A stretch of 64,000 nt of DNA from Alloalcanivorax xenomutans. GTDB taxonomy: Bacteria > Pseudomonadota > Gammaproteobacteria > Pseudomonadales > Alcanivoracaceae. The position numbers and the translations under genes are program-made. Below the pieces are notes generated by a model that saw only the letters and a list, made by a program, of their open reading frames with translations, searched no databases and had not been told where the DNA came from. The DNA lies in contig NZ_OBMO01000010.1 in NCBI RefSeq assembly GCF_900217905.1, positions 1 to 64,000 of the forward strand, read 5' to 3'. Positions 1-64,000 of the stretch are shown here, one piece after another. How positions within the stretch are numbered: the stretch's first letter is position 1; the number at the start of each line of letters is the position of its first letter.

Positions 1-1
1 C

Positions 2-64
2 GCCCGCACCGCCTTCGCCCTGATGAAGCAGCAACAAGAATATTGCCCCGCAAAGCTCTTTTAA
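2..64 (+). CDS. 3' end of an unidentified gene (partial)
   Basis: An open frame enters from the left edge and ends at a TAA at 62-64, giving about 20 residues (ARTAFALMKQQQ, then EYCPAKLF). The pattern of an aromatic-rich tail ending in a Y-x-P segment reminds me of the C-termini of IS110-family transposases, but this is too short to assign. The 138 bases up to the next gene show no coding signal that I can support. Another open frame crosses the same stretch, so even the frame is uncertain. Confidence 0.25.
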   Translation, partial: ARTAFALMKQQQEYCPAKLF

Positions 65-202
65 GCGTTGCAGGGCACCATAGAATCTCCCACAGCGGTT
101 TCGTAGCGACCTCTGAGTTTATGGCTGAGAGGCACGCCATCTTTAGCGTATGCTGTCCACTCCATAGGACGACAAGCCCGCCAAGGGTAAAGGAGTCAGA
201 GC

Positions 203-1087
203 ATGGAATTGCTCCGCCGTCTTTTCGGCAAGAAGCCGACCCCTTCTTCCGGTAACGGTAACCTGCTTGATGCGAACGCCTTCGCGCAACGCTATGCCGC
301 CACGGTGAAGGAGCTTCTCGGTCCCGCCGAAGTGCGCATCCAATCCGATGACACCAATCGCTTCTCGGTGCGCTGGGACAGTGAAGCCGGTTGGGAAATT
401 TGCCATTTCCTGGACAACGCCTATGACACCTATCGGCACGATCCGGAAAACCTGGATCAGATCATCCACACCTATATCCGCAGCCAGGATCAGGTGACGC
501 AAACCCAGGACGAGGCCGTGGTCCTGCCGGTCATCAAGACCCGCGCCTGGCTCGACGCCTCTCTGGAGCAGATGCGCCAGGCGTTTCCCGACGCCACCCC
601 CGAGCAGATGCCTTTCCTCACCCGCCCTCTGAGCAACGACGAACTGCTGATCACTTATGTGGAAGACAGCGGCGAACAGATGCGCTTTGTCGGTGGCGAA
701 GTGCTGGAAAAATTCGGCGGTGACCGGGAGGTCCTGCACCAGCTTGCCCTCGACAATCTGCATCGGCATTGGCTACCCCATCTTCAGCTGAAAGGCGGTG
801 ACGGCCGCTACTTCGTGACCCTGGACACCAACTACGAAGCCAGCATGGCGCTGTTGTTCGAACACTGGCGTGAGCGGCTGGAGGTGGCCGGCGAACCGGT
901 TCTGGCCATTCCCGCCCGCGACAGGCTGATGATCTGTGGCAGCGAGGATGAGGAGAGTCTCGGCAAACTTCGCCGGGTCGCCACCGATATGGCGGCGGAG
1001 TCACCCTATTCGCTATCAAGCGCTCTGTTCGTCTTCCGCGACGGAGACCTGCTTGCGTTTACCAATGGGTTGGAGAAGGACAATTAA
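203..1087 (+). CDS. DUF1444 (YtpQ-like) family protein
   Basis: A 294-residue soluble protein with no signal peptide or membrane segment. It starts MELLRRLFGKK, and the central segments around residues 65-90 (WEICHFLDNAYDTY) and 200-240 (FVTLDTNYEASMALL) fit the DUF1444/YtpQ family, whose function is not known. The ATG follows a good ribosome-binding site (AAAGGAG, 8 bases upstream). The next gene begins 3 bases after the stop, so the two are probably co-transcribed. Family assignment is by recalled pattern, not by alignment. Confidence 0.6.
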   Translation: MELLRRLFGKKPTPSSGNGNLLDANAFAQRYAATVKELLGPAEVRIQSDDTNRFSVRWDSEAGWEICHFLDNAYDTYRHDPENLDQIIHTYIRSQDQVTQTQDEAVVLPVIKTRAWLDASLEQMRQAFPDATPEQMPFLTRPLSNDELLITYVEDSGEQMRFVGGEVLEKFGGDREVLHQLALDNLHRHWLPHLQLKGGDGRYFVTLDTNYEASMALLFEHWRERLEVAGEPVLAIPARDRLMICGSEDEESLGKLRRVATDMAAESPYSLSSALFVFRDGDLLAFTNGLEKDN

Positions 1088-1090
1088 ACC

Positions 1091-1456
1091 ATGCGTATTC
1101 TGAAATGTCTTCCGATGTTGCTGCTTTCCACCACCATACAGGCCGAAACGCTGAGGCTGAACGTGGAGAACGCGGAACAGAGCAGATCACTCGATACGGC
1201 CCGGGACGTGATCGATGTGAAGCTCGACCCGAAAAGCCGGAAAGCTCTGGCCGATTTCACCCGGACCCGAGTGGGCCGGCAAATCCATCTGTTCGTGGAT
1301 GGCCATCTGCTGACCTCCCCCACCTTGCAGAGCGTCATTGATACAGGCAGCCTGCGACTGTCCGCCGGAGAGGAAGGCTTCGGCGGCAAAACCGCCGGGG
1401 AAGTCGCCAAAACTCTGAACAAAGGCGGCCCCCTTACTCTCACCGACGAGAGATGA
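1091..1456 (+). CDS. Small secreted protein resembling the SecD P1 head subdomain
   Basis: A 121-residue protein with a signal peptide (MRILKCLPMLLLSTTIQA, cleavage after about residue 18), so probably periplasmic. The mature part contains a pattern typical of the SecD/SecF periplasmic P1 head: a VxLxxxSRxxLADFT segment, then VGRQIHLFVDGHLLTSPTL and a downstream SLRLSAG strand. In SecD the corresponding stretch is 'G..laivldg.v.saP'. Here the domain stands alone, without the six-helix membrane part, so it is not a SecD protein. It follows the DUF1444 gene by 3 bases. Function unknown. Confidence 0.55.
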   Translation: MRILKCLPMLLLSTTIQAETLRLNVENAEQSRSLDTARDVIDVKLDPKSRKALADFTRTRVGRQIHLFVDGHLLTSPTLQSVIDTGSLRLSAGEEGFGGKTAGEVAKTLNKGGPLTLTDER

Positions 1457-1570
1457 TCAGCATCGAGAGAACCCCGGGAGCAACCGCATACCGTTCCCGC
1501 TGATTGGCGCCCATCCACACTCCTATGCGATCATCGCGCTCATTGTCCGCTTCAACGAGAAGGAGCTCCC

Positions 1571-2224
1571 ATGTTCGATCCAGGCCAGGCCCTGGTCGCG
1601 CTTATGTATGCGCTTCCCCTGCTTATACCCGCTATTGTCGGCATCACCCTCGGCGCCATCCACATGCAGCGGGTGCGCAAAGCCGCTCTTCTGGTGATCA
1701 TCGCCAGTGTCTTGCTGTTCCTGGAAGGTGGCTACAACGTTGTCTCTCAGGTTTTCATCATCCCTCTGGTAGGCGATGCCCTGTCCTGGGAGGTGTTCGG
1801 CGCCATCAATGGTGGTGTGTATGCCATCCTCACATTGTCCGCGACCATTTTGCTGATCTCCGCGGCTTTCGTTGGCCGCGGGCAGGGACAATCAGCTCCC
1901 GGCGGCAATGCCGATCAAGACTCTGGCGCGGGTCTTTCCCATGTCCCGCCCCAACTGGCCCAGGCGCCGAATCATCGGGGCGCGCTTGTGCTGACGCTCG
2001 GTCTGATCTCCTTGCTGGTGTTCCAGCCTCTTGGCATCGCCCCCTGGGTGATCGGCGTGCAGGATCTGCGTGCCATGCGTGAAGGCCGTATGGATCCGGA
2101 GGGCCGGGGCACCACCATGGCAGGCATGATCCTGGGCATTATCGCCATTGTCCTGTTCGTGCTTACCTTGATCGCCGTGGGGTTCTTTATCACCGCTTTG
2201 CTCAACAGCAATTGGAGCTATTGA
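1571..2224 (+). CDS. Membrane protein with C-terminal DUF4190 domain
   Basis: A 217-residue integral membrane protein. The N-terminal half (residues about 5-100) has three or four hydrophobic helices. After a polar linker (about 101-135), a DUF4190-type module occupies about 137-217: GALVLTLGLISLLVFQPLG, then GVQDLRAMREGRMDPEGRG, then a long GMILGIIAIVLF helix. The ATG at 1571 has the site AGAAGGAG about 6 bases upstream. The next gene is built from two copies of the same architecture, so the locus carries three copies. No function is known. Confidence 0.55.
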   Translation: MFDPGQALVALMYALPLLIPAIVGITLGAIHMQRVRKAALLVIIASVLLFLEGGYNVVSQVFIIPLVGDALSWEVFGAINGGVYAILTLSATILLISAAFVGRGQGQSAPGGNADQDSGAGLSHVPPQLAQAPNHRGALVLTLGLISLLVFQPLGIAPWVIGVQDLRAMREGRMDPEGRGTTMAGMILGIIAIVLFVLTLIAVGFFITALLNSNWSY

Positions 2225-2313
2225 GCGGGCTCATTTGGCGCGGGCGCCGCGGCGGCGCCCCGCCAATATTGCACTGAAACTTGGATTTTATTGTTTTCAG
2301 GAGAAGGAACTCC

Positions 2314-3489
2314 ATGTCATCCGATTCAGATCTGTCGATCCTCACCGCTTTTAATCTCCTGCAACTGCTGATCCCTTTCCTGGTCGGGGTCTCGCTGAGC
2401 GCAAAGCACATGCGGCATTATCGCGTGCCCGCCCTTCTGGTTCTGATCGCAAGCGTTCTGATGCTCCTGGATATGGGCTACGGCGCTCTTGCACCGGCGC
2501 TGTCGTTTCTCAGACTACCATCGATCACCGGCGTTTTTATCAACAACAGCATCCACAGCATGCTCGGCGTCTCCACCGTTCTGTTGCTGATGTCCGCCGT
2601 CGTCGTCCGGCGTGGCTCTCCTCCAGCAACCGTTACTTTGGACACTGACCGGACATCCCGGGTGCCCGCCCATCGGGGCGCTCTGATTGCGACGCTTGGC
2701 CTGATTTCCTTTCTGCTGCCACCGGTCGGATTGCTTGCCTGGATCCTTGGCGCCCGGGATCTGCGTGCCATGCGCGAAGGCCGTATGGCAACAACAGGAA
2801 AGGACAGCACCCTGGTTGGCATGATCCTCGGTATCATCGTCTGCACCGTCTTTATTCTGGCTCTGCTCACGGCGGGTTGTTTTATTCTCGGTGTTTCGAG
2901 CTCAACCATGCTCTCCGTGCCATCCGGCTTGCGGACCCTGGTTCAGTTTGGTGTCGGTATCAGTTTCACGGTGCTGCTGTTATGGCGCGATCGGAAAGCC
3001 GCGTTGCTCATGTTCATCGCCAGCATTCTGGTGCTCTTGCCGATGGCTTACGGCTTCATTGTCAGCCTTTGGCTGCCGACAGGAGGCCCGTTGCCAGATC
3101 TCGCCTTGATCAGCGGCAGCGTCCTGGGCGTGCTGACCCTTTCCCTATTGCTCCTTTTGATCGGCGCGGCTTTTTCCGGATGCCGACATCGTTCTCCAGG
3201 TTCAACCGAGGAAGAGGCCCAACAGTCCACCCATCACCACGGCTCCCCGGTACTCGCCCTCGGCCTGGTTTCACTACTTGCGATCCAACCTCTAGGCATC
3301 ATGGCCTGGGTTCTCGGTGTACAAGATCTGCGCGCCATGCATGAAGGTCGCATGAACCCGGAAGGCCGCACGGCTACGCTGGTCGGCACCGTGCTGGGTA
3401 TTATCTCCGTCGTCCTCTTTCTGGCGGCCCTGAGCGCATTGGCTTTTACCGTTACGCACGTCTTTGAGCGTTATCGACCTTTTCACTGA
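2314..3489 (+). CDS. Double DUF4190 membrane protein (internal duplication)
   Basis: A 391-residue membrane protein made of two copies of the unit found in the upstream gene. Half A (about 1-195) and half B (about 196-391) each have four hydrophobic N-terminal helices, a polar linker and a DUF4190 module. The repeated signature is GARDLRAMREGRM in half A and GVQDLRAMHEGRMNPEGR in half B. I chose the ATG at 2314 because CAGGAGAAGGAA lies just upstream; an in-frame TTG at 2281 is possible but has no ribosome-binding site. The arrangement points to tandem duplication followed by fusion. The 197 bases after the stop, before the convergent fimbrial operon, contain nothing I recognise. Confidence 0.55.
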   Translation: MSSDSDLSILTAFNLLQLLIPFLVGVSLSAKHMRHYRVPALLVLIASVLMLLDMGYGALAPALSFLRLPSITGVFINNSIHSMLGVSTVLLLMSAVVVRRGSPPATVTLDTDRTSRVPAHRGALIATLGLISFLLPPVGLLAWILGARDLRAMREGRMATTGKDSTLVGMILGIIVCTVFILALLTAGCFILGVSSSTMLSVPSGLRTLVQFGVGISFTVLLLWRDRKAALLMFIASILVLLPMAYGFIVSLWLPTGGPLPDLALISGSVLGVLTLSLLLLLIGAAFSGCRHRSPGSTEEEAQQSTHHHGSPVLALGLVSLLAIQPLGIMAWVLGVQDLRAMHEGRMNPEGRTATLVGTVLGIISVVLFLAALSALAFTVTHVFERYRPFH

Positions 3490-3686
3490 CCCCGACAGTC
3501 GCAGGGGCGCCACCACGAAGTTTCTTCCATGCTTTACTGGGTGCGGAGCCAACATTCTTGCCAGCGATCATGACAGTGATTGGCGGCGGCTTGTATTTCC
3601 GCCATTTTCTCGCAAACTCGCCTTTCCTATAGTCGTGATAATCGCGGCCGGCTTGGCCGTGCGGATTGTAACAATGCCTCTCCCTA

Positions 3687-4787
3687 CTATCGGTATTCCA
3701 CTTCGAATGTCACCGCACCACTCAACAGGCCGGGGACCACGGTTTCCCCAGCCACCGGCACCAGTCCCACCTTGAACTGAAAGATTTCGGTGGTATCGGC
3801 CGGATCACGGCCACCAAACGGCGCCGTGATTTCAGTTGCGCCATCCAACACTACTGGAGCGTTGCTGGCACGCTGGCGAATCTGGAACGCCACACCACCG
3901 GCCACACCAGGCTGTCCGGCATCAGCGGGCAGCAAATCCGTGCCGCTGCCCGAAGCCAACTGCCCCGAGGAGGGAAGGAAAGTCATTCGAATCAATGAGC
4001 CGGCGAAGGTGCTGGTGCTGATGGACAACGACCGGGGTACGACACAGTTGTTCAAACGAATATCGAAATCCGTACTTCCCGCGAAACCACCCGTAGTGAT
4101 ATCCGTGCTACCCACTGTCGGCAGATTGATCACCTGAGAGACATCCACAAGGTCACAACTGGCGCGGTCGAACACATAGTTCAGACCTGCATTTACGTCC
4201 ACATAGATCGACCCCAAAAGGCCTTGGGTAACGGTCAGACGCCCCAGGGAGCTGGAAACTGACTGCGTGGTACCGATGAGGCTATTGATACCGTCGACCA
4301 CCAGCACTGTGTAAGTGCGAAATGTAACCGAAGAGCCGATTTGCAAGCCGATCAGACTGAGATCACATAATCCGCCGGTGAGACCACAATAAACGCTACT
4401 GCTACTGCTTATAATCTCAAAAAAATTCTGAATGTAAATGTTTCCGTTAACCTGGAAGCGGCGGGCGCTTATTCCGCTGAATCCCGCTGGCAAACCGGCC
4501 GCTGCCGGGGCAGTACTGTTCCCACCATTACCAAAGCTGCTGTTTATAGTACTGGATACAGAGGGAAGCAGGCCGAGGCTGGTGCAGCCGGTATAGGTGG
4601 AATCCTGCTGAATCACCAGTACGTGCTGTCCTGCGTCATCCTGAGGCACACGCACGGACAAACCATCTCGCTGAAAGGTGACCGTCTGCGTATAAGGCCC
4701 GCCATTACAAAACCCGATTGCCGACGCCAATTCCGGAAATAGCAGAAGGTACAGCATGAGCCCCATGGTCCATTGCAAGGTTTTCAC
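3687..4787 (-). CDS. Fimbrial tip adhesin, chaperone-usher class
   Basis: A 366-residue exported protein with a signal peptide (about residues 1-23, ending ELASA). The N-terminal part (about 24-200) is a cysteine-containing putative receptor-binding domain. The C-terminal part (about 205-366) looks like a pilin domain, with a Cys pair (ASCDL and NNCVV) and a terminal beta strand ending VTFEVEYR, as expected for donor-strand exchange. It is the last gene of the operon and overlaps the chaperone gene by 4 bases (ATGA). A two-domain subunit at the distal end of such an operon is usually the tip adhesin; the ligand is unknown. Confidence 0.7.
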   Translation of the reverse strand: MKTLQWTMGLMLYLLLFPELASAIGFCNGGPYTQTVTFQRDGLSVRVPQDDAGQHVLVIQQDSTYTGCTSLGLLPSVSSTINSSFGNGGNSTAPAAAGLPAGFSGISARRFQVNGNIYIQNFFEIISSSSSVYCGLTGGLCDLSLIGLQIGSSVTFRTYTVLVVDGINSLIGTTQSVSSSLGRLTVTQGLLGSIYVDVNAGLNYVFDRASCDLVDVSQVINLPTVGSTDITTGGFAGSTDFDIRLNNCVVPRSLSISTSTFAGSLIRMTFLPSSGQLASGSGTDLLPADAGQPGVAGGVAFQIRQRASNAPVVLDGATEITAPFGGRDPADTTEIFQFKVGLVPVAGETVVPGLLSGAVTFEVEYR

Positions 4788-5500
4788 CCTTTCACCTCAA
4801 GGATAGGACCATCGTGGTGGCCACCATAATCACTGATGTAACGAAAATAAACCTTAAATGGAGGTGTGACCCCGGGTGGCAATGACACCATTTCCATATG
4901 TTTGGGCAGTATCATGGCCGGCTCCTTAAGAGACCATTCCTTCCCGCCTTTTTTAATTACCATCTGAATAAAGGAGATGGAAAACGGGCTGTTGTTGGAA
5001 AGGGCCAGCCTGCCCCCGGAAAAAGCAGCGCCGAGCTTTCTTGCCGCTTCCCTGGAATCGGTGCCGAGCATACTCCGGGGCCGGTAGAACAGTTTGATCC
5101 GCACTCTCTGAGCAAACTGGACAACATTTTTTCCTTTCACCTGAGGCGGGATTTCCTGAACGTTCAACCAGAACACGCTTTCTTTATCCTTTGGCAAAAC
5201 ACCTTCCGTACGGAAGAAACGAAGTAATTGCTCTTTCCCACTCTCCAGCCGGAAAAGAGGTGGCGTTACCGCGAAGTACGAAGGGGGTTCACCATCGTTT
5301 TTCTCACCCACGGGAAAAGGGTCCAGCCACACCTGACCGGCATAGGCTATCGACGAAGTATTGGTCACCGCCAGACTGACATCCCGGTCATCTTCATCGA
5401 AAACGATCCGGGTACTTCCCAGTACGAAGGCAGCATGAGTGGATGAGACGAGCATCCATATCAGAGCGGATATTATTCCGCTACGCGCCACCACGCTCAT
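4784..5500 (-). CDS. Periplasmic fimbrial chaperone (PapD/FimC-like)
   Basis: A 238-residue protein with a signal peptide (about 1-23, SSTHA) and the two immunoglobulin-like domains of pilus chaperones. Domain 1 carries the usual features: STRIVFDEDDRDVSLAVTN near the mature N-terminus, a VTPPLFRLE strand and the LLRFFRTEG motif, then SVFWLNVQEIPP and the RIKLFYRP strand at the domain boundary. It should bind pilin subunits and complete their fold. The ATG at 5500 has AGAGGAG at proper spacing; an upstream in-frame start would run into the usher gene. The usher stop lies 20 bases upstream, and the gene overlaps the adhesin by 4 bases. Confidence 0.85.
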   Translation of the reverse strand: MSVVARSGIISALIWMLVSSTHAAFVLGSTRIVFDEDDRDVSLAVTNTSSIAYAGQVWLDPFPVGEKNDGEPPSYFAVTPPLFRLESGKEQLLRFFRTEGVLPKDKESVFWLNVQEIPPQVKGKNVVQFAQRVRIKLFYRPRSMLGTDSREAARKLGAAFSGGRLALSNNSPFSISFIQMVIKKGGKEWSLKEPAMILPKHMEMVSLPPGVTPPFKVYFRYISDYGGHHDGPILEVKG

Positions 5501-5520
5501 AGTGTTTCTCCTCTCTGGCA

Positions 5521-8037
5521 TCACAGCTCGCACTGTTTCGATATTGTTTCCACTGCTGTTTCCGTCACCGCCGTCAAGCGCTCCAGAGCAATCCTGAATC
5601 GGCAAACGCGATCGTCCAGGTGTACGCGAAACCAGCCCTTATCAGTTGATTTCACGGTGATCATCGCCCGACTATGCTCGGCCACCATGCCAACAACGTC
5701 GGACTGCTCGTTCAGAACCTCAGCTCCCAATGGCAAGGTCTCCGCGTCAGGCCACTCCAGAGAAACGAGGAAACGCTTAACTCGGTGCGCCGGAAAAACC
5801 ACTCTGGCGATTGCCCCTCTTTCTGGCACCACTGATTGAGAACGACCGGGCACCTCCACATCGTAATCCACGGATTCCAGGCCAACCCGTAGGCGATTCG
5901 GTCGATACGGCTGAGCATAGGGTAGCAACGCATACCCGTTGGAATCAGTTCGCACGGGGGCGGCGCCGCTGGCAAAACTGGCACCCTGGACTTTCGGAAC
6001 ATAGGCCAACAACGCAGTCTCACCAACTCCCCGCCCAAAGGCTAACCCGGCTTGATGCAGAACCGCCGAGCCCTGTGCCTGTAGGTATTGCCTGCGGCTG
6101 TCACCATCGAAAGCGGCTCCGACGGATAATCCGATACGATCGCCGGCATAGGCCAGCTGTGCATTACCATTGTTTCTCCTCTGCTCCTCCTGGTGCCCGG
6201 CCCGGATACCATAGGACCATTCAGGATGTTCGCTCAGCATCCCACTGGTACCGATTCCATGGTCCGCATTGCCGTCTTCATCGACAGTCAGCCGGTAGTC
6301 GACATAGCCACGACTGACCGGAGTATCAAGTGGCAAGCTCAAGGACAACATATACAGTCGTTCGCGCTCCGCGCCCTGATAGCGGCTATCGGTGACGGTC
6401 AACCCAAAGCTCAGAGGCCCGACATGCCCGTTATAGCCTAAAGAAAAGAGACTCTGGCGATTATTGTTATGCCAATAGCTTTCCTGGCTGGCGGAAACAT
6501 AAGCCGATCCATAGCGTCCCAGATTCTGAGATATTGTGGCTTCCATTCTCTGCTTGCGACCCAGTACTAAAACGACGCTTTGGTCCTGCATAAGAACGGC
6601 TTCATTGAAAGTGCGAAAACGCTCCGAGGAGTAGCGGTAACCTAATAACTGTAAATTGGTTCCCCGTCGCAACCCCTTCGCGTACAGCAGACGGTAACTT
6701 TGACCATGCCAGATATCCTCGTTCCATGTGCGTGTCCGCGCGTGGGTAATATCGGCGGAGACACTCCCAACCCTACCCAGGTTCAACCCCACACCAGCCA
6801 GGCCATTATAATAATTCTCGCTGATCGTCAGTGAGCCATAGGCGGTTACATTTCCCGGCAAACCGTGACTCAACTCTGTTTGCACAAAACCAGGTTCATC
6901 GCCATGATCACTGCGATAGCGACCCGCCACCAGGCTGTATTCCCAGAACCCTTCCCGAACCAGATTGGGAACCAGACTGTAAGGCTGACTGAATCGGCGT
7001 ATCTCACCATCCTGTTCCTGGATCTCAACGTCTAGGTCACCATTGCTCAAGGAAGGTAGATCATCAATGGAGAAGGCACCAGGCGGAACATAGGTGCTAT
7101 AAATAACGAATCCGTTCTGACGTACCACGACCCTGGCATTACCCCGTGCAATACCACGAATCACCGGAGAAAAGCCCTGCTGGGAAACTGGCAGCATGGC
7201 GGTATCGGAGCGCAGCTGAATACCAGTATACGGGAGGCTTTCGTTGATACGGCTCCGAGTAAAACTCTCGCCCAGCGTCAGCTCTCCGCGAACTCCAGGC
7301 AAGGCCCGATAGGCGTACATCTCCCGATCCGCCCACCGCCCCCGTTCACGGTCGTCGCGCTGATACACATGGCTGCTGCGTATATGCCAACCCCGCCAAT
7401 CGACTCCAAGGCGGAAGTCTCCGTATTCGTCGCGGTAGCGCCCTCCATCAGCTTCCTCATTCCAGGCATGATTGACGGTATAATCCAGGCGTAACGCGGT
7501 AATACCCTGGTCCCACTCATCCGAATCAATGTAATCAGCGGCACGACGCTGCAGAGCCGCCTGAGGAATGCTGAGCTCAAGTACCAATCGGTCCGGTCGA
7601 AAATGGGCCTCGGCCTGCTCCATAAAATAAAGAAGGTCACAACCACTGTATTCCGGCGCCACCCCCCGAACCAACAAGTAAGCAGAATTAATCCCAAGCC
7701 ACTCAGCACTCCGCGCCGAGAGACAAGGAGTCAGTCCGGAGGCGTCCTCCGACTGGTTGAAAGCAACGGGCATGCGCCCCACGGGTTGGCCATTCACCAG
7801 CACGTCAACCTGGTATTCACCGGCGGGTAGTTTCCGATCACGGGCCAGGGACTGGAGACTTACGGCGGATTGTCCACCTTCCAGAGACAGAAAGTGAGGG
7901 TTGAATTCAAGCGTACCCTCTCTCACACCCTGTTCCAGTTGCCGATCCGCCCCCCCGGCCCGAACCATGGTCGTCGCGCCGACAAACAGTATCGCACCCA
8001 TCAGGCACGCGCCTACCCACCCACTCCTTGGGGCCAT
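5521..8037 (-). CDS. Outer-membrane fimbrial usher (FimD/PapC family)
   Basis: An 838-residue outer-membrane usher that takes chaperone-subunit complexes and secretes the growing pilus. A signal peptide (about 1-27) is followed by the N-terminal periplasmic domain (FNPHFLSLEGG). A long beta barrel interrupted by a plug region comes next, with recognisable segments GELTLGESFTRS, QQGFSPVIRGIARGNARV and YVPPGAFSIDDLPS. The C-terminal domains hold the SVVPERGAIARVVF segment and CRFRIALE, then end at EL. The length suits the family. Gene order (pilin, usher, chaperone, adhesin) is that of Pap-type operons rather than Fim-type, where the chaperone comes first. Confidence 0.9.
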   Translation of the reverse strand: MAPRSGWVGACLMGAILFVGATTMVRAGGADRQLEQGVREGTLEFNPHFLSLEGGQSAVSLQSLARDRKLPAGEYQVDVLVNGQPVGRMPVAFNQSEDASGLTPCLSARSAEWLGINSAYLLVRGVAPEYSGCDLLYFMEQAEAHFRPDRLVLELSIPQAALQRRAADYIDSDEWDQGITALRLDYTVNHAWNEEADGGRYRDEYGDFRLGVDWRGWHIRSSHVYQRDDRERGRWADREMYAYRALPGVRGELTLGESFTRSRINESLPYTGIQLRSDTAMLPVSQQGFSPVIRGIARGNARVVVRQNGFVIYSTYVPPGAFSIDDLPSLSNGDLDVEIQEQDGEIRRFSQPYSLVPNLVREGFWEYSLVAGRYRSDHGDEPGFVQTELSHGLPGNVTAYGSLTISENYYNGLAGVGLNLGRVGSVSADITHARTRTWNEDIWHGQSYRLLYAKGLRRGTNLQLLGYRYSSERFRTFNEAVLMQDQSVVLVLGRKQRMEATISQNLGRYGSAYVSASQESYWHNNNRQSLFSLGYNGHVGPLSFGLTVTDSRYQGAERERLYMLSLSLPLDTPVSRGYVDYRLTVDEDGNADHGIGTSGMLSEHPEWSYGIRAGHQEEQRRNNGNAQLAYAGDRIGLSVGAAFDGDSRRQYLQAQGSAVLHQAGLAFGRGVGETALLAYVPKVQGASFASGAAPVRTDSNGYALLPYAQPYRPNRLRVGLESVDYDVEVPGRSQSVVPERGAIARVVFPAHRVKRFLVSLEWPDAETLPLGAEVLNEQSDVVGMVAEHSRAMITVKSTDKGWFRVHLDDRVCRFRIALERLTAVTETAVETISKQCEL

Positions 8038-8066
8038 AGCGCACCAGATCAGTTAAACGATGGGAC

Positions 8067-8084
8067 GGGGAACCTCTATTCCCC
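8067..8084 (-). promoter_or_regulatory. Stem-loop between pilin and usher genes
   Basis: GGGGAA and TTCCCC form a perfect 6-bp stem around a 6-base loop, 15 bases after the pilin stop and 29 bases before the usher start. There is no run of T after it on the minus strand, so it is not a typical terminator. By analogy with other fimbrial operons it may act as a partial attenuator or as an RNA-stability element that raises pilin over usher output; that role is inference. Confidence 0.5.
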
Positions 8085-8099
8085 CTTCCGGTTCGGTAC

Positions 8100-8642
8100 T
8101 TAGTTGAATACCACCGAGTAGTTGGCCACGGCACGAACATGCCCCGCTGTCACGGTGGCCGTATCCGTTGTGCCATAGGCGGCGTTGAACTGAAGTTCAC
8201 CCGATGAGGCATCAACAATGCCTACCGAAGCCCCATTGATCTGCACTGGCGTGGTGCCATCCTGTTGCAGCAACATCACACCGACAGAAGCGGCGGGGTC
8301 CGTGGCGATATTTTCGAGAATGTTGTGTCCCGCATAGGCTTGTCCAGTCCATAGAACCGTAGCGCCAAGGCCGGTGAGATCACAGGTCGCACTGCCAGCA
8401 TCGGTGGCAACCAAAGAAAAAGCAGCCGGCGAATATGGTGTGTCCGCCGCAACGAAGTCGGCGGTAGCGATCGGAGCCAGCGTCACGGTGTTGTCGGCTT
8501 GCAGAACACCGTTCTGTGCCACGCCCACCGTACAGGTGGTGTCCGTAACTACCCCATTAAAATACACCTCGCCGCTATTGGCGAAGACAACGGAAGTAGA
8601 AAGTGTTGAGGCCATCAACACAGCCAGTTTGAAAGTGCGCAT
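8100..8642 (-). CDS. Major fimbrial subunit (type 1/Pap-like pilin)
   Basis: A 180-residue pilin, the usual length for the family. Signal peptide about 1-21 (VVFA before NSGEVYFNG). The mature protein has the beta-strand opening GEVYFNGVVTDTTCTVG, a second cysteine at SATCDL that should form the family disulfide, and the terminal donor-strand motif AVANYSVVFN. It is first in the operon, as expected for the most abundant subunit, and is separated from the usher gene by a stem-loop. A ribosome-binding site (GAGGGAA) lies just upstream of the ATG. A perfect CRP-type palindrome is centred about 53 bases upstream. Confidence 0.85.
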   Translation of the reverse strand: MRTFKLAVLMASTLSTSVVFANSGEVYFNGVVTDTTCTVGVAQNGVLQADNTVTLAPIATADFVAADTPYSPAAFSLVATDAGSATCDLTGLGATVLWTGQAYAGHNILENIATDPAASVGVMLLQQDGTTPVQINGASVGIVDASSGELQFNAAYGTTDTATVTAGHVRAVANYSVVFN

Positions 8643-8852
8643 CGTTCAGTTCCCTCTAAAAATCCCGTTTTGGAATAATCGCGCCGTTGTGATGGGCATC
8701 ACAAAACAATGCCCATTTCCAAGCTAGCACAGTGCATGTCGGAGGAAACCTAATCACGGAATATTTTACATTTCCCTGATAAACGGATAAATATCAGCTC
8801 CATTGCCCCATTTTAGAAATTTATATCAATACATTGATTTATATTAATTTCT
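8643..8852. other. A+T-rich intergenic region between pilin gene and aqpZ
   Basis: About 210 bases, visibly more A+T-rich than the rest of the window. It holds the CRP-type site, the overlapping 8692-8716 inverted repeat, and a small AT-only palindrome (ATCAAT-AC-ATTGAT, 8825-8838) just behind the aqpZ stop that could form a weak terminator for aqpZ on the minus strand. No gene is evident. Confidence 0.5.
8687..8704 (-). promoter_or_regulatory. CRP/Vfr-type binding site upstream of pilin gene
   Basis: TTGTGATG-GG-CATCACAA is an 18-base palindrome containing TGTGA-N6-TCACA, the full E. coli CRP consensus core. It is centred about 53 bases before the pilin ATG. One half overlaps a second inverted repeat (ATGGGCAT-N9-ATGCCCAT, 8692-8716). 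It suggests cAMP-CRP/Vfr control of the fimbrial operon. I could not place a convincing -10 box, so activation versus repression is open. Confidence 0.65.
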
Positions 8853-9545
8853 CTATTCATTATTTCTGGTAAGCAGCGCACGGTAAATGAGCGCCCCCGA
8901 AACTCCGCCCACCATTGGCGCCACCCAGAACAGCCACAGTTGCGCGGTGGCCCAGTCTCCAACATAGAGCGCCACTCCGGTGCTGCGCGCCGGGTTCACC
9001 GAGGTGTTGGTGACAGGAATGCTGATCAGGTGGATCAGAGTCAGTCCCAGGCCAATGGCGATGGGAGCAAAGCCTTGCGGGGCACTGCCATGGGTCGAGC
9101 CCATGATGATGATCAGAAACATTGCCGTCATCACCATCTCAGTCAATGCGGCAGCCATCAGAGAGTAGCCACCGGGAGAGTGTTCGCCATAGCCGTTGGA
9201 AGCGAAGCCACCACTCACGTCGAAGCCCGCCTTGCCAGAGGCGATCAGGTAGAGCACACCGCCAGCGATGACCGCCCCGATCACCTGAGCCAGAATATAG
9301 GGGATCACCTGTCCACCAGGGAAACGTCCGCCGGCCCACAATCCCACCGAGACCGCCGGGTTCAGATGGCAGCCAGAGATGTGCCCGATGGCAAACGCCA
9401 TAGTCAGGACGGTAAGCCCGAACGCCAAGGCCACCCCCACGAAACCGATACCCAGTTCCGGGAAGGCGGCGGCCAGGACCGCGCTGCCACAACCACCAAG
9501 AACGAGCCAAAAAGTCCCAAAACATTCCGCTATGTATTTGTTCAT
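8853..9545 (-). CDS. aqpZ: Aquaporin Z, water channel
   Basis: A 230-residue inner-membrane water channel, one residue shorter than E. coli AqpZ. Six membrane helices and two half-helices carry the NPA motifs at 62-64 (HLNPAVS) and 184-186 (SVNPARS). The selectivity-filter residues F42, H172, T181 and R187 match the water-selective set, not the wider glycerol-facilitator filter. I chose the ATG at 9545 ([12 protein letters not shown]) because it matches family N-termini and has AAAGGA upstream; the frame is open further upstream but without family similarity. Monocistronic, between the fimbrial operon and the divergent receptor gene. Confidence 0.93.
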
Positions 9546-9730
9546 TACACAATCCTTTGTACGAGGGTTGCTTTTATATACATAAGGACCGCTCTCCATG
9601 ACCAGCGTTATCTCCGTCAAGTAACGCCTTAGTGTCATTGTTTTACGAATACAAGGTCTTTGTTCACCAAGGGCGGCCGGTCCGCCCTGCATGCCAACAC
9701 CCTTCATTGACTTACATTTCTTACATGATA

Positions 9731-9745
9731 TGATAATGGTTTTCA
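9731..9745 (+). promoter_or_regulatory. Fur box upstream of TonB-dependent receptor
   Basis: TGATAAT-G-GTTTTCA matches the 7-1-7 Fur consensus TGATAAT-N-ATTATCA at 12 of 14 positions, about 85 bases before the receptor ATG. This fits iron-repressed expression of a siderophore receptor. It was spotted by eye, not scored against a matrix. Confidence 0.6.
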
Positions 9746-9829
9746 TTCGTGATTAATGTTCCTGGCAAGCTTTCCGGCCAAGAACGTCTCGTTGTCCTTT
9801 CGTGTTTTTCGAGGTAAGGGAGAATCCCC

Positions 9830-11941
9830 ATGCACCACAGACAGCTCTGGCCGGCATCGGCCATCGGGCTGGTATTGGCATGCCCGGTATATGCCGCCGA
9901 ACCGCCCCAGAACCATGTTCTCGACCCCGTGGTTGTCACCGCCTCCCGAACCGGTACCACGCAAGAAGACTCTCCCCAGGTGGTCCGGATCATCCAGAAA
10001 GAGGAGATCGAGGAACAGCGCCGAATCACCTCCGATTCCTCCCAAATCCTGAGCAATCTGCTGCCCTCGTTCTCGCCCAGCCGTCAGAAAATGAGCGGCA
10101 GCGGCGAGACCCTGCGTGGCCGCACGCCTTTGGTACTGATCGATGGTATTCCCCAATCCAATCCGCTGCGCCCCACCGGGCGGGAAATGCACACCATCGA
10201 CTTCGCCATGGTCGAGCGCATCGAGGTGATTCAGGGCGCCAACGCCACCAATGGCCTGGGCGCCACCGGTGGGGTCATCAACCTGATTACCAAAAGACCC
10301 GAACCCGGCTCTCTGAATCAAAACATCGACGTACAGGTCTCCACTCCCACCTCCGAAATGAAATCGGAAACGCTAAGCTATAAAACCCATTACGGTGTGA
10401 GCGGCAACGCCGGCAACGTCGATTATCTGTTCGCCCTTGGTTACGAGGAACAGGGCATGTTCCTGGATGGCGACAATCACCTGATCGGGGTGGACAACAC
10501 CCAGGGTGACCTGATGAATTCGCGCGCCTATGACGCCATGGGGAAACTGGCTTACTGGCTGGATGACAATCAGCGTTTGCAGTTGAGCGTGAACCGGTAC
10601 CGGATCAAAGGCCTGAATGAGTACGTCAGCGTTACCGGAAAACGGGACGATGGTGTACCGACCACCTCCACTCGTGGCACCCCCGAAGGCGACGCGCCTT
10701 ACAACGAAGTGTGGACCACCGGCCTCAGTTACGACCACTACGATCTGGCGGGTATGCAGTTCAGCGCTCTGGCGTTTTATCAGGACTACGAGTCGCTGTT
10801 CGGTGCCACTGATTCCAATTCTTTTCAGGACCCGGCCATCGTCCCGGCTCCAGGCAGACTTTACGACCAAACCATGGCGGAAACCACCAAGTACGGCACC
10901 AAGGTTTCCCTGACCAAGGACGGCCTCTGGAATGGCCGGCTGAAACTCACCGGCGGCTTCGACACCCTGTTTGATAATACCGAGCAGTTCCTGTGGCTGA
11001 CCGACCGCACCTACGTGCCGGAAGTGGAGTACACCGATCTCTCGCCCTTCATCCAGATTCAGCTCAAACCCATTGACTCCCTGACGCTCTCCGCCGGCGC
11101 CCGTTATGAATATGCGGAGTTGAAGATCGACGGCTATCACACCGTGGCCGCCAATAATGGTGTGTATGTTGAAGGCGGCGACCCCAGCTTCAATGACACT
11201 CTGTATAACGTGGGATTGGTCTGGGCGCCGCGGGATAACTGGAGCCTGTTCGCCAGCTACTCGGAAGGGTTCGCGCTTCCCGATGTGGGTCGCGTTCTGA
11301 GAGGCATTCAGGACCCTGGCCGGTCAGTGGAAGACTTCCAGAACCTGCGCCCGATCGTCACCGATAACGTGGAAGGCGGTGTTCGTTATCAGGACGGTCC
11401 ATTCAATGCCGAGGTGAGTTATTACGTTTCCTCATCGGATTTCGGTACCCGCGTGGAATTGGAAAACGATGCGTTCGTGATGCGGCGGGAGAAAACGAAG
11501 ATCGACGGCATCGAGGGCACTCTCGGGTACCAGTTCACACCAAATCATAGCGGCAAGCTGTCCTATTCCCATATGCGCGGCCGTTACGACAGCAATGATG
11601 ACGGCTCGCTGGACGCCCGACTGAACGGCCTGAATGTGGCTCCCGACCGCCTGATCACCAGTTGGTCGGCACGCTGGTCACCCAAGCTGACTTCCATCGT
11701 GCAGGCCAACTACGCTTTCGACAAGAACTTCGACGGCGAGGACGAAGACTTTGACGGCTTCCTCCTGGTTGACGCGGCTATCGGCTATCAATTACCCAAA
11801 GGGCAACTCAGCGTGGCGCTTTCCAATCTACTGAACAAGCAGTACGTCACCTATTATTCGCAAAGCGCGCTGGTTAATAATGATCGCTATTTCACGGGCC
11901 GGGGGCGCACTCTGACCGTGGGTTATCGTCTGAACTTCTAA
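9830..11941 (+). CDS. TonB-dependent ferric-siderophore receptor
   Basis: A 703-residue outer-membrane receptor. Signal peptide about 1-23 (CPVYAA). A TonB-box-like stretch (DPVVVTASRTG) lies near the mature N-terminus. The plug domain (about 45-165) holds LRGRTPLVLIDGIPQ and VERIEVIQGANA, with TGGVINLITKRP at its end. A 22-strand beta barrel follows and ends with the terminal aromatic motif TVGYRLNF. The plug, the barrel length and the upstream Fur box suggest siderophore import, with general resemblance to IutA/BauA-type receptors; the ligand cannot be told. No siderophore biosynthesis or ABC genes lie nearby. Its stop overlaps the convergent yheV-like gene by 4 bases. Confidence 0.85.
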   Translation: MHHRQLWPASAIGLVLACPVYAAEPPQNHVLDPVVVTASRTGTTQEDSPQVVRIIQKEEIEEQRRITSDSSQILSNLLPSFSPSRQKMSGSGETLRGRTPLVLIDGIPQSNPLRPTGREMHTIDFAMVERIEVIQGANATNGLGATGGVINLITKRPEPGSLNQNIDVQVSTPTSEMKSETLSYKTHYGVSGNAGNVDYLFALGYEEQGMFLDGDNHLIGVDNTQGDLMNSRAYDAMGKLAYWLDDNQRLQLSVNRYRIKGLNEYVSVTGKRDDGVPTTSTRGTPEGDAPYNEVWTTGLSYDHYDLAGMQFSALAFYQDYESLFGATDSNSFQDPAIVPAPGRLYDQTMAETTKYGTKVSLTKDGLWNGRLKLTGGFDTLFDNTEQFLWLTDRTYVPEVEYTDLSPFIQIQLKPIDSLTLSAGARYEYAELKIDGYHTVAANNGVYVEGGDPSFNDTLYNVGLVWAPRDNWSLFASYSEGFALPDVGRVLRGIQDPGRSVEDFQNLRPIVTDNVEGGVRYQDGPFNAEVSYYVSSSDFGTRVELENDAFVMRREKTKIDGIEGTLGYQFTPNHSGKLSYSHMRGRYDSNDDGSLDARLNGLNVAPDRLITSWSARWSPKLTSIVQANYAFDKNFDGEDEDFDGFLLVDAAIGYQLPKGQLSVALSNLLNKQYVTYYSQSALVNNDRYFTGRGRTLTVGYRLNF

Positions 11942-12132
11942 TGCTTCCCGGGTGGGCGCAGGTCCACCTTCTGCACATTCGCGTCCGTCGCTTGTGGTTC
12001 CGCGTCCAGATCACGTACCAGACCACAGGCGACGCATTCCATCCACTGCTTGTCACCATCGATGACGCGCTGGATCTTGTCCATTTTTCCGCATTCCGGA
12101 CAGGTGGCGCCGGCGATAAATTGACGTTTCAT
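11938..12132 (-). CDS. YheV-type zinc-ribbon protein (DUF2387)
   Basis: A 64-residue protein with a zinc-ribbon built from two CxxC pairs: ATCPECGKMDK near residues 9-12 and MECVACGLVRDL near 32-37. This matches the YheV/DUF2387 family, which is often next to prlC in pseudomonads, as here. I chose the ATG at 12132 because family members start MKRQFIAGA; an open 37-residue extension upstream has no family similarity. The molecular role is unknown; binding of nucleic acid or metal is a guess from the fold. It lies downstream of prlC's convergent neighbourhood, stop-to-stop with the receptor gene. Confidence 0.75.
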   Translation of the reverse strand: MKRQFIAGATCPECGKMDKIQRVIDGDKQWMECVACGLVRDLDAEPQATDANVQKVDLRPPGKH

Positions 12133-12268
12133 AATCTTACTCGCTGGACAATTTTCAGATTGCAGGGCCATACCGTGGTCATAGCACAGTGACACGTCTA
12201 CACGACCATTCACTGCCAAGGCAGTTTCCCACAGCAGTATCACTAAGGAGCCGCGATTTCCTGACTAT

Positions 12269-14302
12269 CTATACGTCGATACCGCTGTGCCGCAACAGCG
12301 GTTCCACGCTCGGTTCGCGGCCACGGAATGCCTTGAACAGTTCCATCGGTTCCCGGCTGCCGCCCAACGCAAGAATGTTGTCACGGAATGCACGGCCAGT
12401 TTCCTCATTGAATGTGCCTTCTTCCTCGAATCGCGAATAGGCATCACTGGAAAGCACTTCCGCCCATTTGTAGCTGTAGTAACCCGCGGCGTAGCCGCCG
12501 GCGAAGATGTGTGAGAACCCGTTCTGGAAACGGTTGAACGCCGGCGGCTGGATCACCGCCACTTCATCACGAACTTCGTCCAGTACATTCTGAATATTCA
12601 GTTCCGGTGTGTATTCCGCGTGCAGACGCATGTCGAACAGGGAGAATTCCAGCTGTCGCATCATGGCCATGGCACTTTGGAAATTCTTCGCCGCCAGCAT
12701 CTTGTCCAGCATCGCTTTGGGCAGCGGTTCGCCGGTTTCGTAATGGCCGGAGATCATTGCCAGACCTTCCTCGGTCCAGCACCAGTTTTCCAGGAACTGG
12801 CTGGGCAGCTCCACCGCGTCCCAGGCAACGCCGTTAATGCCGGAAATCCCGGACACTTCCTGCTCGGTGAGCATGTGGTGCAGACCATGGCCGAACTCAT
12901 GGAACAGCGTCACCACCTCGTCATGAGTTAACAAACCCGGTTTGCCGCCCGCCGGCGGCGCGAAATTACAGGTCAGGTAAGCGACCGGGGTTTGCAGGGA
13001 ACCATCCAGCCGGCGGCGGCGAATACGGGCGTCATCCATCCAGGCGCCGCCGCGTTTACCGGTGCGCGCGTACATGTCCAGGTAGAAGGCGGCGCGGACA
13101 CTGCCGTCATCGTCCACCAACTCGAAGAAGCGGACATCCGTATGCCAGGTGTCCACATCATGGCGTTGACGGAAGCGGATACCGAACAGTTTGCCGACCA
13201 CGGCGAACATGCCATCGATGACTTTTTCCGCCGGGAACCAGGGGCGAAGTGCTTCGTCGGAAAGATCGTAACGGGCTTCACGCAGACGCTCGCTCCAGAA
13301 CCCAATGTCCCAGGGCTGCAGATCCGTGGCGCCCTGTTCCGCGGCGAAGTCCTGTAATTCCCGCAATTCCTTCTCTGCCTGAGGTTTGGCCTTGAACGCC
13401 AGATCGTGAAGGAAATGCATCACCTCATCGACGCTGCGGGCCATCTTGGTGGCCAGCGATTTCTCCGCATAACTCCCGAATCCGAGCAGTTTGGCCTGGG
13501 CATCACGCAGCGCCAGAATCTCGTCCATGACCGGGCCATTGTCGAAACGGCCGGCGTCTGGCCCTTGATCGGAAGCGCGCGTGGTGAAGGCACGATACAT
13601 TTCCTCGCGCAGGGCGCGATTACGGGCGTGGCTCATGACCGCCAGATAGACCGGAAAATCCAGCGTCAGCAGCCAGCCATCCAGACCCTCCGCCCTGGCA
13701 CGATCGGCGGTACCGGCCAGCGCGGTTTCCGGCAGGCCTTCCAGCTCCTGCTCATCGGTAACATGCTTTTTCCAGTTCTGGGTGGCGTCCAGAAGCTGGT
13801 TTTCATACTGTGTGGTGAGTTCGGAGAGGCGCTTGGCGTTCTCCATGTAACGGCGCTTGTCTTCCTCCCCGAGGGCGACGCCGGACAAACGGAAATCACG
13901 CAGGGTGTTATCAATATCCTTGCGCTGGGCTTCATTGAGAGCAGCGAATTCGGCGCTGTCGTGGAGCGCCTGATAGGCCGCGAACAAGGCGCTGTTCTGG
14001 CCTACCTCGGTGCCGTATTCACTGAGCAGCGGCAAACAGGCATTGTAAGCTTCCCGCAATGCCTCGTTCTGAGCCACCGCGTTGAGATGCGCCACCGGGC
14101 CAAAGGCCTTGCCAAGGCGATCGTCTTCCTCGTCGAGCGCGGCCACCAGCGCCTGGTAGCCCACGTCACCGGTTTTCAGCACCGACTCGATTCGCTGACG
14201 GCCATCCGCGATCAGCTGCTCCACCGCCGGTTTGACATGCTCGGGACGGATCTCGGAAAAGGGGGGCAGATCCGGGTAGTCGATCAACGGGTTGTGACTC
14301 AT
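12269..14302 (-). CDS. prlC: Oligopeptidase A (M3 metallopeptidase)
   Basis: A 677-residue cytosolic zinc peptidase that degrades short peptides, including cleaved signal peptides. The catalytic HEFGHGLHHMLT motif (HExxH) is present about two-thirds along, and flanking segments VAYLTCNFAPP and ISGINGVAWDAVELPSQF are characteristic of PrlC/OpdA. The length agrees with E. coli (680). I chose the ATG at 14302 (MSHNPLIDY) because it has GAGAGG upstream and matches family starts; 8 more in-frame codons upstream are unlikely. It is divergent from the gamma-carbonic anhydrase gene, an order also seen in Pseudomonas. Confidence 0.92.
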   Translation of the reverse strand: MSHNPLIDYPDLPPFSEIRPEHVKPAVEQLIADGRQRIESVLKTGDVGYQALVAALDEEDDRLGKAFGPVAHLNAVAQNEALREAYNACLPLLSEYGTEVGQNSALFAAYQALHDSAEFAALNEAQRKDIDNTLRDFRLSGVALGEEDKRRYMENAKRLSELTTQYENQLLDATQNWKKHVTDEQELEGLPETALAGTADRARAEGLDGWLLTLDFPVYLAVMSHARNRALREEMYRAFTTRASDQGPDAGRFDNGPVMDEILALRDAQAKLLGFGSYAEKSLATKMARSVDEVMHFLHDLAFKAKPQAEKELRELQDFAAEQGATDLQPWDIGFWSERLREARYDLSDEALRPWFPAEKVIDGMFAVVGKLFGIRFRQRHDVDTWHTDVRFFELVDDDGSVRAAFYLDMYARTGKRGGAWMDDARIRRRRLDGSLQTPVAYLTCNFAPPAGGKPGLLTHDEVVTLFHEFGHGLHHMLTEQEVSGISGINGVAWDAVELPSQFLENWCWTEEGLAMISGHYETGEPLPKAMLDKMLAAKNFQSAMAMMRQLEFSLFDMRLHAEYTPELNIQNVLDEVRDEVAVIQPPAFNRFQNGFSHIFAGGYAAGYYSYKWAEVLSSDAYSRFEEEGTFNEETGRAFRDNILALGGSREPMELFKAFRGREPSVEPLLRHSGIDV

Positions 14303-14347
14303 GGGGCCTCTCGTTATAAACGGCATTCACCTGATTGGGAGAAAGAG

Positions 14348-14884
14348 ATGGGGATTCGTCGCTTCGAAGACAAGGTACCGCAACTGAGCGAACGGGTATA
14401 TGTGGACCCCGCCGCCACCGTGATCGGTGATGTAACCCTGGGCGAGGACTGTTCGATCTGGCCGGGGGCGGTGGTGCGCGGCGATATGCACCGTATCCGC
14501 ATTGGCGCCCGCACCAGCGTTCAGGACAACGCCGTGCTGCACATTACCCACGCCTCCCGTTTCAACCCGGACGGCTTTCCGCTGACCATCGGCGACGATG
14601 GCACTCTTGGCCACCAGGCCATGTTGCATGGCTGCACCGTGGGCAACCGGGTCATGGTGGGCATGCAGGCGATGATCATGGACGGCGCGGTGGTGGAAGA
14701 CGACGTGATGATCGCCGCCGGCACCCTGGTGAGCCCCGGCAAACGCCTGGAAAGCGGTTGGCTGTACCGGGGCAGCCCGGCCAAACCGGCGCGCCGGCTG
14801 ACCGAGGAGGAGTTGGCGTTCCTGCCCTATGTGGCGGGCAATTATGTGAAGCTGAAGGACCAGTACCTTAAATCGCCCACATGA
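14348..14884 (+). CDS. Gamma-carbonic-anhydrase-like hexapeptide-repeat protein (YrdA/CaiE type)
   Basis: A 178-residue left-handed beta-helix protein. Hexapeptide repeats run from about residue 15 (VYVDPAATVIGDVTLGEDCSIWPGAVVRGD) to about 140. The gamma-class zinc ligand pattern is visible: histidine in VLHITHAS, then LGHQAMLHGCTVG with two more histidines. Members are often called carbonic anhydrases but many bacterial YrdA-like proteins have no proven activity. The ATG at 14348 has AAAGAG close upstream. Its 3' end overlaps the convergent lpxR-like gene by 17 bases. Confidence 0.8.
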   Translation: MGIRRFEDKVPQLSERVYVDPAATVIGDVTLGEDCSIWPGAVVRGDMHRIRIGARTSVQDNAVLHITHASRFNPDGFPLTIGDDGTLGHQAMLHGCTVGNRVMVGMQAMIMDGAVVEDDVMIAAGTLVSPGKRLESGWLYRGSPAKPARRLTEEELAFLPYVAGNYVKLKDQYLKSPT

Positions 14885-15847
14885 ACGACATGTTGCCGAA
14901 GCTGATCGGATCACTGTCGCGGATCGGTGATGTGGAGTGCTGCAGGGTCATGGTAAAGCTGAAGCGGTCGTTGCGAACACCGGCCCCACCGATCAGCGTG
15001 ACGGTCCAGTCTTCCTTGTCGATGTTGTAGTCCCCGCCCTTACGCTCGATGTAGGAATAGCCGTTGTACTGCACGGATGACCCCAGGAACAGCTCCCAGC
15101 CGAACCCGGGGTTATCGAACAGTCCCACCAGGGACCCGGCGGTACCGATACCCGCGTAATCCGGAATGAAATTGCCGGGCAGGTTGCGGCCGAAACGGAT
15201 GAAGCCTCCGCTCTGCGCGTTGCCGTCGAAATTGTTGACGTCAACGCCCCAGGCACCACCCAGCTCCAACTGATAACCGCTGTCGTATTCCCGCTTGAGG
15301 AAGCGATGGGCGTGCAAAAAATAGACCCCGCCGATGAGATCCGGGCCGAGCTGATTGTCCCACCCCCTTGGCCGGGTGGAACCCGTGACCTTGTGGACGA
15401 TCTTCTGGCTTTCCTCCGCGCCGGAGTCCGGCCCCACCACGCCACCTCTGATACCGTAGCCGTACAGATTATGGGTGTCCCAACTGAACAGGCCCAGTTC
15501 CATATTGCTGTAGCCCACATAGGGCACATCACTGTAATCCGGCGTGGAACGCTCGATATCGTCGGGCGTCACCATGATCTGTTCCAGGCTGACGGTGAGA
15601 GCATGGCGCTCATCCGCCGCGGACACTCCCGGCAGCGGATCCAGGGCTCGCGCCACCGCGCAGGTAGCGCCACCGTTGTCATCGCATTTGCCATGACCAT
15701 CGCCAACCCAACTGATGCGCAGGCCATTGGTGTAATTCTTGTCCAAACCGACGAACAGGTCGTTATCCCAGGCGAAACCAAACGTATCCGCACCACATAC
15801 GCCAGCGAAGGAAAGGCCGGCACCAAGGATCCAATTTCGCATCTGAA

Positions 15848-15851
<4 letters not shown>
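14868..15851 (-). CDS. LpxR-like outer-membrane lipid A deacylase (DUF2219)
   Basis: A 327-residue outer-membrane beta barrel. Signal peptide about 1-20 (GVCGA), then the typical opening [26 protein letters not shown]. In LpxR this N-terminal region holds the calcium and catalytic residues (Asn, Asp and Thr of NDxxxxTDxxYTNG; here DND-F-G-DKNYTNG). LpxR removes the 3'-acyloxyacyl group of lipid A. Mid-protein [12 protein letters not shown] and RPRGWDNQL also fit the family. Its ATG overlaps the aroE stop (ATGA), so it is the last gene of the lysM-dprA-tsaC-hemF-aroE transcript, an unexpected partner for an outer-membrane enzyme. The activity itself is inferred. Confidence 0.75.
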
Positions 15852-18157
<2,306 letters not shown>

Positions 18158-18272
18158 TTAAAAAGCGCGTCAGGACGAATGGGGAGAGCCTCTCCGGTCG
18201 GCTCGTAGGATACCCGTTGTGGCGGCCATCCCGCCAGCACCGGACGGATTGCTGCCCGACAGCCTTGGCGGG

Positions 18273-19343
18273 TCAGCCCGGCGGACGGCTCACATAGCCG
18301 CCACCGACCCGTTCGATGTGCCCCTCCCGCTCCAGTTCCAGCAACGCCGCGGTCAGCTCCGGCGGCGCCAGACCGGAGCGCTCACACAGCTGGTCAAGGC
18401 TGTTCACACCGCCGATGAAATACCGCAGCAACGGCGGCGTCGGCTTGCTCAATGACGGACTGTGCGCCACGGTGCGATGAAAGTCCTCGAACGTCGCCAG
18501 CACATCGTCGGTACATTCCAGCCAGTTGGCCCCTTCGCGCAGCAGTTTATGGCAGCCCTTGCTAAGCGGGTTATGAATGGATCCAGGGATGGCGAACACT
18601 TCCCGCCCCTGCTCGGCGGCACAGCGGGCGGTGATCAGAGAACCACTGCGCAGCGCCGCTTCCACCACCACGACCCCCAGACTCAGGCCGCTGATGAGCC
18701 GGTTGCGTTGCGGGAAAGAACGCCGGGACGGCGGGCGCCCCGGGGCGAATTCACTGACCAGGGCTCCGCCGGCGGCGATGATCTCCCCGGCCAGCCGGCG
18801 ATGGCGTGGTGGATAGAGCTTGCCGGGACCATGCCCCAGCACCGCCAGGGTGATCCCGGGGGCGGCAAGGGCGCCACGGTGGGCGGCGCCGTCCACCCCC
18901 AGGGCCAGCCCGCTGGTGACGGCGAATCCCGCCGCGGCCAGGCAACGGCTGAAACGATAGGCGTTGGCCTCCCCTTCGGCGGACGCGCCACGGGCCCCGA
19001 CCATGGCGATTTGAGGCCGCGCCAGCGCGGACACCTCGCCCAGTACCGCCAGCACCCCCGGCGCGTCCGGCAGATCCGCCAGCAGCGGCGGATAATCCTC
19101 GTCCCCCAGGGCCAGCCAGCGCCAGCCCTGAGCGGCCAGCGGTCGCCACTGCGGCTCGAGGGATTCCGGGGCCGTCAGCCAGCGCCGGCGTTCGCTCGGA
19201 TTCGGCAGGCGCCCGGGCAGGGCCTCGGCATAGCGGGTCAGCGGGGTTTCGTCGATGGGCCGGCGGCGCAGGGCCTCGCCGAGCTGCATGGAAGCGGGAT
19301 CGAACGCCTTGGCCAACGCCAGGCGCGCAAGCTGGTCTCGCAT
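18273..19343 (-). CDS. dprA: DNA-processing protein DprA (Smf)
   Basis: A 356-residue protein. An N-terminal SAM-like region (1-80) is followed by the Rossmann fold (about 90-295), with IAMVGARGASAEG and the highly conserved FPQRNRLISGLS and SGSLITARCAAEQGREVFAIPG. A C-terminal winged helix (about 300-356) ends the protein. In transformable bacteria DprA loads RecA on incoming single-stranded DNA; its presence alone does not prove competence. The pilT-pilU genes near the right edge would be part of the same uptake machinery. GGGAGGTG precedes the ATG. It follows the LysM gene by 56 bases. Confidence 0.93.
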   Translation of the reverse strand: MRDQLARLALAKAFDPASMQLGEALRRRPIDETPLTRYAEALPGRLPNPSERRRWLTAPESLEPQWRPLAAQGWRWLALGDEDYPPLLADLPDAPGVLAVLGEVSALARPQIAMVGARGASAEGEANAYRFSRCLAAAGFAVTSGLALGVDGAAHRGALAAPGITLAVLGHGPGKLYPPRHRRLAGEIIAAGGALVSEFAPGRPPSRRSFPQRNRLISGLSLGVVVVEAALRSGSLITARCAAEQGREVFAIPGSIHNPLSKGCHKLLREGANWLECTDDVLATFEDFHRTVAHSPSLSKPTPPLLRYFIGGVNSLDQLCERSGLAPPELTAALLELEREGHIERVGGGYVSRPPG

Positions 19344-19399
19344 AAAAACGCACCTCCCTGTGCGCGTTATGGACTCTGTAAATCGGCCTGAGGCCGCGG

Positions 19400-20470
19400 C
19401 TAGTAACTGCCTTCCGGGCTTTCCACCACGTCGTTCATGTAAACCGGGCGCTGGGATTCCATGATCAGCCCATAGCTGACTTTCTCGAACACCCGGAACA
19501 GCACCAGGGAACCGGCCCGGGTACGGGGCAGACGCACCATCTCATCCTGCTGCCGGTCCCGAACCTGCTCGCCCTGCTGGAAGATATCCAGCACGTGGCC
19601 TTCCTCCATGCCTTCCCGGGCGCCGCGGTTGATCACTACCACGTCATTGCGGGCGACGCTGCTGATCCGGTCGAAGAAGCGGATGATACGGCCCTCCACT
19701 TTTTCCTCCGGCGCGTGTGGATACAGCAAAGCGCGCACGCGCTGATCCGGTTGCGGGAACAGCCGATCATCCACCCGCAGGTCCTCGGAAGAGCGCAACA
19801 CCCGCATGGTGGCCATGTCTTCCTCGATACGCGCCACCGAGGCCAAACCGACCTGACGGGCCTCGTAGCCCAGCACCTCATCGGTGACCGGGTCCACGTA
19901 TTCTTCCCCCACTCGATACAGCCCATAGCGCTGCTCGGCGTTTTCCCAACGCTGCTCCGGGTCACGGGCGTGGACGGTATCGCCACCGCCGAAGATGACA
20001 CGGCGGTCCTGCCCACCGAGAATATAGGGCGCGGCGCTGATATCCGCGCGCTCCAGTACCAGGGCCTGCTTGAGATAGCTTTGGATGGCGTTCATCGGAA
20101 TCGCCGGGATGGCGTCCTCGCGGCTCATTTCCCGTATCCTGGGTGACAGCTTCACGGTGCCGTCGGGCAACTGGCTTTGCTCACCGCTGGCGCGATCCAG
20201 CTCCAGCCGTGGTTCACCATCCACCCAGGACAGGCGAATGGCGTCACCGGGAAAAATCAGGTGCGGGTTCTTGATGGCGGGATTAACGTGCCAGATCTCG
20301 GGCCATTGCCAGGGATGTTCCAGGAAACGCCCGCTGATGTCCCAGAGAGTATCGTCTTTCTTGACGTAGTAGACGTCCGGGTGATTATCGCGCAGGGTTA
20401 CGGCGGAAACGCCGGCGGCCACCACCAGCATCGCGCACGCCGCCGCCAGGCGCCGGAGCGTTTTGATCAT
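19400..20470 (-). CDS. LysM-domain secreted protein
   Basis: A 356-residue exported protein with a signal peptide (about 1-23, GVSAV) and an N-terminal LysM module (about residues 33-82: YYVKKDDTLWDISGRFLEHPWQWPEIW, then NPHLIFPGDAIRL) that should bind peptidoglycan. The rest (about 100-356) has the pattern of the conserved Pseudomonas LysM protein next to dprA, with segments RVLRSSEDLRVDDRLFPQ and GMEEGHVLDIFQQGEQV. The ATG at 20470 has AAGGAAA upstream; an open frame continues upstream through def on the other strand and is not coding. First gene of the dprA-tsaC-hemF-aroE-lpxR operon and divergent from def. Confidence 0.82.
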   Translation of the reverse strand: MIKTLRRLAAACAMLVVAAGVSAVTLRDNHPDVYYVKKDDTLWDISGRFLEHPWQWPEIWHVNPAIKNPHLIFPGDAIRLSWVDGEPRLELDRASGEQSQLPDGTVKLSPRIREMSREDAIPAIPMNAIQSYLKQALVLERADISAAPYILGGQDRRVIFGGGDTVHARDPEQRWENAEQRYGLYRVGEEYVDPVTDEVLGYEARQVGLASVARIEEDMATMRVLRSSEDLRVDDRLFPQPDQRVRALLYPHAPEEKVEGRIIRFFDRISSVARNDVVVINRGAREGMEEGHVLDIFQQGEQVRDRQQDEMVRLPRTRAGSLVLFRVFEKVSYGLIMESQRPVYMNDVVESPEGSY

Positions 20471-20522
20471 CAGTGGTTTCCTTTTATGATTATGAGCACC
20501 CACGTTGTGGATGCATCCCCCA

Positions 20523-20607
20523 AATCGGCGTGAGCCGATTCTCGATACTAGCAACGTGATCATAGAGTTAGCAACCAAATCTAAAGTAGTCTGGCAACAG
20601 CAGACTA
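20523..20607. promoter_or_regulatory. Two perfect palindromes in the lysM/def divergent promoter region
   Basis: AATCGGC-GTGA-GCCGATT (20523-20540) and TAGTCTG-GCAACAG-CAGACTA (20587-20607) each have perfect 7-bp arms in the 150-base divergent region. The second ends 13 bases before the def ATG and lies in its leader, next to a weak ribosome-binding site. They may be operators or leader hairpins. No named regulator can be assigned. Confidence 0.4.
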
Positions 20608-20620
20608 GCCGGGACCCCAA

Positions 20621-21127
20621 ATGGCCAAACTGGAAATACTTGAATTCCCCGACCCCCGACTCCGCACCGTAGCAAAACCGGTGGAGCAGGTGGATGACGC
20701 GCTTCGCAAACTGATCGACGATATGATCGAAACCATGTACGAGGCATCCGGCATCGGTCTGGCGGCGACCCAGGTGAACGTGCATCAGCGTTTGCTGGTG
20801 ATCGACATCTCCGAGGAACGGGATCAGCCGCTGGTGTTCATCAATCCGGAGATCACCCCGCTCACCGGGGATCTCGCTCCCTATGAGGAGGGCTGCCTGT
20901 CGGTGCCGGGCTTCTACGAACAGGTGGAGCGGCCGGCGCGGGTGATGATCAAGGCCCTGGACCGGGACGGCAATCCGTTTGAGATGGAGGCCGACGGCCT
21001 GCTCGCCACCTGCATCCAGCACGAGATTGATCATCTGGATGGCAAGCTGTTCGTGGATTACGTATCGCGGCTCAAACGCGACCGTATCAAGAAGAAACTG
21101 CAGAAAATTCACCGCCAGCAAGCCTGA
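20621..21127 (+). CDS. def: Peptide deformylase
   Basis: A 168-residue iron/zinc enzyme that removes the formyl group from nascent proteins. All three motifs are intact: motif I GIGLAATQ (44-51), motif II EGCLSVP with metal ligand C92, and motif [12 protein letters not shown] with ligands H134 and H138 and catalytic E135. The length equals E. coli Def (169). It is followed 114 bases later by fmt, the functionally opposite formyltransferase; the gap holds two weak inverted repeats (arms AGAGCCTG/CAGGCTCT and CAGGGC/GCCCTG) with no T run. Confidence 0.96.
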
Positions 21128-21241
21128 GCACCGGTTTAAGAGCCTGTTCAAGGTTTCCACCCCCGGACGCACGAGCAGGCTCTGACACTCATTTCCCCAG
21201 GGCGGCGGCGCTGCCCTGCTTCCTGGAGACGGATCACCATC

Positions 21242-22207
21242 GTGGCCCATTCCGAACAATCTTCCCGATTACGGCTGGCCTTCGCCGGCACGCCGGACTT
21301 CGCCGCGAGCTGCCTGCAAGCGCTGCTGGAAAGCTCTCATGACGTTGTCGCCGTGCTGACCCAGCCGGACCGTGGCGCCGGGCGCGGCAAGAAGGTCAAG
21401 CCCGGGCCGGTCAAAGCGCTGGCGGAGAGCGCCGGCATCCCGGTTCTGCAACCCGCCACTCTTAAGGACGAAGCGATCCAGAACCGGCTTCGCGATCTCG
21501 AACTGGACGCGCTGATCGTGGTCGCCTACGGCCTGATCATCCCCCAGGCGGTGCTGGATATCCCCCGGCTGGCCTGCGTCAACGTGCACGCTTCGCTGCT
21601 GCCGCGCTGGCGTGGCGCGGCGCCGATCCAGCGCGCCATCATGGCCGGTGACCGGCAAAGCGGTACCACCATCATGCGCATGGACGCCGGCCTTGATACC
21701 GGCCCCATGCTGCTCGCCGAAGCGCTGGACATCGGCGAGCGTGAAACCGGTGGAGAACTGCACGACCGGCTGGCCGGGCAAGGCGCGCGCCTGCTGGTCA
21801 CGGTGCTGGAGGATCTGCCCGGCCATTTACAGCGGGCACAGCCACAGCCGGACGATGGCGTCACCTACGCCCACAAGCTGAGCAAGGAAGAAGCCCGCCT
21901 GGACTTCCGCCTGCCGGCCCGGGCCCTGAGCTGCCGCATCCGCGCGTTCAATCCCTGGCCGGTGTGCTGGTTTGATCTGGATGGCAAGGCCGTGCGGGTA
22001 TGGGAAGCGCGGGAGTGCGACGCCGACACCACCCTGCTGGAGCCGGGCGACATCGTCACCGCCGACGCCGACGGCGTAGTGGTGGCCTGCGGCGACATCG
22101 CATTGCGGTTGCAGCGTATCCAGTTGCCAGGCAAGAAGCCGATGAGCGTGGCCGAGGTACTGCGCGGCCACCCGGATCTGTTCGCGCGGGGCGGTCATCT
22201 TGGCTGA
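21242..22207 (+). CDS. fmt: Methionyl-tRNA formyltransferase
   Basis: A 321-residue enzyme that formylates Met-tRNA(fMet) with 10-formyl-tetrahydrofolate. N-terminal catalytic domain: LAFAGTPDFAASCL at the start, then VNVHASLLPRWRGAAPIQRAI, which carries the catalytic Asn-His pair, and MRMDAGLDTGPML. The C-terminal tRNA-binding domain begins around residue 205. A GTG start at 21242 is used; no in-frame ATG is available and GGAGACGGA lies upstream. The stop overlaps the start of rsmB by 8 bases. Confidence 0.95.
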   Translation: MAHSEQSSRLRLAFAGTPDFAASCLQALLESSHDVVAVLTQPDRGAGRGKKVKPGPVKALAESAGIPVLQPATLKDEAIQNRLRDLELDALIVVAYGLIIPQAVLDIPRLACVNVHASLLPRWRGAAPIQRAIMAGDRQSGTTIMRMDAGLDTGPMLLAEALDIGERETGGELHDRLAGQGARLLVTVLEDLPGHLQRAQPQPDDGVTYAHKLSKEEARLDFRLPARALSCRIRAFNPWPVCWFDLDGKAVRVWEARECDADTTLLEPGDIVTADADGVVVACGDIALRLQRIQLPGKKPMSVAEVLRGHPDLFARGGHLG

Positions 22208-23504
22208 GGCCACCCCCAACCCCCGTCTGGTGGCGGTACGCGCCCTCAATCGTGTGCTGCCCGGCAGTGGCGATGGCGCCAGTCTGCGCGAAGTGCTGCG
22301 CGCCCAGGCCCTGGACGGCGCCGCCGGCGGCCTGATGCGCGACCTCTGCTTTGGTGTCTGCCGCTACCTGCGCCCGCTCAATCACTGGCTCAATCAACAA
22401 CTGAGCAAGCCGCTCAAACCCAGTGCCCAACCGGTGCGTCTGGCGCTCCTGTGCGGCCTTTACGAACTGTGGTTCAGCGACCGCGCCGATCATGCGGTGG
22501 TCAATGCCTATCCGGACTTATGCCGCAAATTGAAAGCGGGCTGGGCCAGCGGCCTGGCCAACGCGGTGTTGCGCAAGGCCAGCCGTATTGACGCCGCCAC
22601 CGCCTTCGCCGACTACCCCGACGCGGTGCGCTGGTCGCTGCCGGACTGGCTCTGGCAACAGTGGCAAAGCGACTGGCCGGATCAGGCCGCCGCCATGGCC
22701 GAGGCCAGTCTGACGCCGCCACCGCTGACCTTGCGGGTGAATCAGCGACACCACCACCGCGACCATTGGCTGACACAATTCGGCGACGAAGCCCGCGCCG
22801 GCGCCCTCTCTCCCTGGGCGCTGTATCTGTCGCCGCCCCGCCCGGTCACCGCCCTGCCCGGTTTCGCCGAGGGCGAACTGACGGTGCAGGATGAAGCGGC
22901 ACAACTGCCGGTGACCCTGATGGCGGTACCGGACGGCGCCCGCATACTCGACGCCTGCGCCGCGCCCGGCGGCAAGACCGGGCAGTTGGCCGAAGCCTTT
23001 CCCGGCGCGCGGCTGGTGGCTCTGGACGTTTCCGAGCCGCGCCTGCGTCAGGTCCGTGAGGCGCTCAAGCGTCTCGGCGCCGAGGCCACCGTGCTCCGGG
23101 GTGACGCCGCCGAACCGCAAAGCTGGTGGGACGGTGAGCCGTTTGACACCATTCTGCTGGACGCCCCCTGCTCGGCTACCGGCATCCTGCGCCGTCAACC
23201 GGATGTGAAATGGCACCGCCGCCGCCAGGACCTGCCGGCACTGGTGGATTTACAAGCGCGCATGCTGGATGCACTATGGCCGCTTCTGCGCCCCGGGGGT
23301 ACGCTGGTGTACGCCACCTGCTCGGTGCTGCGCGCCGAAAACGATCAGCAAATCAGTGCGTTCCTCGAGCGCACCGAAGACGCCACCGAGGACACGCCGG
23401 GCATTGGCGATCCGTCACCGGCGTCGCGGGGCTGGCAATTGCTGCCGCGGGATCAGGGGCCGGACGGTTTTTATCTGGCCCGCCTGCGCAAAACCATGGG
23501 GTGA
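22200..23504 (+). CDS. rsmB: 16S rRNA m5C967 methyltransferase
   Basis: A 434-residue RNA methyltransferase. The N-terminal NusB-like RNA-binding domain (about 1-140) is followed by the SAM-binding domain with motif [18 protein letters not shown], motif [19 protein letters not shown] (substrate-assisting Cys in PCS) and motif [11 protein letters not shown] (catalytic Cys). A TTG start at 22200 is used, overlapping the fmt stop; this is typical for the translationally coupled fmt-rsmB pair. It is followed 13 bases later by trkA. Confidence 0.94.
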
Positions 23505-23517
23505 TCGGACCGCGATC

Positions 23518-24894
23518 ATGAAGATCATTATTCTGGGTGCCGGCCAGGTGGGCGGCACGTTGGCGGAGAACCTCGCCGGCGAACGCAACGATATCATCGT
23601 CATTGATACCGACGGCGAGCGCCTGCGGGAACTGGGGGACCGCCTCGACATCGGCACGGTGCAGGGCATGGGCTGCTACCCCAGCGTGCTCAAGGACGCC
23701 GGCGCCGAGGACGCCGACATGCTGATCGCGGTGACCAACTCCGACGAGGTCAACATGGTCGCCTGCCAGGTGGCGTACAGCCTGTTCCGCACCCCCACCA
23801 AGATCGCCCGTATCCGCACCGCCCATTACACCAGCCGCGCCGACAAGCTGTTTAACGAAAGCGCCATTCCCATCGACGTGATCATCAGCCCCGAGCAGGT
23901 GGTCACCGACTATATCAAGCGTCTGATCGAACATCCCGGTGCTCTGCAAGTGGTGAATTTCGCCGGCGGCCGGGTGCAACTGGTGGCGGTGCGCGCCTAT
24001 TACGGCGGCCCACTGGTGGGTAACGAGCTGCGTGAACTGCGCAAGCACATGCCCAATGTGGATACCCGGGTGGCGGCGATTTTCCGCCGCAACCGGCCCA
24101 TCATTCCGGAAGGCAACACGGTCATCGAGGCGGACGACGAAGTGTTCTTCATCGCCGCCAAGAACGACATCCGCGCGGTAATGAGCGAGCTGCGCCGGCT
24201 GGAGCACAACTACAAGCGCGTGCTCATCGCCGGCGGCGGCAATATCGGCTATCGCCTGGCGAAAAGCATCCAGCACCGCTACAACGTCAAAGTCATCGAG
24301 CGCTCCCCGCAACGGGCCGACTGGCTCGGCGAAAAACTGGAGCACACCGTGGTGCTGCAGGGCCTCTCCACCGATCGCGACGAATTGCTCAAGGCCAACA
24401 TCGAGAACACCGATGTGTTCTGCGCTCTGACCAACGACGACGAGGCCAACATCATGGCCTCGCTGCTGGCCAAACGCCTGGGCGCGCGCAAGGTGATGAC
24501 GCTGATCGCCAACCCCGCCTACGTGGACCTGGTACAGGGTCATGACATCGACATCGCCATCTCACCGCAGCAATCCACCATCGGCAGCCTGCTCACCCAT
24601 GTACGCCGTGGTGACGTGGTCAACGTCTATTCGCTGCGCCGCGGCGCCGCCGAGGCCATCGAGGCGATTGCTCACGGTGACGCCAAATCCTCCAAGGTGG
24701 TGGGTCGCGCCATCGAGGACATCGACTTGCCGGAAGGCACCACCATCGGCGCCGTGGTACGCGGTGAACGGGTGCTGATCGCCCATGATGACGTGGTGAT
24801 CGAACCGAACGATCACGTGATCCTGTTCCTGATCGACCGGCGCCGCATCCGCGATGTGGAGAAGCTGTTCCAGGTCGGGTTCACGTTCTTCTGA
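23518..24894 (+). CDS. trkA: Trk potassium-uptake regulatory subunit TrkA
   Basis: A 458-residue peripheral membrane protein with two RCK units, each an NAD-binding Rossmann fold plus a TrkA-C domain. The nucleotide sites are [13 protein letters not shown] near residue 5 and [13 protein letters not shown] near 237. Acidic residues that end the second strand (VIDTD, VIERS) bind the ribose. It gates TrkH according to NAD(H)/ATP state. The ATG at 23518 matches family starts; upstream in-frame codons overlap rsmB. The length equals E. coli TrkA (458). Confidence 0.96.
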
Positions 24895-24944
24895 TGAAGG
24901 CCGTTGCGTTGATGATGACGGAGAGAGCAAAACACAGGGCAGCG

Positions 24945-24976
24945 GGCGCCCCCTCTTTCATTGACGAGGGGGCGCC
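24945..24976 (+). promoter_or_regulatory. Perfect 11-bp hairpin covering the trkH ribosome-binding site
   Basis: GGCGCCCCCTC (24945-24955) and GAGGGGGCGCC (24966-24976) are exact reverse complements around a 10-base loop. The right arm holds the only Shine-Dalgarno sequence (GAGG) and ends on the base directly before the trkH ATG. In mRNA the site would be fully paired, so translation should need the hairpin to be opened by temperature, a protein, an antisense RNA or ribosomes. No T run follows, so it is not an intrinsic terminator. Confidence 0.7.
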
Positions 24977-26428
24977 ATGCATTTCGCGCTGATCTCCAAA
25001 GTGCTCGGCCTGCTGTTGGTGGTGTTCAGTTTCACCATGATGCCACCGGTGGCGGTGTCCTACTTCTATCAGGACGGCAGCGAAGGGCCGTTCCTGGCCT
25101 CCTTCGTGATCTCGTTGCTGCTCGGCCTGGTGCTGTGGCTGCCGTTCTTCCGTCATCGCGCCGAACTGCAGACCCGTGACGGCTTCCTGGTGGTGACGCT
25201 GTTCTGGTCGGTACTGGGCGTGATTGGCGGCCTGCCGTTTTTGATTTCCGCCGACACTCCGGTGGGTTTCACCGACGCGGTGTTTGAATCCGTGTCCGGC
25301 CTGACCACCACCGGCGCCTCGGTGCTTTCCGGTCTGGATACGTTGCCAAAATCGATTCTCTATTACCGCCAGCAACTGCAGTGGTTTGGCGGCATGGGCG
25401 TTATCGTGCTGGCGGTGGCGATCCTGCCCATGTTGGGCATCGGGGGCATGCAGCTGTACAAAGCGGAGATTCCGGGGCCGATGAAGGACGCCAAGCTGAC
25501 CCCGCGCATCGCCGAAACCGCCAAGGCGCTGTGGTACCTGTACCTGTTCATTACCGTGGCATGCGCTTCGGCCTACTGGCTCGCCGGTATGACCCTGTTC
25601 GACGCCATCACCCACAGCTTCAGCACCGTGGCCACCGGCGGTTTCTCCACCCATGATCAGTCCATGGCCTATTGGGATAGTGCCGCCATCGACTGGATCA
25701 CCACCGTCTTCATTATCATCGGCGGAACCAACTTCGCCCTCCATTTCGCCGCCATTCGCGGCCTCTCGCCACTGACTTTCGTGCGTGATCCAGAGTTCCG
25801 GTTCTACATCGGCATGGTGTTCCTCTACATTTTGCTGGTGACCCTGGGTCTGCTGGCCTTCAACGTGTTCCAGAGCGCCGATGAAACCCTGCGTCACGCC
25901 GCTTTCCAGGTAGCCTCGTTCAGCACCGGTACCGGCTACACCAGCACCAACGCCGCCGCCTGGCCGGGTTTCGTGCCCTTTTTGCTGGTGTTCACCAGTT
26001 TCCTCGGCGCCAGCGCCGGTTCCACCGGTGGCGGCATGAAGAGCGTGCGCGGGGCTCTGGTGTTCCACCACAGTATTCGCGAACTGCGGCGGCTGATTTA
26101 CCCCAATGGCGCCTTTGCCCTGCGCTTCGGCCGCCATACGGTAAATGATCGGGTGCTGCAGGCGGTGTGGGGCTTTGTCGGTGTTTACATCACCATCGCG
26201 GTGGTCTTCACCCTGCTGTTCACCGTCACCGGCCTGGACCTGACCACAGCGGTCAGTTGTGTTGCCGCCAGTCTGAACAACCTGGGTGTGGGCATTGGCG
26301 GCGTGGCCAGCGGCTTCGCCGATATTTCCCCCGCCGCCAAGTGGATGATGACGCTGCTGATGCTGCTCGGCCGTCTGGAGATCTTTACCTTGCTGGTGCT
26401 GTTCACGCCGCTGTTCTGGAAGCAGTGA
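24977..26428 (+). CDS. trkH: Trk potassium-uptake membrane subunit TrkH
   Basis: A 483-residue inner-membrane potassium channel subunit, same length as E. coli TrkH. The start MHFALISKVLGLL aligns with E. coli MHFRAITRIVGLL, so the ATG at 24977 is secure. The four pore loops are visible: LTTTGASVLSGL, TVATGGFSTHD, FSTGTGYTSTN and ASLNNLGVG; SAGSTGGGMKS is the conserved intramembrane loop. It lies 82 bases after trkA. A hairpin masks its ribosome-binding site, which suggests that expression is set at translation. Confidence 0.95.
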   Translation: MHFALISKVLGLLLVVFSFTMMPPVAVSYFYQDGSEGPFLASFVISLLLGLVLWLPFFRHRAELQTRDGFLVVTLFWSVLGVIGGLPFLISADTPVGFTDAVFESVSGLTTTGASVLSGLDTLPKSILYYRQQLQWFGGMGVIVLAVAILPMLGIGGMQLYKAEIPGPMKDAKLTPRIAETAKALWYLYLFITVACASAYWLAGMTLFDAITHSFSTVATGGFSTHDQSMAYWDSAAIDWITTVFIIIGGTNFALHFAAIRGLSPLTFVRDPEFRFYIGMVFLYILLVTLGLLAFNVFQSADETLRHAAFQVASFSTGTGYTSTNAAAWPGFVPFLLVFTSFLGASAGSTGGGMKSVRGALVFHHSIRELRRLIYPNGAFALRFGRHTVNDRVLQAVWGFVGVYITIAVVFTLLFTVTGLDLTTAVSCVAASLNNLGVGIGGVASGFADISPAAKWMMTLLMLLGRLEIFTLLVLFTPLFWKQ

Positions 26429-26492
26429 TCGTGATTGGAACCACAGCGGCTTCGTAGCCCGGTTTGTGGAAAGGCGTGGCGCCAACCGCGAA

Positions 26493-27527
26493 TCATTGGC
26501 CCTGCGGAATCTCCAACCGGTACGTTTCAATGGCATTTTCCCGGAACAATGCCGCTTTCTCCGCCTCGGAAAAACCGGCGGCGTACCGTTTGAAGGCGTT
26601 CCACAACACCGCGTAGGAACAGGACACCTGGTCCACCGGGAAGTTACTTTCGAACATCGCCCTTTCCACACCGAAGGCGGACAGGCAGACATCCAGATAA
26701 GGGCGCCAGAGCTCCACCAGAGCCTCCGAGGAGGGCGGTAACGGCTGACCATCCAGGCCGAAACCGCAGCTGTGCATGCCCAGACCACCCAGTTTGATCC
26801 GTACATTGGCGCAGCGCGCCAGCGATTCGATCGCCATGCGCCATTCCGGGAACAGCGCGTCACGACGCCCGGCGTAAGGCCCGACACCGAGCACGCCGCC
26901 GACGTGATCCAGCACGATGACCGTGTCGGGGAACGCCCGCGCCAGATTCTCCAGTTCCGGCAACTGGTGGAAGTAGGTCCAGCAATCGAAGCTCAGTCCC
27001 AGCGGCGCCAGACAGGCGAACCCTTCGCGGAAATTCGGATCCAGCAGCAGCTTCTCCGGTGGAATCCGGGTGGTGGTGCGTACCGTCGGGTCTGGATCCC
27101 AGACGCTGGACTGGCGAATGCCGCGGAAACGGCCGCCGCCTTCCTTCAGGTGACCTTCCAGCACCCGATTCACCGAAGTGCCCAGGCGCAAATCGGCGTG
27201 ACCGACGATGCCAGTGCAGACGCGGCCGCCGGTGGCCTCCGCCACACTCCGGGCAAAACGGGTCTCGCCCAGCGGCCGCATCGGCTCCGGACCGGTGTCA
27301 CGGTACTGTTCCAGGCATTCCACGAAGACAGTGCCAATGATGCGGTGGCCGGCGTTCAAATCAGTTTCGATATCCGCTTGCAGATAGGTGGCGCGCGGCG
27401 GCCCCCACAGATGATGATGCGGGTCGACGATGGCCAGATCCGGCTCCAGCACCGGCTCCTGATGTCGTGCCAGCCAGTCCCGATCCGGACCGGGTAGCAC
27501 CGGTTTTTGTGACGTTGTTGTTGTCAT
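26493..27527 (-). CDS. Amidohydrolase-2 family metal-dependent hydrolase
   Basis: A 344-residue TIM-barrel hydrolase of the amidohydrolase_2 group. The metal-binding HxH sits in IVDPHHHLWG near residue 35, another ligand segment is VIVLDHVGGVLG, and the C-terminal part has AMFESNFPVD, where an Asp or equivalent often completes the site. Relatives act on lactones, decarboxylate aromatic acids or hydrolyse dicarboxylates; I cannot choose among them. The ATG at 27527 has AGGAG 5 bases upstream, better than the TTG one codon earlier. It is convergent with trkH and has no clear pathway partner. Confidence 0.75.
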   Translation of the reverse strand: MTTTTSQKPVLPGPDRDWLARHQEPVLEPDLAIVDPHHHLWGPPRATYLQADIETDLNAGHRIIGTVFVECLEQYRDTGPEPMRPLGETRFARSVAEATGGRVCTGIVGHADLRLGTSVNRVLEGHLKEGGGRFRGIRQSSVWDPDPTVRTTTRIPPEKLLLDPNFREGFACLAPLGLSFDCWTYFHQLPELENLARAFPDTVIVLDHVGGVLGVGPYAGRRDALFPEWRMAIESLARCANVRIKLGGLGMHSCGFGLDGQPLPPSSEALVELWRPYLDVCLSAFGVERAMFESNFPVDQVSCSYAVLWNAFKRYAAGFSEAEKAALFRENAIETYRLEIPQGQ

Positions 27528-27692
27528 CAAGGCTCCTGATTGTCCCGGCCTGTTGTTTTCATTTCCGGGTTTCCGATCCCGGACGGGCCGGAATCAGCCC
27601 GATACTTTTCCACTTTTCGTGACGACAATCAAAGCTGATTTTTTATAATCGCCCTTCCTGGCCACTTGCCACGGACCGAGCTACCAAGCCGT

Positions 27693-27765
27693 TGTAGGAG
27701 CTTGCCTTGCAAGCGAATCGGGCTGCCGGCCCCCCAGAAAAACGCTTGCAGGGCAAGCTCCTACA
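27693..27765. repeat. REP-like inverted repeat pair
   Basis: Two 23-base arms (27693-27715 and 27743-27765) are reverse complements with one mismatch, separated by 27 bases. The arms begin TGTAGGAGCTTGCC and end GCAAGCG, a sequence typical of REP elements in Pseudomonas-like genomes. They lie between the tetR stop and the amidohydrolase gene and would form one long hairpin, or two REPs facing each other. A role in 3'-end protection or transcription stop is possible. Confidence 0.7.
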
Positions 27766-27784
27766 GAGGGATGGCGGCCCGGGA

Positions 27785-28432
27785 TTATTCAGCCAGCAGC
27801 CCCACCAGGCTGGTCTTGAGCAACGCCAGCGCCGGCCGCACCCGCTCCTCCGGCCCCATCTCGATGCGCCTGAGAGCAATGCCGCGCAGAGCGTCCATCA
27901 TGTAAGTGCGCACACCGACCAGAGTGTCGGTGTCCAGTGACACGTCGGCGAACAGACGCACCCATTCCCGGTGGCGCGTTTCCGCCAGCTCCCGCATTTC
28001 CTGGCACAGCTGGGCATGGAGCGCGCCGTTGAAACGCTCATACAGGCGGATCTCCATGGCCGCCACATAATCATCGCTGCCCAGCACCGACCAGTAATGG
28101 TCCACCACCCAGGCCACCCGCTCAGCCAGAGGCCGGGCCGCCAGCTCCGCCACCGGAAACCCCCAGTCCAGGCGCAATGCCAGACGGCTGCGAACCGCCA
28201 CGAACAGATCGTCACGGGAGGCGAAATGGTATTGCAGCGCACCACGGGAGACGCCCGCGCGGCGTGCCACCAGCGGGGTGCTCAGGGCGGCATAACCTTC
28301 CGTGCGGATCAACTCCAGGGCAGCGGTCACCAGCTTCTCCCGGGTATCCAGACTGCGCGCCTGCCGGGGGGCGCGCCGGGCACCGGGGACTTCCGCGTCC
28401 GTCGCCGGAGAGTTCTCTACGTCTTCGGTCAT
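27785..28432 (-). CDS. TetR-family transcriptional regulator
   Basis: A 215-residue repressor. The N-terminal DNA-binding domain (about 25-75) contains the helix-turn-helix LVARRAGVSRGALQYHFASRDDLF; the C-terminal domain is the divergent ligand-binding part with a TetR_C-like helical pattern. It is transcribed away from the thiolase operon, 222 bases off, so it is the probable regulator of that operon with an acyl-CoA as likely ligand (inference). The start is uncertain: the ATG at 28432 is preferred, but an ATG at 28468 and a TTG at 28480 are in frame, and none has a strong ribosome-binding site. Confidence 0.8.
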   Translation of the reverse strand: MTEDVENSPATDAEVPGARRAPRQARSLDTREKLVTAALELIRTEGYAALSTPLVARRAGVSRGALQYHFASRDDLFVAVRSRLALRLDWGFPVAELAARPLAERVAWVVDHYWSVLGSDDYVAAMEIRLYERFNGALHAQLCQEMRELAETRHREWVRLFADVSLDTDTLVGVRTYMMDALRGIALRRIEMGPEERVRPALALLKTSLVGLLAE

Positions 28433-28484
28433 GGTTCTTGTCCATTGCGTTCGCCGGATGCCAGCCATCTTGACCGGCAAAAAA

Positions 28485-28498
28485 AATCATGGTTGATT
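28485..28498. promoter_or_regulatory. Candidate TetR operator
   Basis: AATCA-TGGT-TGATT is a perfect inverted repeat with 5-bp arms in the region between the tetR-type gene and the thiolase operon. The position fits an operator shared by both promoters. The arms are short, so chance is not excluded. Confidence 0.3.
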
Positions 28499-28654
28499 GT
28501 TTATCCCGTTTTGTCGAGCCCCGAGCGCCCTTTTCGCGCCAGGGTCCCGGACCCGACGGGCGATGCCCCCCGGATATTCCCGGATGACGGCCGTAATAAG
28601 GAGTACAAATGAATTCCCCCCTGCCGCCGGGCAATCCCCGGCATGGAGCCCGTC

Positions 28655-29839
28655 ATGACTGAAGCCGCCGTTATCGTCGACGCCCTGCGTACGCCCATGG
28701 GCCGTGGCAAGCCCGATGGCGGGCTGGCCGGCCTGCACCCGGTGGACCTGCTCGCCGCCTTGTTGAAAGAGACCGTCCAGCGCCACGATATCGACCCTGG
28801 CCTGGTGGACGACGTCATGATCGGTTGCGTCAGCCAGTCCGGCGAACAGTCCGCCACCCCCGGGCGCATGGCCTTACTCGCCGCTGGCTTTCCCGAACAT
28901 GTTCCCAGCACCACCATCGACCGCAAATGCGGCTCCAGCCAGCAGGCGGTGCATTTCGCCGCCCAGTCGATCATGGCCGGCGCCAATCAGCTGGTGATCG
29001 CAGGCGGCGTGGAGTCCATGAGCCGGGTCCCCATGGGCAGCGCGCGCATGGGCCAGGACCCGTTCGGACAGGGCGTTCAGCAACGCTATGCTCCGGGGCT
29101 GGTGTCCCAGGGAGTGGCCGCCGAACTGGTGACCAGCCGCTATCAACTGGATCGCGAGACGCTGGATCAATACGCCGCCCAATCCCATCAGCGGGCAGCC
29201 GCTCATCGGGAAGCCGGCGCGTTCCGCGACGAAATCGTGCCGGTGACCCTGCCGGACGGCCGTGTCCTGTCCGAGGACGAAACCATCCGCCCCGCCACCA
29301 CCGCGGAACGGCTGAGTGAATTACGTCCGTCATTCCAGGACGACGCCCTGAAACAGCGGTTCCCGGAAATCAACTGGAGCATCACCGCCGGCAACGCTTC
29401 CCAGATCACCGACGGCGCCTCCGCTCTGCTGATCATGAGCGAGAGTCTGGCCAACAAGCTGGGGCTCAAGCCGCTGGCCCGTTTCGTCAGCTTTGACGTC
29501 TGCGGCGACAGCCCGCTGACCATGCTGACGGCGCCCATTCCGTCCAGCAAACGGGCGCTGCAAAAAGCCGGCATGAACGTGGATCAGATCGATCACTTCG
29601 AAGTGAACGAAGCATTTGCGCCAGTGCCGCTGGCCTGGCGGAAAGAGCTGGGCGCGGACCCACAGCGCCTGAACCCGCGCGGCGGCGCCATCGCGCTTGG
29701 CCATCCGCTCGGTGCTTCCGGAGCCCGGCTGATGACCACTCTGGTGCACGCCCTGGGTCAGAACGGCCAGCGTTACGGCTTGCAGACCATGTGCGAGGCC
29801 GGCGGCATGGCCAACACCACCATCATCGAGCGCCTGTGA
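28655..29839 (+). CDS. Acetyl-CoA C-acyltransferase (thiolase)
   Basis: A 394-residue thiolase. Nucleophile C92 in DRKCGSSQQAVH, the conserved FEVNEAFA segment, GGAIALGHPLGASGAR with the catalytic His, and the C-terminal CEAGGMANTTII with the second catalytic Cys are all present. It would cleave 3-ketoacyl-CoA in beta-oxidation. The ATG at 28655 has GGAG 7 bases upstream; an ATG four codons earlier has none. It is first in a four-gene operon with two acyl-CoA dehydrogenases and an enoyl-CoA hydratase, controlled presumably by the divergent TetR protein. Confidence 0.92.
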   Translation: MTEAAVIVDALRTPMGRGKPDGGLAGLHPVDLLAALLKETVQRHDIDPGLVDDVMIGCVSQSGEQSATPGRMALLAAGFPEHVPSTTIDRKCGSSQQAVHFAAQSIMAGANQLVIAGGVESMSRVPMGSARMGQDPFGQGVQQRYAPGLVSQGVAAELVTSRYQLDRETLDQYAAQSHQRAAAHREAGAFRDEIVPVTLPDGRVLSEDETIRPATTAERLSELRPSFQDDALKQRFPEINWSITAGNASQITDGASALLIMSESLANKLGLKPLARFVSFDVCGDSPLTMLTAPIPSSKRALQKAGMNVDQIDHFEVNEAFAPVPLAWRKELGADPQRLNPRGGAIALGHPLGASGARLMTTLVHALGQNGQRYGLQTMCEAGGMANTTIIERL

Positions 29840-29845
29840 GGTTCC

Positions 29846-30910
29846 ATGGACGATAGTCGCAGCCTGCTGCTCGATACCGCCGGGCGGCTCTTCGCCGAAC
29901 TGCGGGAAACGCCGGACGACGCTGACGCGGCCTGGCAACGGGTGGCCGAACTCGGCCTGCCACTGGCGCTGGTGGATGAGGCCCATGGCGGCTTCGACCT
30001 GCCGGTGGCGGACGCACTGGCGGTGGTTCGCCTGGCCGGTCAGTACGCGCTGGCGGCACCGCTAGGCGAAGCTCTGCTGGCCAACCGGTTGCTTGCCGAA
30101 GCCGGCGCCGACATCGCCGAAGGGCGGCCCACCCTGGCCGTGGCGGACCCGCATAGCCCATTGACACTGAACCGGGAAGGGGACCGCTGGCGGGTCCACG
30201 GCCGGCTGCCGGCCGCGCCCTGGGTGGAACACGCCGAGGTAGTCGTAACGATCGCCCGGCACGACCGGCAAAACCGGCTGCTGCTGCTCGACCCCGACAG
30301 TCTGGCGGCAACGCCTGGAACCAATCTGGCCGATCAGCCGCGCACCGATCTGACACTGGACCTTGATCTGGACAACCACCGGGTGCGCGAGCTGCCCGAG
30401 ACGCTTGGCGCGGAATGGCTGTTCGAAAGCGGCGCGCTGTTGCGCTGCCAGGAAATCGCCGGAGCCCTCGCCACGGTGCTCGATATGACCGTTCAATACG
30501 CCAGCGGGCGAGTGCAATTCGGCAAGCCCATCGCCCGGCAACAGGCGATCCAGCAGCAACTGGCGGTACTGGCCACCCAGGCCGCGATAGCCGCCGGGGC
30601 CGCCGACATGGCGGTGGACGCGTTCCATGATCCGCGCCGCCACGCTCTGATTGCCGCCGCCAAGGCCCGTTGCGGCGAAGCCGCCGGCCAGGCGCTGGCC
30701 ATCGCCCACCAGGTCCATGGCGCCATCGGCATAACCCGCGAATACCGGCTCAACCTGTACAGCCGGCGGCTGTGGAGCTGGCGCGATGAATTCGGCAGCG
30801 AGCGCTACTGGCAGGCCCGGTTGGGCGAGCAGGTGCTGGCGCGCGGCGCCGATGGTCTTTGGCCCTTCATCACCGAACTGGGCGGCAGCACCGAAGGAGC
30901 GCGCCAATGA
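29846..30910 (+). CDS. Acyl-CoA dehydrogenase-like subunit, short form
   Basis: A 354-residue acyl-CoA dehydrogenase homologue, shorter than the usual 380-390. The C-terminal helical domain is recognisable (TVQYASGRVQFGKPIARQQAIQQQLA, then AHQVHGAIGITREYRLNLYSRRLWSW), but the N-terminal and beta domains are divergent and the usual YEGT active-site motif near the end is absent. Its gene overlaps the next dehydrogenase gene by 4 bases. Paired dehydrogenases like this form alpha2beta2 heterotetramers in actinobacterial steroid breakdown (FadE28-FadE29 type), with one non-catalytic subunit; I infer the same here. Substrate unknown. Confidence 0.8.
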   Translation: MDDSRSLLLDTAGRLFAELRETPDDADAAWQRVAELGLPLALVDEAHGGFDLPVADALAVVRLAGQYALAAPLGEALLANRLLAEAGADIAEGRPTLAVADPHSPLTLNREGDRWRVHGRLPAAPWVEHAEVVVTIARHDRQNRLLLLDPDSLAATPGTNLADQPRTDLTLDLDLDNHRVRELPETLGAEWLFESGALLRCQEIAGALATVLDMTVQYASGRVQFGKPIARQQAIQQQLAVLATQAAIAAGAADMAVDAFHDPRRHALIAAAKARCGEAAGQALAIAHQVHGAIGITREYRLNLYSRRLWSWRDEFGSERYWQARLGEQVLARGADGLWPFITELGGSTEGARQ

Positions 30911-32055
30911 TCGATTTGTCCTTCCCGACGCCTCCGGAATCGCAGCAGGCGGAGAGCTTTCGCGAACAGGTACGCGACTTCCTCGCCACCGAGCTGGCCG
31001 GCCGCACGCCACTTCAACGGGTCGAATCCTGGATGGGCTTCGACGCCGGCTTCAGCCGCCGGCTAGGAGAACAAGGCTGGATCGGCCTGACCTGGCCGAA
31101 GCAGTACGGCGGCAGTGAACGCAGCGCTCTGGAACGCTACGTGCTGCTGGAGGAACTATTAGCCGCCGGCGCGCCAGTGGCGGCGCATTGGATCGCGGAC
31201 CGGCAAAGCGGCCCGCTGCTGTTGCGCTATGGCACTGAAGCCCAGAAGCAGGCGATCCTGCCACGCATCACCCGCGGTGAATGCTTTTTCTGTATCGGCA
31301 TGAGCGAGCCGGATTCCGGTTCCGACCTGGCCGCCGCCCGCACCTACGCCGAGCCGGTGGACGACGGCTTCATCGTCAACGGTACCAAGCTGTGGACCAC
31401 CTACGGCCACAAGGCCCATTACATGGTGCTGTTCTGCCGCACCAGCCGTGACCATGAGGACCGCCATGGCGGCACCAGCCAGTTGCTGATCGATCTGACT
31501 CTGCCGGGGATCACCATCCGGCCGATCCACGATCTGTCCGGCGCCCATCATTTCAATGAGGTGGTGTTCGAAAACGTCCAGGTTCCCCGCGACGCCCTGA
31601 TCGGCGAGATGGGCGACGGCTGGAACCAGGTGCTCAGCGAGCTGGCGTTCGAGCGCAGCGGTCCGGACCGGTTTCTCTCCACTCTGTGGGTGCTGATCGA
31701 GTTGATCCGCGCCCTGGAAGGCCGCGATGACGATCAGTCCCGCATCGCCGTTGGCCGCCTCGCCGCCCATTTGATGAGCCTGCGCCGACTGTCACGCAGT
31801 GTGGCCGGCATGTTGCAACGGGGCGAGAATCCGACTTTGCAGGCGGCCATCGTCAAGGATCTGGGGGCCCTGCTGGAACAGGAAATTCCGGACATTGCCC
31901 GGCAACTGGTGGACACCGGCCGCGCCGACGCCGCTCACCGGGACTTTTTCCAAGTGCTCCACTACGCTGTGCAACAAGTACCCGCATTTTCATTACGAGG
32001 CGGCACCCGGGAAATTCTGCGCGGCATCATCGCGCGTGGCCTGGGTTTGCGTTAA
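30907..32055 (+). CDS. Acyl-CoA dehydrogenase, catalytic subunit of pair
   Basis: A 382-residue flavoprotein. Domain signs are TWPKQYGG (62-69), CIGMSEPDSGSDLAAARTYA (129-148), NGTKLWTTYGHKA in the beta domain and the C-terminal FAD-binding GGTREILRGIIARGL. The position of the usual C-terminal catalytic Glu is occupied by Gly (LRGGT). E249 in the AFERSGPDR helix could be the base, as in the isovaleryl-CoA/long-chain and FadE29-like branches (inference). The start ATG overlaps the stop of the partner subunit gene (ATGA), which fits stoichiometric translation. Confidence 0.85.
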   Translation: MIDLSFPTPPESQQAESFREQVRDFLATELAGRTPLQRVESWMGFDAGFSRRLGEQGWIGLTWPKQYGGSERSALERYVLLEELLAAGAPVAAHWIADRQSGPLLLRYGTEAQKQAILPRITRGECFFCIGMSEPDSGSDLAAARTYAEPVDDGFIVNGTKLWTTYGHKAHYMVLFCRTSRDHEDRHGGTSQLLIDLTLPGITIRPIHDLSGAHHFNEVVFENVQVPRDALIGEMGDGWNQVLSELAFERSGPDRFLSTLWVLIELIRALEGRDDDQSRIAVGRLAAHLMSLRRLSRSVAGMLQRGENPTLQAAIVKDLGALLEQEIPDIARQLVDTGRADAAHRDFFQVLHYAVQQVPAFSLRGGTREILRGIIARGLGLR

Positions 32056-32070
32056 TAACAAGGAATCTTC

Positions 32071-32874
32071 ATGAGCGAACTGGTTACCTATCAAATCGAC
32101 GACGGCATCGTCACCCTGACCCTGAACAGCCCGGAAAACCGCAACCCGATTTCCGACGCCGACATGATCGAAGCGCTGCTGGATGCCCTGGACCGCCTGG
32201 AGGCGGACCCGCAAGCCCGGGTGGCGATTCTCACCGGCGCCGGCAGCGCCTTCTCCAGCGGCGGCAACGTGAAAAAGATGGGCGCCGCCGGCGGTCTCAA
32301 CGACGCCACCGCCCCGGTGAAAACCCGGCGCAACTACAAAACCGGCATTCAGCGCATTCCGCTGGCGTTCGAAAAACTGGAAGTCCCGGTAATCGCCGCC
32401 GTCAACGGCCCGGCGGTGGGCGCCGGCTGCGATCTCGCCTGCATGTGCGACATCCGCATCGCCGGCGAGCGTGCCTGGTTCGCCGAGAGTTTCGTCAAGT
32501 TGGGCATCATTCCCGGAGACGGCGGCGCCTGGTTGCTGCAGCGCGTGGTCGGATTCTCCAAAGCGGCGGAAATGGCACTCACTGGTGACCGCGTCGGCGC
32601 CGAGGAGGCGCTCGCCTGTGGTCTGGTATCCCGGGTGGTACCCGACGACAAGTTGCTGGACGAAGCCCGCGCCCTGGCCGCGCGTATCGCCGCCAACCCG
32701 CCACAGGCGGTGCGCATGACCAAACGCCTGCTGTGGACCGCGCGCTCCTCGCGTCTGGATACCGTACTGGAAATGTCCGCCGCCATGCAGGCGCTGGCGC
32801 ACACCACCGACGACCACGACGAGGCCGTGGCTGCCTTCATCGAAAAACGGGACCCGAGATTCAGCGGCCAGTAA
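32071..32874 (+). CDS. Enoyl-CoA hydratase/isomerase (crotonase family)
   Basis: A 267-residue crotonase-fold protein. It contains the oxyanion-hole segments AILTGAGSAFSSGGNVKKMG (about 50-69) and VIAAVNGPAVGAGCDLACMCD (about 108-128), followed by FAESFVKLGIIPGDGGAWLLQRVVG, where the catalytic Glu region of hydratases lies. It would hydrate 2-enoyl-CoA esters in the pathway of this operon. No 3-hydroxyacyl-CoA dehydrogenase gene is present in the operon, so that step must be supplied elsewhere. An intrinsic terminator follows the stop within 11 bases. Confidence 0.88.
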   Translation: MSELVTYQIDDGIVTLTLNSPENRNPISDADMIEALLDALDRLEADPQARVAILTGAGSAFSSGGNVKKMGAAGGLNDATAPVKTRRNYKTGIQRIPLAFEKLEVPVIAAVNGPAVGAGCDLACMCDIRIAGERAWFAESFVKLGIIPGDGGAWLLQRVVGFSKAAEMALTGDRVGAEEALACGLVSRVVPDDKLLDEARALAARIAANPPQAVRMTKRLLWTARSSRLDTVLEMSAAMQALAHTTDDHDEAVAAFIEKRDPRFSGQ

Positions 32875-32884
32875 CCCCTGACCA

Positions 32885-32909
32885 GGGCGCCCACGCGCCC
32901 TTTTCGTTT
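32885..32909 (+). terminator. Intrinsic terminator of the thiolase operon
   Basis: GGGCGC-CCAC-GCGCCC forms a perfect 6-bp stem followed by TTTTCGTTT. It lies directly after the enoyl-CoA hydratase stop and 43 bases before the MFS gene, separating the two units. Confidence 0.75.
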
Positions 32910-32952
32910 CCTGTCCGGCACGGTCCGCGTGCCGGTCACTGGACGGACTCCG

Positions 32953-34227
32953 ATGCCCCTTCCCACTGTCGACGCCGGGCCCCGCGTCTATCAACACCCG
33001 GGCTTCGCGCCTTTCGTTCTCGCCCGCCTGGGCGCGGCGTTGGCCATGCAAGTGCAGGCCATCATCGTCGCCTGGCAGGTTTACGCACTGACCCGGGATC
33101 CGCTCAGCCTCGGTTATGTGGGCCTGGCCCAGTTTCTGCCAATGGTGGTGTTGCTGCTGCCCGCCGGCGATCTGGTGGACCGCTTTGACCGGCGTCTGAT
33201 CCTGCACGCCAGTTGGGCGGCGCAAGCCGTATGCAGCGCGCTGTTCATCATGCTTTCCCTGAACCCGCCGGATCATGCCGGTCCGTTCTATGCGGTGTTG
33301 GTGCTGTTTGGCGCCGCCCGCGCCTTCACCGGCCCGACCCTGCAAAGCCTGCTACCGCAAATCGTGCCGCAAGCCTTACTTGGCAAAGCCATCGCGCTCA
33401 ATTCCTCGATCATGAAGATCGCGGTCATTGGCGGGCCGATGCTGGGAGGATTGCTTTATCCGCTCGGTGCCACCACCGCTTACAGTGTGGTCCTGGGCTG
33501 CTTCCTGTTCGCCCTGGCCATGCTTTTTCTGGTGCCGGTCCGCTACCGACAGCGCCCTCTGCATTCCGGCGACACCACCTCCTGGCAACGCTTTACCGCC
33601 GGTATTCTTTATATCCGCCATAAACCGGTCATTCTCGGCATTATCTCCCTGGACCTGTTCGCCGTCTTGTTCGGTGGCGTGGTGGCGCTGCTGCCAATCT
33701 ACGCCGACGAAATCCTGCACGTGGGTTCGGAGGGACTTGGCGCCCTGCGCAGCGCCATTGCCCTCGGTGCTTTCGTCATGGGTTTGTATCTGGGCGTGCG
33801 CGCCATTCGCCGGCATACCGGCCTGGTGATGTTCGCGGCGGTGGCGATTTTCGGCGTCGCCAATCTGGTGTTTGCCCTGTCCACCTCATTCTGGCTGTCG
33901 CTGGCCGCCCTGTTCATTGCCGGCGCCGCCGACATGATCAGTGTCTATGTGCGGCTGACGTTGCTGCAACTGGCCACGCCGGACGAAATGCGGGGACGCG
34001 TCAACGCCGTGAATATGCTGTTCATCGGGGCATCCAATGAGTTGGGAGAATTCGAGTCCGGCATTACCGCGTCCTGGTTCGGCACCGTGCCGGCGGCGGT
34101 GATTGGCGGTGTCGGCACACTGGCGGTGGTCGGCCTGTGGATGTGGGGCTTTCCGGTTTTACGCCGGGTGGATCGACTTGAAGACGTTGCGGTGGAGGAA
34201 GATCAGAGCAACGCCTTACGTAAATAA
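32953..34227 (+). CDS. MFS transporter, EntS-like exporter
   Basis: A 424-residue inner-membrane protein with about twelve membrane helices. The loop after helix 2 has the MFS pattern GDLVDRFDRRLIL (G-x-x-x-D-R-x-x-R), and residues in the first half resemble the EntS/MFS_3 group (VQAIIVAWQVYALTRDPLSLGYVGLAQFLP). EntS exports enterobactin; here no siderophore genes are linked, so the substrate is open. I chose the ATG at 32953; an in-frame GTG at 32929 adds eight residues. The 3' end overlaps the convergent acetyltransferase gene by 25 bases. Confidence 0.8.
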   Translation: MPLPTVDAGPRVYQHPGFAPFVLARLGAALAMQVQAIIVAWQVYALTRDPLSLGYVGLAQFLPMVVLLLPAGDLVDRFDRRLILHASWAAQAVCSALFIMLSLNPPDHAGPFYAVLVLFGAARAFTGPTLQSLLPQIVPQALLGKAIALNSSIMKIAVIGGPMLGGLLYPLGATTAYSVVLGCFLFALAMLFLVPVRYRQRPLHSGDTTSWQRFTAGILYIRHKPVILGIISLDLFAVLFGGVVALLPIYADEILHVGSEGLGALRSAIALGAFVMGLYLGVRAIRRHTGLVMFAAVAIFGVANLVFALSTSFWLSLAALFIAGAADMISVYVRLTLLQLATPDEMRGRVNAVNMLFIGASNELGEFESGITASWFGTVPAAVIGGVGTLAVVGLWMWGFPVLRRVDRLEDVAVEEDQSNALRK

Positions 34228-34679
34228 ATGCGGCGATAAACCCCCTGCTCCAGGCGCCGCTCGCATTCTTCGTAGCCATGATCCAGGTAAAACACCAGGT
34301 TTTCGACCATGGCTTCGCTGATGTAGATATAGAGCATGTCGTGACCGGCATCACGAGCCAGCTGTTCGGCCTGCTTCAACAGCCTGCGGCCCAACCCTTG
34401 TTTCTGAAAATCAGGATCCACCGCCATATTCTTGGTGAGCAATCCGAAGTCGGTTTCTTCCAGCTCCACCACTCCTTGAATGCCGAGGCCGTCGTCCGCC
34501 ACCCACACGGTGTTCCGCAGCACGACTTGATTGTAGTCATCGGTCATCGGCGCCGGGGGGCGCCCCATGCGCGGAACGAAATGCTGATAAGCTCGCAGCA
34601 CGCAACGGGAAATAGCCGCCGCGTCCTGCCGACGGGCCGGACGTAGAACGACGGGACGGTGCCTATCCATGACGACCAT
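34203..34679 (-). CDS. GNAT-family N-acetyltransferase
   Basis: A 158-residue GNAT protein. The acetyl-CoA site is in the strand-loop LLTKNMAVDPDFQKQGLGRRLLKQAEQLA (motif A, Q-x-x-G-L-G), followed by the motif B region LYIYISEAMVENLVFYLDHGYEE typical of the family. The substrate cannot be predicted. Two ATG codons three codons apart (34679 and 34670) are both possible; a GAGGAAA site sits 14 bases before the first. It is divergent from the response-regulator gene, 269 bases away; that gap holds no gene and no clear operator. Confidence 0.75.
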   Translation of the reverse strand: MVVMDRHRPVVLRPARRQDAAAISRCVLRAYQHFVPRMGRPPAPMTDDYNQVVLRNTVWVADDGLGIQGVVELEETDFGLLTKNMAVDPDFQKQGLGRRLLKQAEQLARDAGHDMLYIYISEAMVENLVFYLDHGYEECERRLEQGVYRRIYLRKALL

Positions 34680-34948
34680 GACGTATGAAACGCTTTCCTC
34701 GTGACGGCGCCCGGGCCCAAGGCCCCAGGCAATGGAAGTTGCACTGTAAGAAGAATCCCGCCCAATGAGAAGGGGCTGTTCCATAATACGAGAAAGCCGA
34801 CCCGGACAATGTCGTAATTTGCGTATACCTGGTGATTCACGACAGCCCTTCGGGTACCTGGTGCCGCGCCTCAATTCGCGTGATGATAATTGACAACGCC
34901 TTGACGCGATCAGGTGGAAGATGCACGAAAGAAAACAGGAGTGACATC

Positions 34949-35647
34949 GTGAAGAATCTGTCTGTTCTGCTGGTGGAGGACCATCGCCAACTGGCCCAAA
35001 CCGTGGTCGAGTATCTGGAACAGGAGGGCGCGATAGTGGACTACGCCGGCGACACTGATCTGGCTCGCTCGCTGGTCAAGGAACACCACTACGATATTCT
35101 GATACTCGATGTGATGTTGCCCGGCGAGGACGGTTACAGCTTCTGCCAGTATCTGCGCCGTGATCTGGCTCTGGATACGCCGGTGATCTTCCTCACCGCA
35201 CGGGACCACCTCGATGACAAGCTGGAAGGATTCGAGCGCGGTGGCGACGATTACATCGTCAAACCTTTCGCGCTCCCGGAACTGGTGGCACGTGTTCGCG
35301 TTTTGGTGCGCCGGGAGCGCCGCGAGGTCACCCCCAACGTGATTACCATCGCTGATCTCCAACTGGACCCCGCCCGACAGGAAGTCCGCCGTGGAGGACA
35401 AATTCTGAAGCTCTCTCCCACTGCATTCCGAATCTTGCGCATTCTGATGCGCGAATCGCCCAAAGTGGTTAGCCGCGAACAACTCGAACAGGAACTCTGG
35501 GGCGACCTGGTACCCGATTCCGACGCGTTACGCAGCCATCTGTATAATCTGCGCAAGGCGGTGGACAAGCCGTTTGATCATAGCCTGATGGAGACTCTGC
35601 CCGGCGTCGGCTTCAGCATCCGGGCTCCGCGGAGCGAGAGTGCCTGA
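34949..35647 (+). CDS. OmpR-family response regulator
   Basis: A 232-residue regulator. Receiver domain (1-120): acidic pocket E10-D11, phospho-acceptor D54 in LILDVMLPGEDG, T83 and K105 in DYIVKPF. Winged-helix output domain (about 130-228): LSPTAFRILRILM and VSREQLEQELWG, with the recognition helix SDALRSHLYNLRKAVD. A GTG start at 34949 is used, with ACAGGAG 7 bases upstream. The partner kinase gene is on the other strand and ends 11 bases past this stop, so the pair is convergent and cannot be one operon. Confidence 0.92.
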   Translation: MKNLSVLLVEDHRQLAQTVVEYLEQEGAIVDYAGDTDLARSLVKEHHYDILILDVMLPGEDGYSFCQYLRRDLALDTPVIFLTARDHLDDKLEGFERGGDDYIVKPFALPELVARVRVLVRRERREVTPNVITIADLQLDPARQEVRRGGQILKLSPTAFRILRILMRESPKVVSREQLEQELWGDLVPDSDALRSHLYNLRKAVDKPFDHSLMETLPGVGFSIRAPRSESA

Positions 35648-35657
35648 GCCCGGGGCC

Positions 35658-36920
35658 CTAACGAAACCTTACGCGAACGTCCGTGCCCTTTCCTGGCTGG
35701 CTGGCCACGTCCAAATGCCATTCAAATCGCTCACAGAGGCGCTGCACGATAGCCAGCCCCAATCCATAGCCACCCTCACTGCTGGAACCTCGCTCGAACG
35801 GCTTCAAAAGCCGAGCCAGTTCCTTGCGATCCATTCCGGTTCCGGTATCCACCACGTGCACCGCATCCGCGACCACGACCAGAGTGATACGGCCCGAACC
35901 GCTGTAATTGATGGCGTTACGAATCAGGTTGGTGAAGACGATGTTCAGTACCGTTTCCGACGCTTCCAGTGATAACAAGGCCTTCTGCTTCACCCGGAGA
36001 TGAATCTGTTTACGCTCCGCCAACGGCTGCAGCCGTTCTATCAGATTCGCCACGACGTCGTTCACCACCAGCGACTCCGATGCCGCCGGTCGTTGCTCCG
36101 TGCGCGCCAGCAGCAATAACGTCTCCACCAGCGCTTCCATATCGTCGACGGTATCCGACATCCTGTCGATCAACGGACGATCCCCGACTTGGCGCTCCAA
36201 CAGTTCCAGATTGGCACGAAACACCGCCAGTGGCGTACGCAGTTCATGGCTGGCATCCCGAGTAAACTGCCGCTCCCGCTCAACAAAACGCAAAAGGCGG
36301 TCGGCATACGCATCCAGCGCGGCGATCAGTACCGATGCTTCACTGCCCGGCTCGGCCTCGACCTGAGTAAAATCCGGTCGTGCCTGCCGCGGATCAAGCA
36401 CATTGGCATAGCGCAATGTTTCCGACAGCCGAACCAACGGCGACACCAGTTCCCGGGACTTTCTCCAACCAAGAAAGGAGGTCAGGTAAATCACCAGCAA
36501 CACGCCGGTCAGAGGCAAAATACCGAACATGAATGCCAGAACGGATACTCTCTGCTCGTCGAAGATCAGATAAAGCCTGGCCTCGCCTTTATGTTCTATG
36601 TATACCAACGGCTGCTCGCCATCCAGCGTTACCCTCTGATAACCGTCGGGCAATGACAGCAGGATCCCGGGCACCGGATCCTGGGTTCTCCCATCCACCA
36701 GCAGTCCGAGCAAGTGGCGGGTGTTGGGGCGGGGAAAATCCGGGTCGCGCTGATAGAGTTGCCAGTAGTGCTCAGCCTCTTTCATCAAGGCTTCCTTAAC
36801 CAGCACATTCTCAATGATTTTCGCCGTGGCCCAGACGCCAAGCACCGTCGCCAGGCTGATAAACAGAATCTGTATCAGAAAAACCCGGGTGAGCCGGTGC
36901 TGGACCCCTTTACGTGTCAT
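35658..36920 (-). CDS. Sensor histidine kinase convergent to the response regulator
   Basis: A 420-residue membrane kinase. TM1 about 13-35, a periplasmic loop of about 90 residues, TM2 about 125-150, then a HAMP-like linker. HisKA with phosphorylated H225 in FTRDASHELRTP; the N box is NLIRNAINYSGSG, the G1 box DTGTGMDRKEL and the G2 box GYGLGLAIVQRL. The ATG at 36920 overlaps the upstream methyltransferase gene by 11 bases, so the kinase is the last gene of the DUF2878-DUF1295-methyltransferase operon. It probably phosphorylates the regulator whose gene converges on it; the signal may relate to membrane lipid state (inference). Confidence 0.9.
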   Translation of the reverse strand: MTRKGVQHRLTRVFLIQILFISLATVLGVWATAKIIENVLVKEALMKEAEHYWQLYQRDPDFPRPNTRHLLGLLVDGRTQDPVPGILLSLPDGYQRVTLDGEQPLVYIEHKGEARLYLIFDEQRVSVLAFMFGILPLTGVLLVIYLTSFLGWRKSRELVSPLVRLSETLRYANVLDPRQARPDFTQVEAEPGSEASVLIAALDAYADRLLRFVERERQFTRDASHELRTPLAVFRANLELLERQVGDRPLIDRMSDTVDDMEALVETLLLLARTEQRPAASESLVVNDVVANLIERLQPLAERKQIHLRVKQKALLSLEASETVLNIVFTNLIRNAINYSGSGRITLVVVADAVHVVDTGTGMDRKELARLLKPFERGSSSEGGYGLGLAIVQRLCERFEWHLDVASQPGKGTDVRVRFR

Positions 36921-37932
36921 CTTGATCCCGACTGAACAAATAATGGCCAACGAACCATTCCTTGCCTTCACCATAGTTGAACAGTTCGGCGCAGGCCATG
37001 AAAAACATCCGCCAACGCTGTAGCCAGATCACCCCTTCATTGCCGCCGTATAATTCATCCAGTAGTGGAATCAACTCTTCCCGCTGGCGATCCGTTGCTT
37101 CCAACCAGGCCTCAAGGGTACGACCATAGTGGCGGCCATTTATGGCCCAGGACTGCTCCAGGTTGAGCCGATCGGCACAACGGGGCAGCCAATCGAAGGA
37201 CGGCATGACCCCGCCGGTAAAGAAGTAACGCCCCATCCAATTGGCATCACCTTCCGTTTCGAAAAGATATGTCAGCTGCCGATGGCAGAATATGTGCACG
37301 AACAGCTTGCCACCGGGCTTCAACCAATGGTGAATACGGCGGGTCAGCTCACGATGATTACGCATGTGTTCAAACATCTCCACCGAGACCACACGATCAA
37401 AGTTCCGATCCGGTTGGAACACGGCCACATCAGCAGTGATGACACGAAGATTATCCAGTCCCCGCGCCTTGGCCCGGGCCAGAATCCATTGCCGTTGCGA
37501 GTTTGAATTGCTGACCGCGGTAATACGGCTGTGCGGGTAGCGGTCGGCCATCCACAGGGAAAGCGATCCCCAGCCGCAACCCAACTCAAGCACCTCCTGA
37601 CCATCACTGAGCTTCGCCCTTTCGCAGGAGAGTGACAGCATTGCTTCCTCCGCCGCGGTCAGATCATCCACGCCATCCGGCCAGTATCCGCTGGAGTATT
37701 TAAGATGCCGTCCAAGAATCCGCGAATAGAAGCGAGCATCCACCTCGTAGTGCTGTTCATTGGCTTCTCCTTGTGCCACCGCCACCGGGCCGCCGGAGAG
37801 TGTGTCGAGCAGTTGACTCTGTTCGGATCGGCGGGGCTGTTCCCGCCGCAGACGTTTGCCAAGCAAGTAACGAATACCTTGGCGGACCAGCCTGTCGGGC
37901 AACAAGCCGGATTCAGCCAGACGAATCATCAT
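36910..37932 (-). CDS. CFA-synthase-family SAM methyltransferase, coclaurine-methyltransferase-like
   Basis: A 340-residue SAM-dependent methyltransferase of the cyclopropane-fatty-acid synthase superfamily. The SAM motif is VLELGCGWGSLSLWMA (114-128). Other family segments are HLKYSSGYWPDGVDDLTAAEEAML, which contacts substrate in CFA enzymes (HLKYSS), and VSVEMFEHMRNH. It lacks the long N-terminal lipid-binding domain of classical Cfa, like the plant coclaurine N-methyltransferase branch and bacterial relatives found in cfa/DUF1365 clusters. It overlaps DUF1295 upstream (ATGA) and the kinase downstream. Substrate is probably an unsaturated phospholipid acyl chain (inference). Confidence 0.8.
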   Translation of the reverse strand: MMIRLAESGLLPDRLVRQGIRYLLGKRLRREQPRRSEQSQLLDTLSGGPVAVAQGEANEQHYEVDARFYSRILGRHLKYSSGYWPDGVDDLTAAEEAMLSLSCERAKLSDGQEVLELGCGWGSLSLWMADRYPHSRITAVSNSNSQRQWILARAKARGLDNLRVITADVAVFQPDRNFDRVVSVEMFEHMRNHRELTRRIHHWLKPGGKLFVHIFCHRQLTYLFETEGDANWMGRYFFTGGVMPSFDWLPRCADRLNLEQSWAINGRHYGRTLEAWLEATDRQREELIPLLDELYGGNEGVIWLQRWRMFFMACAELFNYGEGKEWFVGHYLFSRDQDDT

Positions 37933-38705
37933 GAGGCGGGTCTCCAGGGGATAAACGGACTGGTGGTACGTTGGTAATCACGATAATCCGCGCCACGGGA
38001 TTTCAGCGCCTGCTTCTCGGTATAGGGAATGCCAGTGACGAACCAGAGAAACAGCAGCATCATTACCGGCAGGCCCCACAGCCAGACTCCACCTGTCGCA
38101 CCAACGGCGATCAGTGGGTAGCTGAACCAATGCAACCACTCAAAAAAATAGTTGGGGTGCCGTGAGTATCGCCACAGGCCGTCACGGCAGGTTCGCCCGT
38201 GACTGTCGTCTCGCGCCTTGAACCGTGCCAATTGATGATCCGCCAGGGCTTCTCCCCATATCGCCACCAAGCCGATGACGACGCCCGCGGCCATCGCCCA
38301 CGGGGAGAACCACGGCTGGCCGGCGATGACGTGGAATGGCAGCGCGAAGAGCCAGGCCAATCCCGCCTGTGCCCAGAACACCAAGAGGAATGCAGGCTGC
38401 GCACCACGCCCCAGGCGTTCACGCATCGCCCGGTAGCGGCCATCTTCTTGTTCCTCGTTAACCACCCGTTTAAGAATGTGGCCACCAAGGCGCATCGCCC
38501 AGACCAGCAACAAGACACCCGCCGCCAGTCTCGGCAGCAACTCACCTTCTCCAACAACAAGGTACGACAACCCGGTCACACCGATACCCACACTCCAGGC
38601 CACATCCACATAACCCGCGTTCCCCGCCAGCCGCTGAATCCACCATGCCACGGTAAAAGCCAGCAGCAGCATAACCAGGCTGAATGTCAAAATACTGGAG
38701 ATCAT
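37929..38705 (-). CDS. DUF1295 membrane protein (steroid-5-alpha-reductase-like)
   Basis: A 258-residue integral membrane protein with about seven helices. It contains the family signature YVDVAWSVGIGVTGL near the N-terminus and GLWRYSRHPNYFFEWLHWFSYPLIA near 185-210, matching the steroid 5-alpha-reductase/ICMT-like fold of DUF1295. Such proteins are predicted NAD(P)H-dependent reductases or methyl-group enzymes acting on lipids. The ATG at 38705 has GGGAGAAA upstream and overlaps DUF2878 by 4 bases. Coupling by overlaps on both sides suggests it works with the methyltransferase. Confidence 0.85.
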   Translation of the reverse strand: MISSILTFSLVMLLLAFTVAWWIQRLAGNAGYVDVAWSVGIGVTGLSYLVVGEGELLPRLAAGVLLLVWAMRLGGHILKRVVNEEQEDGRYRAMRERLGRGAQPAFLLVFWAQAGLAWLFALPFHVIAGQPWFSPWAMAAGVVIGLVAIWGEALADHQLARFKARDDSHGRTCRDGLWRYSRHPNYFFEWLHWFSYPLIAVGATGGVWLWGLPVMMLLFLWFVTGIPYTEKQALKSRGADYRDYQRTTSPFIPWRPAS

Positions 38706-39244
38706 GGCGCTTTCTCCCATTCACGTCGCGACATGGCCGCCAACAACGGCACCACCGCCGCCCAGAGCAGCGCATAACATAATGCCAACGGTAGCCAGCC
38801 CAGCGGCGCGCTCGCTGCCCCAAGCCGGATCCCCATGCTCACCGAGACCACACCTCCCACCGCCCCCAGCATGGCGGCCCAACGCGGTCGTTGGTGCAAC
38901 CAGGCCAGTGAATAGTTAAAGCTTACCGCGAAGCCCAGCCATAAACTCCATATCCATGACGGCGGCCACCACGCGCCACCGCCTGTCGCGTAGCGCAATA
39001 ATCCGGTGAGCATCAACAGCGGCTCCACCAAAACGCAGCCCAGGGCACCGGCCAACAACAGTCTTGAATCCGACCGCCAATTCCTCTCCAGCGCCCAGAG
39101 CAGCACCAGCATCACCATCACGACGCTCCAAGCCGGAACCGCCCATTGACGCACGGCCCCGATCACCGCCACCGGCCATAACGCCTGCAACCCAATAAAG
39201 TTAACCGCTGTCGCGGCAAACGCGCGATTCATGTGTGGCAGCAT
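38702..39244 (-). CDS. DUF2878 membrane protein
   Basis: A 180-residue membrane protein with five or six helices. The segments NFIGLQALWPVAVIGA (N-terminal) and PSWIWSLWLGFAVSFNYSLAWLHQRP fit DUF2878, a family that recurs in cfa/DUF1365/photolyase clusters; function unknown. It is first in a four-gene minus-strand operon ending with the kinase. I prefer the ATG at 39244 (GAAGAG 6 bases upstream); an ATG at 39232 is in frame without such a site. It is divergent from the lipoprotein gene, with only 92 bases between the two starts, so the promoters must be back to back or overlap. Confidence 0.72.
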   Translation of the reverse strand: MLPHMNRAFAATAVNFIGLQALWPVAVIGAVRQWAVPAWSVVMVMLVLLWALERNWRSDSRLLLAGALGCVLVEPLLMLTGLLRYATGGGAWWPPSWIWSLWLGFAVSFNYSLAWLHQRPRWAAMLGAVGGVVSVSMGIRLGAASAPLGWLPLALCYALLWAAVVPLLAAMSRREWEKAP

Positions 39245-39336
39245 CACCCACTCTTCGTCAACGGCTCGTGAACCGGCCTCACAGCGGATTCACAACCACC
39301 ATGAAAGAGTGGCGACCATGTACCGAGGAGATCCCC

Positions 39337-39897
39337 ATGACGCGCTTCCTGTGGCCCATCGCCGCTATAACGTTTCTGTCCGTCACCGGCTGTTTCCACA
39401 CCCCCGAATCTCCGGGTTATTCTCATCTCTACGAGCAGGCTCTGGCGCAAAAGCGTGGTGTGGCGTCCCCGCCACCGGCGGCACTGGAGCGTTTTATAGC
39501 ACTCTACTCCCCGATCAACGCCGACTATATCCGGGAACATCTGGATGAGGTCTATGCGGAGCAGATTTATTTCAACGATACTCTCGCCACTTTCTATCGA
39601 CGTGATGAACTCAAGAAACATATGCTGAAAACCGCCGGCCGGCTTGATGAGATGAAACTCTATGTTCGCAAGATCTGGCGGGATGAGGATGATGTTTTTC
39701 TGCAATGGATCATGGAAACCCATTTCAAGATTCTTGGTCGAAATCGCAGCTCACGTACTATTGGCATCTCTCAGCTTCGCTTCAATCGGCAGGGCCAGGT
39801 CATTTTCCATCAGGATTTTTGGGACAGCAGCCAGGGGCTCGACCAGCATCTACCGATTATTGGCACACTGACGCGGACATTACGGGAGCACCCCTGA
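39337..39897 (+). CDS. Lipoprotein with NTF2-like (SnoaL) domain
   Basis: A 186-residue protein with a lipoprotein signal (lipobox LSVTGC, Cys about residue 19), so it should be anchored in the membrane by its N-terminus. The rest (about 45-170) fits an NTF2-like fold: ALERFIALYSPINADYIREHL, YAEQIYFNDTLATFYRRDELKKHM, then paired strands ending GQVIFHQDFWD. Such domains recur as 'nuclear transport factor 2' proteins in cfa/photolyase clusters. The ATG at 39337 has GAGGAG 7 bases upstream. The stop overlaps the next start (TGATG). Confidence 0.72.
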   Translation: MTRFLWPIAAITFLSVTGCFHTPESPGYSHLYEQALAQKRGVASPPPAALERFIALYSPINADYIREHLDEVYAEQIYFNDTLATFYRRDELKKHMLKTAGRLDEMKLYVRKIWRDEDDVFLQWIMETHFKILGRNRSSRTIGISQLRFNRQGQVIFHQDFWDSSQGLDQHLPIIGTLTRTLREHP

Positions 39898-40430
39898 TGT
39901 GGCGACGCTTCCGGAAGTCCACTGTCATGTTCGCCGTGGTGCTTTGCCCAATCCTCAGCGCCACTGTTGGCGCGCGGCCATTCGATACCATGCCAGTCTG
40001 CTCCCAAGCCGAGGTAAAGGCACTCCGATTCATTACCGTTGGCCGGGCTTCCCTGCATCGGCCCGATTGCAACACCACATCCCCGTTGTCAGCGCCACTT
40101 CGCCTTGACTTCACGTATTACCGGGAAATCCCCGGTGATGCCTTCGCCAAAGCAGCTCGCAAGATCATCAAACGCAACCTTCCCGCTGTCGCCTTTAAGC
40201 GTCTGGCGTCACGCATAGACGCTTTCAATGCTGCCTATCAAACGATTCAGGAAGGCGACCGTTATAGCCTTGATTACCATGCCGATGGCACCCTCGTTCT
40301 TCTCCTTAACGGCGAAGCCGTGGCGAGGGAAAAGGGCGACGACTTCGCTAGCGCCTATCTTTCCATCTGGTTTGGTGAACGTCCTTACTTCGATGCACTT
40401 AAAGCCGCGCTTATGGATGTCGGCTCCTGA
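39897..40430 (+). CDS. Exported chalcone-isomerase-like protein
   Basis: A 177-residue protein with a signal peptide (about 1-26, SATVGA). The mature part resembles bacterial chalcone-isomerase-like domains (Chalcone_3): LDFTYYREIPGDAFAKAA, GDRYSLDYHADGTLVLLLNGEAV and FASAYLSIWFGERPYFDALKAALM, a pattern shared with fatty-acid-binding CHI-fold proteins. It may bind fatty acids in the periplasm; catalysis is unlikely. Translationally coupled to the lipoprotein gene, GGGAG upstream. It overlaps the convergent cfa gene by 20 bases. A Cys pair (PVCSQ and PDCNT) may form a disulfide. Confidence 0.72.
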   Translation: MWRRFRKSTVMFAVVLCPILSATVGARPFDTMPVCSQAEVKALRFITVGRASLHRPDCNTTSPLSAPLRLDFTYYREIPGDAFAKAARKIIKRNLPAVAFKRLASRIDAFNAAYQTIQEGDRYSLDYHADGTLVLLLNGEAVAREKGDDFASAYLSIWFGERPYFDALKAALMDVGS

Positions 40431-41667
40431 GGGGATTCACCTCATCCCGATATTGCTCCCCGATAGCCACCAGATGCACGGTGCTGATGGCTCTCTCCAA
40501 AAAGGCGCCCTGACAGTAACAAAGATAGTAGTTCCACATTCGACAGAAGCGCTCATCGAACCCCATCTCACTGATCTTCGGCAAGGCGGACACAAAGCGC
40601 TCCCGCCAATGCCCCAGGGTACGGGCGTAGTCCAGGCCAATATCGTGCAATGCCACCGGGACCAGGCGAGTATGGCGGCGCAAAGCGTCACACATCACCG
40701 TGACCGACGGTAGAAAGCCGCCGGGGAAAATGTACCGCTTTATGAAATCCACATTATCCCGCGCGTACTCATAGCGTTGCTCGGGCACCGTGATCGCCTG
40801 CAGGAGCAGCATTCCGTCCGGCTTGAGGAGGTGATCCAAGATTCTGAAGTATCCGCTCAGGTATTGATGCCCCACCGCCTCGACCATCTCCACGGAGACC
40901 ACGCGATCATAAGTGCCGGTCAGTTCCCGATAATCGCGCTCCAGCACTTCAATGCGGTTTTCCAGGCCGGCCTTTTTTATTTCCTCACGAGCGTAATATG
41001 CCTGTTCCCGGGACAGTGTCGTGGTCGTTACCCGGACGCCATAATGACGAGCGGCATATATCGCCAATCCGCCCCAGCCGGTACCGATCTCCAGCAAGTG
41101 CATGCCTTCGCGCAGACGCAGGCGGCGGCAGATCAGATCCAGTTTATGCAATGCGGCGGTTTCCAGGTCCGCCTCCGGGTCGGGGTAGATAGCGCTGGAG
41201 TACATCATGCGTGCATCCAGAAACAGAGAAAAAAACGCATTGCCCAGATCGTAATGGGCGGCGATGTTACGGCGCGATCCGTTCACGGAATTACGATTGG
41301 CGAAGTGCAGGGCCTTCAACAGCGGCTTGGCCAGTAGTGCCGTCCCGCTTTCCAGTGACCGGATGACGTTCACGTTGGCCGCGAAATAGCGCATCACCGC
41401 CACCAGATCGGGGCTATCCCAACCACCATCCATATACGCTTCCGCTGCCCCCAGCGCACCGCCGGTCATCATCCGGCGATAGCAGTCCCAGTCGGAAATA
41501 TGCAGGCAAGCATCGCCGTTGCCGAAGCGCACCAGAGCACCATCCGGCTCATAAAGAGAAAGACCACCGGCAGGCAGAGCCGCCAGCCGCCTGTGCACCA
41601 GCTTGCGCGCCACTCTCTGCAGCCAGGTCGGATGTCGCATCGTCAATGCCTTATCCGCGTCCATCAT
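40411..41667 (-). CDS. Cyclopropane-fatty-acyl-phospholipid synthase family protein
   Basis: A 418-residue full-length CFA synthase-like methyltransferase. N-terminal lipid-binding domain (1-120), then SRRNIAAHYDLGNAFFSLFLD (131-151), MMYSSAIY, the SAM site HLLEIGTGWGGLAIYAA (190-206) and VVSVEMVEAVGHQYL. It methylates or cyclopropanates double bonds in phospholipid acyl chains. Relatives in light or singlet-oxygen regulons include UfaM of furan fatty acid synthesis, so a plain cyclopropane product is not certain. The gene overlaps DUF1365 by 17 bases and is the last of the LitR-led operon. Confidence 0.88.
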   Translation of the reverse strand: MMDADKALTMRHPTWLQRVARKLVHRRLAALPAGGLSLYEPDGALVRFGNGDACLHISDWDCYRRMMTGGALGAAEAYMDGGWDSPDLVAVMRYFAANVNVIRSLESGTALLAKPLLKALHFANRNSVNGSRRNIAAHYDLGNAFFSLFLDARMMYSSAIYPDPEADLETAALHKLDLICRRLRLREGMHLLEIGTGWGGLAIYAARHYGVRVTTTTLSREQAYYAREEIKKAGLENRIEVLERDYRELTGTYDRVVSVEMVEAVGHQYLSGYFRILDHLLKPDGMLLLQAITVPEQRYEYARDNVDFIKRYIFPGGFLPSVTVMCDALRRHTRLVPVALHDIGLDYARTLGHWRERFVSALPKISEMGFDERFCRMWNYYLCYCQGAFLERAISTVHLVAIGEQYRDEVNPLRSRHP

Positions 41668-42436
41668 GGCTGTTTTCCTCTTCTCTCAACTCACTTCGCC
41701 CGGGATGGGCGTGAAACGGCACCCCTTTTCGCCATAACTTCCAGGCCTGCCAGTAGATGCCCGCCATGGTCCTCAGACTCTGCGCGCCAAAGCGGTAAAT
41801 GATCCTCGCCATGGCACCGGCATCGGCGTCGAGCATGCGCATGTTCAAGCCAGCGGCAAACACGACCCGATCATCGTCACGGTCTTCCAACGTTAAGCGC
41901 AGATCGGGAAACAACGCGTGAAGACACCAGTGATAACGCAGTGCCATGGGTAAGAATGGAGAAACATGGAAGGTCTTGTCGTGACAGGCGGTCTGGCCTT
42001 GCGCGGCGGAGATCAACGGCAGCGGGTAAAAATACCGTTCATGCCAGGGCGTATTCCTCACCTCCGCCAGCATCGCCGCGGGGCGATCAGCGCCAGGAGG
42101 AAAGTGTATATACAGCACCAGTGGATTGAACACAGCGCCGAAAGTGCGCCATTGTCCCAGCATGAAGACCCGGCCCGACGACCAGTCGAGCCCATGTATC
42201 AGAGCCTGTTCACGTACTTTTTCTCCCAGCGGCCGGTCCCGGCCATCGACAAAGTCCCGGTCCCGGAATGTCACCGGGCGCCAGCGCCGCCCCCACAACT
42301 TCTGCCGCCGCAACAGCCGATCCGGTTCGTCCACATTGCACCACACCAGCCATAGCGGATACTGGAAGGCATGCGCCACCGGCTCCGGGCGACGGTGCCA
42401 GACGTGGCCGCGAGCCAGCGCGAAATCCGGAATCAT
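41651..42436 (-). CDS. DUF1365 family protein
   Basis: A 261-residue soluble protein of DUF1365. Typical segments are RGHVWHRRPEPVAHAFQYPLWLVW at the N-terminus, RVFMLGQWRTFGAVFNPLVLYIHF in the middle and TACHDKTFHVSPFLPMALRYHW. The family almost always sits between a FAD-dependent oxidoreductase and a CFA-type methyltransferase, as here, so it probably takes part in modification of acyl chains; the biochemical role is not established. It overlaps both neighbours (4 and 17 bases), so the three genes are translationally coupled. Confidence 0.88.
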   Translation of the reverse strand: MIPDFALARGHVWHRRPEPVAHAFQYPLWLVWCNVDEPDRLLRRQKLWGRRWRPVTFRDRDFVDGRDRPLGEKVREQALIHGLDWSSGRVFMLGQWRTFGAVFNPLVLYIHFPPGADRPAAMLAEVRNTPWHERYFYPLPLISAAQGQTACHDKTFHVSPFLPMALRYHWCLHALFPDLRLTLEDRDDDRVVFAAGLNMRMLDADAGAMARIIYRFGAQSLRTMAGIYWQAWKLWRKGVPFHAHPGRSELREEENSHDGRG

Positions 42437-43698
42437 GGATTCCCCCCGCAGCGGTCAAGCCCCTCAACCACGTCCAGAGCCGATACCACCCCGTCCTCGT
42501 GGAAGCCATTACGGCACCAGGCGCCGCAAAACCAGGTTCGCCGCTTGCCGTTGCGCTGCAAAAGACGCTGGCGTGCGACGAGCCCTTCCGGGGTGAACAC
42601 TGGATGGCGAAATACCTGGCGGTGCAACACCGCTTCCTCGCGAATCCGGTCGCCCGCGTTCAGTGTCACACAGAATGTTTCCGGCGAAGTCAGCCCTTGC
42701 AGCAGGTTCATGTTGTAGGTCACTTGCACCGGTTCGGTATCACCCGCTTTCCCCAACAATGCGTTCCAACTGGACCAGGCCCGCCGCCGGCGGGGCAACA
42801 AGCGGGTATCGGTATGCAGCACCACATCATTGGCCTGATAGCGCAACGCATCCAGGCATGTCTTCTCCAGCGGGTCCGCATCCTCCAGTATTCTCGACAC
42901 CTGGTCGCTGTGACACGCAAGAATTACCTGATCGAAGCGGCGACATCTTTCTTCCCCCGCCAGCTTCAGGCCCACCCCTGTGGCATCGCGGCGTACCGAT
43001 ACCACCGGGCGCCCGGTAACCCATTGCGCCGGACATGTTGAACACAACGCTCGCACGTAGCTGCGGGAGCCGCCTGGGATAACGTACCATTGCGGCCGAC
43101 CGCGCAATGACAGTAAGCCGTGATGCTCAAAGAAACGCACGAAAAAGCGGACCGGGAAAGCCTCCATTTGCGCCAGCGAGCAAGACCAGATGGCACCGCC
43201 CATGGGTAGAATGTAGTGCCGCCGGAAAGCATCGCTGTAACCGCGTTCCCGCAAGAACGCCCCCAGTGGTTGTTCGCCTCCCGGCTCGGCCAGCAACGCC
43301 GGAGCCTCCCGATTGAAGCGCAGGATGTCACGCAACAGGTTCCAGTGCCGGGGGCGAGCCAGGTTGGCGCGCTGTGCAAAGAACCCTCCCAGGCCATCAC
43401 CGCAATATTCCAGCCCGGTGTGCGAATCGGACACCGCGAACCCCATGCGGGTCGGTTGGCGCCCTATTCCCAGCAAGGTCAGCAAGGCTTCAAAATTCGG
43501 GTAAGTACGGTCATTGAATACGATAAAACCCATGTCCACTGCGTAATCACCGTGGTCACGGCGCACGTCCACGGTATAAGTGTGTCCGCCCAATTGCACT
43601 TCCGCTTCGAAAACCGTGACCTGATGACGGGCACCGAGGTACCAGGCCGCGGTCAATCCGGCAATGCCGCCGCCGACAATGGCAATACTCTGACTCAT
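42433..43698 (-). CDS. FAD/NAD(P)-binding oxidoreductase (amine-oxidase-like)
   Basis: A 421-residue flavoprotein. The dinucleotide-binding motif is IAIVGGGIAGLTAAWYLG (about 5-22), followed by the ribose-binding VTVFEAEVQLGGHTYTVDV and the conserved YAVDMGFIVFNDRTYPNF that defines this cfa-linked branch of the amine oxidase/phytoene-desaturase group. Later segments are VILACHSDQVSRIL and TYNMNLLQGL. It may dehydrogenate or isomerise the acyl chain for or after methylation; UfaD, the desaturase of furan fatty acid synthesis, is a possible functional analogue (hypothesis). It overlaps phrB and DUF1365 by 4 bases each. Confidence 0.85.
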   Translation of the reverse strand: MSQSIAIVGGGIAGLTAAWYLGARHQVTVFEAEVQLGGHTYTVDVRRDHGDYAVDMGFIVFNDRTYPNFEALLTLLGIGRQPTRMGFAVSDSHTGLEYCGDGLGGFFAQRANLARPRHWNLLRDILRFNREAPALLAEPGGEQPLGAFLRERGYSDAFRRHYILPMGGAIWSCSLAQMEAFPVRFFVRFFEHHGLLSLRGRPQWYVIPGGSRSYVRALCSTCPAQWVTGRPVVSVRRDATGVGLKLAGEERCRRFDQVILACHSDQVSRILEDADPLEKTCLDALRYQANDVVLHTDTRLLPRRRRAWSSWNALLGKAGDTEPVQVTYNMNLLQGLTSPETFCVTLNAGDRIREEAVLHRQVFRHPVFTPEGLVARQRLLQRNGKRRTWFCGAWCRNGFHEDGVVSALDVVEGLDRCGGNP

Positions 43699-45140
43699 GC
43701 CTTACGCTCCCCGGCCTGCTGGCTCCAAGCGTCACGCGCGGCACGAAACGCCGCTTCCACACGTTGCTTGACCCCCTCATGTGGCACCAACGGAGGCGGA
43801 TAGTCCCCGGTCAGTAATGGCTGCTTCCAGGGTTCATGGATAGCGTTGTTATCAAGCTCCGCCAGCTCGGTGACATAGCGGGCGATAAAACGCCCTTCCG
43901 GATCGAACCGCCGGCTCTGCCGCACCGGGCTGAAGACCCGGAAATAAGGCGCCGCGTCGGTGCCGGTGGACGCGCTCCATTGCCAGCCGCCGTTGTTGGC
44001 GGCGAAGTCTCCATCAATCAGATGTTGCATGAAAAACCGCTCCCCCCTTCGCCAGTCAATAAACAGATGCTTGGTCAGAAACATGGCGGTCAGCATGCGC
44101 AGGCGATTATGCATCCACCCGGTGCTCACCAGTTGCCGCATCGCCGCGTCGACCAGCGGATAGCCGGTACGCCCATTACACCAGGCTGCAAAATGCGCTT
44201 CATTGTCATTCCAACGCAGCAGCCGCGTTTCCGGACGGAATGGCGCCCCCTTCGCCAATGCCGGAAACCGGTGCAGAATTTGCCGGTAAAAATCCCGCCA
44301 CGCCAGCTCGCCGATCCAGGTCACCGCGCCTTCCCTGGCCGCCGGATCCCGCATCGCCATTCGCGCCGCCCGCCACGCCTCCGCCGGTGCCAGGGTGCCG
44401 GCGGACAACGCCACCGACAGTTCACTGGTGGCCGTCTCCGCGGGCACATCACGCAACCTCTTGTAATCGCCGATATGCTCCTCAACGAACACCTTCAACC
44501 GCCGCACGGCGGCGTCTTCTCCTGGCAGCCAGAGTGCTCTCGGCGCCTGCCCGAGCGACAGCGCCGATAGCGCCCCGTCCACCGTGTCATGCCCGACAAA
44601 GCGGCCCCGCCGTCTCGGCCAGCGCGGCGCCTCCGCCACTTGTGGACCGTATTCTTCCATCCACTGATCCCAGCGTCGCTTGTACGCCGTGAAGACCGTG
44701 TAAGGGGTACCTTTGCCCGTGTTCAAGGATCTTGGCGGCACCAGAACGCCATCGTCGAAGCCATGGATACGGACCCCTTCCGCCTCCAGTTCGCGCGCGA
44801 CGGCCCGATCCCGGTTCAGTTCATTCAGCGGGTACTCGCGGTTGCAAAACACATCGGTAATGTTGTGTTGGCGAACAAAGTCCGTCACCACCCCCACCGT
44901 GCCCTCAAAGTCACCGCCGTCGATCACATGCAGATCAACGCCACGCGAGGCCAGCGTATGTCCCAGCTCCAGCAGACTCTCCAATACGTACCAGCGGCGC
45001 AGCGGCGCAACCCCGTGCCGGTCCCATTGACCCGGACACAATACATACAAGGCGATCACCGGCTCACCAGCCGCCAATGCCCGCTGCAGGGGGGTGTGAC
45101 TGTGACATCGCAGATCGTTACGGAACCAGATCAGACGCAT
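43695..45140 (-). CDS. phrB: Deoxyribodipyrimidine photolyase (class I CPD)
   Basis: A 481-residue light-driven DNA repair flavoprotein. The N-terminal antenna-binding domain begins MRLIWFRNDLRCHSHTPLQRAL. The C-terminal FAD domain (about 200-470) contains WIGELAWRDFYRQILHRFP, GRTGYPLVDAAMRQL, TGWMHNRLRMLTAMFLTKHLFIDWR and NNGGWQWSASTGTDAAPYFRVFSP. These are class I CPD photolyase hallmarks, including the flavin-reducing tryptophans. It is placed directly after a MerR regulator of the LitR type, with a 23-base overlap, as in known light-inducible operons. Confidence 0.94.
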   Translation of the reverse strand: MRLIWFRNDLRCHSHTPLQRALAAGEPVIALYVLCPGQWDRHGVAPLRRWYVLESLLELGHTLASRGVDLHVIDGGDFEGTVGVVTDFVRQHNITDVFCNREYPLNELNRDRAVARELEAEGVRIHGFDDGVLVPPRSLNTGKGTPYTVFTAYKRRWDQWMEEYGPQVAEAPRWPRRRGRFVGHDTVDGALSALSLGQAPRALWLPGEDAAVRRLKVFVEEHIGDYKRLRDVPAETATSELSVALSAGTLAPAEAWRAARMAMRDPAAREGAVTWIGELAWRDFYRQILHRFPALAKGAPFRPETRLLRWNDNEAHFAAWCNGRTGYPLVDAAMRQLVSTGWMHNRLRMLTAMFLTKHLFIDWRRGERFFMQHLIDGDFAANNGGWQWSASTGTDAAPYFRVFSPVRQSRRFDPEGRFIARYVTELAELDNNAIHEPWKQPLLTGDYPPPLVPHEGVKQRVEAAFRAARDAWSQQAGERKA

Positions 45141-46002
45141 GGTCCGCCCTCCCCGCCGCCATGGTCGCCGACCAATCGCTCATCGCCCCGGCCACTTCGG
45201 CGAAACCGCCCGGGCAGCGCGTCAGCCACTCCGGTGTGCGTAACTCCCCGGTCAGAGCCGGCCCGCAGCACCATAGCGCGAGCCCGGAATCCGGCATGCG
45301 CTCGGGCCACAACCGGTTACTCTGTCGTCTCCCGGGGTGCTCCCCGAGCACCCAGAGCAAGCCGTCCAAATGGGAATGGCTCAACCAGGCCCCGAGCTCC
45401 GCGCCCGCCACCGGCAGCACCAAAGTCCATACCGGCACTTCTGACAAAGCGGCCTGAAACATCGCCGGCAGGGGATCCCCCACCGCCATCACCAGCCAGC
45501 CGTGTTGACGGCGACTGGGAGCGGCCGCCAACAGTGGGCCGGACAATTTCTGCCGCAAAAAGCTGTCAAACAGGGCACGGGCGGCAATACGTCCCGGCAT
45601 TTGCAGATGCGACCGCAACGGCTCACACCAGCCGTTCACTACCTGCTCCAGTGGGTAGTCACCGGTCAGCCGGCGGAACAACTGTTCCAGTCGGCGGACG
45701 TTGAGGTCATCCAGAGCCACCCGGGCCTCTTCCATGGCCTGGTGCCAAGGCCCCGTCACCGCCCCGGGGGCCTCTCCCCGCTCCAGCACAGCACGTACCT
45801 GACTGATCGGCAGCCCCCGGTCGAGCCAGGCGAGAATAGAGCGGATGCGGGCCACGTCCGCTTCGTTGTATCGGCGATGTCCCCGCTCTGTCCGGGCCGG
45901 ACGGATCAATCCGTAGCGCCGCTCCCAGGCCCTCAACGTCACCGGGTTCACACCGCAACGCCGGCTCACCGCCTGGATCGTCAGCCTCTCTTTCGTGTTC
46001 AT
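45118..46002 (-). CDS. MerR-family regulator, class II LitR-like
   Basis: A 294-residue regulator. MerR helix-turn-helix at residues 7-55: LTIQAVSRRCGVNPVTLRAWERRYGLIRPARTERGHRRYNEAD, the ERRYGL form shared with LitR/CarH. The C-terminal 200 residues have the helical-plus-Rossmann layout of B12-sensing LitR/CarH but lack an E/D-x-H-x-x-G cobalamin motif, so this looks like a class II LitR, the type that in Pseudomonas putida works with a LOV photoreceptor. No LOV gene is in this window. It overlaps phrB by 23 bases and the DUF523/DUF1722 gene by 4. A LitR-type operator lies upstream of its operon. Confidence 0.82.
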   Translation of the reverse strand: MNTKERLTIQAVSRRCGVNPVTLRAWERRYGLIRPARTERGHRRYNEADVARIRSILAWLDRGLPISQVRAVLERGEAPGAVTGPWHQAMEEARVALDDLNVRRLEQLFRRLTGDYPLEQVVNGWCEPLRSHLQMPGRIAARALFDSFLRQKLSGPLLAAAPSRRQHGWLVMAVGDPLPAMFQAALSEVPVWTLVLPVAGAELGAWLSHSHLDGLLWVLGEHPGRRQSNRLWPERMPDSGLALWCCGPALTGELRTPEWLTRCPGGFAEVAGAMSDWSATMAAGRADHASDLVP

Positions 46003-46970
46003 AACCGGTTCCTCAAACCCAGGGCATCCGGATACGGGCGCAGATACTCCTGGGTCGCCAGATAAGGTTGCTCCACTTTGCTCTGAGCGCCCCTCAGCAT
46101 CGTCATCGGCACAACCAGAGGAACTTCACCGCGCTGATAGGCCTCGATCTGCTGATGAATCAAGCGGCGATCCTCGGCGCTCAGCGCCTCGCGCAGAAAG
46201 CCGGTCAGGTGCAGCATGGTATTGACGTGGCTGCCACGTGACACTCGCCGCGCCAGCGCCGGCATCACCTGGGTGATGTATTCCTCCGCGATCACCGGCA
46301 GAGGCTGACGCTTGAGATCGGACAATAGCGGGCCCACCCGCCGGTAGGTGGACTGACAGTGCGCCAGCAATTGAAACTTGTGACGACGATGGAAGGCCAG
46401 CAACCCTTCCGCGGTGAGCCCACCCTCCTGCAAGCGGCACCAGTCGTCATAAACGAACACCCTCTCAACGAAGTTTTCACGCAGACCGTCGTCATTCAGC
46501 CGCCCTTCCTCCTCCAGCGGCATCAGCGGAAACCGCCCCGCCAGCGCCGCCGCGAACAGCCCGCTGGCATCCCGCCTCGCCACCTCACCATCGGCGCGAT
46601 AGACCCTTATTCGCTCCATGCCGCAACTGGGTGACTTGGCCATCAATACAAACCCTCTGAGGTGCGCGAGGTGTTCCAGCTCCTGGTCAATAAAGCTGTG
46701 CATCAGCGCGGTGAAATCCTTTTCCCCGCGCGTGGCGCGCAGCCGGATCTGACCATCGATCTCCACCAACCGCATGGCCTGACGAGGCGCGCTCATGCCA
46801 GCGCCCATCTCCGGACACAAGGAATGAAACTGGAAGTAGCGGCCCAGCACCTCCGTGCAGTAACGGGAGTGCTTATGCCCACCGTCGTGGCGTACCGGGC
46901 TGCCCAGCAGGCAGGCACTGATCCCCACGGGGATGCGTCGATCCTTGGTGTCTCCCGGATGCGCGCTCAT
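45999..46970 (-). CDS. DUF523-DUF1722 fusion protein (YbgA family)
   Basis: A 323-residue two-domain protein. The N-terminal DUF523 domain (about 10-165) has VGISACLLGSPVRHDGGHKHSRY, HSLCPEMGAGM and LMAKSPSCGMERI; its conserved cysteines may bind metal. The C-terminal DUF1722/YbgA domain (about 190-310) has LLAFHRRHKFQLLAHCQSTYRRVG. YbgA-like domains are often next to or fused with photolyases, as here. The ATG at 46970 has CGGAGCC upstream. It is first in the operon DUF523/1722, merR, phrB, FAD, DUF1365, cfa, and has the LitR-type box in its leader. Confidence 0.88.
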   Translation of the reverse strand: MSAHPGDTKDRRIPVGISACLLGSPVRHDGGHKHSRYCTEVLGRYFQFHSLCPEMGAGMSAPRQAMRLVEIDGQIRLRATRGEKDFTALMHSFIDQELEHLAHLRGFVLMAKSPSCGMERIRVYRADGEVARRDASGLFAAALAGRFPLMPLEEEGRLNDDGLRENFVERVFVYDDWCRLQEGGLTAEGLLAFHRRHKFQLLAHCQSTYRRVGPLLSDLKRQPLPVIAEEYITQVMPALARRVSRGSHVNTMLHLTGFLREALSAEDRRLIHQQIEAYQRGEVPLVVPMTMLRGAQSKVEQPYLATQEYLRPYPDALGLRNRL

Positions 46971-46998
46971 GGTTAGGCTCCGTTCGCTTTCTTTGACC

Positions 46999-47022
46999 TG
47001 TACAAGAATGCCGCTCTGTACA
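46999..47022 (-). promoter_or_regulatory. LitR-type direct-repeat operator
   Basis: TGTACA occurs twice in direct orientation with exactly 12 bases between copies (46999-47004 and 47017-47022), 29 bases before the ATG of the first operon gene. This equals the TGTACA-N12-TGTACA architecture I recall for LitR targets in Pseudomonas putida. TTGAAA lies just upstream on the minus strand as a possible -35 box. It points to autoregulation by the MerR protein encoded second in the operon. Confidence 0.65.
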
Positions 47023-47150
47023 AGTTTCAACGAGCCGTGATGAAGGCACCGTGAAGATCCGTGAACGCCACCGGTCAGGCTGACGTCGGGAGTCATTCTC
47101 GGGGTTGCGTCAGTGGCAACCCGAAGAGTGGTTACCATGGGCGTCGAACC

Positions 47151-47190
47151 AAAAAAAACCCCGGGTACCGCAGTCGATACGGCCCGGGGT
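47151..47190 (-). terminator. Intrinsic terminator downstream of alkB
   Basis: On the minus strand ACCCCGGG, 17 bases later CCCGGGGT, and then a run of eight T form a strong terminator 60 bases past the alkB stop. It keeps alkB transcription out of the LitR-led operon in the same direction. Confidence 0.75.
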
Positions 47191-47210
47191 CCTGAAGGAA
47201 GCCAGGAAAT

Positions 47211-47231
47211 GAGCCCGGCAAGGCCGGGCTC
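47211..47231. repeat. Perfect hairpin behind alkB
   Basis: GAGCCCGGC-AAG-GCCGGGCTC has perfect 9-bp arms, 19 bases after the alkB stop and just before the T-rich terminator. With no T run of its own it may protect the alkB mRNA 3' end or act jointly with the terminator. Confidence 0.5.
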
Positions 47232-47249
47232 CGTGTCATCAGCAGGTAT

Positions 47250-48398
47250 TCATGCGATGTTGTTCACGCGGCGCGCATTGCGGAACAATTGATCCATCTC
47301 CCCTTCGTAGTAAGCCTCGACGCGGGGATTCATGACCTTTTTCCACAGCGGCGGGAACAGCGCCAGCACGTACATGGCGGCGTAACCACCTGGCAATTGC
47401 GGGCTTTCCTCATAGTGGCGCAGGACCTGATAGCGCCGCTTGGCGTAGGCATGGTGGTCACTGTGGCGCTGCAGTTGGAACAGGGCCAGATTGGTGAGGA
47501 GGTAATTGGAGTTCCAGCTATGCGCCGGGGTTACCCGCTCATAGCGGCCATTCTCCTGAACCCGACGATGCAGGCCATAGTGCTCGATGTAGTTGATGAC
47601 CTCCAGCGTCAAGGCGGCAACGAAGCTTTGTGCCAGGAAGAACAGCACACCCTGCCAGCCGAAAGCAATTCCGAAAGCCACCGCGAACAGAGCGGAAATG
47701 CTGTACCACCAGATCAGCTCATTATGGATGCTGACGTTCTTTTTGCCCTTACGCTCCAGATATTGCTTTTCCAGCTTCCAGGCATTGAGGAAGTTGTGCT
47801 TGATGGCGCGCGGCAGAAAACTGTACAGCCCCTGGTTGTACTGGGATGAGGAGGCATCCTGCGGGGTGGAAACATGGACATGATGGCCGCGCACGTGCTC
47901 CACCTTGAAGCCGGCATAGGTCACCGAGGACAGTAGCAACCCGCCCATCCAGTTCTCCAGTTTGGGATCCTTGTGGACGAATTCGTGGCCCAGATTAATG
48001 GCGATGATGCCACCCACGGTGCCAATGGACACAATCCAGCCCAGTTTGCCGAACCAGCTGTAGTCATTGCTGATGAACACATGACCGGCATAGAACAACA
48101 CGCCCAGCCAGATAAAGCCCATCAGAAACAGAAAGAACGTGTAGATGCGCTCCTCGCTCAGGGAGGGCACCTGAACCTTCTCATCCGGGTTGGAGGGATC
48201 CTTGCCGATTAAGTAGTCGAGCAACGGCACGATGCCGAACACGACGAAATAGATGAACCAGGCCCAGTAGTCCTGGGTGCCGGCCTCACGTCCCACATGG
48301 ACGCTGAACGGCAACAGCGGCAGTACCGCGGCCCAGAACAGGAGATAGCCCCACTTTTTTATTTTCAACATGGTGTCGGACGACATTTTGGCGAACAT
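47250..48398 (-). CDS. alkB: Alkane 1-monooxygenase, AlkB type
   Basis: A 382-residue integral-membrane di-iron hydroxylase that oxidises n-alkanes to 1-alkanols with rubredoxin. All histidine motifs are present: HEFVH (138-142), EHVRGHH (167-173), NYIEHYG (269-275) and LQRHSDHHA (309-317). The residue aligned with W55 of the Pseudomonas GPo1 enzyme, which limits chain length, is V53, so longer alkanes may be accepted (inference). No rubredoxin gene is nearby. The ATG at 48398 has GAGG 6 bases upstream. It is divergent from a GntR gene, and its promoter overlaps a GntR-type operator. Confidence 0.93.
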   Translation of the reverse strand: MFAKMSSDTMLKIKKWGYLLFWAAVLPLLPFSVHVGREAGTQDYWAWFIYFVVFGIVPLLDYLIGKDPSNPDEKVQVPSLSEERIYTFFLFLMGFIWLGVLFYAGHVFISNDYSWFGKLGWIVSIGTVGGIIAINLGHEFVHKDPKLENWMGGLLLSSVTYAGFKVEHVRGHHVHVSTPQDASSSQYNQGLYSFLPRAIKHNFLNAWKLEKQYLERKGKKNVSIHNELIWWYSISALFAVAFGIAFGWQGVLFFLAQSFVAALTLEVINYIEHYGLHRRVQENGRYERVTPAHSWNSNYLLTNLALFQLQRHSDHHAYAKRRYQVLRHYEESPQLPGGYAAMYVLALFPPLWKKVMNPRVEAYYEGEMDQLFRNARRVNNIA

Positions 48399-48437
48399 GA
48401 TCGGCCTCGCTAGTGACAGTAACAGTCTTCGATGGCA

Positions 48438-48471
48438 ACGTTAGCACGATTAACTCAATTGTCAAACAATT
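48438..48471 (-). promoter_or_regulatory. alkB promoter with overlapping FadR-type operator
   Basis: On the minus strand a perfect -35 box TTGACA (48460-48465), 16 bases, and TAACGT (48438-48443) as -10 box. AATTGT-CAA-ACAATT (48457-48471) is a perfect inverted repeat that contains TTGTCAAACAA, an exact fit to the TNGTNNNACNA operator of FadR-type GntR proteins, and it covers the -35 box. The layout implies repression of alkB by the divergent GntR protein. Confidence 0.7.
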
Positions 48472-48530
48472 CAATTCGTGACACATCCACCCATAATGGC
48501 GATAATCGCTGCCATCAAAAGGAGCCCTTT

Positions 48531-49193
48531 ATGACCTTGAGAGCCGTGAGCCTCAGCGAGCAGATCGCCGACCATCTGGCCGAGCAGATTGTCCGCGGCG
48601 AGCGAAAACCGGGGGAGAAGCTGCCGGAGGCGGAGCTGGCAAAACAGCTTGAAGTGAGTACCAACTCACTCCGAGAGGCCTTCAGACTCTTGGAGAAGCA
48701 ACATTTGATCGAACTCCAGCCGCGCCGCGGCGCGCGGGTTTGCGAGGTCAGCGAAAGCGAGGTCCGCGATCTCTACGACTTCCTGTTTCTGCTGCTCTCC
48801 CGTCTGGCGGCCCAGGCGGCCAGCAATTGGCAACCGGGTCAGATCGAGGATCTCGCTGCCATGCTGCCGGACTTCCAGCGCTGCTACGATCAAGGCGACG
48901 TCCAGGGCGGTCATCAGCTGGCCTTCCGTTTCGTCGAGATCGCCACCGACCGTTTCGCCAACAACCGCTACCTGGCGGCCGACATCACCGACCTGATGCC
49001 CTTGTTGAAGCGGTTCTCCTTCATCGCCCTGCAAGAAGAAACCACCGAATTCGATGTGTCCTTGCGAATCTTCCAGCGGCTGCTGGAAAACGTACTGGCG
49101 CGGGATCCCGAGAAGGCCGCGGCGGACATTCGTGAGTATGGCGAGAATCAGTGCCGTATCGTGCTGAGGGCGGTGGCCAAGCGGGAACTTTGA
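48531..49193 (+). CDS. GntR-family regulator, FadR/FCD subfamily
   Basis: A 220-residue regulator. Winged helix at about residues 8-75: LSEQIADHLAEQIVRGERKPGEKLPEAELAKQLEVSTNSLREAFRLLEKQHLIELQPRRGARV. The C-terminal all-helical FCD domain (about 80-215) carries the ligand pocket; metal-ligand histidines of many FCD proteins are not all present (one His in GGHQLAF). It probably senses a fatty acid, acyl-CoA or alkanoate and represses the divergent alkB. The ATG at 48531 has AAAAGGAG 8 bases upstream. A CATAAT -10 box lies at 48492-48497. Confidence 0.88.
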   Translation: MTLRAVSLSEQIADHLAEQIVRGERKPGEKLPEAELAKQLEVSTNSLREAFRLLEKQHLIELQPRRGARVCEVSESEVRDLYDFLFLLLSRLAAQAASNWQPGQIEDLAAMLPDFQRCYDQGDVQGGHQLAFRFVEIATDRFANNRYLAADITDLMPLLKRFSFIALQEETTEFDVSLRIFQRLLENVLARDPEKAAADIREYGENQCRIVLRAVAKREL

Positions 49194-49298
49194 CGCGGAG
49201 TGGGCGGAGCCCCCCCACCTCTTCCACACAAAACCCACACAAGAGTCTCATTTAGGCTGTCCATGCTGTCCCCGACCTAACCTGCGAGGGGAACCGAC

Positions 49299-51296
49299 AT
49301 GACCATTCGCCTGCTTGCCACGCGGCCCGGTGCCGCACCCCGCAACGCCCTGCCCTGGGCTTTGCTTTGCCTGGCCGCGCTGCTGTTGTCCGCCACCGCC
49401 CACGCTCTGCCCCGGGATACTCCGGAGGAACCGGGCAGCGGCGTGTTCCTGATGTTCGATGACGATGGCCAGGAGATGCCCGCAACCCTGCTCTCCACTG
49501 ACGTGGACATCCGTATCAGCGGTCCGGTGGCCCAGGTCACCCTGGTGCAGTCGTTCCAAAATGAAGGCGCGCTCTTCAGCGAGGGGCGTTATGTGTTTCC
49601 GCTGCCGGAACAGGCGGCGGTCACCGGTATGACCCTGACGGTGGGCGAACGCCGTATCGTCGGTGAGATCCAGCCGAAACAGGAAGCCAAACGCCGCTAC
49701 CAGCAAGCCAAGAGGGACGGCCATCGCGCCGGGCTGGTGGAGCAACACCACAGCAATCTGTTCACCACTTCCGTGGCCAACATCGCTCCTGGCGAACGCG
49801 TCGAAGTCACCTTGCACTACAGCCAGACCGTGGATGTGCAGGGCAACGACTTCCGGCTACGGGTGCCGATGACGCTGACGCCCCGTTACCAGCCCGAGGG
49901 CGGCGAGAACCTGTCCGGCCCCTTCCATTCCCCGGATAGCAGCGCCGCCCCCAATATGGCCCGCCTGCGGGTGGAACTGGATGCCGGCCAGTCGATTCTG
50001 CCGCCGGACAGCGGCAGTCACGATCTGGACGTGGACGGCGCCCGCGGCCTTTATCGGATCCATCCCAGCGACGGCCTGGTAGCCATGGATCGGGATTTCC
50101 TGCTGCATTGGCGCATCGCCAACGCCGGGCAAAGCCGCGGCAGCCTGTTCGTGGAGACGGTGAATGGCGAACACTACGCGCTGGTAATGTTGACCCCACC
50201 CTCGCAGCCTTCCGCCACCCGCGCCCTGCCCCGGGAAACCCTGTTCATTATCGATACCTCCGGCTCCATGAGCGGCGCTTCCATTCGCCAGGCCCGCGCC
50301 AGTCTGCTGGAAGCGCTGGCGCATCTGCGTCCTGGCGATCGCTTCAATGTGATCGAATTCAACAGCGTCCATCACGCCCTGTTCGAAGCGCCCAGCCCCG
50401 CCGACGAGGTGCACTTGCAGCAGGCGCGCCGCTTTGTCGCCGGCCTGGAAGCCAGCGGCGGCACCGAGATGCTGCCCGCTCTGCACACCGCTCTGACCAT
50501 GCCCACCGATGCCGAATACCTGCGCCAGGTCATGTTCATCACCGATGGCGCGGTGACCAATGAGGACGGCATATTCAGCCTGATTCACCGGCGCCTGGGC
50601 TCGGCCCGTCTGTTTACCGTCGGCATCGGCTCCAGTCCCAACAGTCATTTCATGCGCAAGGCGGCACAGTTCGGCCGCGGCACCTTCACTTATATCGGCA
50701 ACTTGCAGGAAGTGTCGAAAGCCATGAATGACCTGTTCGTGAAGCTGGAAAACCCGGTGATCCGCGATGTCCAGCTGACACTGCCGCCGGGCGTGGAGGC
50801 GGAAGTCTGGCCGCGCCGTATTCCGGACCTGTACGCCAGTGAGCCGCTGCTGCTGACACTGAAGCTGAATCGCGTTCCCGAGTACCTGACCTTGACCGGT
50901 CTCACACCCGCCCCCTGGGAACAGACCCTGCCACTGCCCGAAGGACGGCAACACCCCGGCATCGCCCGACTTTGGGCCCGCAACAAGATCGAGGCGCTGA
51001 ACGACCGGCTGGCGCTGGGCGAACCGGAAGAAGTGATCCGTCCGCTGCTCACCGACGTGGCACTGGAGCATTCGTTGATGAGCCGCTACACCAGCTTCGT
51101 GGCGATCGAGCGCACTCCTTCCCGCCCGCTGGACGAGCCGTTGATCCGGGAGGACATCGCCAACACCCTTCCCGATGGTCTGGCGTGGCCTGCTACCGCC
51201 ACCGGCGTGGACCGGCTCTGGCGCCAGGCCGTGGTACTTGCCCTCACCGGTCTGCTGCTGATACTGGTGTTCCGCCGGAGACGCCACCGTGGCTAG
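49299..51296 (+). CDS. Proteobacterial sortase target protein with VIT and VWA domains
   Basis: A 665-residue exported surface protein. Signal peptide about 1-37 (ATAHA). VIT domain about 50-175 (VQSFQNEGALFSEGRYVFPLPEQAAVTGM; GEIQPKQEAKRRYQQAKRDGH). VWA domain about 305-480 with a complete MIDAS: LFIIDTSGSMSG, GGTEMLPAL and FITDGAVTNEDG. The C-terminus has LPDGLAWPATATG, a membrane helix, and the basic tail RRRRHRG, the layout of a sorting signal with a P-x-T-A-T core in place of LPxTG. Its stop overlaps the sortase gene by 8 bases, as in the 'marine proteobacterial sortase' pairs. Confidence 0.9.
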   Translation: MTIRLLATRPGAAPRNALPWALLCLAALLLSATAHALPRDTPEEPGSGVFLMFDDDGQEMPATLLSTDVDIRISGPVAQVTLVQSFQNEGALFSEGRYVFPLPEQAAVTGMTLTVGERRIVGEIQPKQEAKRRYQQAKRDGHRAGLVEQHHSNLFTTSVANIAPGERVEVTLHYSQTVDVQGNDFRLRVPMTLTPRYQPEGGENLSGPFHSPDSSAAPNMARLRVELDAGQSILPPDSGSHDLDVDGARGLYRIHPSDGLVAMDRDFLLHWRIANAGQSRGSLFVETVNGEHYALVMLTPPSQPSATRALPRETLFIIDTSGSMSGASIRQARASLLEALAHLRPGDRFNVIEFNSVHHALFEAPSPADEVHLQQARRFVAGLEASGGTEMLPALHTALTMPTDAEYLRQVMFITDGAVTNEDGIFSLIHRRLGSARLFTVGIGSSPNSHFMRKAAQFGRGTFTYIGNLQEVSKAMNDLFVKLENPVIRDVQLTLPPGVEAEVWPRRIPDLYASEPLLLTLKLNRVPEYLTLTGLTPAPWEQTLPLPEGRQHPGIARLWARNKIEALNDRLALGEPEEVIRPLLTDVALEHSLMSRYTSFVAIERTPSRPLDEPLIREDIANTLPDGLAWPATATGVDRLWRQAVVLALTGLLLILVFRRRRHRG

Positions 51297-51897
51297 GAGC
51301 GAGCGTGTGCTGTTGGGGTTGGTTCTGGGCTTGCTGATACTGGTGGCGGGCAAGGCGAGTTGGATCGAAGCCAAGGCCTGGGTGGCCCAGGCGCTGATCG
51401 CCCGGGCCTGGGAGCGCACCCTGGCCGAAGGCGGTCACCATCCCCCCTGGCCCTGGGCGGACACCTGGCCGGTGGCACGGTTGACCGACAACAACGGCAA
51501 GGATCTGTATATCCTGGAAAGCGCCAGCGGCCAGGCCCTGGCGTTCGGCCCCGGCCGGATGGCGGCAACTGGCGGCGGTTGGGTGGTGGCCGGACACCGG
51601 GACACACACTTCCGCTTTCTGGAGGGCTTGGAAAAGGACGACCGGTTGAGCTTGCAGAAAGCGGACGGGGGCTGGACCCGCTACCGGGTGGCGGCCACCA
51701 AAGTGGCCGACACCCGCCGGGACAGCCTGCAACCCCCAGAGGACCCGCAAGCGCTGGCGCTGGTGACCTGCTATCCCTTTGACGCCAGCGCAGCGGGAGG
51801 GCCGCTGCGCTATGTGGTCAGGATGGAACCGGTGGCCCGTGCGGAATCGGTGGTCAGCGCGGAAACACTCAGCGGCCGAGGATATCCCGGGCGATGA
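51289..51897 (+). CDS. Class GN sortase
   Basis: A 202-residue membrane-anchored transpeptidase. One N-terminal helix (about 7-24), then the sortase beta barrel. The catalytic triad is H103 in VVAGHRDTHFRFL, C161 in LVTCYPFD and R174 in GPLRYVVR. The TCYPF form is that of the proteobacterial (GN) class. It should cleave the C-terminal signal of the VWA protein encoded directly upstream; the attachment point in a Gram-negative envelope is unknown. A GTG start is used (GGAG 8 bases upstream). The 3' end overlaps the convergent dehydrogenase gene by 29 bases. Confidence 0.92.
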   Translation: MARSERVLLGLVLGLLILVAGKASWIEAKAWVAQALIARAWERTLAEGGHHPPWPWADTWPVARLTDNNGKDLYILESASGQALAFGPGRMAATGGGWVVAGHRDTHFRFLEGLEKDDRLSLQKADGGWTRYRVAATKVADTRRDSLQPPEDPQALALVTCYPFDASAAGGPLRYVVRMEPVARAESVVSAETLSGRGYPGR

Positions 51898-53008
51898 TTT
51901 CCTTCATGATTTCGCTGGTACCGCCGTAGATACGCTGAATGCGGGCGTCCACGTAGTCCCGGGAAATCGGATATTCCTTCATGTAACCGTAACCGCCGAA
52001 CAATTGCAGACACTGGTCCGCCACCTTGCCCTGAAGTTCCGTGGTCATCAGTTTGGCGATGGAGGCATTGGTGGTGCTCAGTTCACCTCGGCCGTACTGA
52101 TCGATGCACTGGCTGGTGAAGGCTTTGTTGACCTCGACCATGGCGTGCAGATTGGCAAGCACGAAGCGGGTATTCTGGAATTTGGCCACCGATTGCCCAA
52201 ACGCCTGGCGCTCCTGAACGTACTCAATGGTCCGCTCCAGCATGCCCTCGCAAGCGGCCACCGCGCTTAGCGCCAGAATCAGGCGCTCGCGGGGCAACTC
52301 GTTCATCAGGTTAAAGAACCCTTTGCCCTCTCCGCCAAGAATCTGGTCCGCGCCAACGCGTACGTCCTGGAAAAACAACTCCGAGGTATCCGCCGCGTGA
52401 TGGCCCATCTTTTCCAGATTACGGCCACGGGAGAACCCCGCGGTGGTGGCGTCCACGGTAAACAGCGTCACGCCCTTGGCGCCGGCATTGGGATCTGTTT
52501 TGGTGGCCAGGACGATAACGTCGCTGTGCTGACCATTGGTGATAAAAGTCTTCTGACCATTGATCACATAGTGGTCGCCGTCTTTTTCCGCGCGGGTTTT
52601 CATGCCTTGCAGATCGGAACCCGCGCCGGGCTCGGTCATACCGATGGAGCCCACCGCCTCCCCGGTCACCATCTTCGGCAACCAGGCCTGCTTCTGCTCC
52701 TCAGTGCCCAGGTGCAGGATATAAGGGGCAACGATATCGGAGTGCACGGACAGGTTGGACGCCAGGGCGCCAAACCCCAAACGGGAAGCCTCTTCCACGA
52801 TCACCGCGGAAAGCCGGAAATCGGCGCCGAAGCCGCCATAAGCCTCCGGCACGTCAACACACAGGAACCCGTTTTCACCTAACTGGTTCCACAATTCGCG
52901 GGGAAACTTCTCTTCTTTCTCCCACTGATCATAGTGCGGCGCGACTTCCTTCTCGAGGAACTTGCGGACGTTATCGCGGAATAACTCAATTTCGTTTTGG
53001 TCAAGCAT
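51869..53008 (-). CDS. Acyl-CoA dehydrogenase (long-chain type)
   Basis: A 379-residue FAD enzyme of fatty acid oxidation. Signatures: DVPEAYGGFGADFRLSAVIVEEASR (52-76), the PROSITE-like GSIGMTEPGAGSDLQGMKTRA, TFITNGQHSDVIVLATKT, ERQAFGQSVAKFQNTRF and LFGGYGYMKEYPISRDYVDARIQRIYGGTSEIMKEIIARDI. With G in place of E in IYGGT, the catalytic Glu is likely E252-like in the NELPRERLI helix, as in long-chain/isovaleryl dehydrogenases. It is monocistronic, with a nested palindrome in the upstream region. Chain-length preference cannot be read from the sequence. Confidence 0.92.
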   Translation of the reverse strand: MLDQNEIELFRDNVRKFLEKEVAPHYDQWEKEEKFPRELWNQLGENGFLCVDVPEAYGGFGADFRLSAVIVEEASRLGFGALASNLSVHSDIVAPYILHLGTEEQKQAWLPKMVTGEAVGSIGMTEPGAGSDLQGMKTRAEKDGDHYVINGQKTFITNGQHSDVIVLATKTDPNAGAKGVTLFTVDATTAGFSRGRNLEKMGHHAADTSELFFQDVRVGADQILGGEGKGFFNLMNELPRERLILALSAVAACEGMLERTIEYVQERQAFGQSVAKFQNTRFVLANLHAMVEVNKAFTSQCIDQYGRGELSTTNASIAKLMTTELQGKVADQCLQLFGGYGYMKEYPISRDYVDARIQRIYGGTSEIMKEIIARDILGR

Positions 53009-53337
53009 GACTCACCTGTTTTGTAACCTGGCCATCTGAAAACGGGGCCCTCCCGGCCCCCGTAATGGGTACCCGAACCACCCGGATACCGCAAAGGACA
53101 TACCGGCTCGCCGGAAAGCGCTCCATTCTAAGGCGTGATGCTTCAGGATAACACTTGACGTAGCGTCAACCTGAAGACTTGGCGGTTGCCGCCCACGCGA
53201 CATTTTTTACCTATCCTCCGCCTTCCCATCACGGCCCCGCCTCGTCCATTCCGCCGATTGTCACCGGGCAAATCTGGACAGCACCGTCACCGCCATGGAT
53301 CATCTGCCGTTTCCCGAATCGGCAGGACGGAGCGTTC
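53009..53337. other. Divergent intergenic region, 329 bases
   Basis: This stretch separates the acyl-CoA dehydrogenase gene from the histidine phosphatase gene. Apart from the nested palindrome at 53141-53176 I see no gene, RNA or terminator in it. Short open frames are present but have no coding signs. Confidence 0.5.
53141..53176. promoter_or_regulatory. Nested palindrome, candidate operator of acyl-CoA dehydrogenase gene
   Basis: TTGACG-TAG-CGTCAA (53155-53169) is a perfect inverted repeat flanked by CTTCAGG (53141-53147) and CCTGAAG (53170-53176), themselves reverse complements. TTGACG-CGTCAA resembles operators of MerR-type regulators of acyl-CoA and branched-chain catabolism such as LiuR, but I cannot confirm the match. 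It lies about 135 bases before the dehydrogenase ATG. Confidence 0.4.
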
Positions 53338-54009
53338 ATGGCCAAACTGTTTCTGGTACGTCACGGCCAAGCGGCCTTCGGCGAAGACAATTACGATCAG
53401 CTTTCCGAGCTCGGACACCAACAGGCACGCTGGCTTGGCGAGTATTTCCGTGAACGGGGCGTCACCTTCAAGCGGGCCCTTGCCGGCGGGTTGATGCGGC
53501 AACAGGACACCGCCAAGAGCCTGCTCGCCGCCACCGAAAACCCGCCGCCTCTGGATACCCATCCCGGCCTGGATGAATACGATGGTCATGCGCTTTATAC
53601 CAGCCATACCGGCAGCGCCGATGTGGCCGGCCATCAAAAACGGGACGCGGTGGACTACTGGCGCACTTTTCGTGGAGCCTACCAAGGCTGGGTGGACGGC
53701 ACCCTTGTCGGAGAACACGAGAGCTGGGCCGATTTCGGTGGTCGTATTCAGCAGGCATTGAGCACGTTGTGCACAGGTTTGTCCCGGGAAGACAATGTTC
53801 TCGCGGTCAGCTCTGGCGGCGTCATCGGCACCACCATTGCCGGCCTTTTACAGACCGCGCCGCGTTCCGCCATCGAATTGAATTTCCAGTTCCGCAACAG
53901 CGCGTTCTGCGAGATCATCGTCGGCCGTTCCGAATGGCGGCTTTCCACATTCAACGCCCTTCCCCACCTGGATCGCCCTGACCGGCGTGACGCCATTACT
54001 TTTGTTTGA
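53338..54009 (+). CDS. Histidine phosphatase (phosphoglycerate mutase-like)
   Basis: A 223-residue branch-1 histidine phosphatase. The phosphohistidine motif is FLVRHGQA with H9, a second arginine-containing segment follows (LAGGLMRQQDTAK), and the late catalytic histidine position is replaced: the usual GH of 'VsHGgvi' reads LAVSSGGVIGTTI, so a Ser stands where the second His is expected. That may reduce or change activity. The ATG at 53338 has CGGAGC upstream. No linked pathway gene; substrate unknown. Confidence 0.8.
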   Translation: MAKLFLVRHGQAAFGEDNYDQLSELGHQQARWLGEYFRERGVTFKRALAGGLMRQQDTAKSLLAATENPPPLDTHPGLDEYDGHALYTSHTGSADVAGHQKRDAVDYWRTFRGAYQGWVDGTLVGEHESWADFGGRIQQALSTLCTGLSREDNVLAVSSGGVIGTTIAGLLQTAPRSAIELNFQFRNSAFCEIIVGRSEWRLSTFNALPHLDRPDRRDAITFV

Positions 54010-54133
54010 CGGCTGGCCCCTGCCGGCAAATCGTCGTAACAGACGATAACCGGTTATGGCTTTGTCGATAGGGTAAGGACGGCCAGACCCGCCTTTTTAC
54101 CGCGGGTTATTCACCTTTTTTGGGAGGTCGTCC

Positions 54134-55291
54134 ATGCGTCTTTCGCTTGTCGTTCTACGTCCGATCCTACTGGTGGTTATGTTCGCCGGCATGGCCGGCG
54201 CCCACGCCACCACCTTGCGTTATGCCACCGGCTACCCTCCGGGATCCCTGCCCGCCGTGGCGGCTGAAAACTACGCCAAAGCGGTGGAAAAATATTCCAG
54301 CGGTGATCTGAAACTACGTGTTTTCGCGCTGTCTCTTCTCAACGCTTCGGAAACTTCCGATGGCGTTCGCGATGGTATCGCCGACGGCGGCTATTTGCTG
54401 ACCGTGTATTTTCCCGCCATGTATCCGCATACCAATCTGGTCAACGAATCCTCCATGCAACTTCTGCTATTCGACGAGGACGAACTGAACGGCAAAGGCG
54501 CCTTGGCTTACGAAGGCGCCATGACGGAATTCACTTTCTTCAACTGCCCTGAATGCCTTGAAGAATACGAAAAGCAAAAGCAGGTCTATACCGCCAACGC
54601 CGCCAGTTCCAGCTATGGATTGCTGTGCAACAAGCCGGTCTCCAATCAGGAACAACTCAAAGGCAAACGTCTTCGGGTAGCCGGCTCTCACTGGTCCCGC
54701 TGGTCCGAGCACTTCGGCGCCACCTCCATGTCGCTGACCATCAACGATACACTCGAAGCACTGCATCAAGGTGTTATTGACTGCACCATCGCCTCAGCAC
54801 CTGAGCTGATCAATCTGGGACTGATCGAAGCCGTCAGCGATATCACCATGAGCGTGCCCGGCGGCGTCTATGCTGGTGCCAACGCCGGCAGTTTCAATAT
54901 TGATGTCTGGCGCAAACTGGACGAGAAACAACGCCAGGCCATTCTCCGGGCCGGTGCCCGCTTTACCGCTGAAACCCCCTGGAGCTATCTGCAGCTTGAG
55001 AAAGAAGCACTGGAAAAAACCGAAGAAAAAGGCGCCACACTCCATCAAGCATCACCGGATCTGATGGAAGCCAGCCGCGAATTCATCAAGCAGGATCTCA
55101 ACACCATCATCGACTACTACGCCAAGAATCACGGTGTCGAACGTGGTGAGGAAATGCTCGATACCTTCCGCGGTCTTCTCAAGAAATGGGTCGGCCTGGT
55201 ACAGGATGTGGATAGCCTCGATGAGCTGGAAACACTGTACTGGAACGAGGTTTTCTCCAAAGTGGACGTGTCCAGCTACGGCATGAAATAA
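54134..55291 (+). CDS. TRAP transporter DctP-type solute-binding protein (copy 1)
   Basis: A 385-residue periplasmic binding protein with a signal peptide (about 1-24, GAHA). It fits the DctP family: LRYATGYPPGSLPAVAAENYAKAVEKYS at the start and LKGKRLRVAGSHWSRW (176-190) with the family's carboxylate-binding Arg. Unusual are four cysteines shared with the next protein: C138 and C141 in NCPECLEEYEKQ, C165 and C217. No DctQ/DctM permease gene is in the window, so the partner membrane component lies elsewhere or the protein has another use. GGGAGG lies upstream. Copy 2 follows after 29 bases. Confidence 0.85.
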   Translation: MRLSLVVLRPILLVVMFAGMAGAHATTLRYATGYPPGSLPAVAAENYAKAVEKYSSGDLKLRVFALSLLNASETSDGVRDGIADGGYLLTVYFPAMYPHTNLVNESSMQLLLFDEDELNGKGALAYEGAMTEFTFFNCPECLEEYEKQKQVYTANAASSSYGLLCNKPVSNQEQLKGKRLRVAGSHWSRWSEHFGATSMSLTINDTLEALHQGVIDCTIASAPELINLGLIEAVSDITMSVPGGVYAGANAGSFNIDVWRKLDEKQRQAILRAGARFTAETPWSYLQLEKEALEKTEEKGATLHQASPDLMEASREFIKQDLNTIIDYYAKNHGVERGEEMLDTFRGLLKKWVGLVQDVDSLDELETLYWNEVFSKVDVSSYGMK

Positions 55292-55320
55292 CTCGATAGC
55301 ACAGAAAAAGGTGACTGATT

Positions 55321-56481
55321 ATGGCGATAACAAAAAGTGTCACCCGTGCTTTTCTTTTGGCAATGCTCCTGATTGGTTTCGGTCAGGCCAGCGCCTCGGA
55401 AACGTTGAGACTAGCACTGGGCTATCCGCCGGGTTCAAAGGCCGACGAGGTCATGCAGAAGTACGCCGAAACGGTAAAACAATATACCGACGGCAGTCTG
55501 TCAGTGAAGGTGTATCCGATGTCATTGTTGAGCGCTGCGGAAATTTCCGACGGTGTGCGTGACGGCATCGCCGATATCGGCGTCATGTACACGGTGTACT
55601 TTCCGGCCATGTACCCTCACACCAATCTCCTCAACGAATCCGCCATGCAACTTCTGTTGCTGGATCCGGAAAAACTGAAAGGCAAGGCGGCCATGGCATT
55701 CGAAGGGGCCATGTCGGAGTTTACTCTGTTCCACTGCCCCGAATGCCTGGAGGAGTATGAGAAACAAAACCAGGTTTATACCGCCAATGCCACCAGTATC
55801 AGCTACGGCCTTCTCTGCACTTCTCCGGTAACCAATGAAAAGCAACTGAAAGGCAAACGAATCCGTGTCGCCGGTTCACACTGGTCGCGCTGGGCCAAGC
55901 ACTTTGGCGCCACTCCAACGTCCCTGACCATCAACGAAACTCTGGAGGGGCTGAGCCAGGGCGTGATCGACTGCAGCATCACTTCCCCGGTGGAATTGAT
56001 CAACCTCGGTCTTGCCGAAGTGGTAACCGATATGACCCTGGCTATTCCCGGCGGGCTCTATGCCGGCGCCAGCGCCGCCGGTTTCAACAAGAACGTGTGG
56101 CAAGGGCTGACCGAAAGTCAACGCCACGCCATACTCCGCGCCGGAGCCTCCACCACCGCGTTGTCTCCCTGGAGCTCGCTGGAGCAGGTTCCACAAGCCT
56201 TGGAACTAGCGGAAAAGGAAGGCATTAAACAGCATGACCCCGACCCCGCTCTGGTTAAGGCGACCCGCGAGTTCGTGGAACAGGATATGAACACCATCGT
56301 CAACTATTACGCCAAAAACCACGGCGTAAAACGCGGCAAGGAAATGCTCGATTCCTTTCACGACGTTCTGGTCCGCTGGGTTGATCTGGTTCAAGACGTC
56401 GACAGCCCCGAGGAACTGGAAAAGCTGTATTGGGACGAGATCTTTTCGAAGGTGGATGTGGCGACCTATGGCATGAAGTAA
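55321..56481 (+). CDS. TRAP transporter DctP-type solute-binding protein (copy 2)
   Basis: A 386-residue paralogue of the preceding protein, collinear over the full length with mostly identical motifs (LALGYPPGSKADEVMQKYAE; LKGKRIRVAGSHWSRW; GMK at the end). Signal peptide about 1-26 (ASA). The cysteines C139, C142 (HCPECLEEYEKQ), C166 and C218 are conserved exactly with copy 1. The pair is a recent-looking tandem duplication with separate ribosome-binding sites, probably one transcript ending at a strong terminator. Possible ligands are organic acids; the divergent pocket residues may give the two copies different substrates. Confidence 0.85.
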   Translation: MAITKSVTRAFLLAMLLIGFGQASASETLRLALGYPPGSKADEVMQKYAETVKQYTDGSLSVKVYPMSLLSAAEISDGVRDGIADIGVMYTVYFPAMYPHTNLLNESAMQLLLLDPEKLKGKAAMAFEGAMSEFTLFHCPECLEEYEKQNQVYTANATSISYGLLCTSPVTNEKQLKGKRIRVAGSHWSRWAKHFGATPTSLTINETLEGLSQGVIDCSITSPVELINLGLAEVVTDMTLAIPGGLYAGASAAGFNKNVWQGLTESQRHAILRAGASTTALSPWSSLEQVPQALELAEKEGIKQHDPDPALVKATREFVEQDMNTIVNYYAKNHGVKRGKEMLDSFHDVLVRWVDLVQDVDSPEELEKLYWDEIFSKVDVATYGMK

Positions 56482-56507
56482 GCCCATTGGCGGCATATGA
56501 AAAGCAG

Positions 56508-56538
56508 AAAAAGGCCGGCATCACAGCCGGCCTTTTTT
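56508..56538. terminator. Bidirectional intrinsic terminator
   Basis: AAAAAGGCCGGC-ATCACA-GCCGGCCTTTTTT: a perfect GGCCGGC stem flanked by A and T runs, so it works on both strands. It ends the TRAP pair on the plus strand and the osmC gene on the minus strand. Confidence 0.9.
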
Positions 56539-56550
56539 TCAACAAAATTA

Positions 56551-57003
56551 CTACTTTTCCGGCCTCACACTCACCGAGGCTTTGAGGGAATTGGCCACGA
56601 AGCAGTTACGGTGGGCGCTTTCGTGGAGGCTGCTCAGCGTCGCCTCATCCACCTCCTCACCTTCAAAAACCACTTTCGGATGCAGCACCACCTCGGTGAT
56701 GGACATACGGCCTTCCGCATTCTTATCCACCACCCCCTGGGGCCGGTCCACATAACTGAGCACCCGCAGTTTCTTCTTGGCGGCGATGGAAAGGAAAGTA
56801 AGCATGTGGCAACTGGACGTGGCGGCGATCACGGCTTCGTCCGGGTTCACCCGGCTATGGCAACCGTAGTAGTCCGGCGATGCCGACGCCTGAACCACCT
56901 CGCCACCGGCGAACGTCCATTCATGATCACGAGGAAAGGTTTCGTACTGGAAATCCGCACCCGGCGGCAAATGCCAGGCAACGCTGGCGGTGTACTCGGT
57001 CAT
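56551..57003 (-). CDS. OsmC/Ohr-family peroxiredoxin-like protein
   Basis: A 150-residue protein of the OsmC/Ohr fold, which reduces organic hydroperoxides with a Cys pair. The two redox cysteines are present: C65 in TSSCHMLTFL and C134 in HRNCFVANSL. The NPDEAVIAATSSC context is closer to the YhfA/OsmC-like branch than to Ohr proper. It would fit defence against lipid peroxides in a hydrocarbon degrader (inference). The ATG at 57003 has GGGAGGAG upstream. Confidence 0.85.
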   Translation of the reverse strand: MTEYTASVAWHLPPGADFQYETFPRDHEWTFAGGEVVQASASPDYYGCHSRVNPDEAVIAATSSCHMLTFLSIAAKKKLRVLSYVDRPQGVVDKNAEGRMSITEVVLHPKVVFEGEEVDEATLSSLHESAHRNCFVANSLKASVSVRPEK

Positions 57004-57104
57004 GGTCACTCCTCCCTTTGGCCCTCTGAACAAGCTCCAGTTTAACCATGCCCCCGGTCGAGGTTCCTGGCAAGTGATCAAGATCAATGCCGGCCGCGAA
57101 AACG

Positions 57105-57956
57105 TTACCCCAGGCTCTCATCCTGTAGCCCTTCGGCCACCGCCCGTGCCACCCGGCGGCTGTAGAGCAGGGCGCAATGGCCGAGGTAGGGCACATGCAC
57201 GGAGCGTTCAGCTCCGTCCAGCAAGGCACTTGAGGCCGGCAGGATAAAGTTGTCCATGGTGGAGTAAATCACCTGGTAGCGGGCCCCGCCGGGGCAAGCT
57301 CCGCCTTCTTCCAGCTCCTTGATGAAAGGACTGTCATAACGCATCTGAGCAGCAGCGCCACGGGGTGCGAACAGTGCCGAGATACGCGATCCGCGATGGG
57401 GACTGCCCAAGGTGATGACCCGATCCACCTTACCGGCCAACCCCAGATTTTTGAGCGCATAGCGGGCCAGGGGGCCGCCCATGGAATGGCATACCAGATC
57501 GGCTTTCTCCGCCCCGGTCAGGGCCAGGATGCGGTTTACATGATCCGCCACTTGTTGGGCCAGTTTGCGCGCGTTGATGTGGGGTGGGGTATAACTCACC
57601 GAATACACATTGGCCCAGCCGCGACGGCGCAACCACCATTGCAGCCAGAGAAAATTGGTGCTGTTGCCACCGTACCCATGGACCAGAATGATCGGTTTTT
57701 GCCCTTGCTGACGGGAGCGCTGCGGCGACGCGTCCTGGACCAGCCGCAATGGATAGCTGAGCACCAGCACCGTCAGACTGATGGCCTCCCGCGCCACCGC
57801 CAGTAAAGCGGGCAGGGGGCGCAATGCTGTTTCCCGATCCGCTGGCGTGGGGGAGGGGAAAGCACGCCGGTCATAGTACCAAAGCAGATAGAACACCAGG
57901 GTCAGAGCGCCGGGGATAAGCATCAACACCAGCAACAAGCAGAAAATCCAGGACAT
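57105..57956 (-). CDS. Membrane-anchored alpha/beta hydrolase (triacylglycerol lipase-like)
   Basis: A 283-residue hydrolase with one N-terminal membrane helix (about 3-27) and perhaps a second hydrophobic stretch (50-70). The oxyanion-hole segment is ILVHGYGGNSTNFLWLQ; the nucleophile elbow is VCHSMGG with S158 (C-H-S-M-G rather than G-H-S-x-G). Asp in STMDNFILP and His in YLGHCALLYS complete a likely triad. This matches bacterial lipases of the LipA/EstA type. The ATG at 57956 has AAAGGAGAGG upstream. Divergent from HMG-CoA lyase. Substrate not known; an ester lipid is likely. Confidence 0.8.
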   Translation of the reverse strand: MSWIFCLLLVLMLIPGALTLVFYLLWYYDRRAFPSPTPADRETALRPLPALLAVAREAISLTVLVLSYPLRLVQDASPQRSRQQGQKPIILVHGYGGNSTNFLWLQWWLRRRGWANVYSVSYTPPHINARKLAQQVADHVNRILALTGAEKADLVCHSMGGPLARYALKNLGLAGKVDRVITLGSPHRGSRISALFAPRGAAAQMRYDSPFIKELEEGGACPGGARYQVIYSTMDNFILPASSALLDGAERSVHVPYLGHCALLYSRRVARAVAEGLQDESLG

Positions 57957-58142
57957 ACGGGCCTCTCCTTTCGTTCCCGGCACCCCCGGTACCGGATCCA
58001 TTCCGGCAAACTACGCGCCCCCGGCGCCCGGCTCAACGCGATACTGGCACCGGCGTACCGCCGGCGGTCATTGACATGACCGCGGCGGGGATGTCATGGC
58101 AAACTGGCTGACCTTTTCGGGAAGAGCACGAACGAGAACAAT

Positions 58143-59066
58143 ATGAGCGACACCGTCATAGTCAACGAAGTGGGCCTGCGTGATGGCCTGCAAAATCAGC
58201 CCGTCACCGTGGACACCGACACCAAGGCGCGCCTGGCCCGCCTGCTGGTGGACGCCGGTGTCCGCTATCTTGAGCCGGTCAGCTTCGTCAGCCCGAAAGC
58301 GATCCCGCAGATGGCCGACGCCGCCGCGCTGACGCCCCGGTTACCGGCCGACGAAGGGCTGCACTACACCGCTCTGGTGCCCAATCTGAAGGGTTATCAG
58401 CTGGCCCGGGATGCCGGTTACCGCACCGTGGCACTGGTCCTGTCCACCACCGACACCTTCAACCAGCGCAACCTGAACATGAGCCTGGAGCAGGCCGCCG
58501 CCAGTTGCGAGAGCATCATCGCCGCCGCCCGTGAAGACGGCGTGGCCACCCGGACCTACATTTCCGGCGCTTTCGCTTGCCCTTACGACGGTCCGGTGCC
58601 GGTCAGCCTGCCGCAACAGCTGACCGGGCGCATGTTCGCCGCCGGCAGTGATGAGGTCGCCATCGCCGACACCATCGGCGCCGGCAACCCGAAACAGATG
58701 AAGGACATCATGACGCCGCTGATCCGTGAATACGGAGCCGACAAGTTCTTTGTCCATCTGCATGACACCCGCGGGCTGGCCGCGGCCATGGCCTGGGAGG
58801 CAGCGGACCTGGGCGTGCGCCGCTTCGACGCCTCCGTGGGCGGTCTCGGCGGCTGTCCGTTCGCGCCCGGCGCCACCGGCAACATGGCCACCGAGGATCT
58901 GGTCTATCTGCTGGAAAGCTGCGGCCTGAAAACCGGTATCGATATCCAGGGTCTGCGTGAAGTGGTGACACTGGCGGCGGAAGCGACCCAGCGGCCGCTG
59001 GGCGGACGGATTCTGGAATGGATGGCGTCCCAGGAGAAGCGCGGCAAAACCCCCTGCCTTTGGTAA
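58143..59066 (+). CDS. Hydroxymethylglutaryl-CoA lyase
   Basis: A 307-residue TIM-barrel lyase that splits HMG-CoA to acetyl-CoA and acetoacetate in leucine and isovalerate breakdown. The start has EVGLRDGLQNQ with catalytic R13-D14. The metal ligands H205 and H207 lie in FFVHLHDTRG, and the diagnostic loop SVGGLGGCPFAPGATGNMATED has C238. The other liu genes are not in this window. It may equally be the last step of a citronellol- or acyclic-isoprenoid-type path. The ATG has a weak site upstream (GAGCACGAACGAGAA). Confidence 0.92.
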   Translation: MSDTVIVNEVGLRDGLQNQPVTVDTDTKARLARLLVDAGVRYLEPVSFVSPKAIPQMADAAALTPRLPADEGLHYTALVPNLKGYQLARDAGYRTVALVLSTTDTFNQRNLNMSLEQAAASCESIIAAAREDGVATRTYISGAFACPYDGPVPVSLPQQLTGRMFAAGSDEVAIADTIGAGNPKQMKDIMTPLIREYGADKFFVHLHDTRGLAAAMAWEAADLGVRRFDASVGGLGGCPFAPGATGNMATEDLVYLLESCGLKTGIDIQGLREVVTLAAEATQRPLGGRILEWMASQEKRGKTPCLW

Positions 59067-59079
59067 AATTCCTGGAAAA

Positions 59080-59127
59080 TGAGGCCAATATCCGCAAATT
59101 TCATTAAAAATGCGGGCATTGGCCTCA
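59080..59127 (-). terminator. Hairpin terminator behind yggT
   Basis: Two 17-base arms (59080-59096 and 59111-59127) pair with two mismatches around a 14-base loop. On the minus strand the stem is followed by TTTTCC, 17 bases past the yggT stop. It also lies 14 bases past the convergent HMG-CoA lyase stop. Confidence 0.65.
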
Positions 59128-59143
59128 AAAAGGAACGATCCCG

Positions 59144-59692
59144 CTAATGCAGCTGAAACAGAATCTTCAGCAACTGCACCCCAAGCAACACGATCAGCGG
59201 ACTTAAATCCAGGCCTCCCATATCCGGCAGCAAGCGACGGGCCGGCGCCATGATCGGCTCGGTGATCTGTACGATCACCCGTACCATCGGGTTATACGGA
59301 TCCGGGGCGATCCAGCTCAGGATCACCCGGATCAGCACCATCCAGAATACGTAGTTGAGGATCAGCGACGCCAGCTCACGCAAGGTGTAGATCAATAACT
59401 GGGGCCCCAGACCGGAAGGCAGGGAGCCGTAATGGATGGCGCTAAGCACCAACACCTTGGCGATGATCAGAATCACCACCAACACCAGCGAGGCAATGTC
59501 CAGACCGCGCCAACCCGGGATGATCCGACGCAACGGCGCCAGCAGGGGGTTGGTGGCGCGCAGTACGAACTGGGAAATCGGGTTGTAGAAGTCGGCCCGG
59601 GCCAGCTGCAGTACAAAGCGGGTCAGAACGATGAAAATATAAATGCTGAACGCCACATTGATCAGGAAGATCGCGGCACCCTGGGGGTTCAT
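59144..59692 (-). CDS. yggT: YggT family integral membrane protein
   Basis: A 182-residue protein with four hydrophobic helices made of two similar YggT repeats: ADFYNPISQFVLRATNPLLAPLRRIIPGWRGLDIASLV and PDPYNPMVRVIVQITEPIMAPARRLLPDMGGLDLSPLI. The family occurs next to proC and yggS in many proteobacteria, as here, and has been linked to cell division and envelope shape in other bacteria; the mechanism is not clear. The ATG at 59692 has GGAGAG upstream. It is separated from proC by 376 bases filled mainly with a tandem repeat. Confidence 0.9.
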   Translation of the reverse strand: MNPQGAAIFLINVAFSIYIFIVLTRFVLQLARADFYNPISQFVLRATNPLLAPLRRIIPGWRGLDIASLVLVVILIIAKVLVLSAIHYGSLPSGLGPQLLIYTLRELASLILNYVFWMVLIRVILSWIAPDPYNPMVRVIVQITEPIMAPARRLLPDMGGLDLSPLIVLLGVQLLKILFQLH

Positions 59693-60068
59693 AGGCTCTC
59701 CGGCGGTGTCATTTGGCGAAAGAGTATTGGGGCAAATCGGCGTGAATTCAAACCGGATCGATGGGGGAGGTGATTGGAAGGAGCCGGCACCCTGGGATCG
59801 GGGGTGCCTCATCGTTGCAGGAAATTTCCACGGAGGAATCTACACAAGGCCGTGCCCGCCATCCATGGCGTGGCGCCGTGCCGGTCGGAAAGCCCGGCCT
59901 GGCCATCCATGGCCAGTCGTAAATCACGCTGCGAAGCATGCTTCGGCGGAGGAGCCTACACAGGCCGTGCCCGCCATCCATGGCGTGGCGCCGTGCTGGT
60001 CGGAAAGCCCGGCCTGGCCATCCATGGCCAGTCGTAAATCACGCTGCGAAGCATGCTTCGGTCGTGAT
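59693..60068. other. 376-base gap between yggT and proC, mostly repeat
   Basis: About 140 unique bases near yggT show no gene, and the remaining 230 bases are two tandem repeat units. The yggT promoter must lie in the unique part; I could not place its boxes with confidence. Confidence 0.5.
59831..60061. repeat. Two tandem copies of a 115/116-bp palindrome-rich repeat
   Basis: Unit 1 (59831-59946) and unit 2 (59947-60061) differ by about three substitutions and one single-base indel. Each unit contains three palindromes: CGCCAT-CC-ATGGCG, CTGGCCAT-CC-ATGGCCAG and CGAAGCATGCTTCG. It resembles an extragenic palindromic (BIME-like) element. A related stem, with the same CCATGG core, occurs at the right edge behind pilU. 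Confidence 0.8.
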
Positions 60069-60072
60069 TTAC
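60034..60072. repeat. Hairpin over the proC stop codon
   Basis: GTAAATCACG (60034-60043) and CGTGATTTAC (60063-60072) pair around the 14-base palindrome CGAAGCATGCTTCG. The proC stop codon (60069-60071) is inside the right arm, so the last codon and stop of proC are part of the repeat. On the minus strand the structure begins at the stop codon and may end or protect the proC mRNA. Confidence 0.65.
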
Positions 60073-60881
60073 CCAGCCAGTTCTTCGGAGCGTTCGCGGG
60101 CGGCGGCGACGGCGGCCTGGACGTGTTCGCGGAAGCCGGCTTCCTCGAAGACTTCCAGGGCGGCGGCGGTGGTGCCGCCGGGGCTGGTGACACGCTGGCG
60201 CAGCACATCCGGGCCCGCCTCGCTGGTGATCGCCAGTTGCGAGGCACCCCAGGCGGTCTGCAGCACCAACTGACGGGCGGTGGCGGCGTCCAGGCCCTGG
60301 GCCTTGGCGGCGTCGATCAGCGCTTCCATGAGCAGGAAGAAATAGGCCGGACCAGAGCCGGAAACGGCGGTCACCGCATCCAGCGACTGCTCATTATCGA
60401 ACCAGAACGTCAGACCCACCGCCCCCAATACCTGGGCGGCCAGGGCTTTCTGGCTGTCATCCACGCCCTCGGCGGCGTACAGGCCGGTGGCGCCGGCCTG
60501 CACCAGCGCCGGTGTATTCGGCATGCAGCGCACGATGGGCACGTCCTCGCCGAGCCAGGCACGCAGGTTGGCCACGGTGACACCCGCGGCGATGGAAATC
60601 ACCAATGGCCGCCGCTCCGCCACCACGGAACGCAAATCAGCGCATACCGACGCCATCATCTGCGGCTTCACCGACAGCACCAGGGCATCCACCCGCTGGG
60701 CCACTTCCAGGTTATCCGTGGCCACGTGGACGCGATGTTGCTGGGACACTTCGTCGAGGCGATCCCGGGAGGGGTCGCTCATCCAAATACGGGCGGGGCG
60801 AATGCCCTTGGCGATCATGCCTCCGGCCAGGCTGGTGGCCATGTTGCCGGCGCCGATGAATCCGATTAGCTGTTGTGCCAT
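60069..60881 (-). CDS. proC: Pyrroline-5-carboxylate reductase
   Basis: A 270-residue NAD(P)H enzyme for the last step of proline synthesis. Rossmann motif IGFIGAGNMATSLAGGM (6-22), VLSVKPQMM, the RCMPNTPALVQAGATGLYA segment, and the C-terminal dimer domain with VTAVSGSGPAYFFLLMEALIDAA and TSPGGTTAAAL (PROSITE region). The ATG at 60881 has GGAAGGAA upstream. It is co-transcribed with yggS, 32 bases upstream, and ends inside the palindromic repeat. Confidence 0.95.
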   Translation of the reverse strand: MAQQLIGFIGAGNMATSLAGGMIAKGIRPARIWMSDPSRDRLDEVSQQHRVHVATDNLEVAQRVDALVLSVKPQMMASVCADLRSVVAERRPLVISIAAGVTVANLRAWLGEDVPIVRCMPNTPALVQAGATGLYAAEGVDDSQKALAAQVLGAVGLTFWFDNEQSLDAVTAVSGSGPAYFFLLMEALIDAAKAQGLDAATARQLVLQTAWGASQLAITSEAGPDVLRQRVTSPGGTTAAALEVFEEAGFREHVQAAVAAARERSEELAG

Positions 60882-60913
60882 GCGTTCCTTCCCATGTTCA
60901 GTTCCCGCCGTGG

Positions 60914-61618
60914 TCATACCGCGGGGTTACTCGCCTTGGGCGGGCGCGGACCGAACAGGGCGGTGCCCAGGCGCACGATGGTGGCGCCTTCATCGATCGC
61001 CACCAGATAGTCCGCGCTCATGCCCATGGAAAGCGTATCAAGGGCCGGCATTGTATTGCGCAATTGTGACAGTGTCATGGCGAGTCGACGAAAGGCTTCC
61101 CGGCCGCCATCGGCGGCGTCCGCCCGGGGAATCGCCATCAGACCGCGCAAACGCAAGCGCGGCCATTGCTGGAAGCGGGCGGCGAGGGCAGGGACGTCCG
61201 CCAGCGCCACACCGCTTTTGCTGTCTTCCGCATCCACGTTCACTTGAATGCAAACATTCAATGGTGCCAGCCCTTCGGGACGCTGGGCATTCAGACGCTC
61301 GGCGATCCTGGCCCGGTCCACGGAGTGCACCCAGTGGAAATGGGCGGCGATGTCCCGGGTCTTGTTGGACTGGATCGGGCCGATGAAATGCCAGGTCAGG
61401 TCCCGATCCGCCAGCGCCCGGATCTTGTCCAGCGCTTCCTGTAGATAGTTCTCGCCAAAGTCGCACTGGCCCTGATCCGCCAGCGCGGCCACCTCCCCGG
61501 CCGATCGCGTCTTGCTGACCGCCAGCAGAGTCACCTGCGCGGGCTCCCTGCCGGATCGGCGACAAGCGTCGTCAATTCGTGCGCGAATCGAGGTATATGG
61601 TGTTTCACTGTGCTTCAT
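60914..61618 (-). CDS. yggS: YggS/PLPBP pyridoxal-phosphate homeostasis protein
   Basis: A 234-residue single-domain PLP-binding barrel with no known catalysis. The PLP lysine is K36 in LLAVSKTRSA; FGENYLQEALDKI, WHFIGPIQSNK and SMGMSADYLVAI are the other family signatures that bind the cofactor. It maintains PLP and amino acid balance. The upstream partner in transcription is proC, which follows it; on the other side it is divergent from pilT, the conserved Pseudomonas order. Confidence 0.95.
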   Translation of the reverse strand: MKHSETPYTSIRARIDDACRRSGREPAQVTLLAVSKTRSAGEVAALADQGQCDFGENYLQEALDKIRALADRDLTWHFIGPIQSNKTRDIAAHFHWVHSVDRARIAERLNAQRPEGLAPLNVCIQVNVDAEDSKSGVALADVPALAARFQQWPRLRLRGLMAIPRADAADGGREAFRRLAMTLSQLRNTMPALDTLSMGMSADYLVAIDEGATIVRLGTALFGPRPPKASNPAV

Positions 61619-61736
61619 GATTGAACGGTGGGCATCCAGGGGTTAGTTTATGACTGATACTTTTTACTGAGTGTTCCGGTCATCGGGTTTTCGGGGGTCG
61701 ACCGGAACGAATCACACAACACTATATAAGCAACCC

Positions 61737-62771
61737 ATGGATATCACCGAATTGCTCGCCTTCAGCGCCAAGAACGGCGCTTCGGATTTGCACCTGTCCG
61801 CCGGTCTGCCGCCGATGATTCGCGTGGACGGCGACGTGCGCCGCATCAATCTGCCGCCCATGGAGCACAAGGAAGTGCACTCGCTGATCTACGAGATCAT
61901 GAACGACAAGCAGCGCAAGGACTACGAGGAGTTCCTGGAAACCGACTTCTCCTTCGATGTGCCCAGCGTGGCGCGTTTCCGGGTCAACGCCTTCAATCAG
62001 AACCGGGGCGCCGGCGCCGTCTTCCGGACCATTCCCTCCAAGGTGCTGAGCATGGAGGAACTGGGCATGGGCAAGGTATTCCAGAACATCGCCTCGTTGC
62101 CACGGGGCATCGTGTTGGTCACCGGCCCCACCGGCTCCGGTAAGTCCACCACCCTGGCGGCGATGATGGACTACATCAATAACACCCGCTACGAACACAT
62201 CCTCACCATCGAGGACCCGATTGAATTCGTCCATGAATCAAAGAAATGTCTGGTCAACCAGCGGGAAGTGCATCGGGATACCCACGGCTTCGCCGAAGCC
62301 CTGCGCTCGGCACTGCGGGAGGACCCGGACATCATCCTGGTGGGGGAGATGCGGGATCTGGAGACCATCCGGCTGGCACTGACCGCCGCCGAAACCGGTC
62401 ACCTGGTGTTCGGCACCCTGCACACCACCAGCGCCGCCAAGACCATCGACCGGGTGGTGGACGTGTTCCCCGCCGAGGAGAAGGCCATGGTCCGCTCCAT
62501 GCTTTCCGAATCCCTGCAAGCGGTGGTGTCGCAAACGCTGATGAAGAAAAACGGCGGCGGCCGGGTGGCGGCCCACGAGATCATGATCGGCACCCCGGCG
62601 ATTCGAAACCTGATTCGCGAGGACAAGGTGGCGCAGATGTATTCGGCGATCCAGACCGGCGCCTCGGTGGGCATGCAGACTCTGGATCAATGCCTGCAAG
62701 GGCTGGTGCAGCGCGGACTGGTATCCCGCGAAGTGGCCCGGGAAAAAGCCAAGAACCCGGACTCAATCTGA
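61737..62771 (+). CDS. pilT: Type IV pilus retraction ATPase PilT
   Basis: A 344-residue hexameric ATPase that drives pilus retraction, twitching and DNA uptake. N-terminal PAS-like domain (1-95, SAKNGASDLHLSAGLPPMIRVDG), Walker A GPTGSGKST (about 130-138), Asp box/Walker B IILVGEMRDLETIRLAL, His box TGHLVFGTLHTTSAAKTIDRVVDVF. The length equals P. aeruginosa PilT (344). The ATG at 61737 matches family starts (MDITELLAFS); the leader has a weak Shine-Dalgarno (ATAAG). Confidence 0.97.
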   Translation: MDITELLAFSAKNGASDLHLSAGLPPMIRVDGDVRRINLPPMEHKEVHSLIYEIMNDKQRKDYEEFLETDFSFDVPSVARFRVNAFNQNRGAGAVFRTIPSKVLSMEELGMGKVFQNIASLPRGIVLVTGPTGSGKSTTLAAMMDYINNTRYEHILTIEDPIEFVHESKKCLVNQREVHRDTHGFAEALRSALREDPDIILVGEMRDLETIRLALTAAETGHLVFGTLHTTSAAKTIDRVVDVFPAEEKAMVRSMLSESLQAVVSQTLMKKNGGGRVAAHEIMIGTPAIRNLIREDKVAQMYSAIQTGASVGMQTLDQCLQGLVQRGLVSREVAREKAKNPDSI

Positions 62772-62789
62772 ACGCAGCGGTGAGCGCCC

Positions 62790-63911
62790 ATGGAATTCGA
62801 AGATCTGCTCAAACTGATGGTGCAAAAAGGCGGCTCGGACTTGTTCATCACCGCCGGTGTTCCACCAAGTATGAAAGTCCACGGCAAGGTGGTGCCGGTT
62901 ACCCGTAACGCCCTGACCCCGGACATGACCCGGGATCTGGTGTTCGGTGTGATGTCGGAAAAGCAGCGCAAGGAGTTCGTCGACCAGCACGAATGCAATT
63001 TCGCGCTATCCTCGCGGGGCATTGGCCGCTTCCGTGTGTCCGCTTTTTACCAGCGCAATCTGGTGGGCATGGTGTTGCGGCGCATCGAGACCAAGATACC
63101 CGACGCCGACGAACTGCGGCTGCCGCCGATCATCAAGGACCTGGCGATGACCAAGCGCGGCCTGGTGATCTTCGTCGGCGCCACCGGCACCGGGAAATCC
63201 ACCTCCCTGGCGTCAATGATCGGCCACCGTAATCGCAACTCCAAAGGCCATATCATCTCCATTGAGGATCCGATCGAATTCATCCACCAGCATCAGGGCT
63301 GCATTGTCACGCAACGGGAAGTAGGCCTGGATACGGACAGTTTCGAGATCGCCCTCAAGAACACGCTGCGACAGGCACCGGATGTGATTCTGATCGGTGA
63401 GATCCGCAGCCGCGAAGTGATGGATTACGCCATTGCCTTCGCCGAAACCGGCCATCTGTGTCTGGCCACCCTGCATGCCAACAACGCCAACCAGGCGCTG
63501 GACCGGATCATTCACTTTTTCCCCGCCGACCGTCACCGGCAGTTATGGATGGACCTCTCCCTGAACCTGCGCGGCATTGTCGCCCAGCAACTGATCCCGA
63601 CGCCGGACGGCAAGGGCCGCCGCGCCGCCATCGAAGTGCTGCTGAACACGCCACTGGTGGCGGACCATATCCGTAAAGGCGAAGTGCATTTGCTCAAGGC
63701 GCTGATGGGCAAATCCCGGGAGCAGGGCATGCAGACTTTCGATCAGGCCCTCTATGATCTTTATGATGCCGGCGAAATCACTTACGAGGACGCGATTGCC
63801 CACGCCGACTCCCCCAACGATCTGCGCCTGATGATCAAGCTCGCCAACGAAACCGACGCCTCCAGCCTGGACCACGCCACCCGTGGCCTGAGCATCGAGG
63901 ACTCGGACTGA
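62790..63911 (+). CDS. pilU: PilT-dependent accessory retraction ATPase PilU
   Basis: A 373-residue PilT paralogue. Walker A GATGTGKST, Walker B ILIGEIRSREVMDYAI and His box TGHLCLATLHANNANQALDRIIHFFP are intact. The C-terminus (about 340-373) is longer than in PilT and ends TRGLSIEDSD, as in other PilU. It stacks with PilT to raise retraction force. It starts 18 bases after the pilT stop, so the two form an operon, closed by an intrinsic terminator. Confidence 0.95.
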   Translation: MEFEDLLKLMVQKGGSDLFITAGVPPSMKVHGKVVPVTRNALTPDMTRDLVFGVMSEKQRKEFVDQHECNFALSSRGIGRFRVSAFYQRNLVGMVLRRIETKIPDADELRLPPIIKDLAMTKRGLVIFVGATGTGKSTSLASMIGHRNRNSKGHIISIEDPIEFIHQHQGCIVTQREVGLDTDSFEIALKNTLRQAPDVILIGEIRSREVMDYAIAFAETGHLCLATLHANNANQALDRIIHFFPADRHRQLWMDLSLNLRGIVAQQLIPTPDGKGRRAAIEVLLNTPLVADHIRKGEVHLLKALMGKSREQGMQTFDQALYDLYDAGEITYEDAIAHADSPNDLRLMIKLANETDASSLDHATRGLSIEDSD

Positions 63912-63924
63912 TTTTTCCTGCCTC

Positions 63925-63950
63925 GGCGGTCTCGAAGACCGCCTTTTTTT
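63925..63950 (+). terminator. Intrinsic terminator of pilTU
   Basis: GGCGGTCT-CGA-AGACCGCC is a perfect 8-bp stem followed by seven T, 14 bases after the pilU stop. A textbook rho-independent terminator. Confidence 0.92.
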
Positions 63951-63951
63951 A

Positions 63952-63973
63952 TGGCCGCCGTCCATGGCGGCCA
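63952..63973. repeat. Palindrome related to the proC-side repeat
   Basis: TGGCCGCC-GTCCAT-GGCGGCCA has perfect 8-bp arms with a TCCATGG centre like the CCATCCATGG stems of the repeat at 59831-60061. It begins directly after the pilTU terminator and may be the edge of another copy that continues past the window. Confidence 0.55.
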
Positions 63974-64000
63974 CCCTGCGGGCCGTCACTGAAGCGACGT

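Follow-up and report, generated by a model that had tools for sequence, protein, structure and literature searches.

A reading frame that may couple trkH to trkA across a start-site hairpin in Alloalcanivorax xenomutans

The trkA-trkH junction and its hairpin

The window analysed here, a stretch of 64,000 nucleotides from contig C34 of the A. xenomutans genome (G000), carries the genes for two subunits of a Trk potassium transporter, both on the plus strand. The cytosolic subunit is encoded by trkA (23518-24894; Pfam TrkA_N, 2e-52, and TrkA_C, 4.2e-25), which ends in a TGA at 24892-24894; the tail of its product, FQVGFTFF, was found in nearly all genomes of the family that were read. The membrane subunit is encoded by trkH (24977-26428; Pfam TrkH, E = 3.1e-91), which begins with an ATG at 24977-24979. 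TrkH is 99% identical to its closest named relatives, from Alcanivorax sp. 24 and A. balearicus, and full-length matches in relatives share its start, in agreement with the start codon assigned in a preliminary description of this sequence. The gap of 82 nt between the two genes given in that description was also confirmed. No sigma-70-like promoter was called within 23400-26600. A second TrkH-family protein of the same genome is encoded on another contig (G000:C4:134505-135737; Pfam E = 1.8e-53).

A 32-nt hairpin begins 50 nt past the trkA stop and directly adjoins the trkH ATG. Its left arm (24945-24955, GGCGCCCCCTC) and right arm (24966-24976, GAGGGGGCGCC) are perfectly complementary over 11 bp and enclose a loop of 10 nt (24956-24965, TTTCATTGAC). 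This is the structure previously described, except that 10 of the 11 pairs are G-C and not nine. The right arm contains the Shine-Dalgarno-like stretch GAGG (24966-24969), 7 nt ahead of the trkH ATG; as had been claimed, it is the only such stretch at a usable spacing. The isolated hairpin has a predicted free energy of -25.1 kcal/mol at 37 °C, and the region from -40 to +3 of trkH one of -26.5 kcal/mol, with the Shine-Dalgarno region predicted to be 18% unpaired, a predicted inhibitory structure over the downstream ribosome-binding site. The fold of the entire trkH leader has a z of -2.2. On these predictions the ribosome-binding site of trkH appears to be closed by the hairpin, and free ribosomes should initiate trkH poorly.

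Within 464 kb sampled from the genome, 19 perfect hairpins were found (stem of at least 11 bp, loop of 3-15 nt), 18 of them intergenic. The trkH hairpin was the only one of the 19 to abut a start codon, as judged by a crude gene caller, used for this sample and for the loci of the relative G002 discussed below, whose starts are approximate. Among 380 sampled gene starts, trkH had the strongest fold between -40 and +3; in pairing of the Shine-Dalgarno region it ranked 26th, 25 other starts being equally or more paired. No second copy of the 32-nt hairpin was present in the 4.35-Mb genome at up to three mismatches, and a dispersed repeat within its own genome was thereby ruled out for the trkH hairpin. 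A looser form, CCCCCTC..GAGGGGG, occurs at one further place in the genome.

Conservation of a reading frame across the junction

The junction is also spanned by an open reading frame of 32 codons on the plus strand (24894-24992), referred to here as the bridge. Its ATG (24894-24896) overlaps the trkA stop in the sequence TGATG (24892-24896). The bridge reads across the hairpin in a different frame from that of trkH and comes to its end at base 16 of that gene, its TGA (24990-24992) starting 13 nt past the A of the trkH ATG. The bridge peptide had no match in Pfam. No Shine-Dalgarno sequence was seen ahead of the bridge start, which may make re-initiation at this ATG weak. When the spacer of this genome was shuffled with its TGATG context retained, 29% of the shuffles also yielded a bridge; taken alone, the frame of this genome is unremarkable, and the case rests on the family.

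The junction was readable in 45 of the 46 family genomes searched (no match was obtained in G021, and separate pieces supplied the reading for G008 and G030). Spacers measured 1-25 nt in 28 of these genomes and 82-157 nt in the remaining 17, with none in between. By eye, spacers were assigned to the classes I, II, hp, and other. Besides that of A. xenomutans, the long spacers comprise nine of type I, which consist of more or less palindromic ACACGCA-like heptamers, six of type II, which consist of GTCGGAC heptamers, and one of a further kind (G027). In the 44 other family genomes the hairpin arms were never found ahead of trkH, and no hairpin of at least 7 bp had its end 3 nt or less from the start of that gene. 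The preliminary description had named arms not conserved in relatives as evidence that would refute its proposal, and on conservation that is the outcome here.

All 17 long spacers, that of A. xenomutans included, hold an open reading frame in the same frame relative to trkH. Measured from the trkA stop, its start lies at -1, +7, or +8 nt and is an ATG except in two type II genomes, which have GTG, and in G018; the TGATG overlap with the trkA stop is found in A. xenomutans and three others (G006, G019, and G027). Relative to the trkH start, the bridge stops at +16 in 11 genomes, where the stop is formed across Leu-Ile codons of trkH, and at -2 in six, where the sequence reads TAA-TC-ATG or TAA-CC-ATG. 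Distances from the start of the frame to trkH take eight values (83, 98, 104, 107, 110, 116, 146, and 149), and all eight are 2 mod 3. Interior stops were absent from the bridge frame and numbered 15 and 16 in the other two frames, which were interrupted in 8 and 16 of the 17 genomes, respectively.

Alignment of the six type II spacers requires just one gap, of 3 nt, and the five of equal length differ from one another at 24 to 49 of 147 positions. Most differences between spacers are non-synonymous, and their spread over the codon positions is about even, indicating that the frame or its translation has been kept and the peptide has not; no conservation of the bridge peptide was seen among the relatives. 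Covariation within the relatives' palindromes was also slight, with a kept double change in 2 of 39 and 2 of 22 predicted consensus pairs and an unfavourable covariation term in both sets, and some of the relatives' spacers fold no better than shuffles (z of 0.04 in G013 and 1.07 in G018). From these comparisons we infer that the selected feature would be the open frame, and neither this hairpin nor the peptide.

The history of the spacers was traced on a tree of trkH with 41 rows, from which G008, G030, G041, and G044 were left out. The distinction between long and short spacers requires 6 changes on this tree (shuffled mean 13.2; none of 500 shuffles as low), and the five spacer classes require 13 (shuffled mean 15.7; 5 of 200 shuffles reached so low a number). 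Taken alone, type I requires 8 changes (8.2 when shuffled) and type II requires 6 (5.7 when shuffled). Spacer length is thus clustered on the tree while spacer type is scrambled, and since the 17 long-spacer genomes are related in this way, the number of independent origins is lower than 17. The sister genome of A. xenomutans, G001, carries a type I spacer, which implies that the sequence turns over while the open frame is kept or regained.

Background rates of bridging were estimated in several ways. Under a tight rule, which was chosen after the trk data were seen, bridges were present in 2 of 66 sampled spacers that were co-directional and 75-165 nt long; under a loose rule the count was 9 of 66. 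For co-directional spacers of 40-200 nt the loose rule gave 16 of 118, trkH included. Shuffled spacers produced a tight bridge in 1-8% of cases for TAG-type junctions and in 16-40% for TGATG-type junctions. Repeats of ACACGCA-like heptamers are stop-free in all frames by composition, so part of the openness of type I spacers is cheap. When the frames were simulated under substitution, the probability that all would stay open was 0.0012 for type II, a value that is too low, the starting consensus itself not being open; the corresponding values for two type I sets were 0.14 and 0.35. This simulation is weak and is not relied on.

Neither the repeats nor the hairpins bring a bridge along as a rule. 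In G002, where the type I motif has 81 matches, the first 30 gave loci (L152-L181) at 18 distinct places, of which one was trk and four were not co-directional; a loose-rule bridge was present at one of the other 13, and the 12 unbridged places show that the repeat does not ordinarily carry a bridge with it. Five other perfect hairpins lie in co-directional spacers of the A. xenomutans genome. One is accompanied by a GTG-started bridge under the loose rule and four are not, so hairpins do not generally imply bridges. Perfect hairpins elsewhere in this genome include one of 27 bp with an 8-nt loop (G000:C34:136709-136770), in a co-directional spacer of 109 nt with a GTG-started loose-rule bridging frame, and two GC-rich hairpins of 12 bp (G000:C34:158414-158440 and G000:C4:119192-119221). 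The latter two lie 2-3 nt past a stop and 20-25 nt ahead of the next start in the same direction, with neither a T tract nor a bridge, and are possible ribosome-termination structures.

Outside the family, 36 of 59 rows had a recognisable trkA upstream of trkH. The spacer was at most 50 nt in 33 of the 36; the three long spacers comprised two without a bridge (L077, 166 nt; L080, 115 nt) and one with a loose GTG bridge only (L087, 121 nt). None was tightly bridged, and the bridging rule is therefore not universal. In two Neiella loci (L083 and L086), trkH follows a different upstream gene after a 93-nt spacer containing a frame of 29 codons, which starts on the stop of the upstream gene and ends 4 nt before trkH; this is possibly an independent bridge.

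The type I motif is present in 25 of the 46 family genomes and the type II motif in 19, highly dispersed in some; both heptamer motifs are absent from the window. Exact matches to a type I 13-mer numbered 178 in G012, 81 in G002, and 5 in A. xenomutans, with none in 21 of the 46 genomes. Where it was read, the type I repeat is mostly intergenic, with two inverted arms of CACGC-based heptamers flanking a variable core, and certain copies are long pure heptamer arrays (G002:C1:1561675-1561750). The type II GTCGGAC motif is dispersed as well, with 50 exact matches in G006, 55 in G034, and others in G035; there were no exact matches in A. xenomutans. No description of either type was seen among the listed papers on Alcanivorax repeats.

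Probable coupling of trkH to trkA and its alternatives

The reading that we favour, and consider probable, is that trkA and trkH are translationally coupled by way of the bridge. The anatomy of the junction, its predicted stability, and the conservation of the frame among relatives are the established parts on which this reading builds. The proposed order of events is as follows: ribosomes finishing trkA at the TGA (24892-24894) would re-initiate on the overlapping ATG (24894-24896), translate the 32 codons across the hairpin, and terminate at the TGA within trkH (24990-24992). Their passage would strip the right arm, with its Shine-Dalgarno sequence and start region, from the hairpin, and would leave a terminating ribosome beside the trkH start. 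Translation of trkH would then be begun by this ribosome stepping back or by a fresh 30S subunit on the opened site. To ribosomes not coming from trkA, the hairpin would keep the trkH site shut. If the bridge is translated and opens the hairpin in this manner, the output of trkH would track the translation of trkA, and joint synthesis of the two proteins is sensible given that both are parts of one transporter.

Published work on re-initiation bears on this proposal from both sides. In E. coli, the accessible part of one study (PMC10666635) reports that a gap of 38 nt lowered re-initiation by 80-90% in two gene pairs and abolished it in a third; a spacer of 82 nt combined with a closed Shine-Dalgarno sequence should thus uncouple and weaken trkH, and a bridge would be needed. 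Ribosomes on an upstream frame can free a closed start site, according to the available text of a review (PMC12548453). Counting against the coupling reading, the excerpted results of Chemla et al. indicate that structure just past a stop codon lowers re-initiation; at the trk junction 50 nt separate the trkA stop from the hairpin. The preliminary description had held that the hairpin should strongly block initiation and might switch trkH separately from trkA. The block survives as a prediction that the ribosome-binding site is shut, but ribosomes from trkA probably pry the hairpin open; separate control is contradicted by a frame that overlaps the trkA stop and runs into trkH, with such a frame in all 17 long-spacer genomes.

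Alternatively, the bridge frame could owe its openness solely to a need for ribosomes on the message, which would block Rho termination in a long spacer, with the hairpin incidental and trkH starting by itself. This would account for an open frame without a conserved peptide, and Rho loads on untranslated RNA (PMC12548453, in the portion available). We nonetheless judge it unlikely: the frames end at exact positions, +16 or -2 relative to trkH, the other spacers examined were mostly unbridged (bridges in 1 of 13 and in 2 of 66), and free initiation at trkH is itself predicted to be unlikely with the Shine-Dalgarno sequence inside an 11-bp stem.

It is rather improbable that the hairpin is a functionless, species-specific sequence, a recent chance arrival at a junction that gathers palindromes, tolerated because the frame stayed open. 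Such an origin fits the restriction of the arms to one of the family genomes read, the little covariation in the relatives' palindromes, and the spacer itself, for which no homologue was found in 12 other genomes of the genus beyond short matches at chance level (E of at least 0.16). A chance arrival, however, would have produced the strongest of 380 start-site structures and the only perfect hairpin of at least 11 bp to touch a start codon in the 464 kb sampled. The hairpin should affect the initiation of trkH even if its origin was neutral.

A cis-acting switch controlling trkH independently of trkA, be it a riboswitch, a thermometer, or a protein-binding hairpin, is hardly credible. A strong structure sequesters the Shine-Dalgarno sequence, as in such a switch, but the arms are not conserved, the bridge passes through the hairpin, and a search of 24700-25200 against Rfam (E of at most 1) gave no match on it. 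The search returned just two snoRNA matches, both far below threshold and off the hairpin; one of the two covers the tail of trkA together with the beginning of the spacer. At 90 °C the hairpin is still predicted to be closed (-7.0 kcal/mol, arm 4.5% unpaired); thermal switching is unlikely for this reason, melting being predicted far above growth temperature. The riboswitch or thermometer considered in the preliminary description is therefore disfavoured, and no such hairpin was seen in the listed literature on trkH, riboswitches, potassium, and untranslated regions. Equally hard to credit is a transcript-end or processing element, either a terminator or a shield of the trkA message from 3' exonucleases: most perfect hairpins sampled (18 of 19) lie between genes, several with the A/T runs typical of terminators, but this one abuts a start codon and does not lie closely behind a stop, has no T tract after it on either strand, and drew no plus-strand terminator-like call (the sole call nearby was a separate minus-strand 6-bp stem at 24952-24936).

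Analogues and implications

In the tap-repA system of plasmid R1, the Shine-Dalgarno sequence of the downstream gene is hidden in a stem, across which a leader frame is translated. That system differs from trk in being a plasmid replication-control circuit with an antisense RNA and not an operon junction.

By analogy, the nearest functional counterpart of the trk bridge is mgtQ of Salmonella, and the nearest evolutionary counterparts are the mycobacterial interspersed repetitive units (MIRUs). The mgtC-mgtQ-mgtB operon, as presented in the available part of PMC8092293, is likewise an ion-transporter operon with a short frame in a long spacer. In it a stem-loop hides the ribosome-binding site of the transporter gene that follows, and the short frame bears on its opening, an arrangement that the trk junction fits in its anatomy. 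According to the same text, mgtQ has 8 codons, a strong Shine-Dalgarno sequence of its own, and a position 51 nt past the upstream stop, and it works through alternative stem-loops and ribosome-destabilising acidic residues; the trk bridge, in contrast, has 32 codons, starts on the upstream stop, crosses the hairpin, and overlaps the downstream gene.

MIRUs are short repeats, with an internal frame thought to keep the gene at the insertion site coupled (accessible portions of PMC12548453 and PMC4213456). MIRU frames couple by a spacing of -4 nt (PMC12548453, same portion), whereas trk bridges end at +16 or -2. A further difference is that a single Alcanivoracaceae junction holds two palindromic repeat types, one unique hairpin, and one further kind of spacer; the type I and type II motifs of the relatives are dispersed in some genomes, whereas the trkH hairpin is not dispersed in its own. 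The overlap of the bridge start with the trkA stop resembles the TGATG and ATGA overlaps of termination-reinitiation (available parts of PMC10666635 and PMC6728339), but the trk unit is a non-conserved mini-frame between two genes that would act as a relay and not as a direct overlap. Our literature searches found no paper joining trkH, trkA, and translational coupling, and the main text of a paper on small RNAs of A. dieselolei (PMC9788540) mentions neither trk nor potassium. The principles at work in the proposed coupling are ordinary; the new part is likely the relay between two subunit genes with a hairpin as its gate.

More tentatively, different palindromes may have repeatedly replaced one another at the trkA-trkH junction of the Alcanivoracaceae, with only those versions surviving that were translatable in a frame ending at the trkH start. 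Relay mini-frames would then be a general means by which operons absorb mobile or expanding DNA with the coupling of their subunits preserved. For the annotation of such sites a caution follows: a frame crossing a start-site hairpin should be looked for before a riboswitch is called. If the coupling reading is true, a hairpin that looks like a switch would be a one-way gate that opens to ribosome traffic arriving from trkA. With this family one could then test which features of operon spacers selection keeps, namely an unbroken path for ribosomes and not sequence, structure, or peptide.
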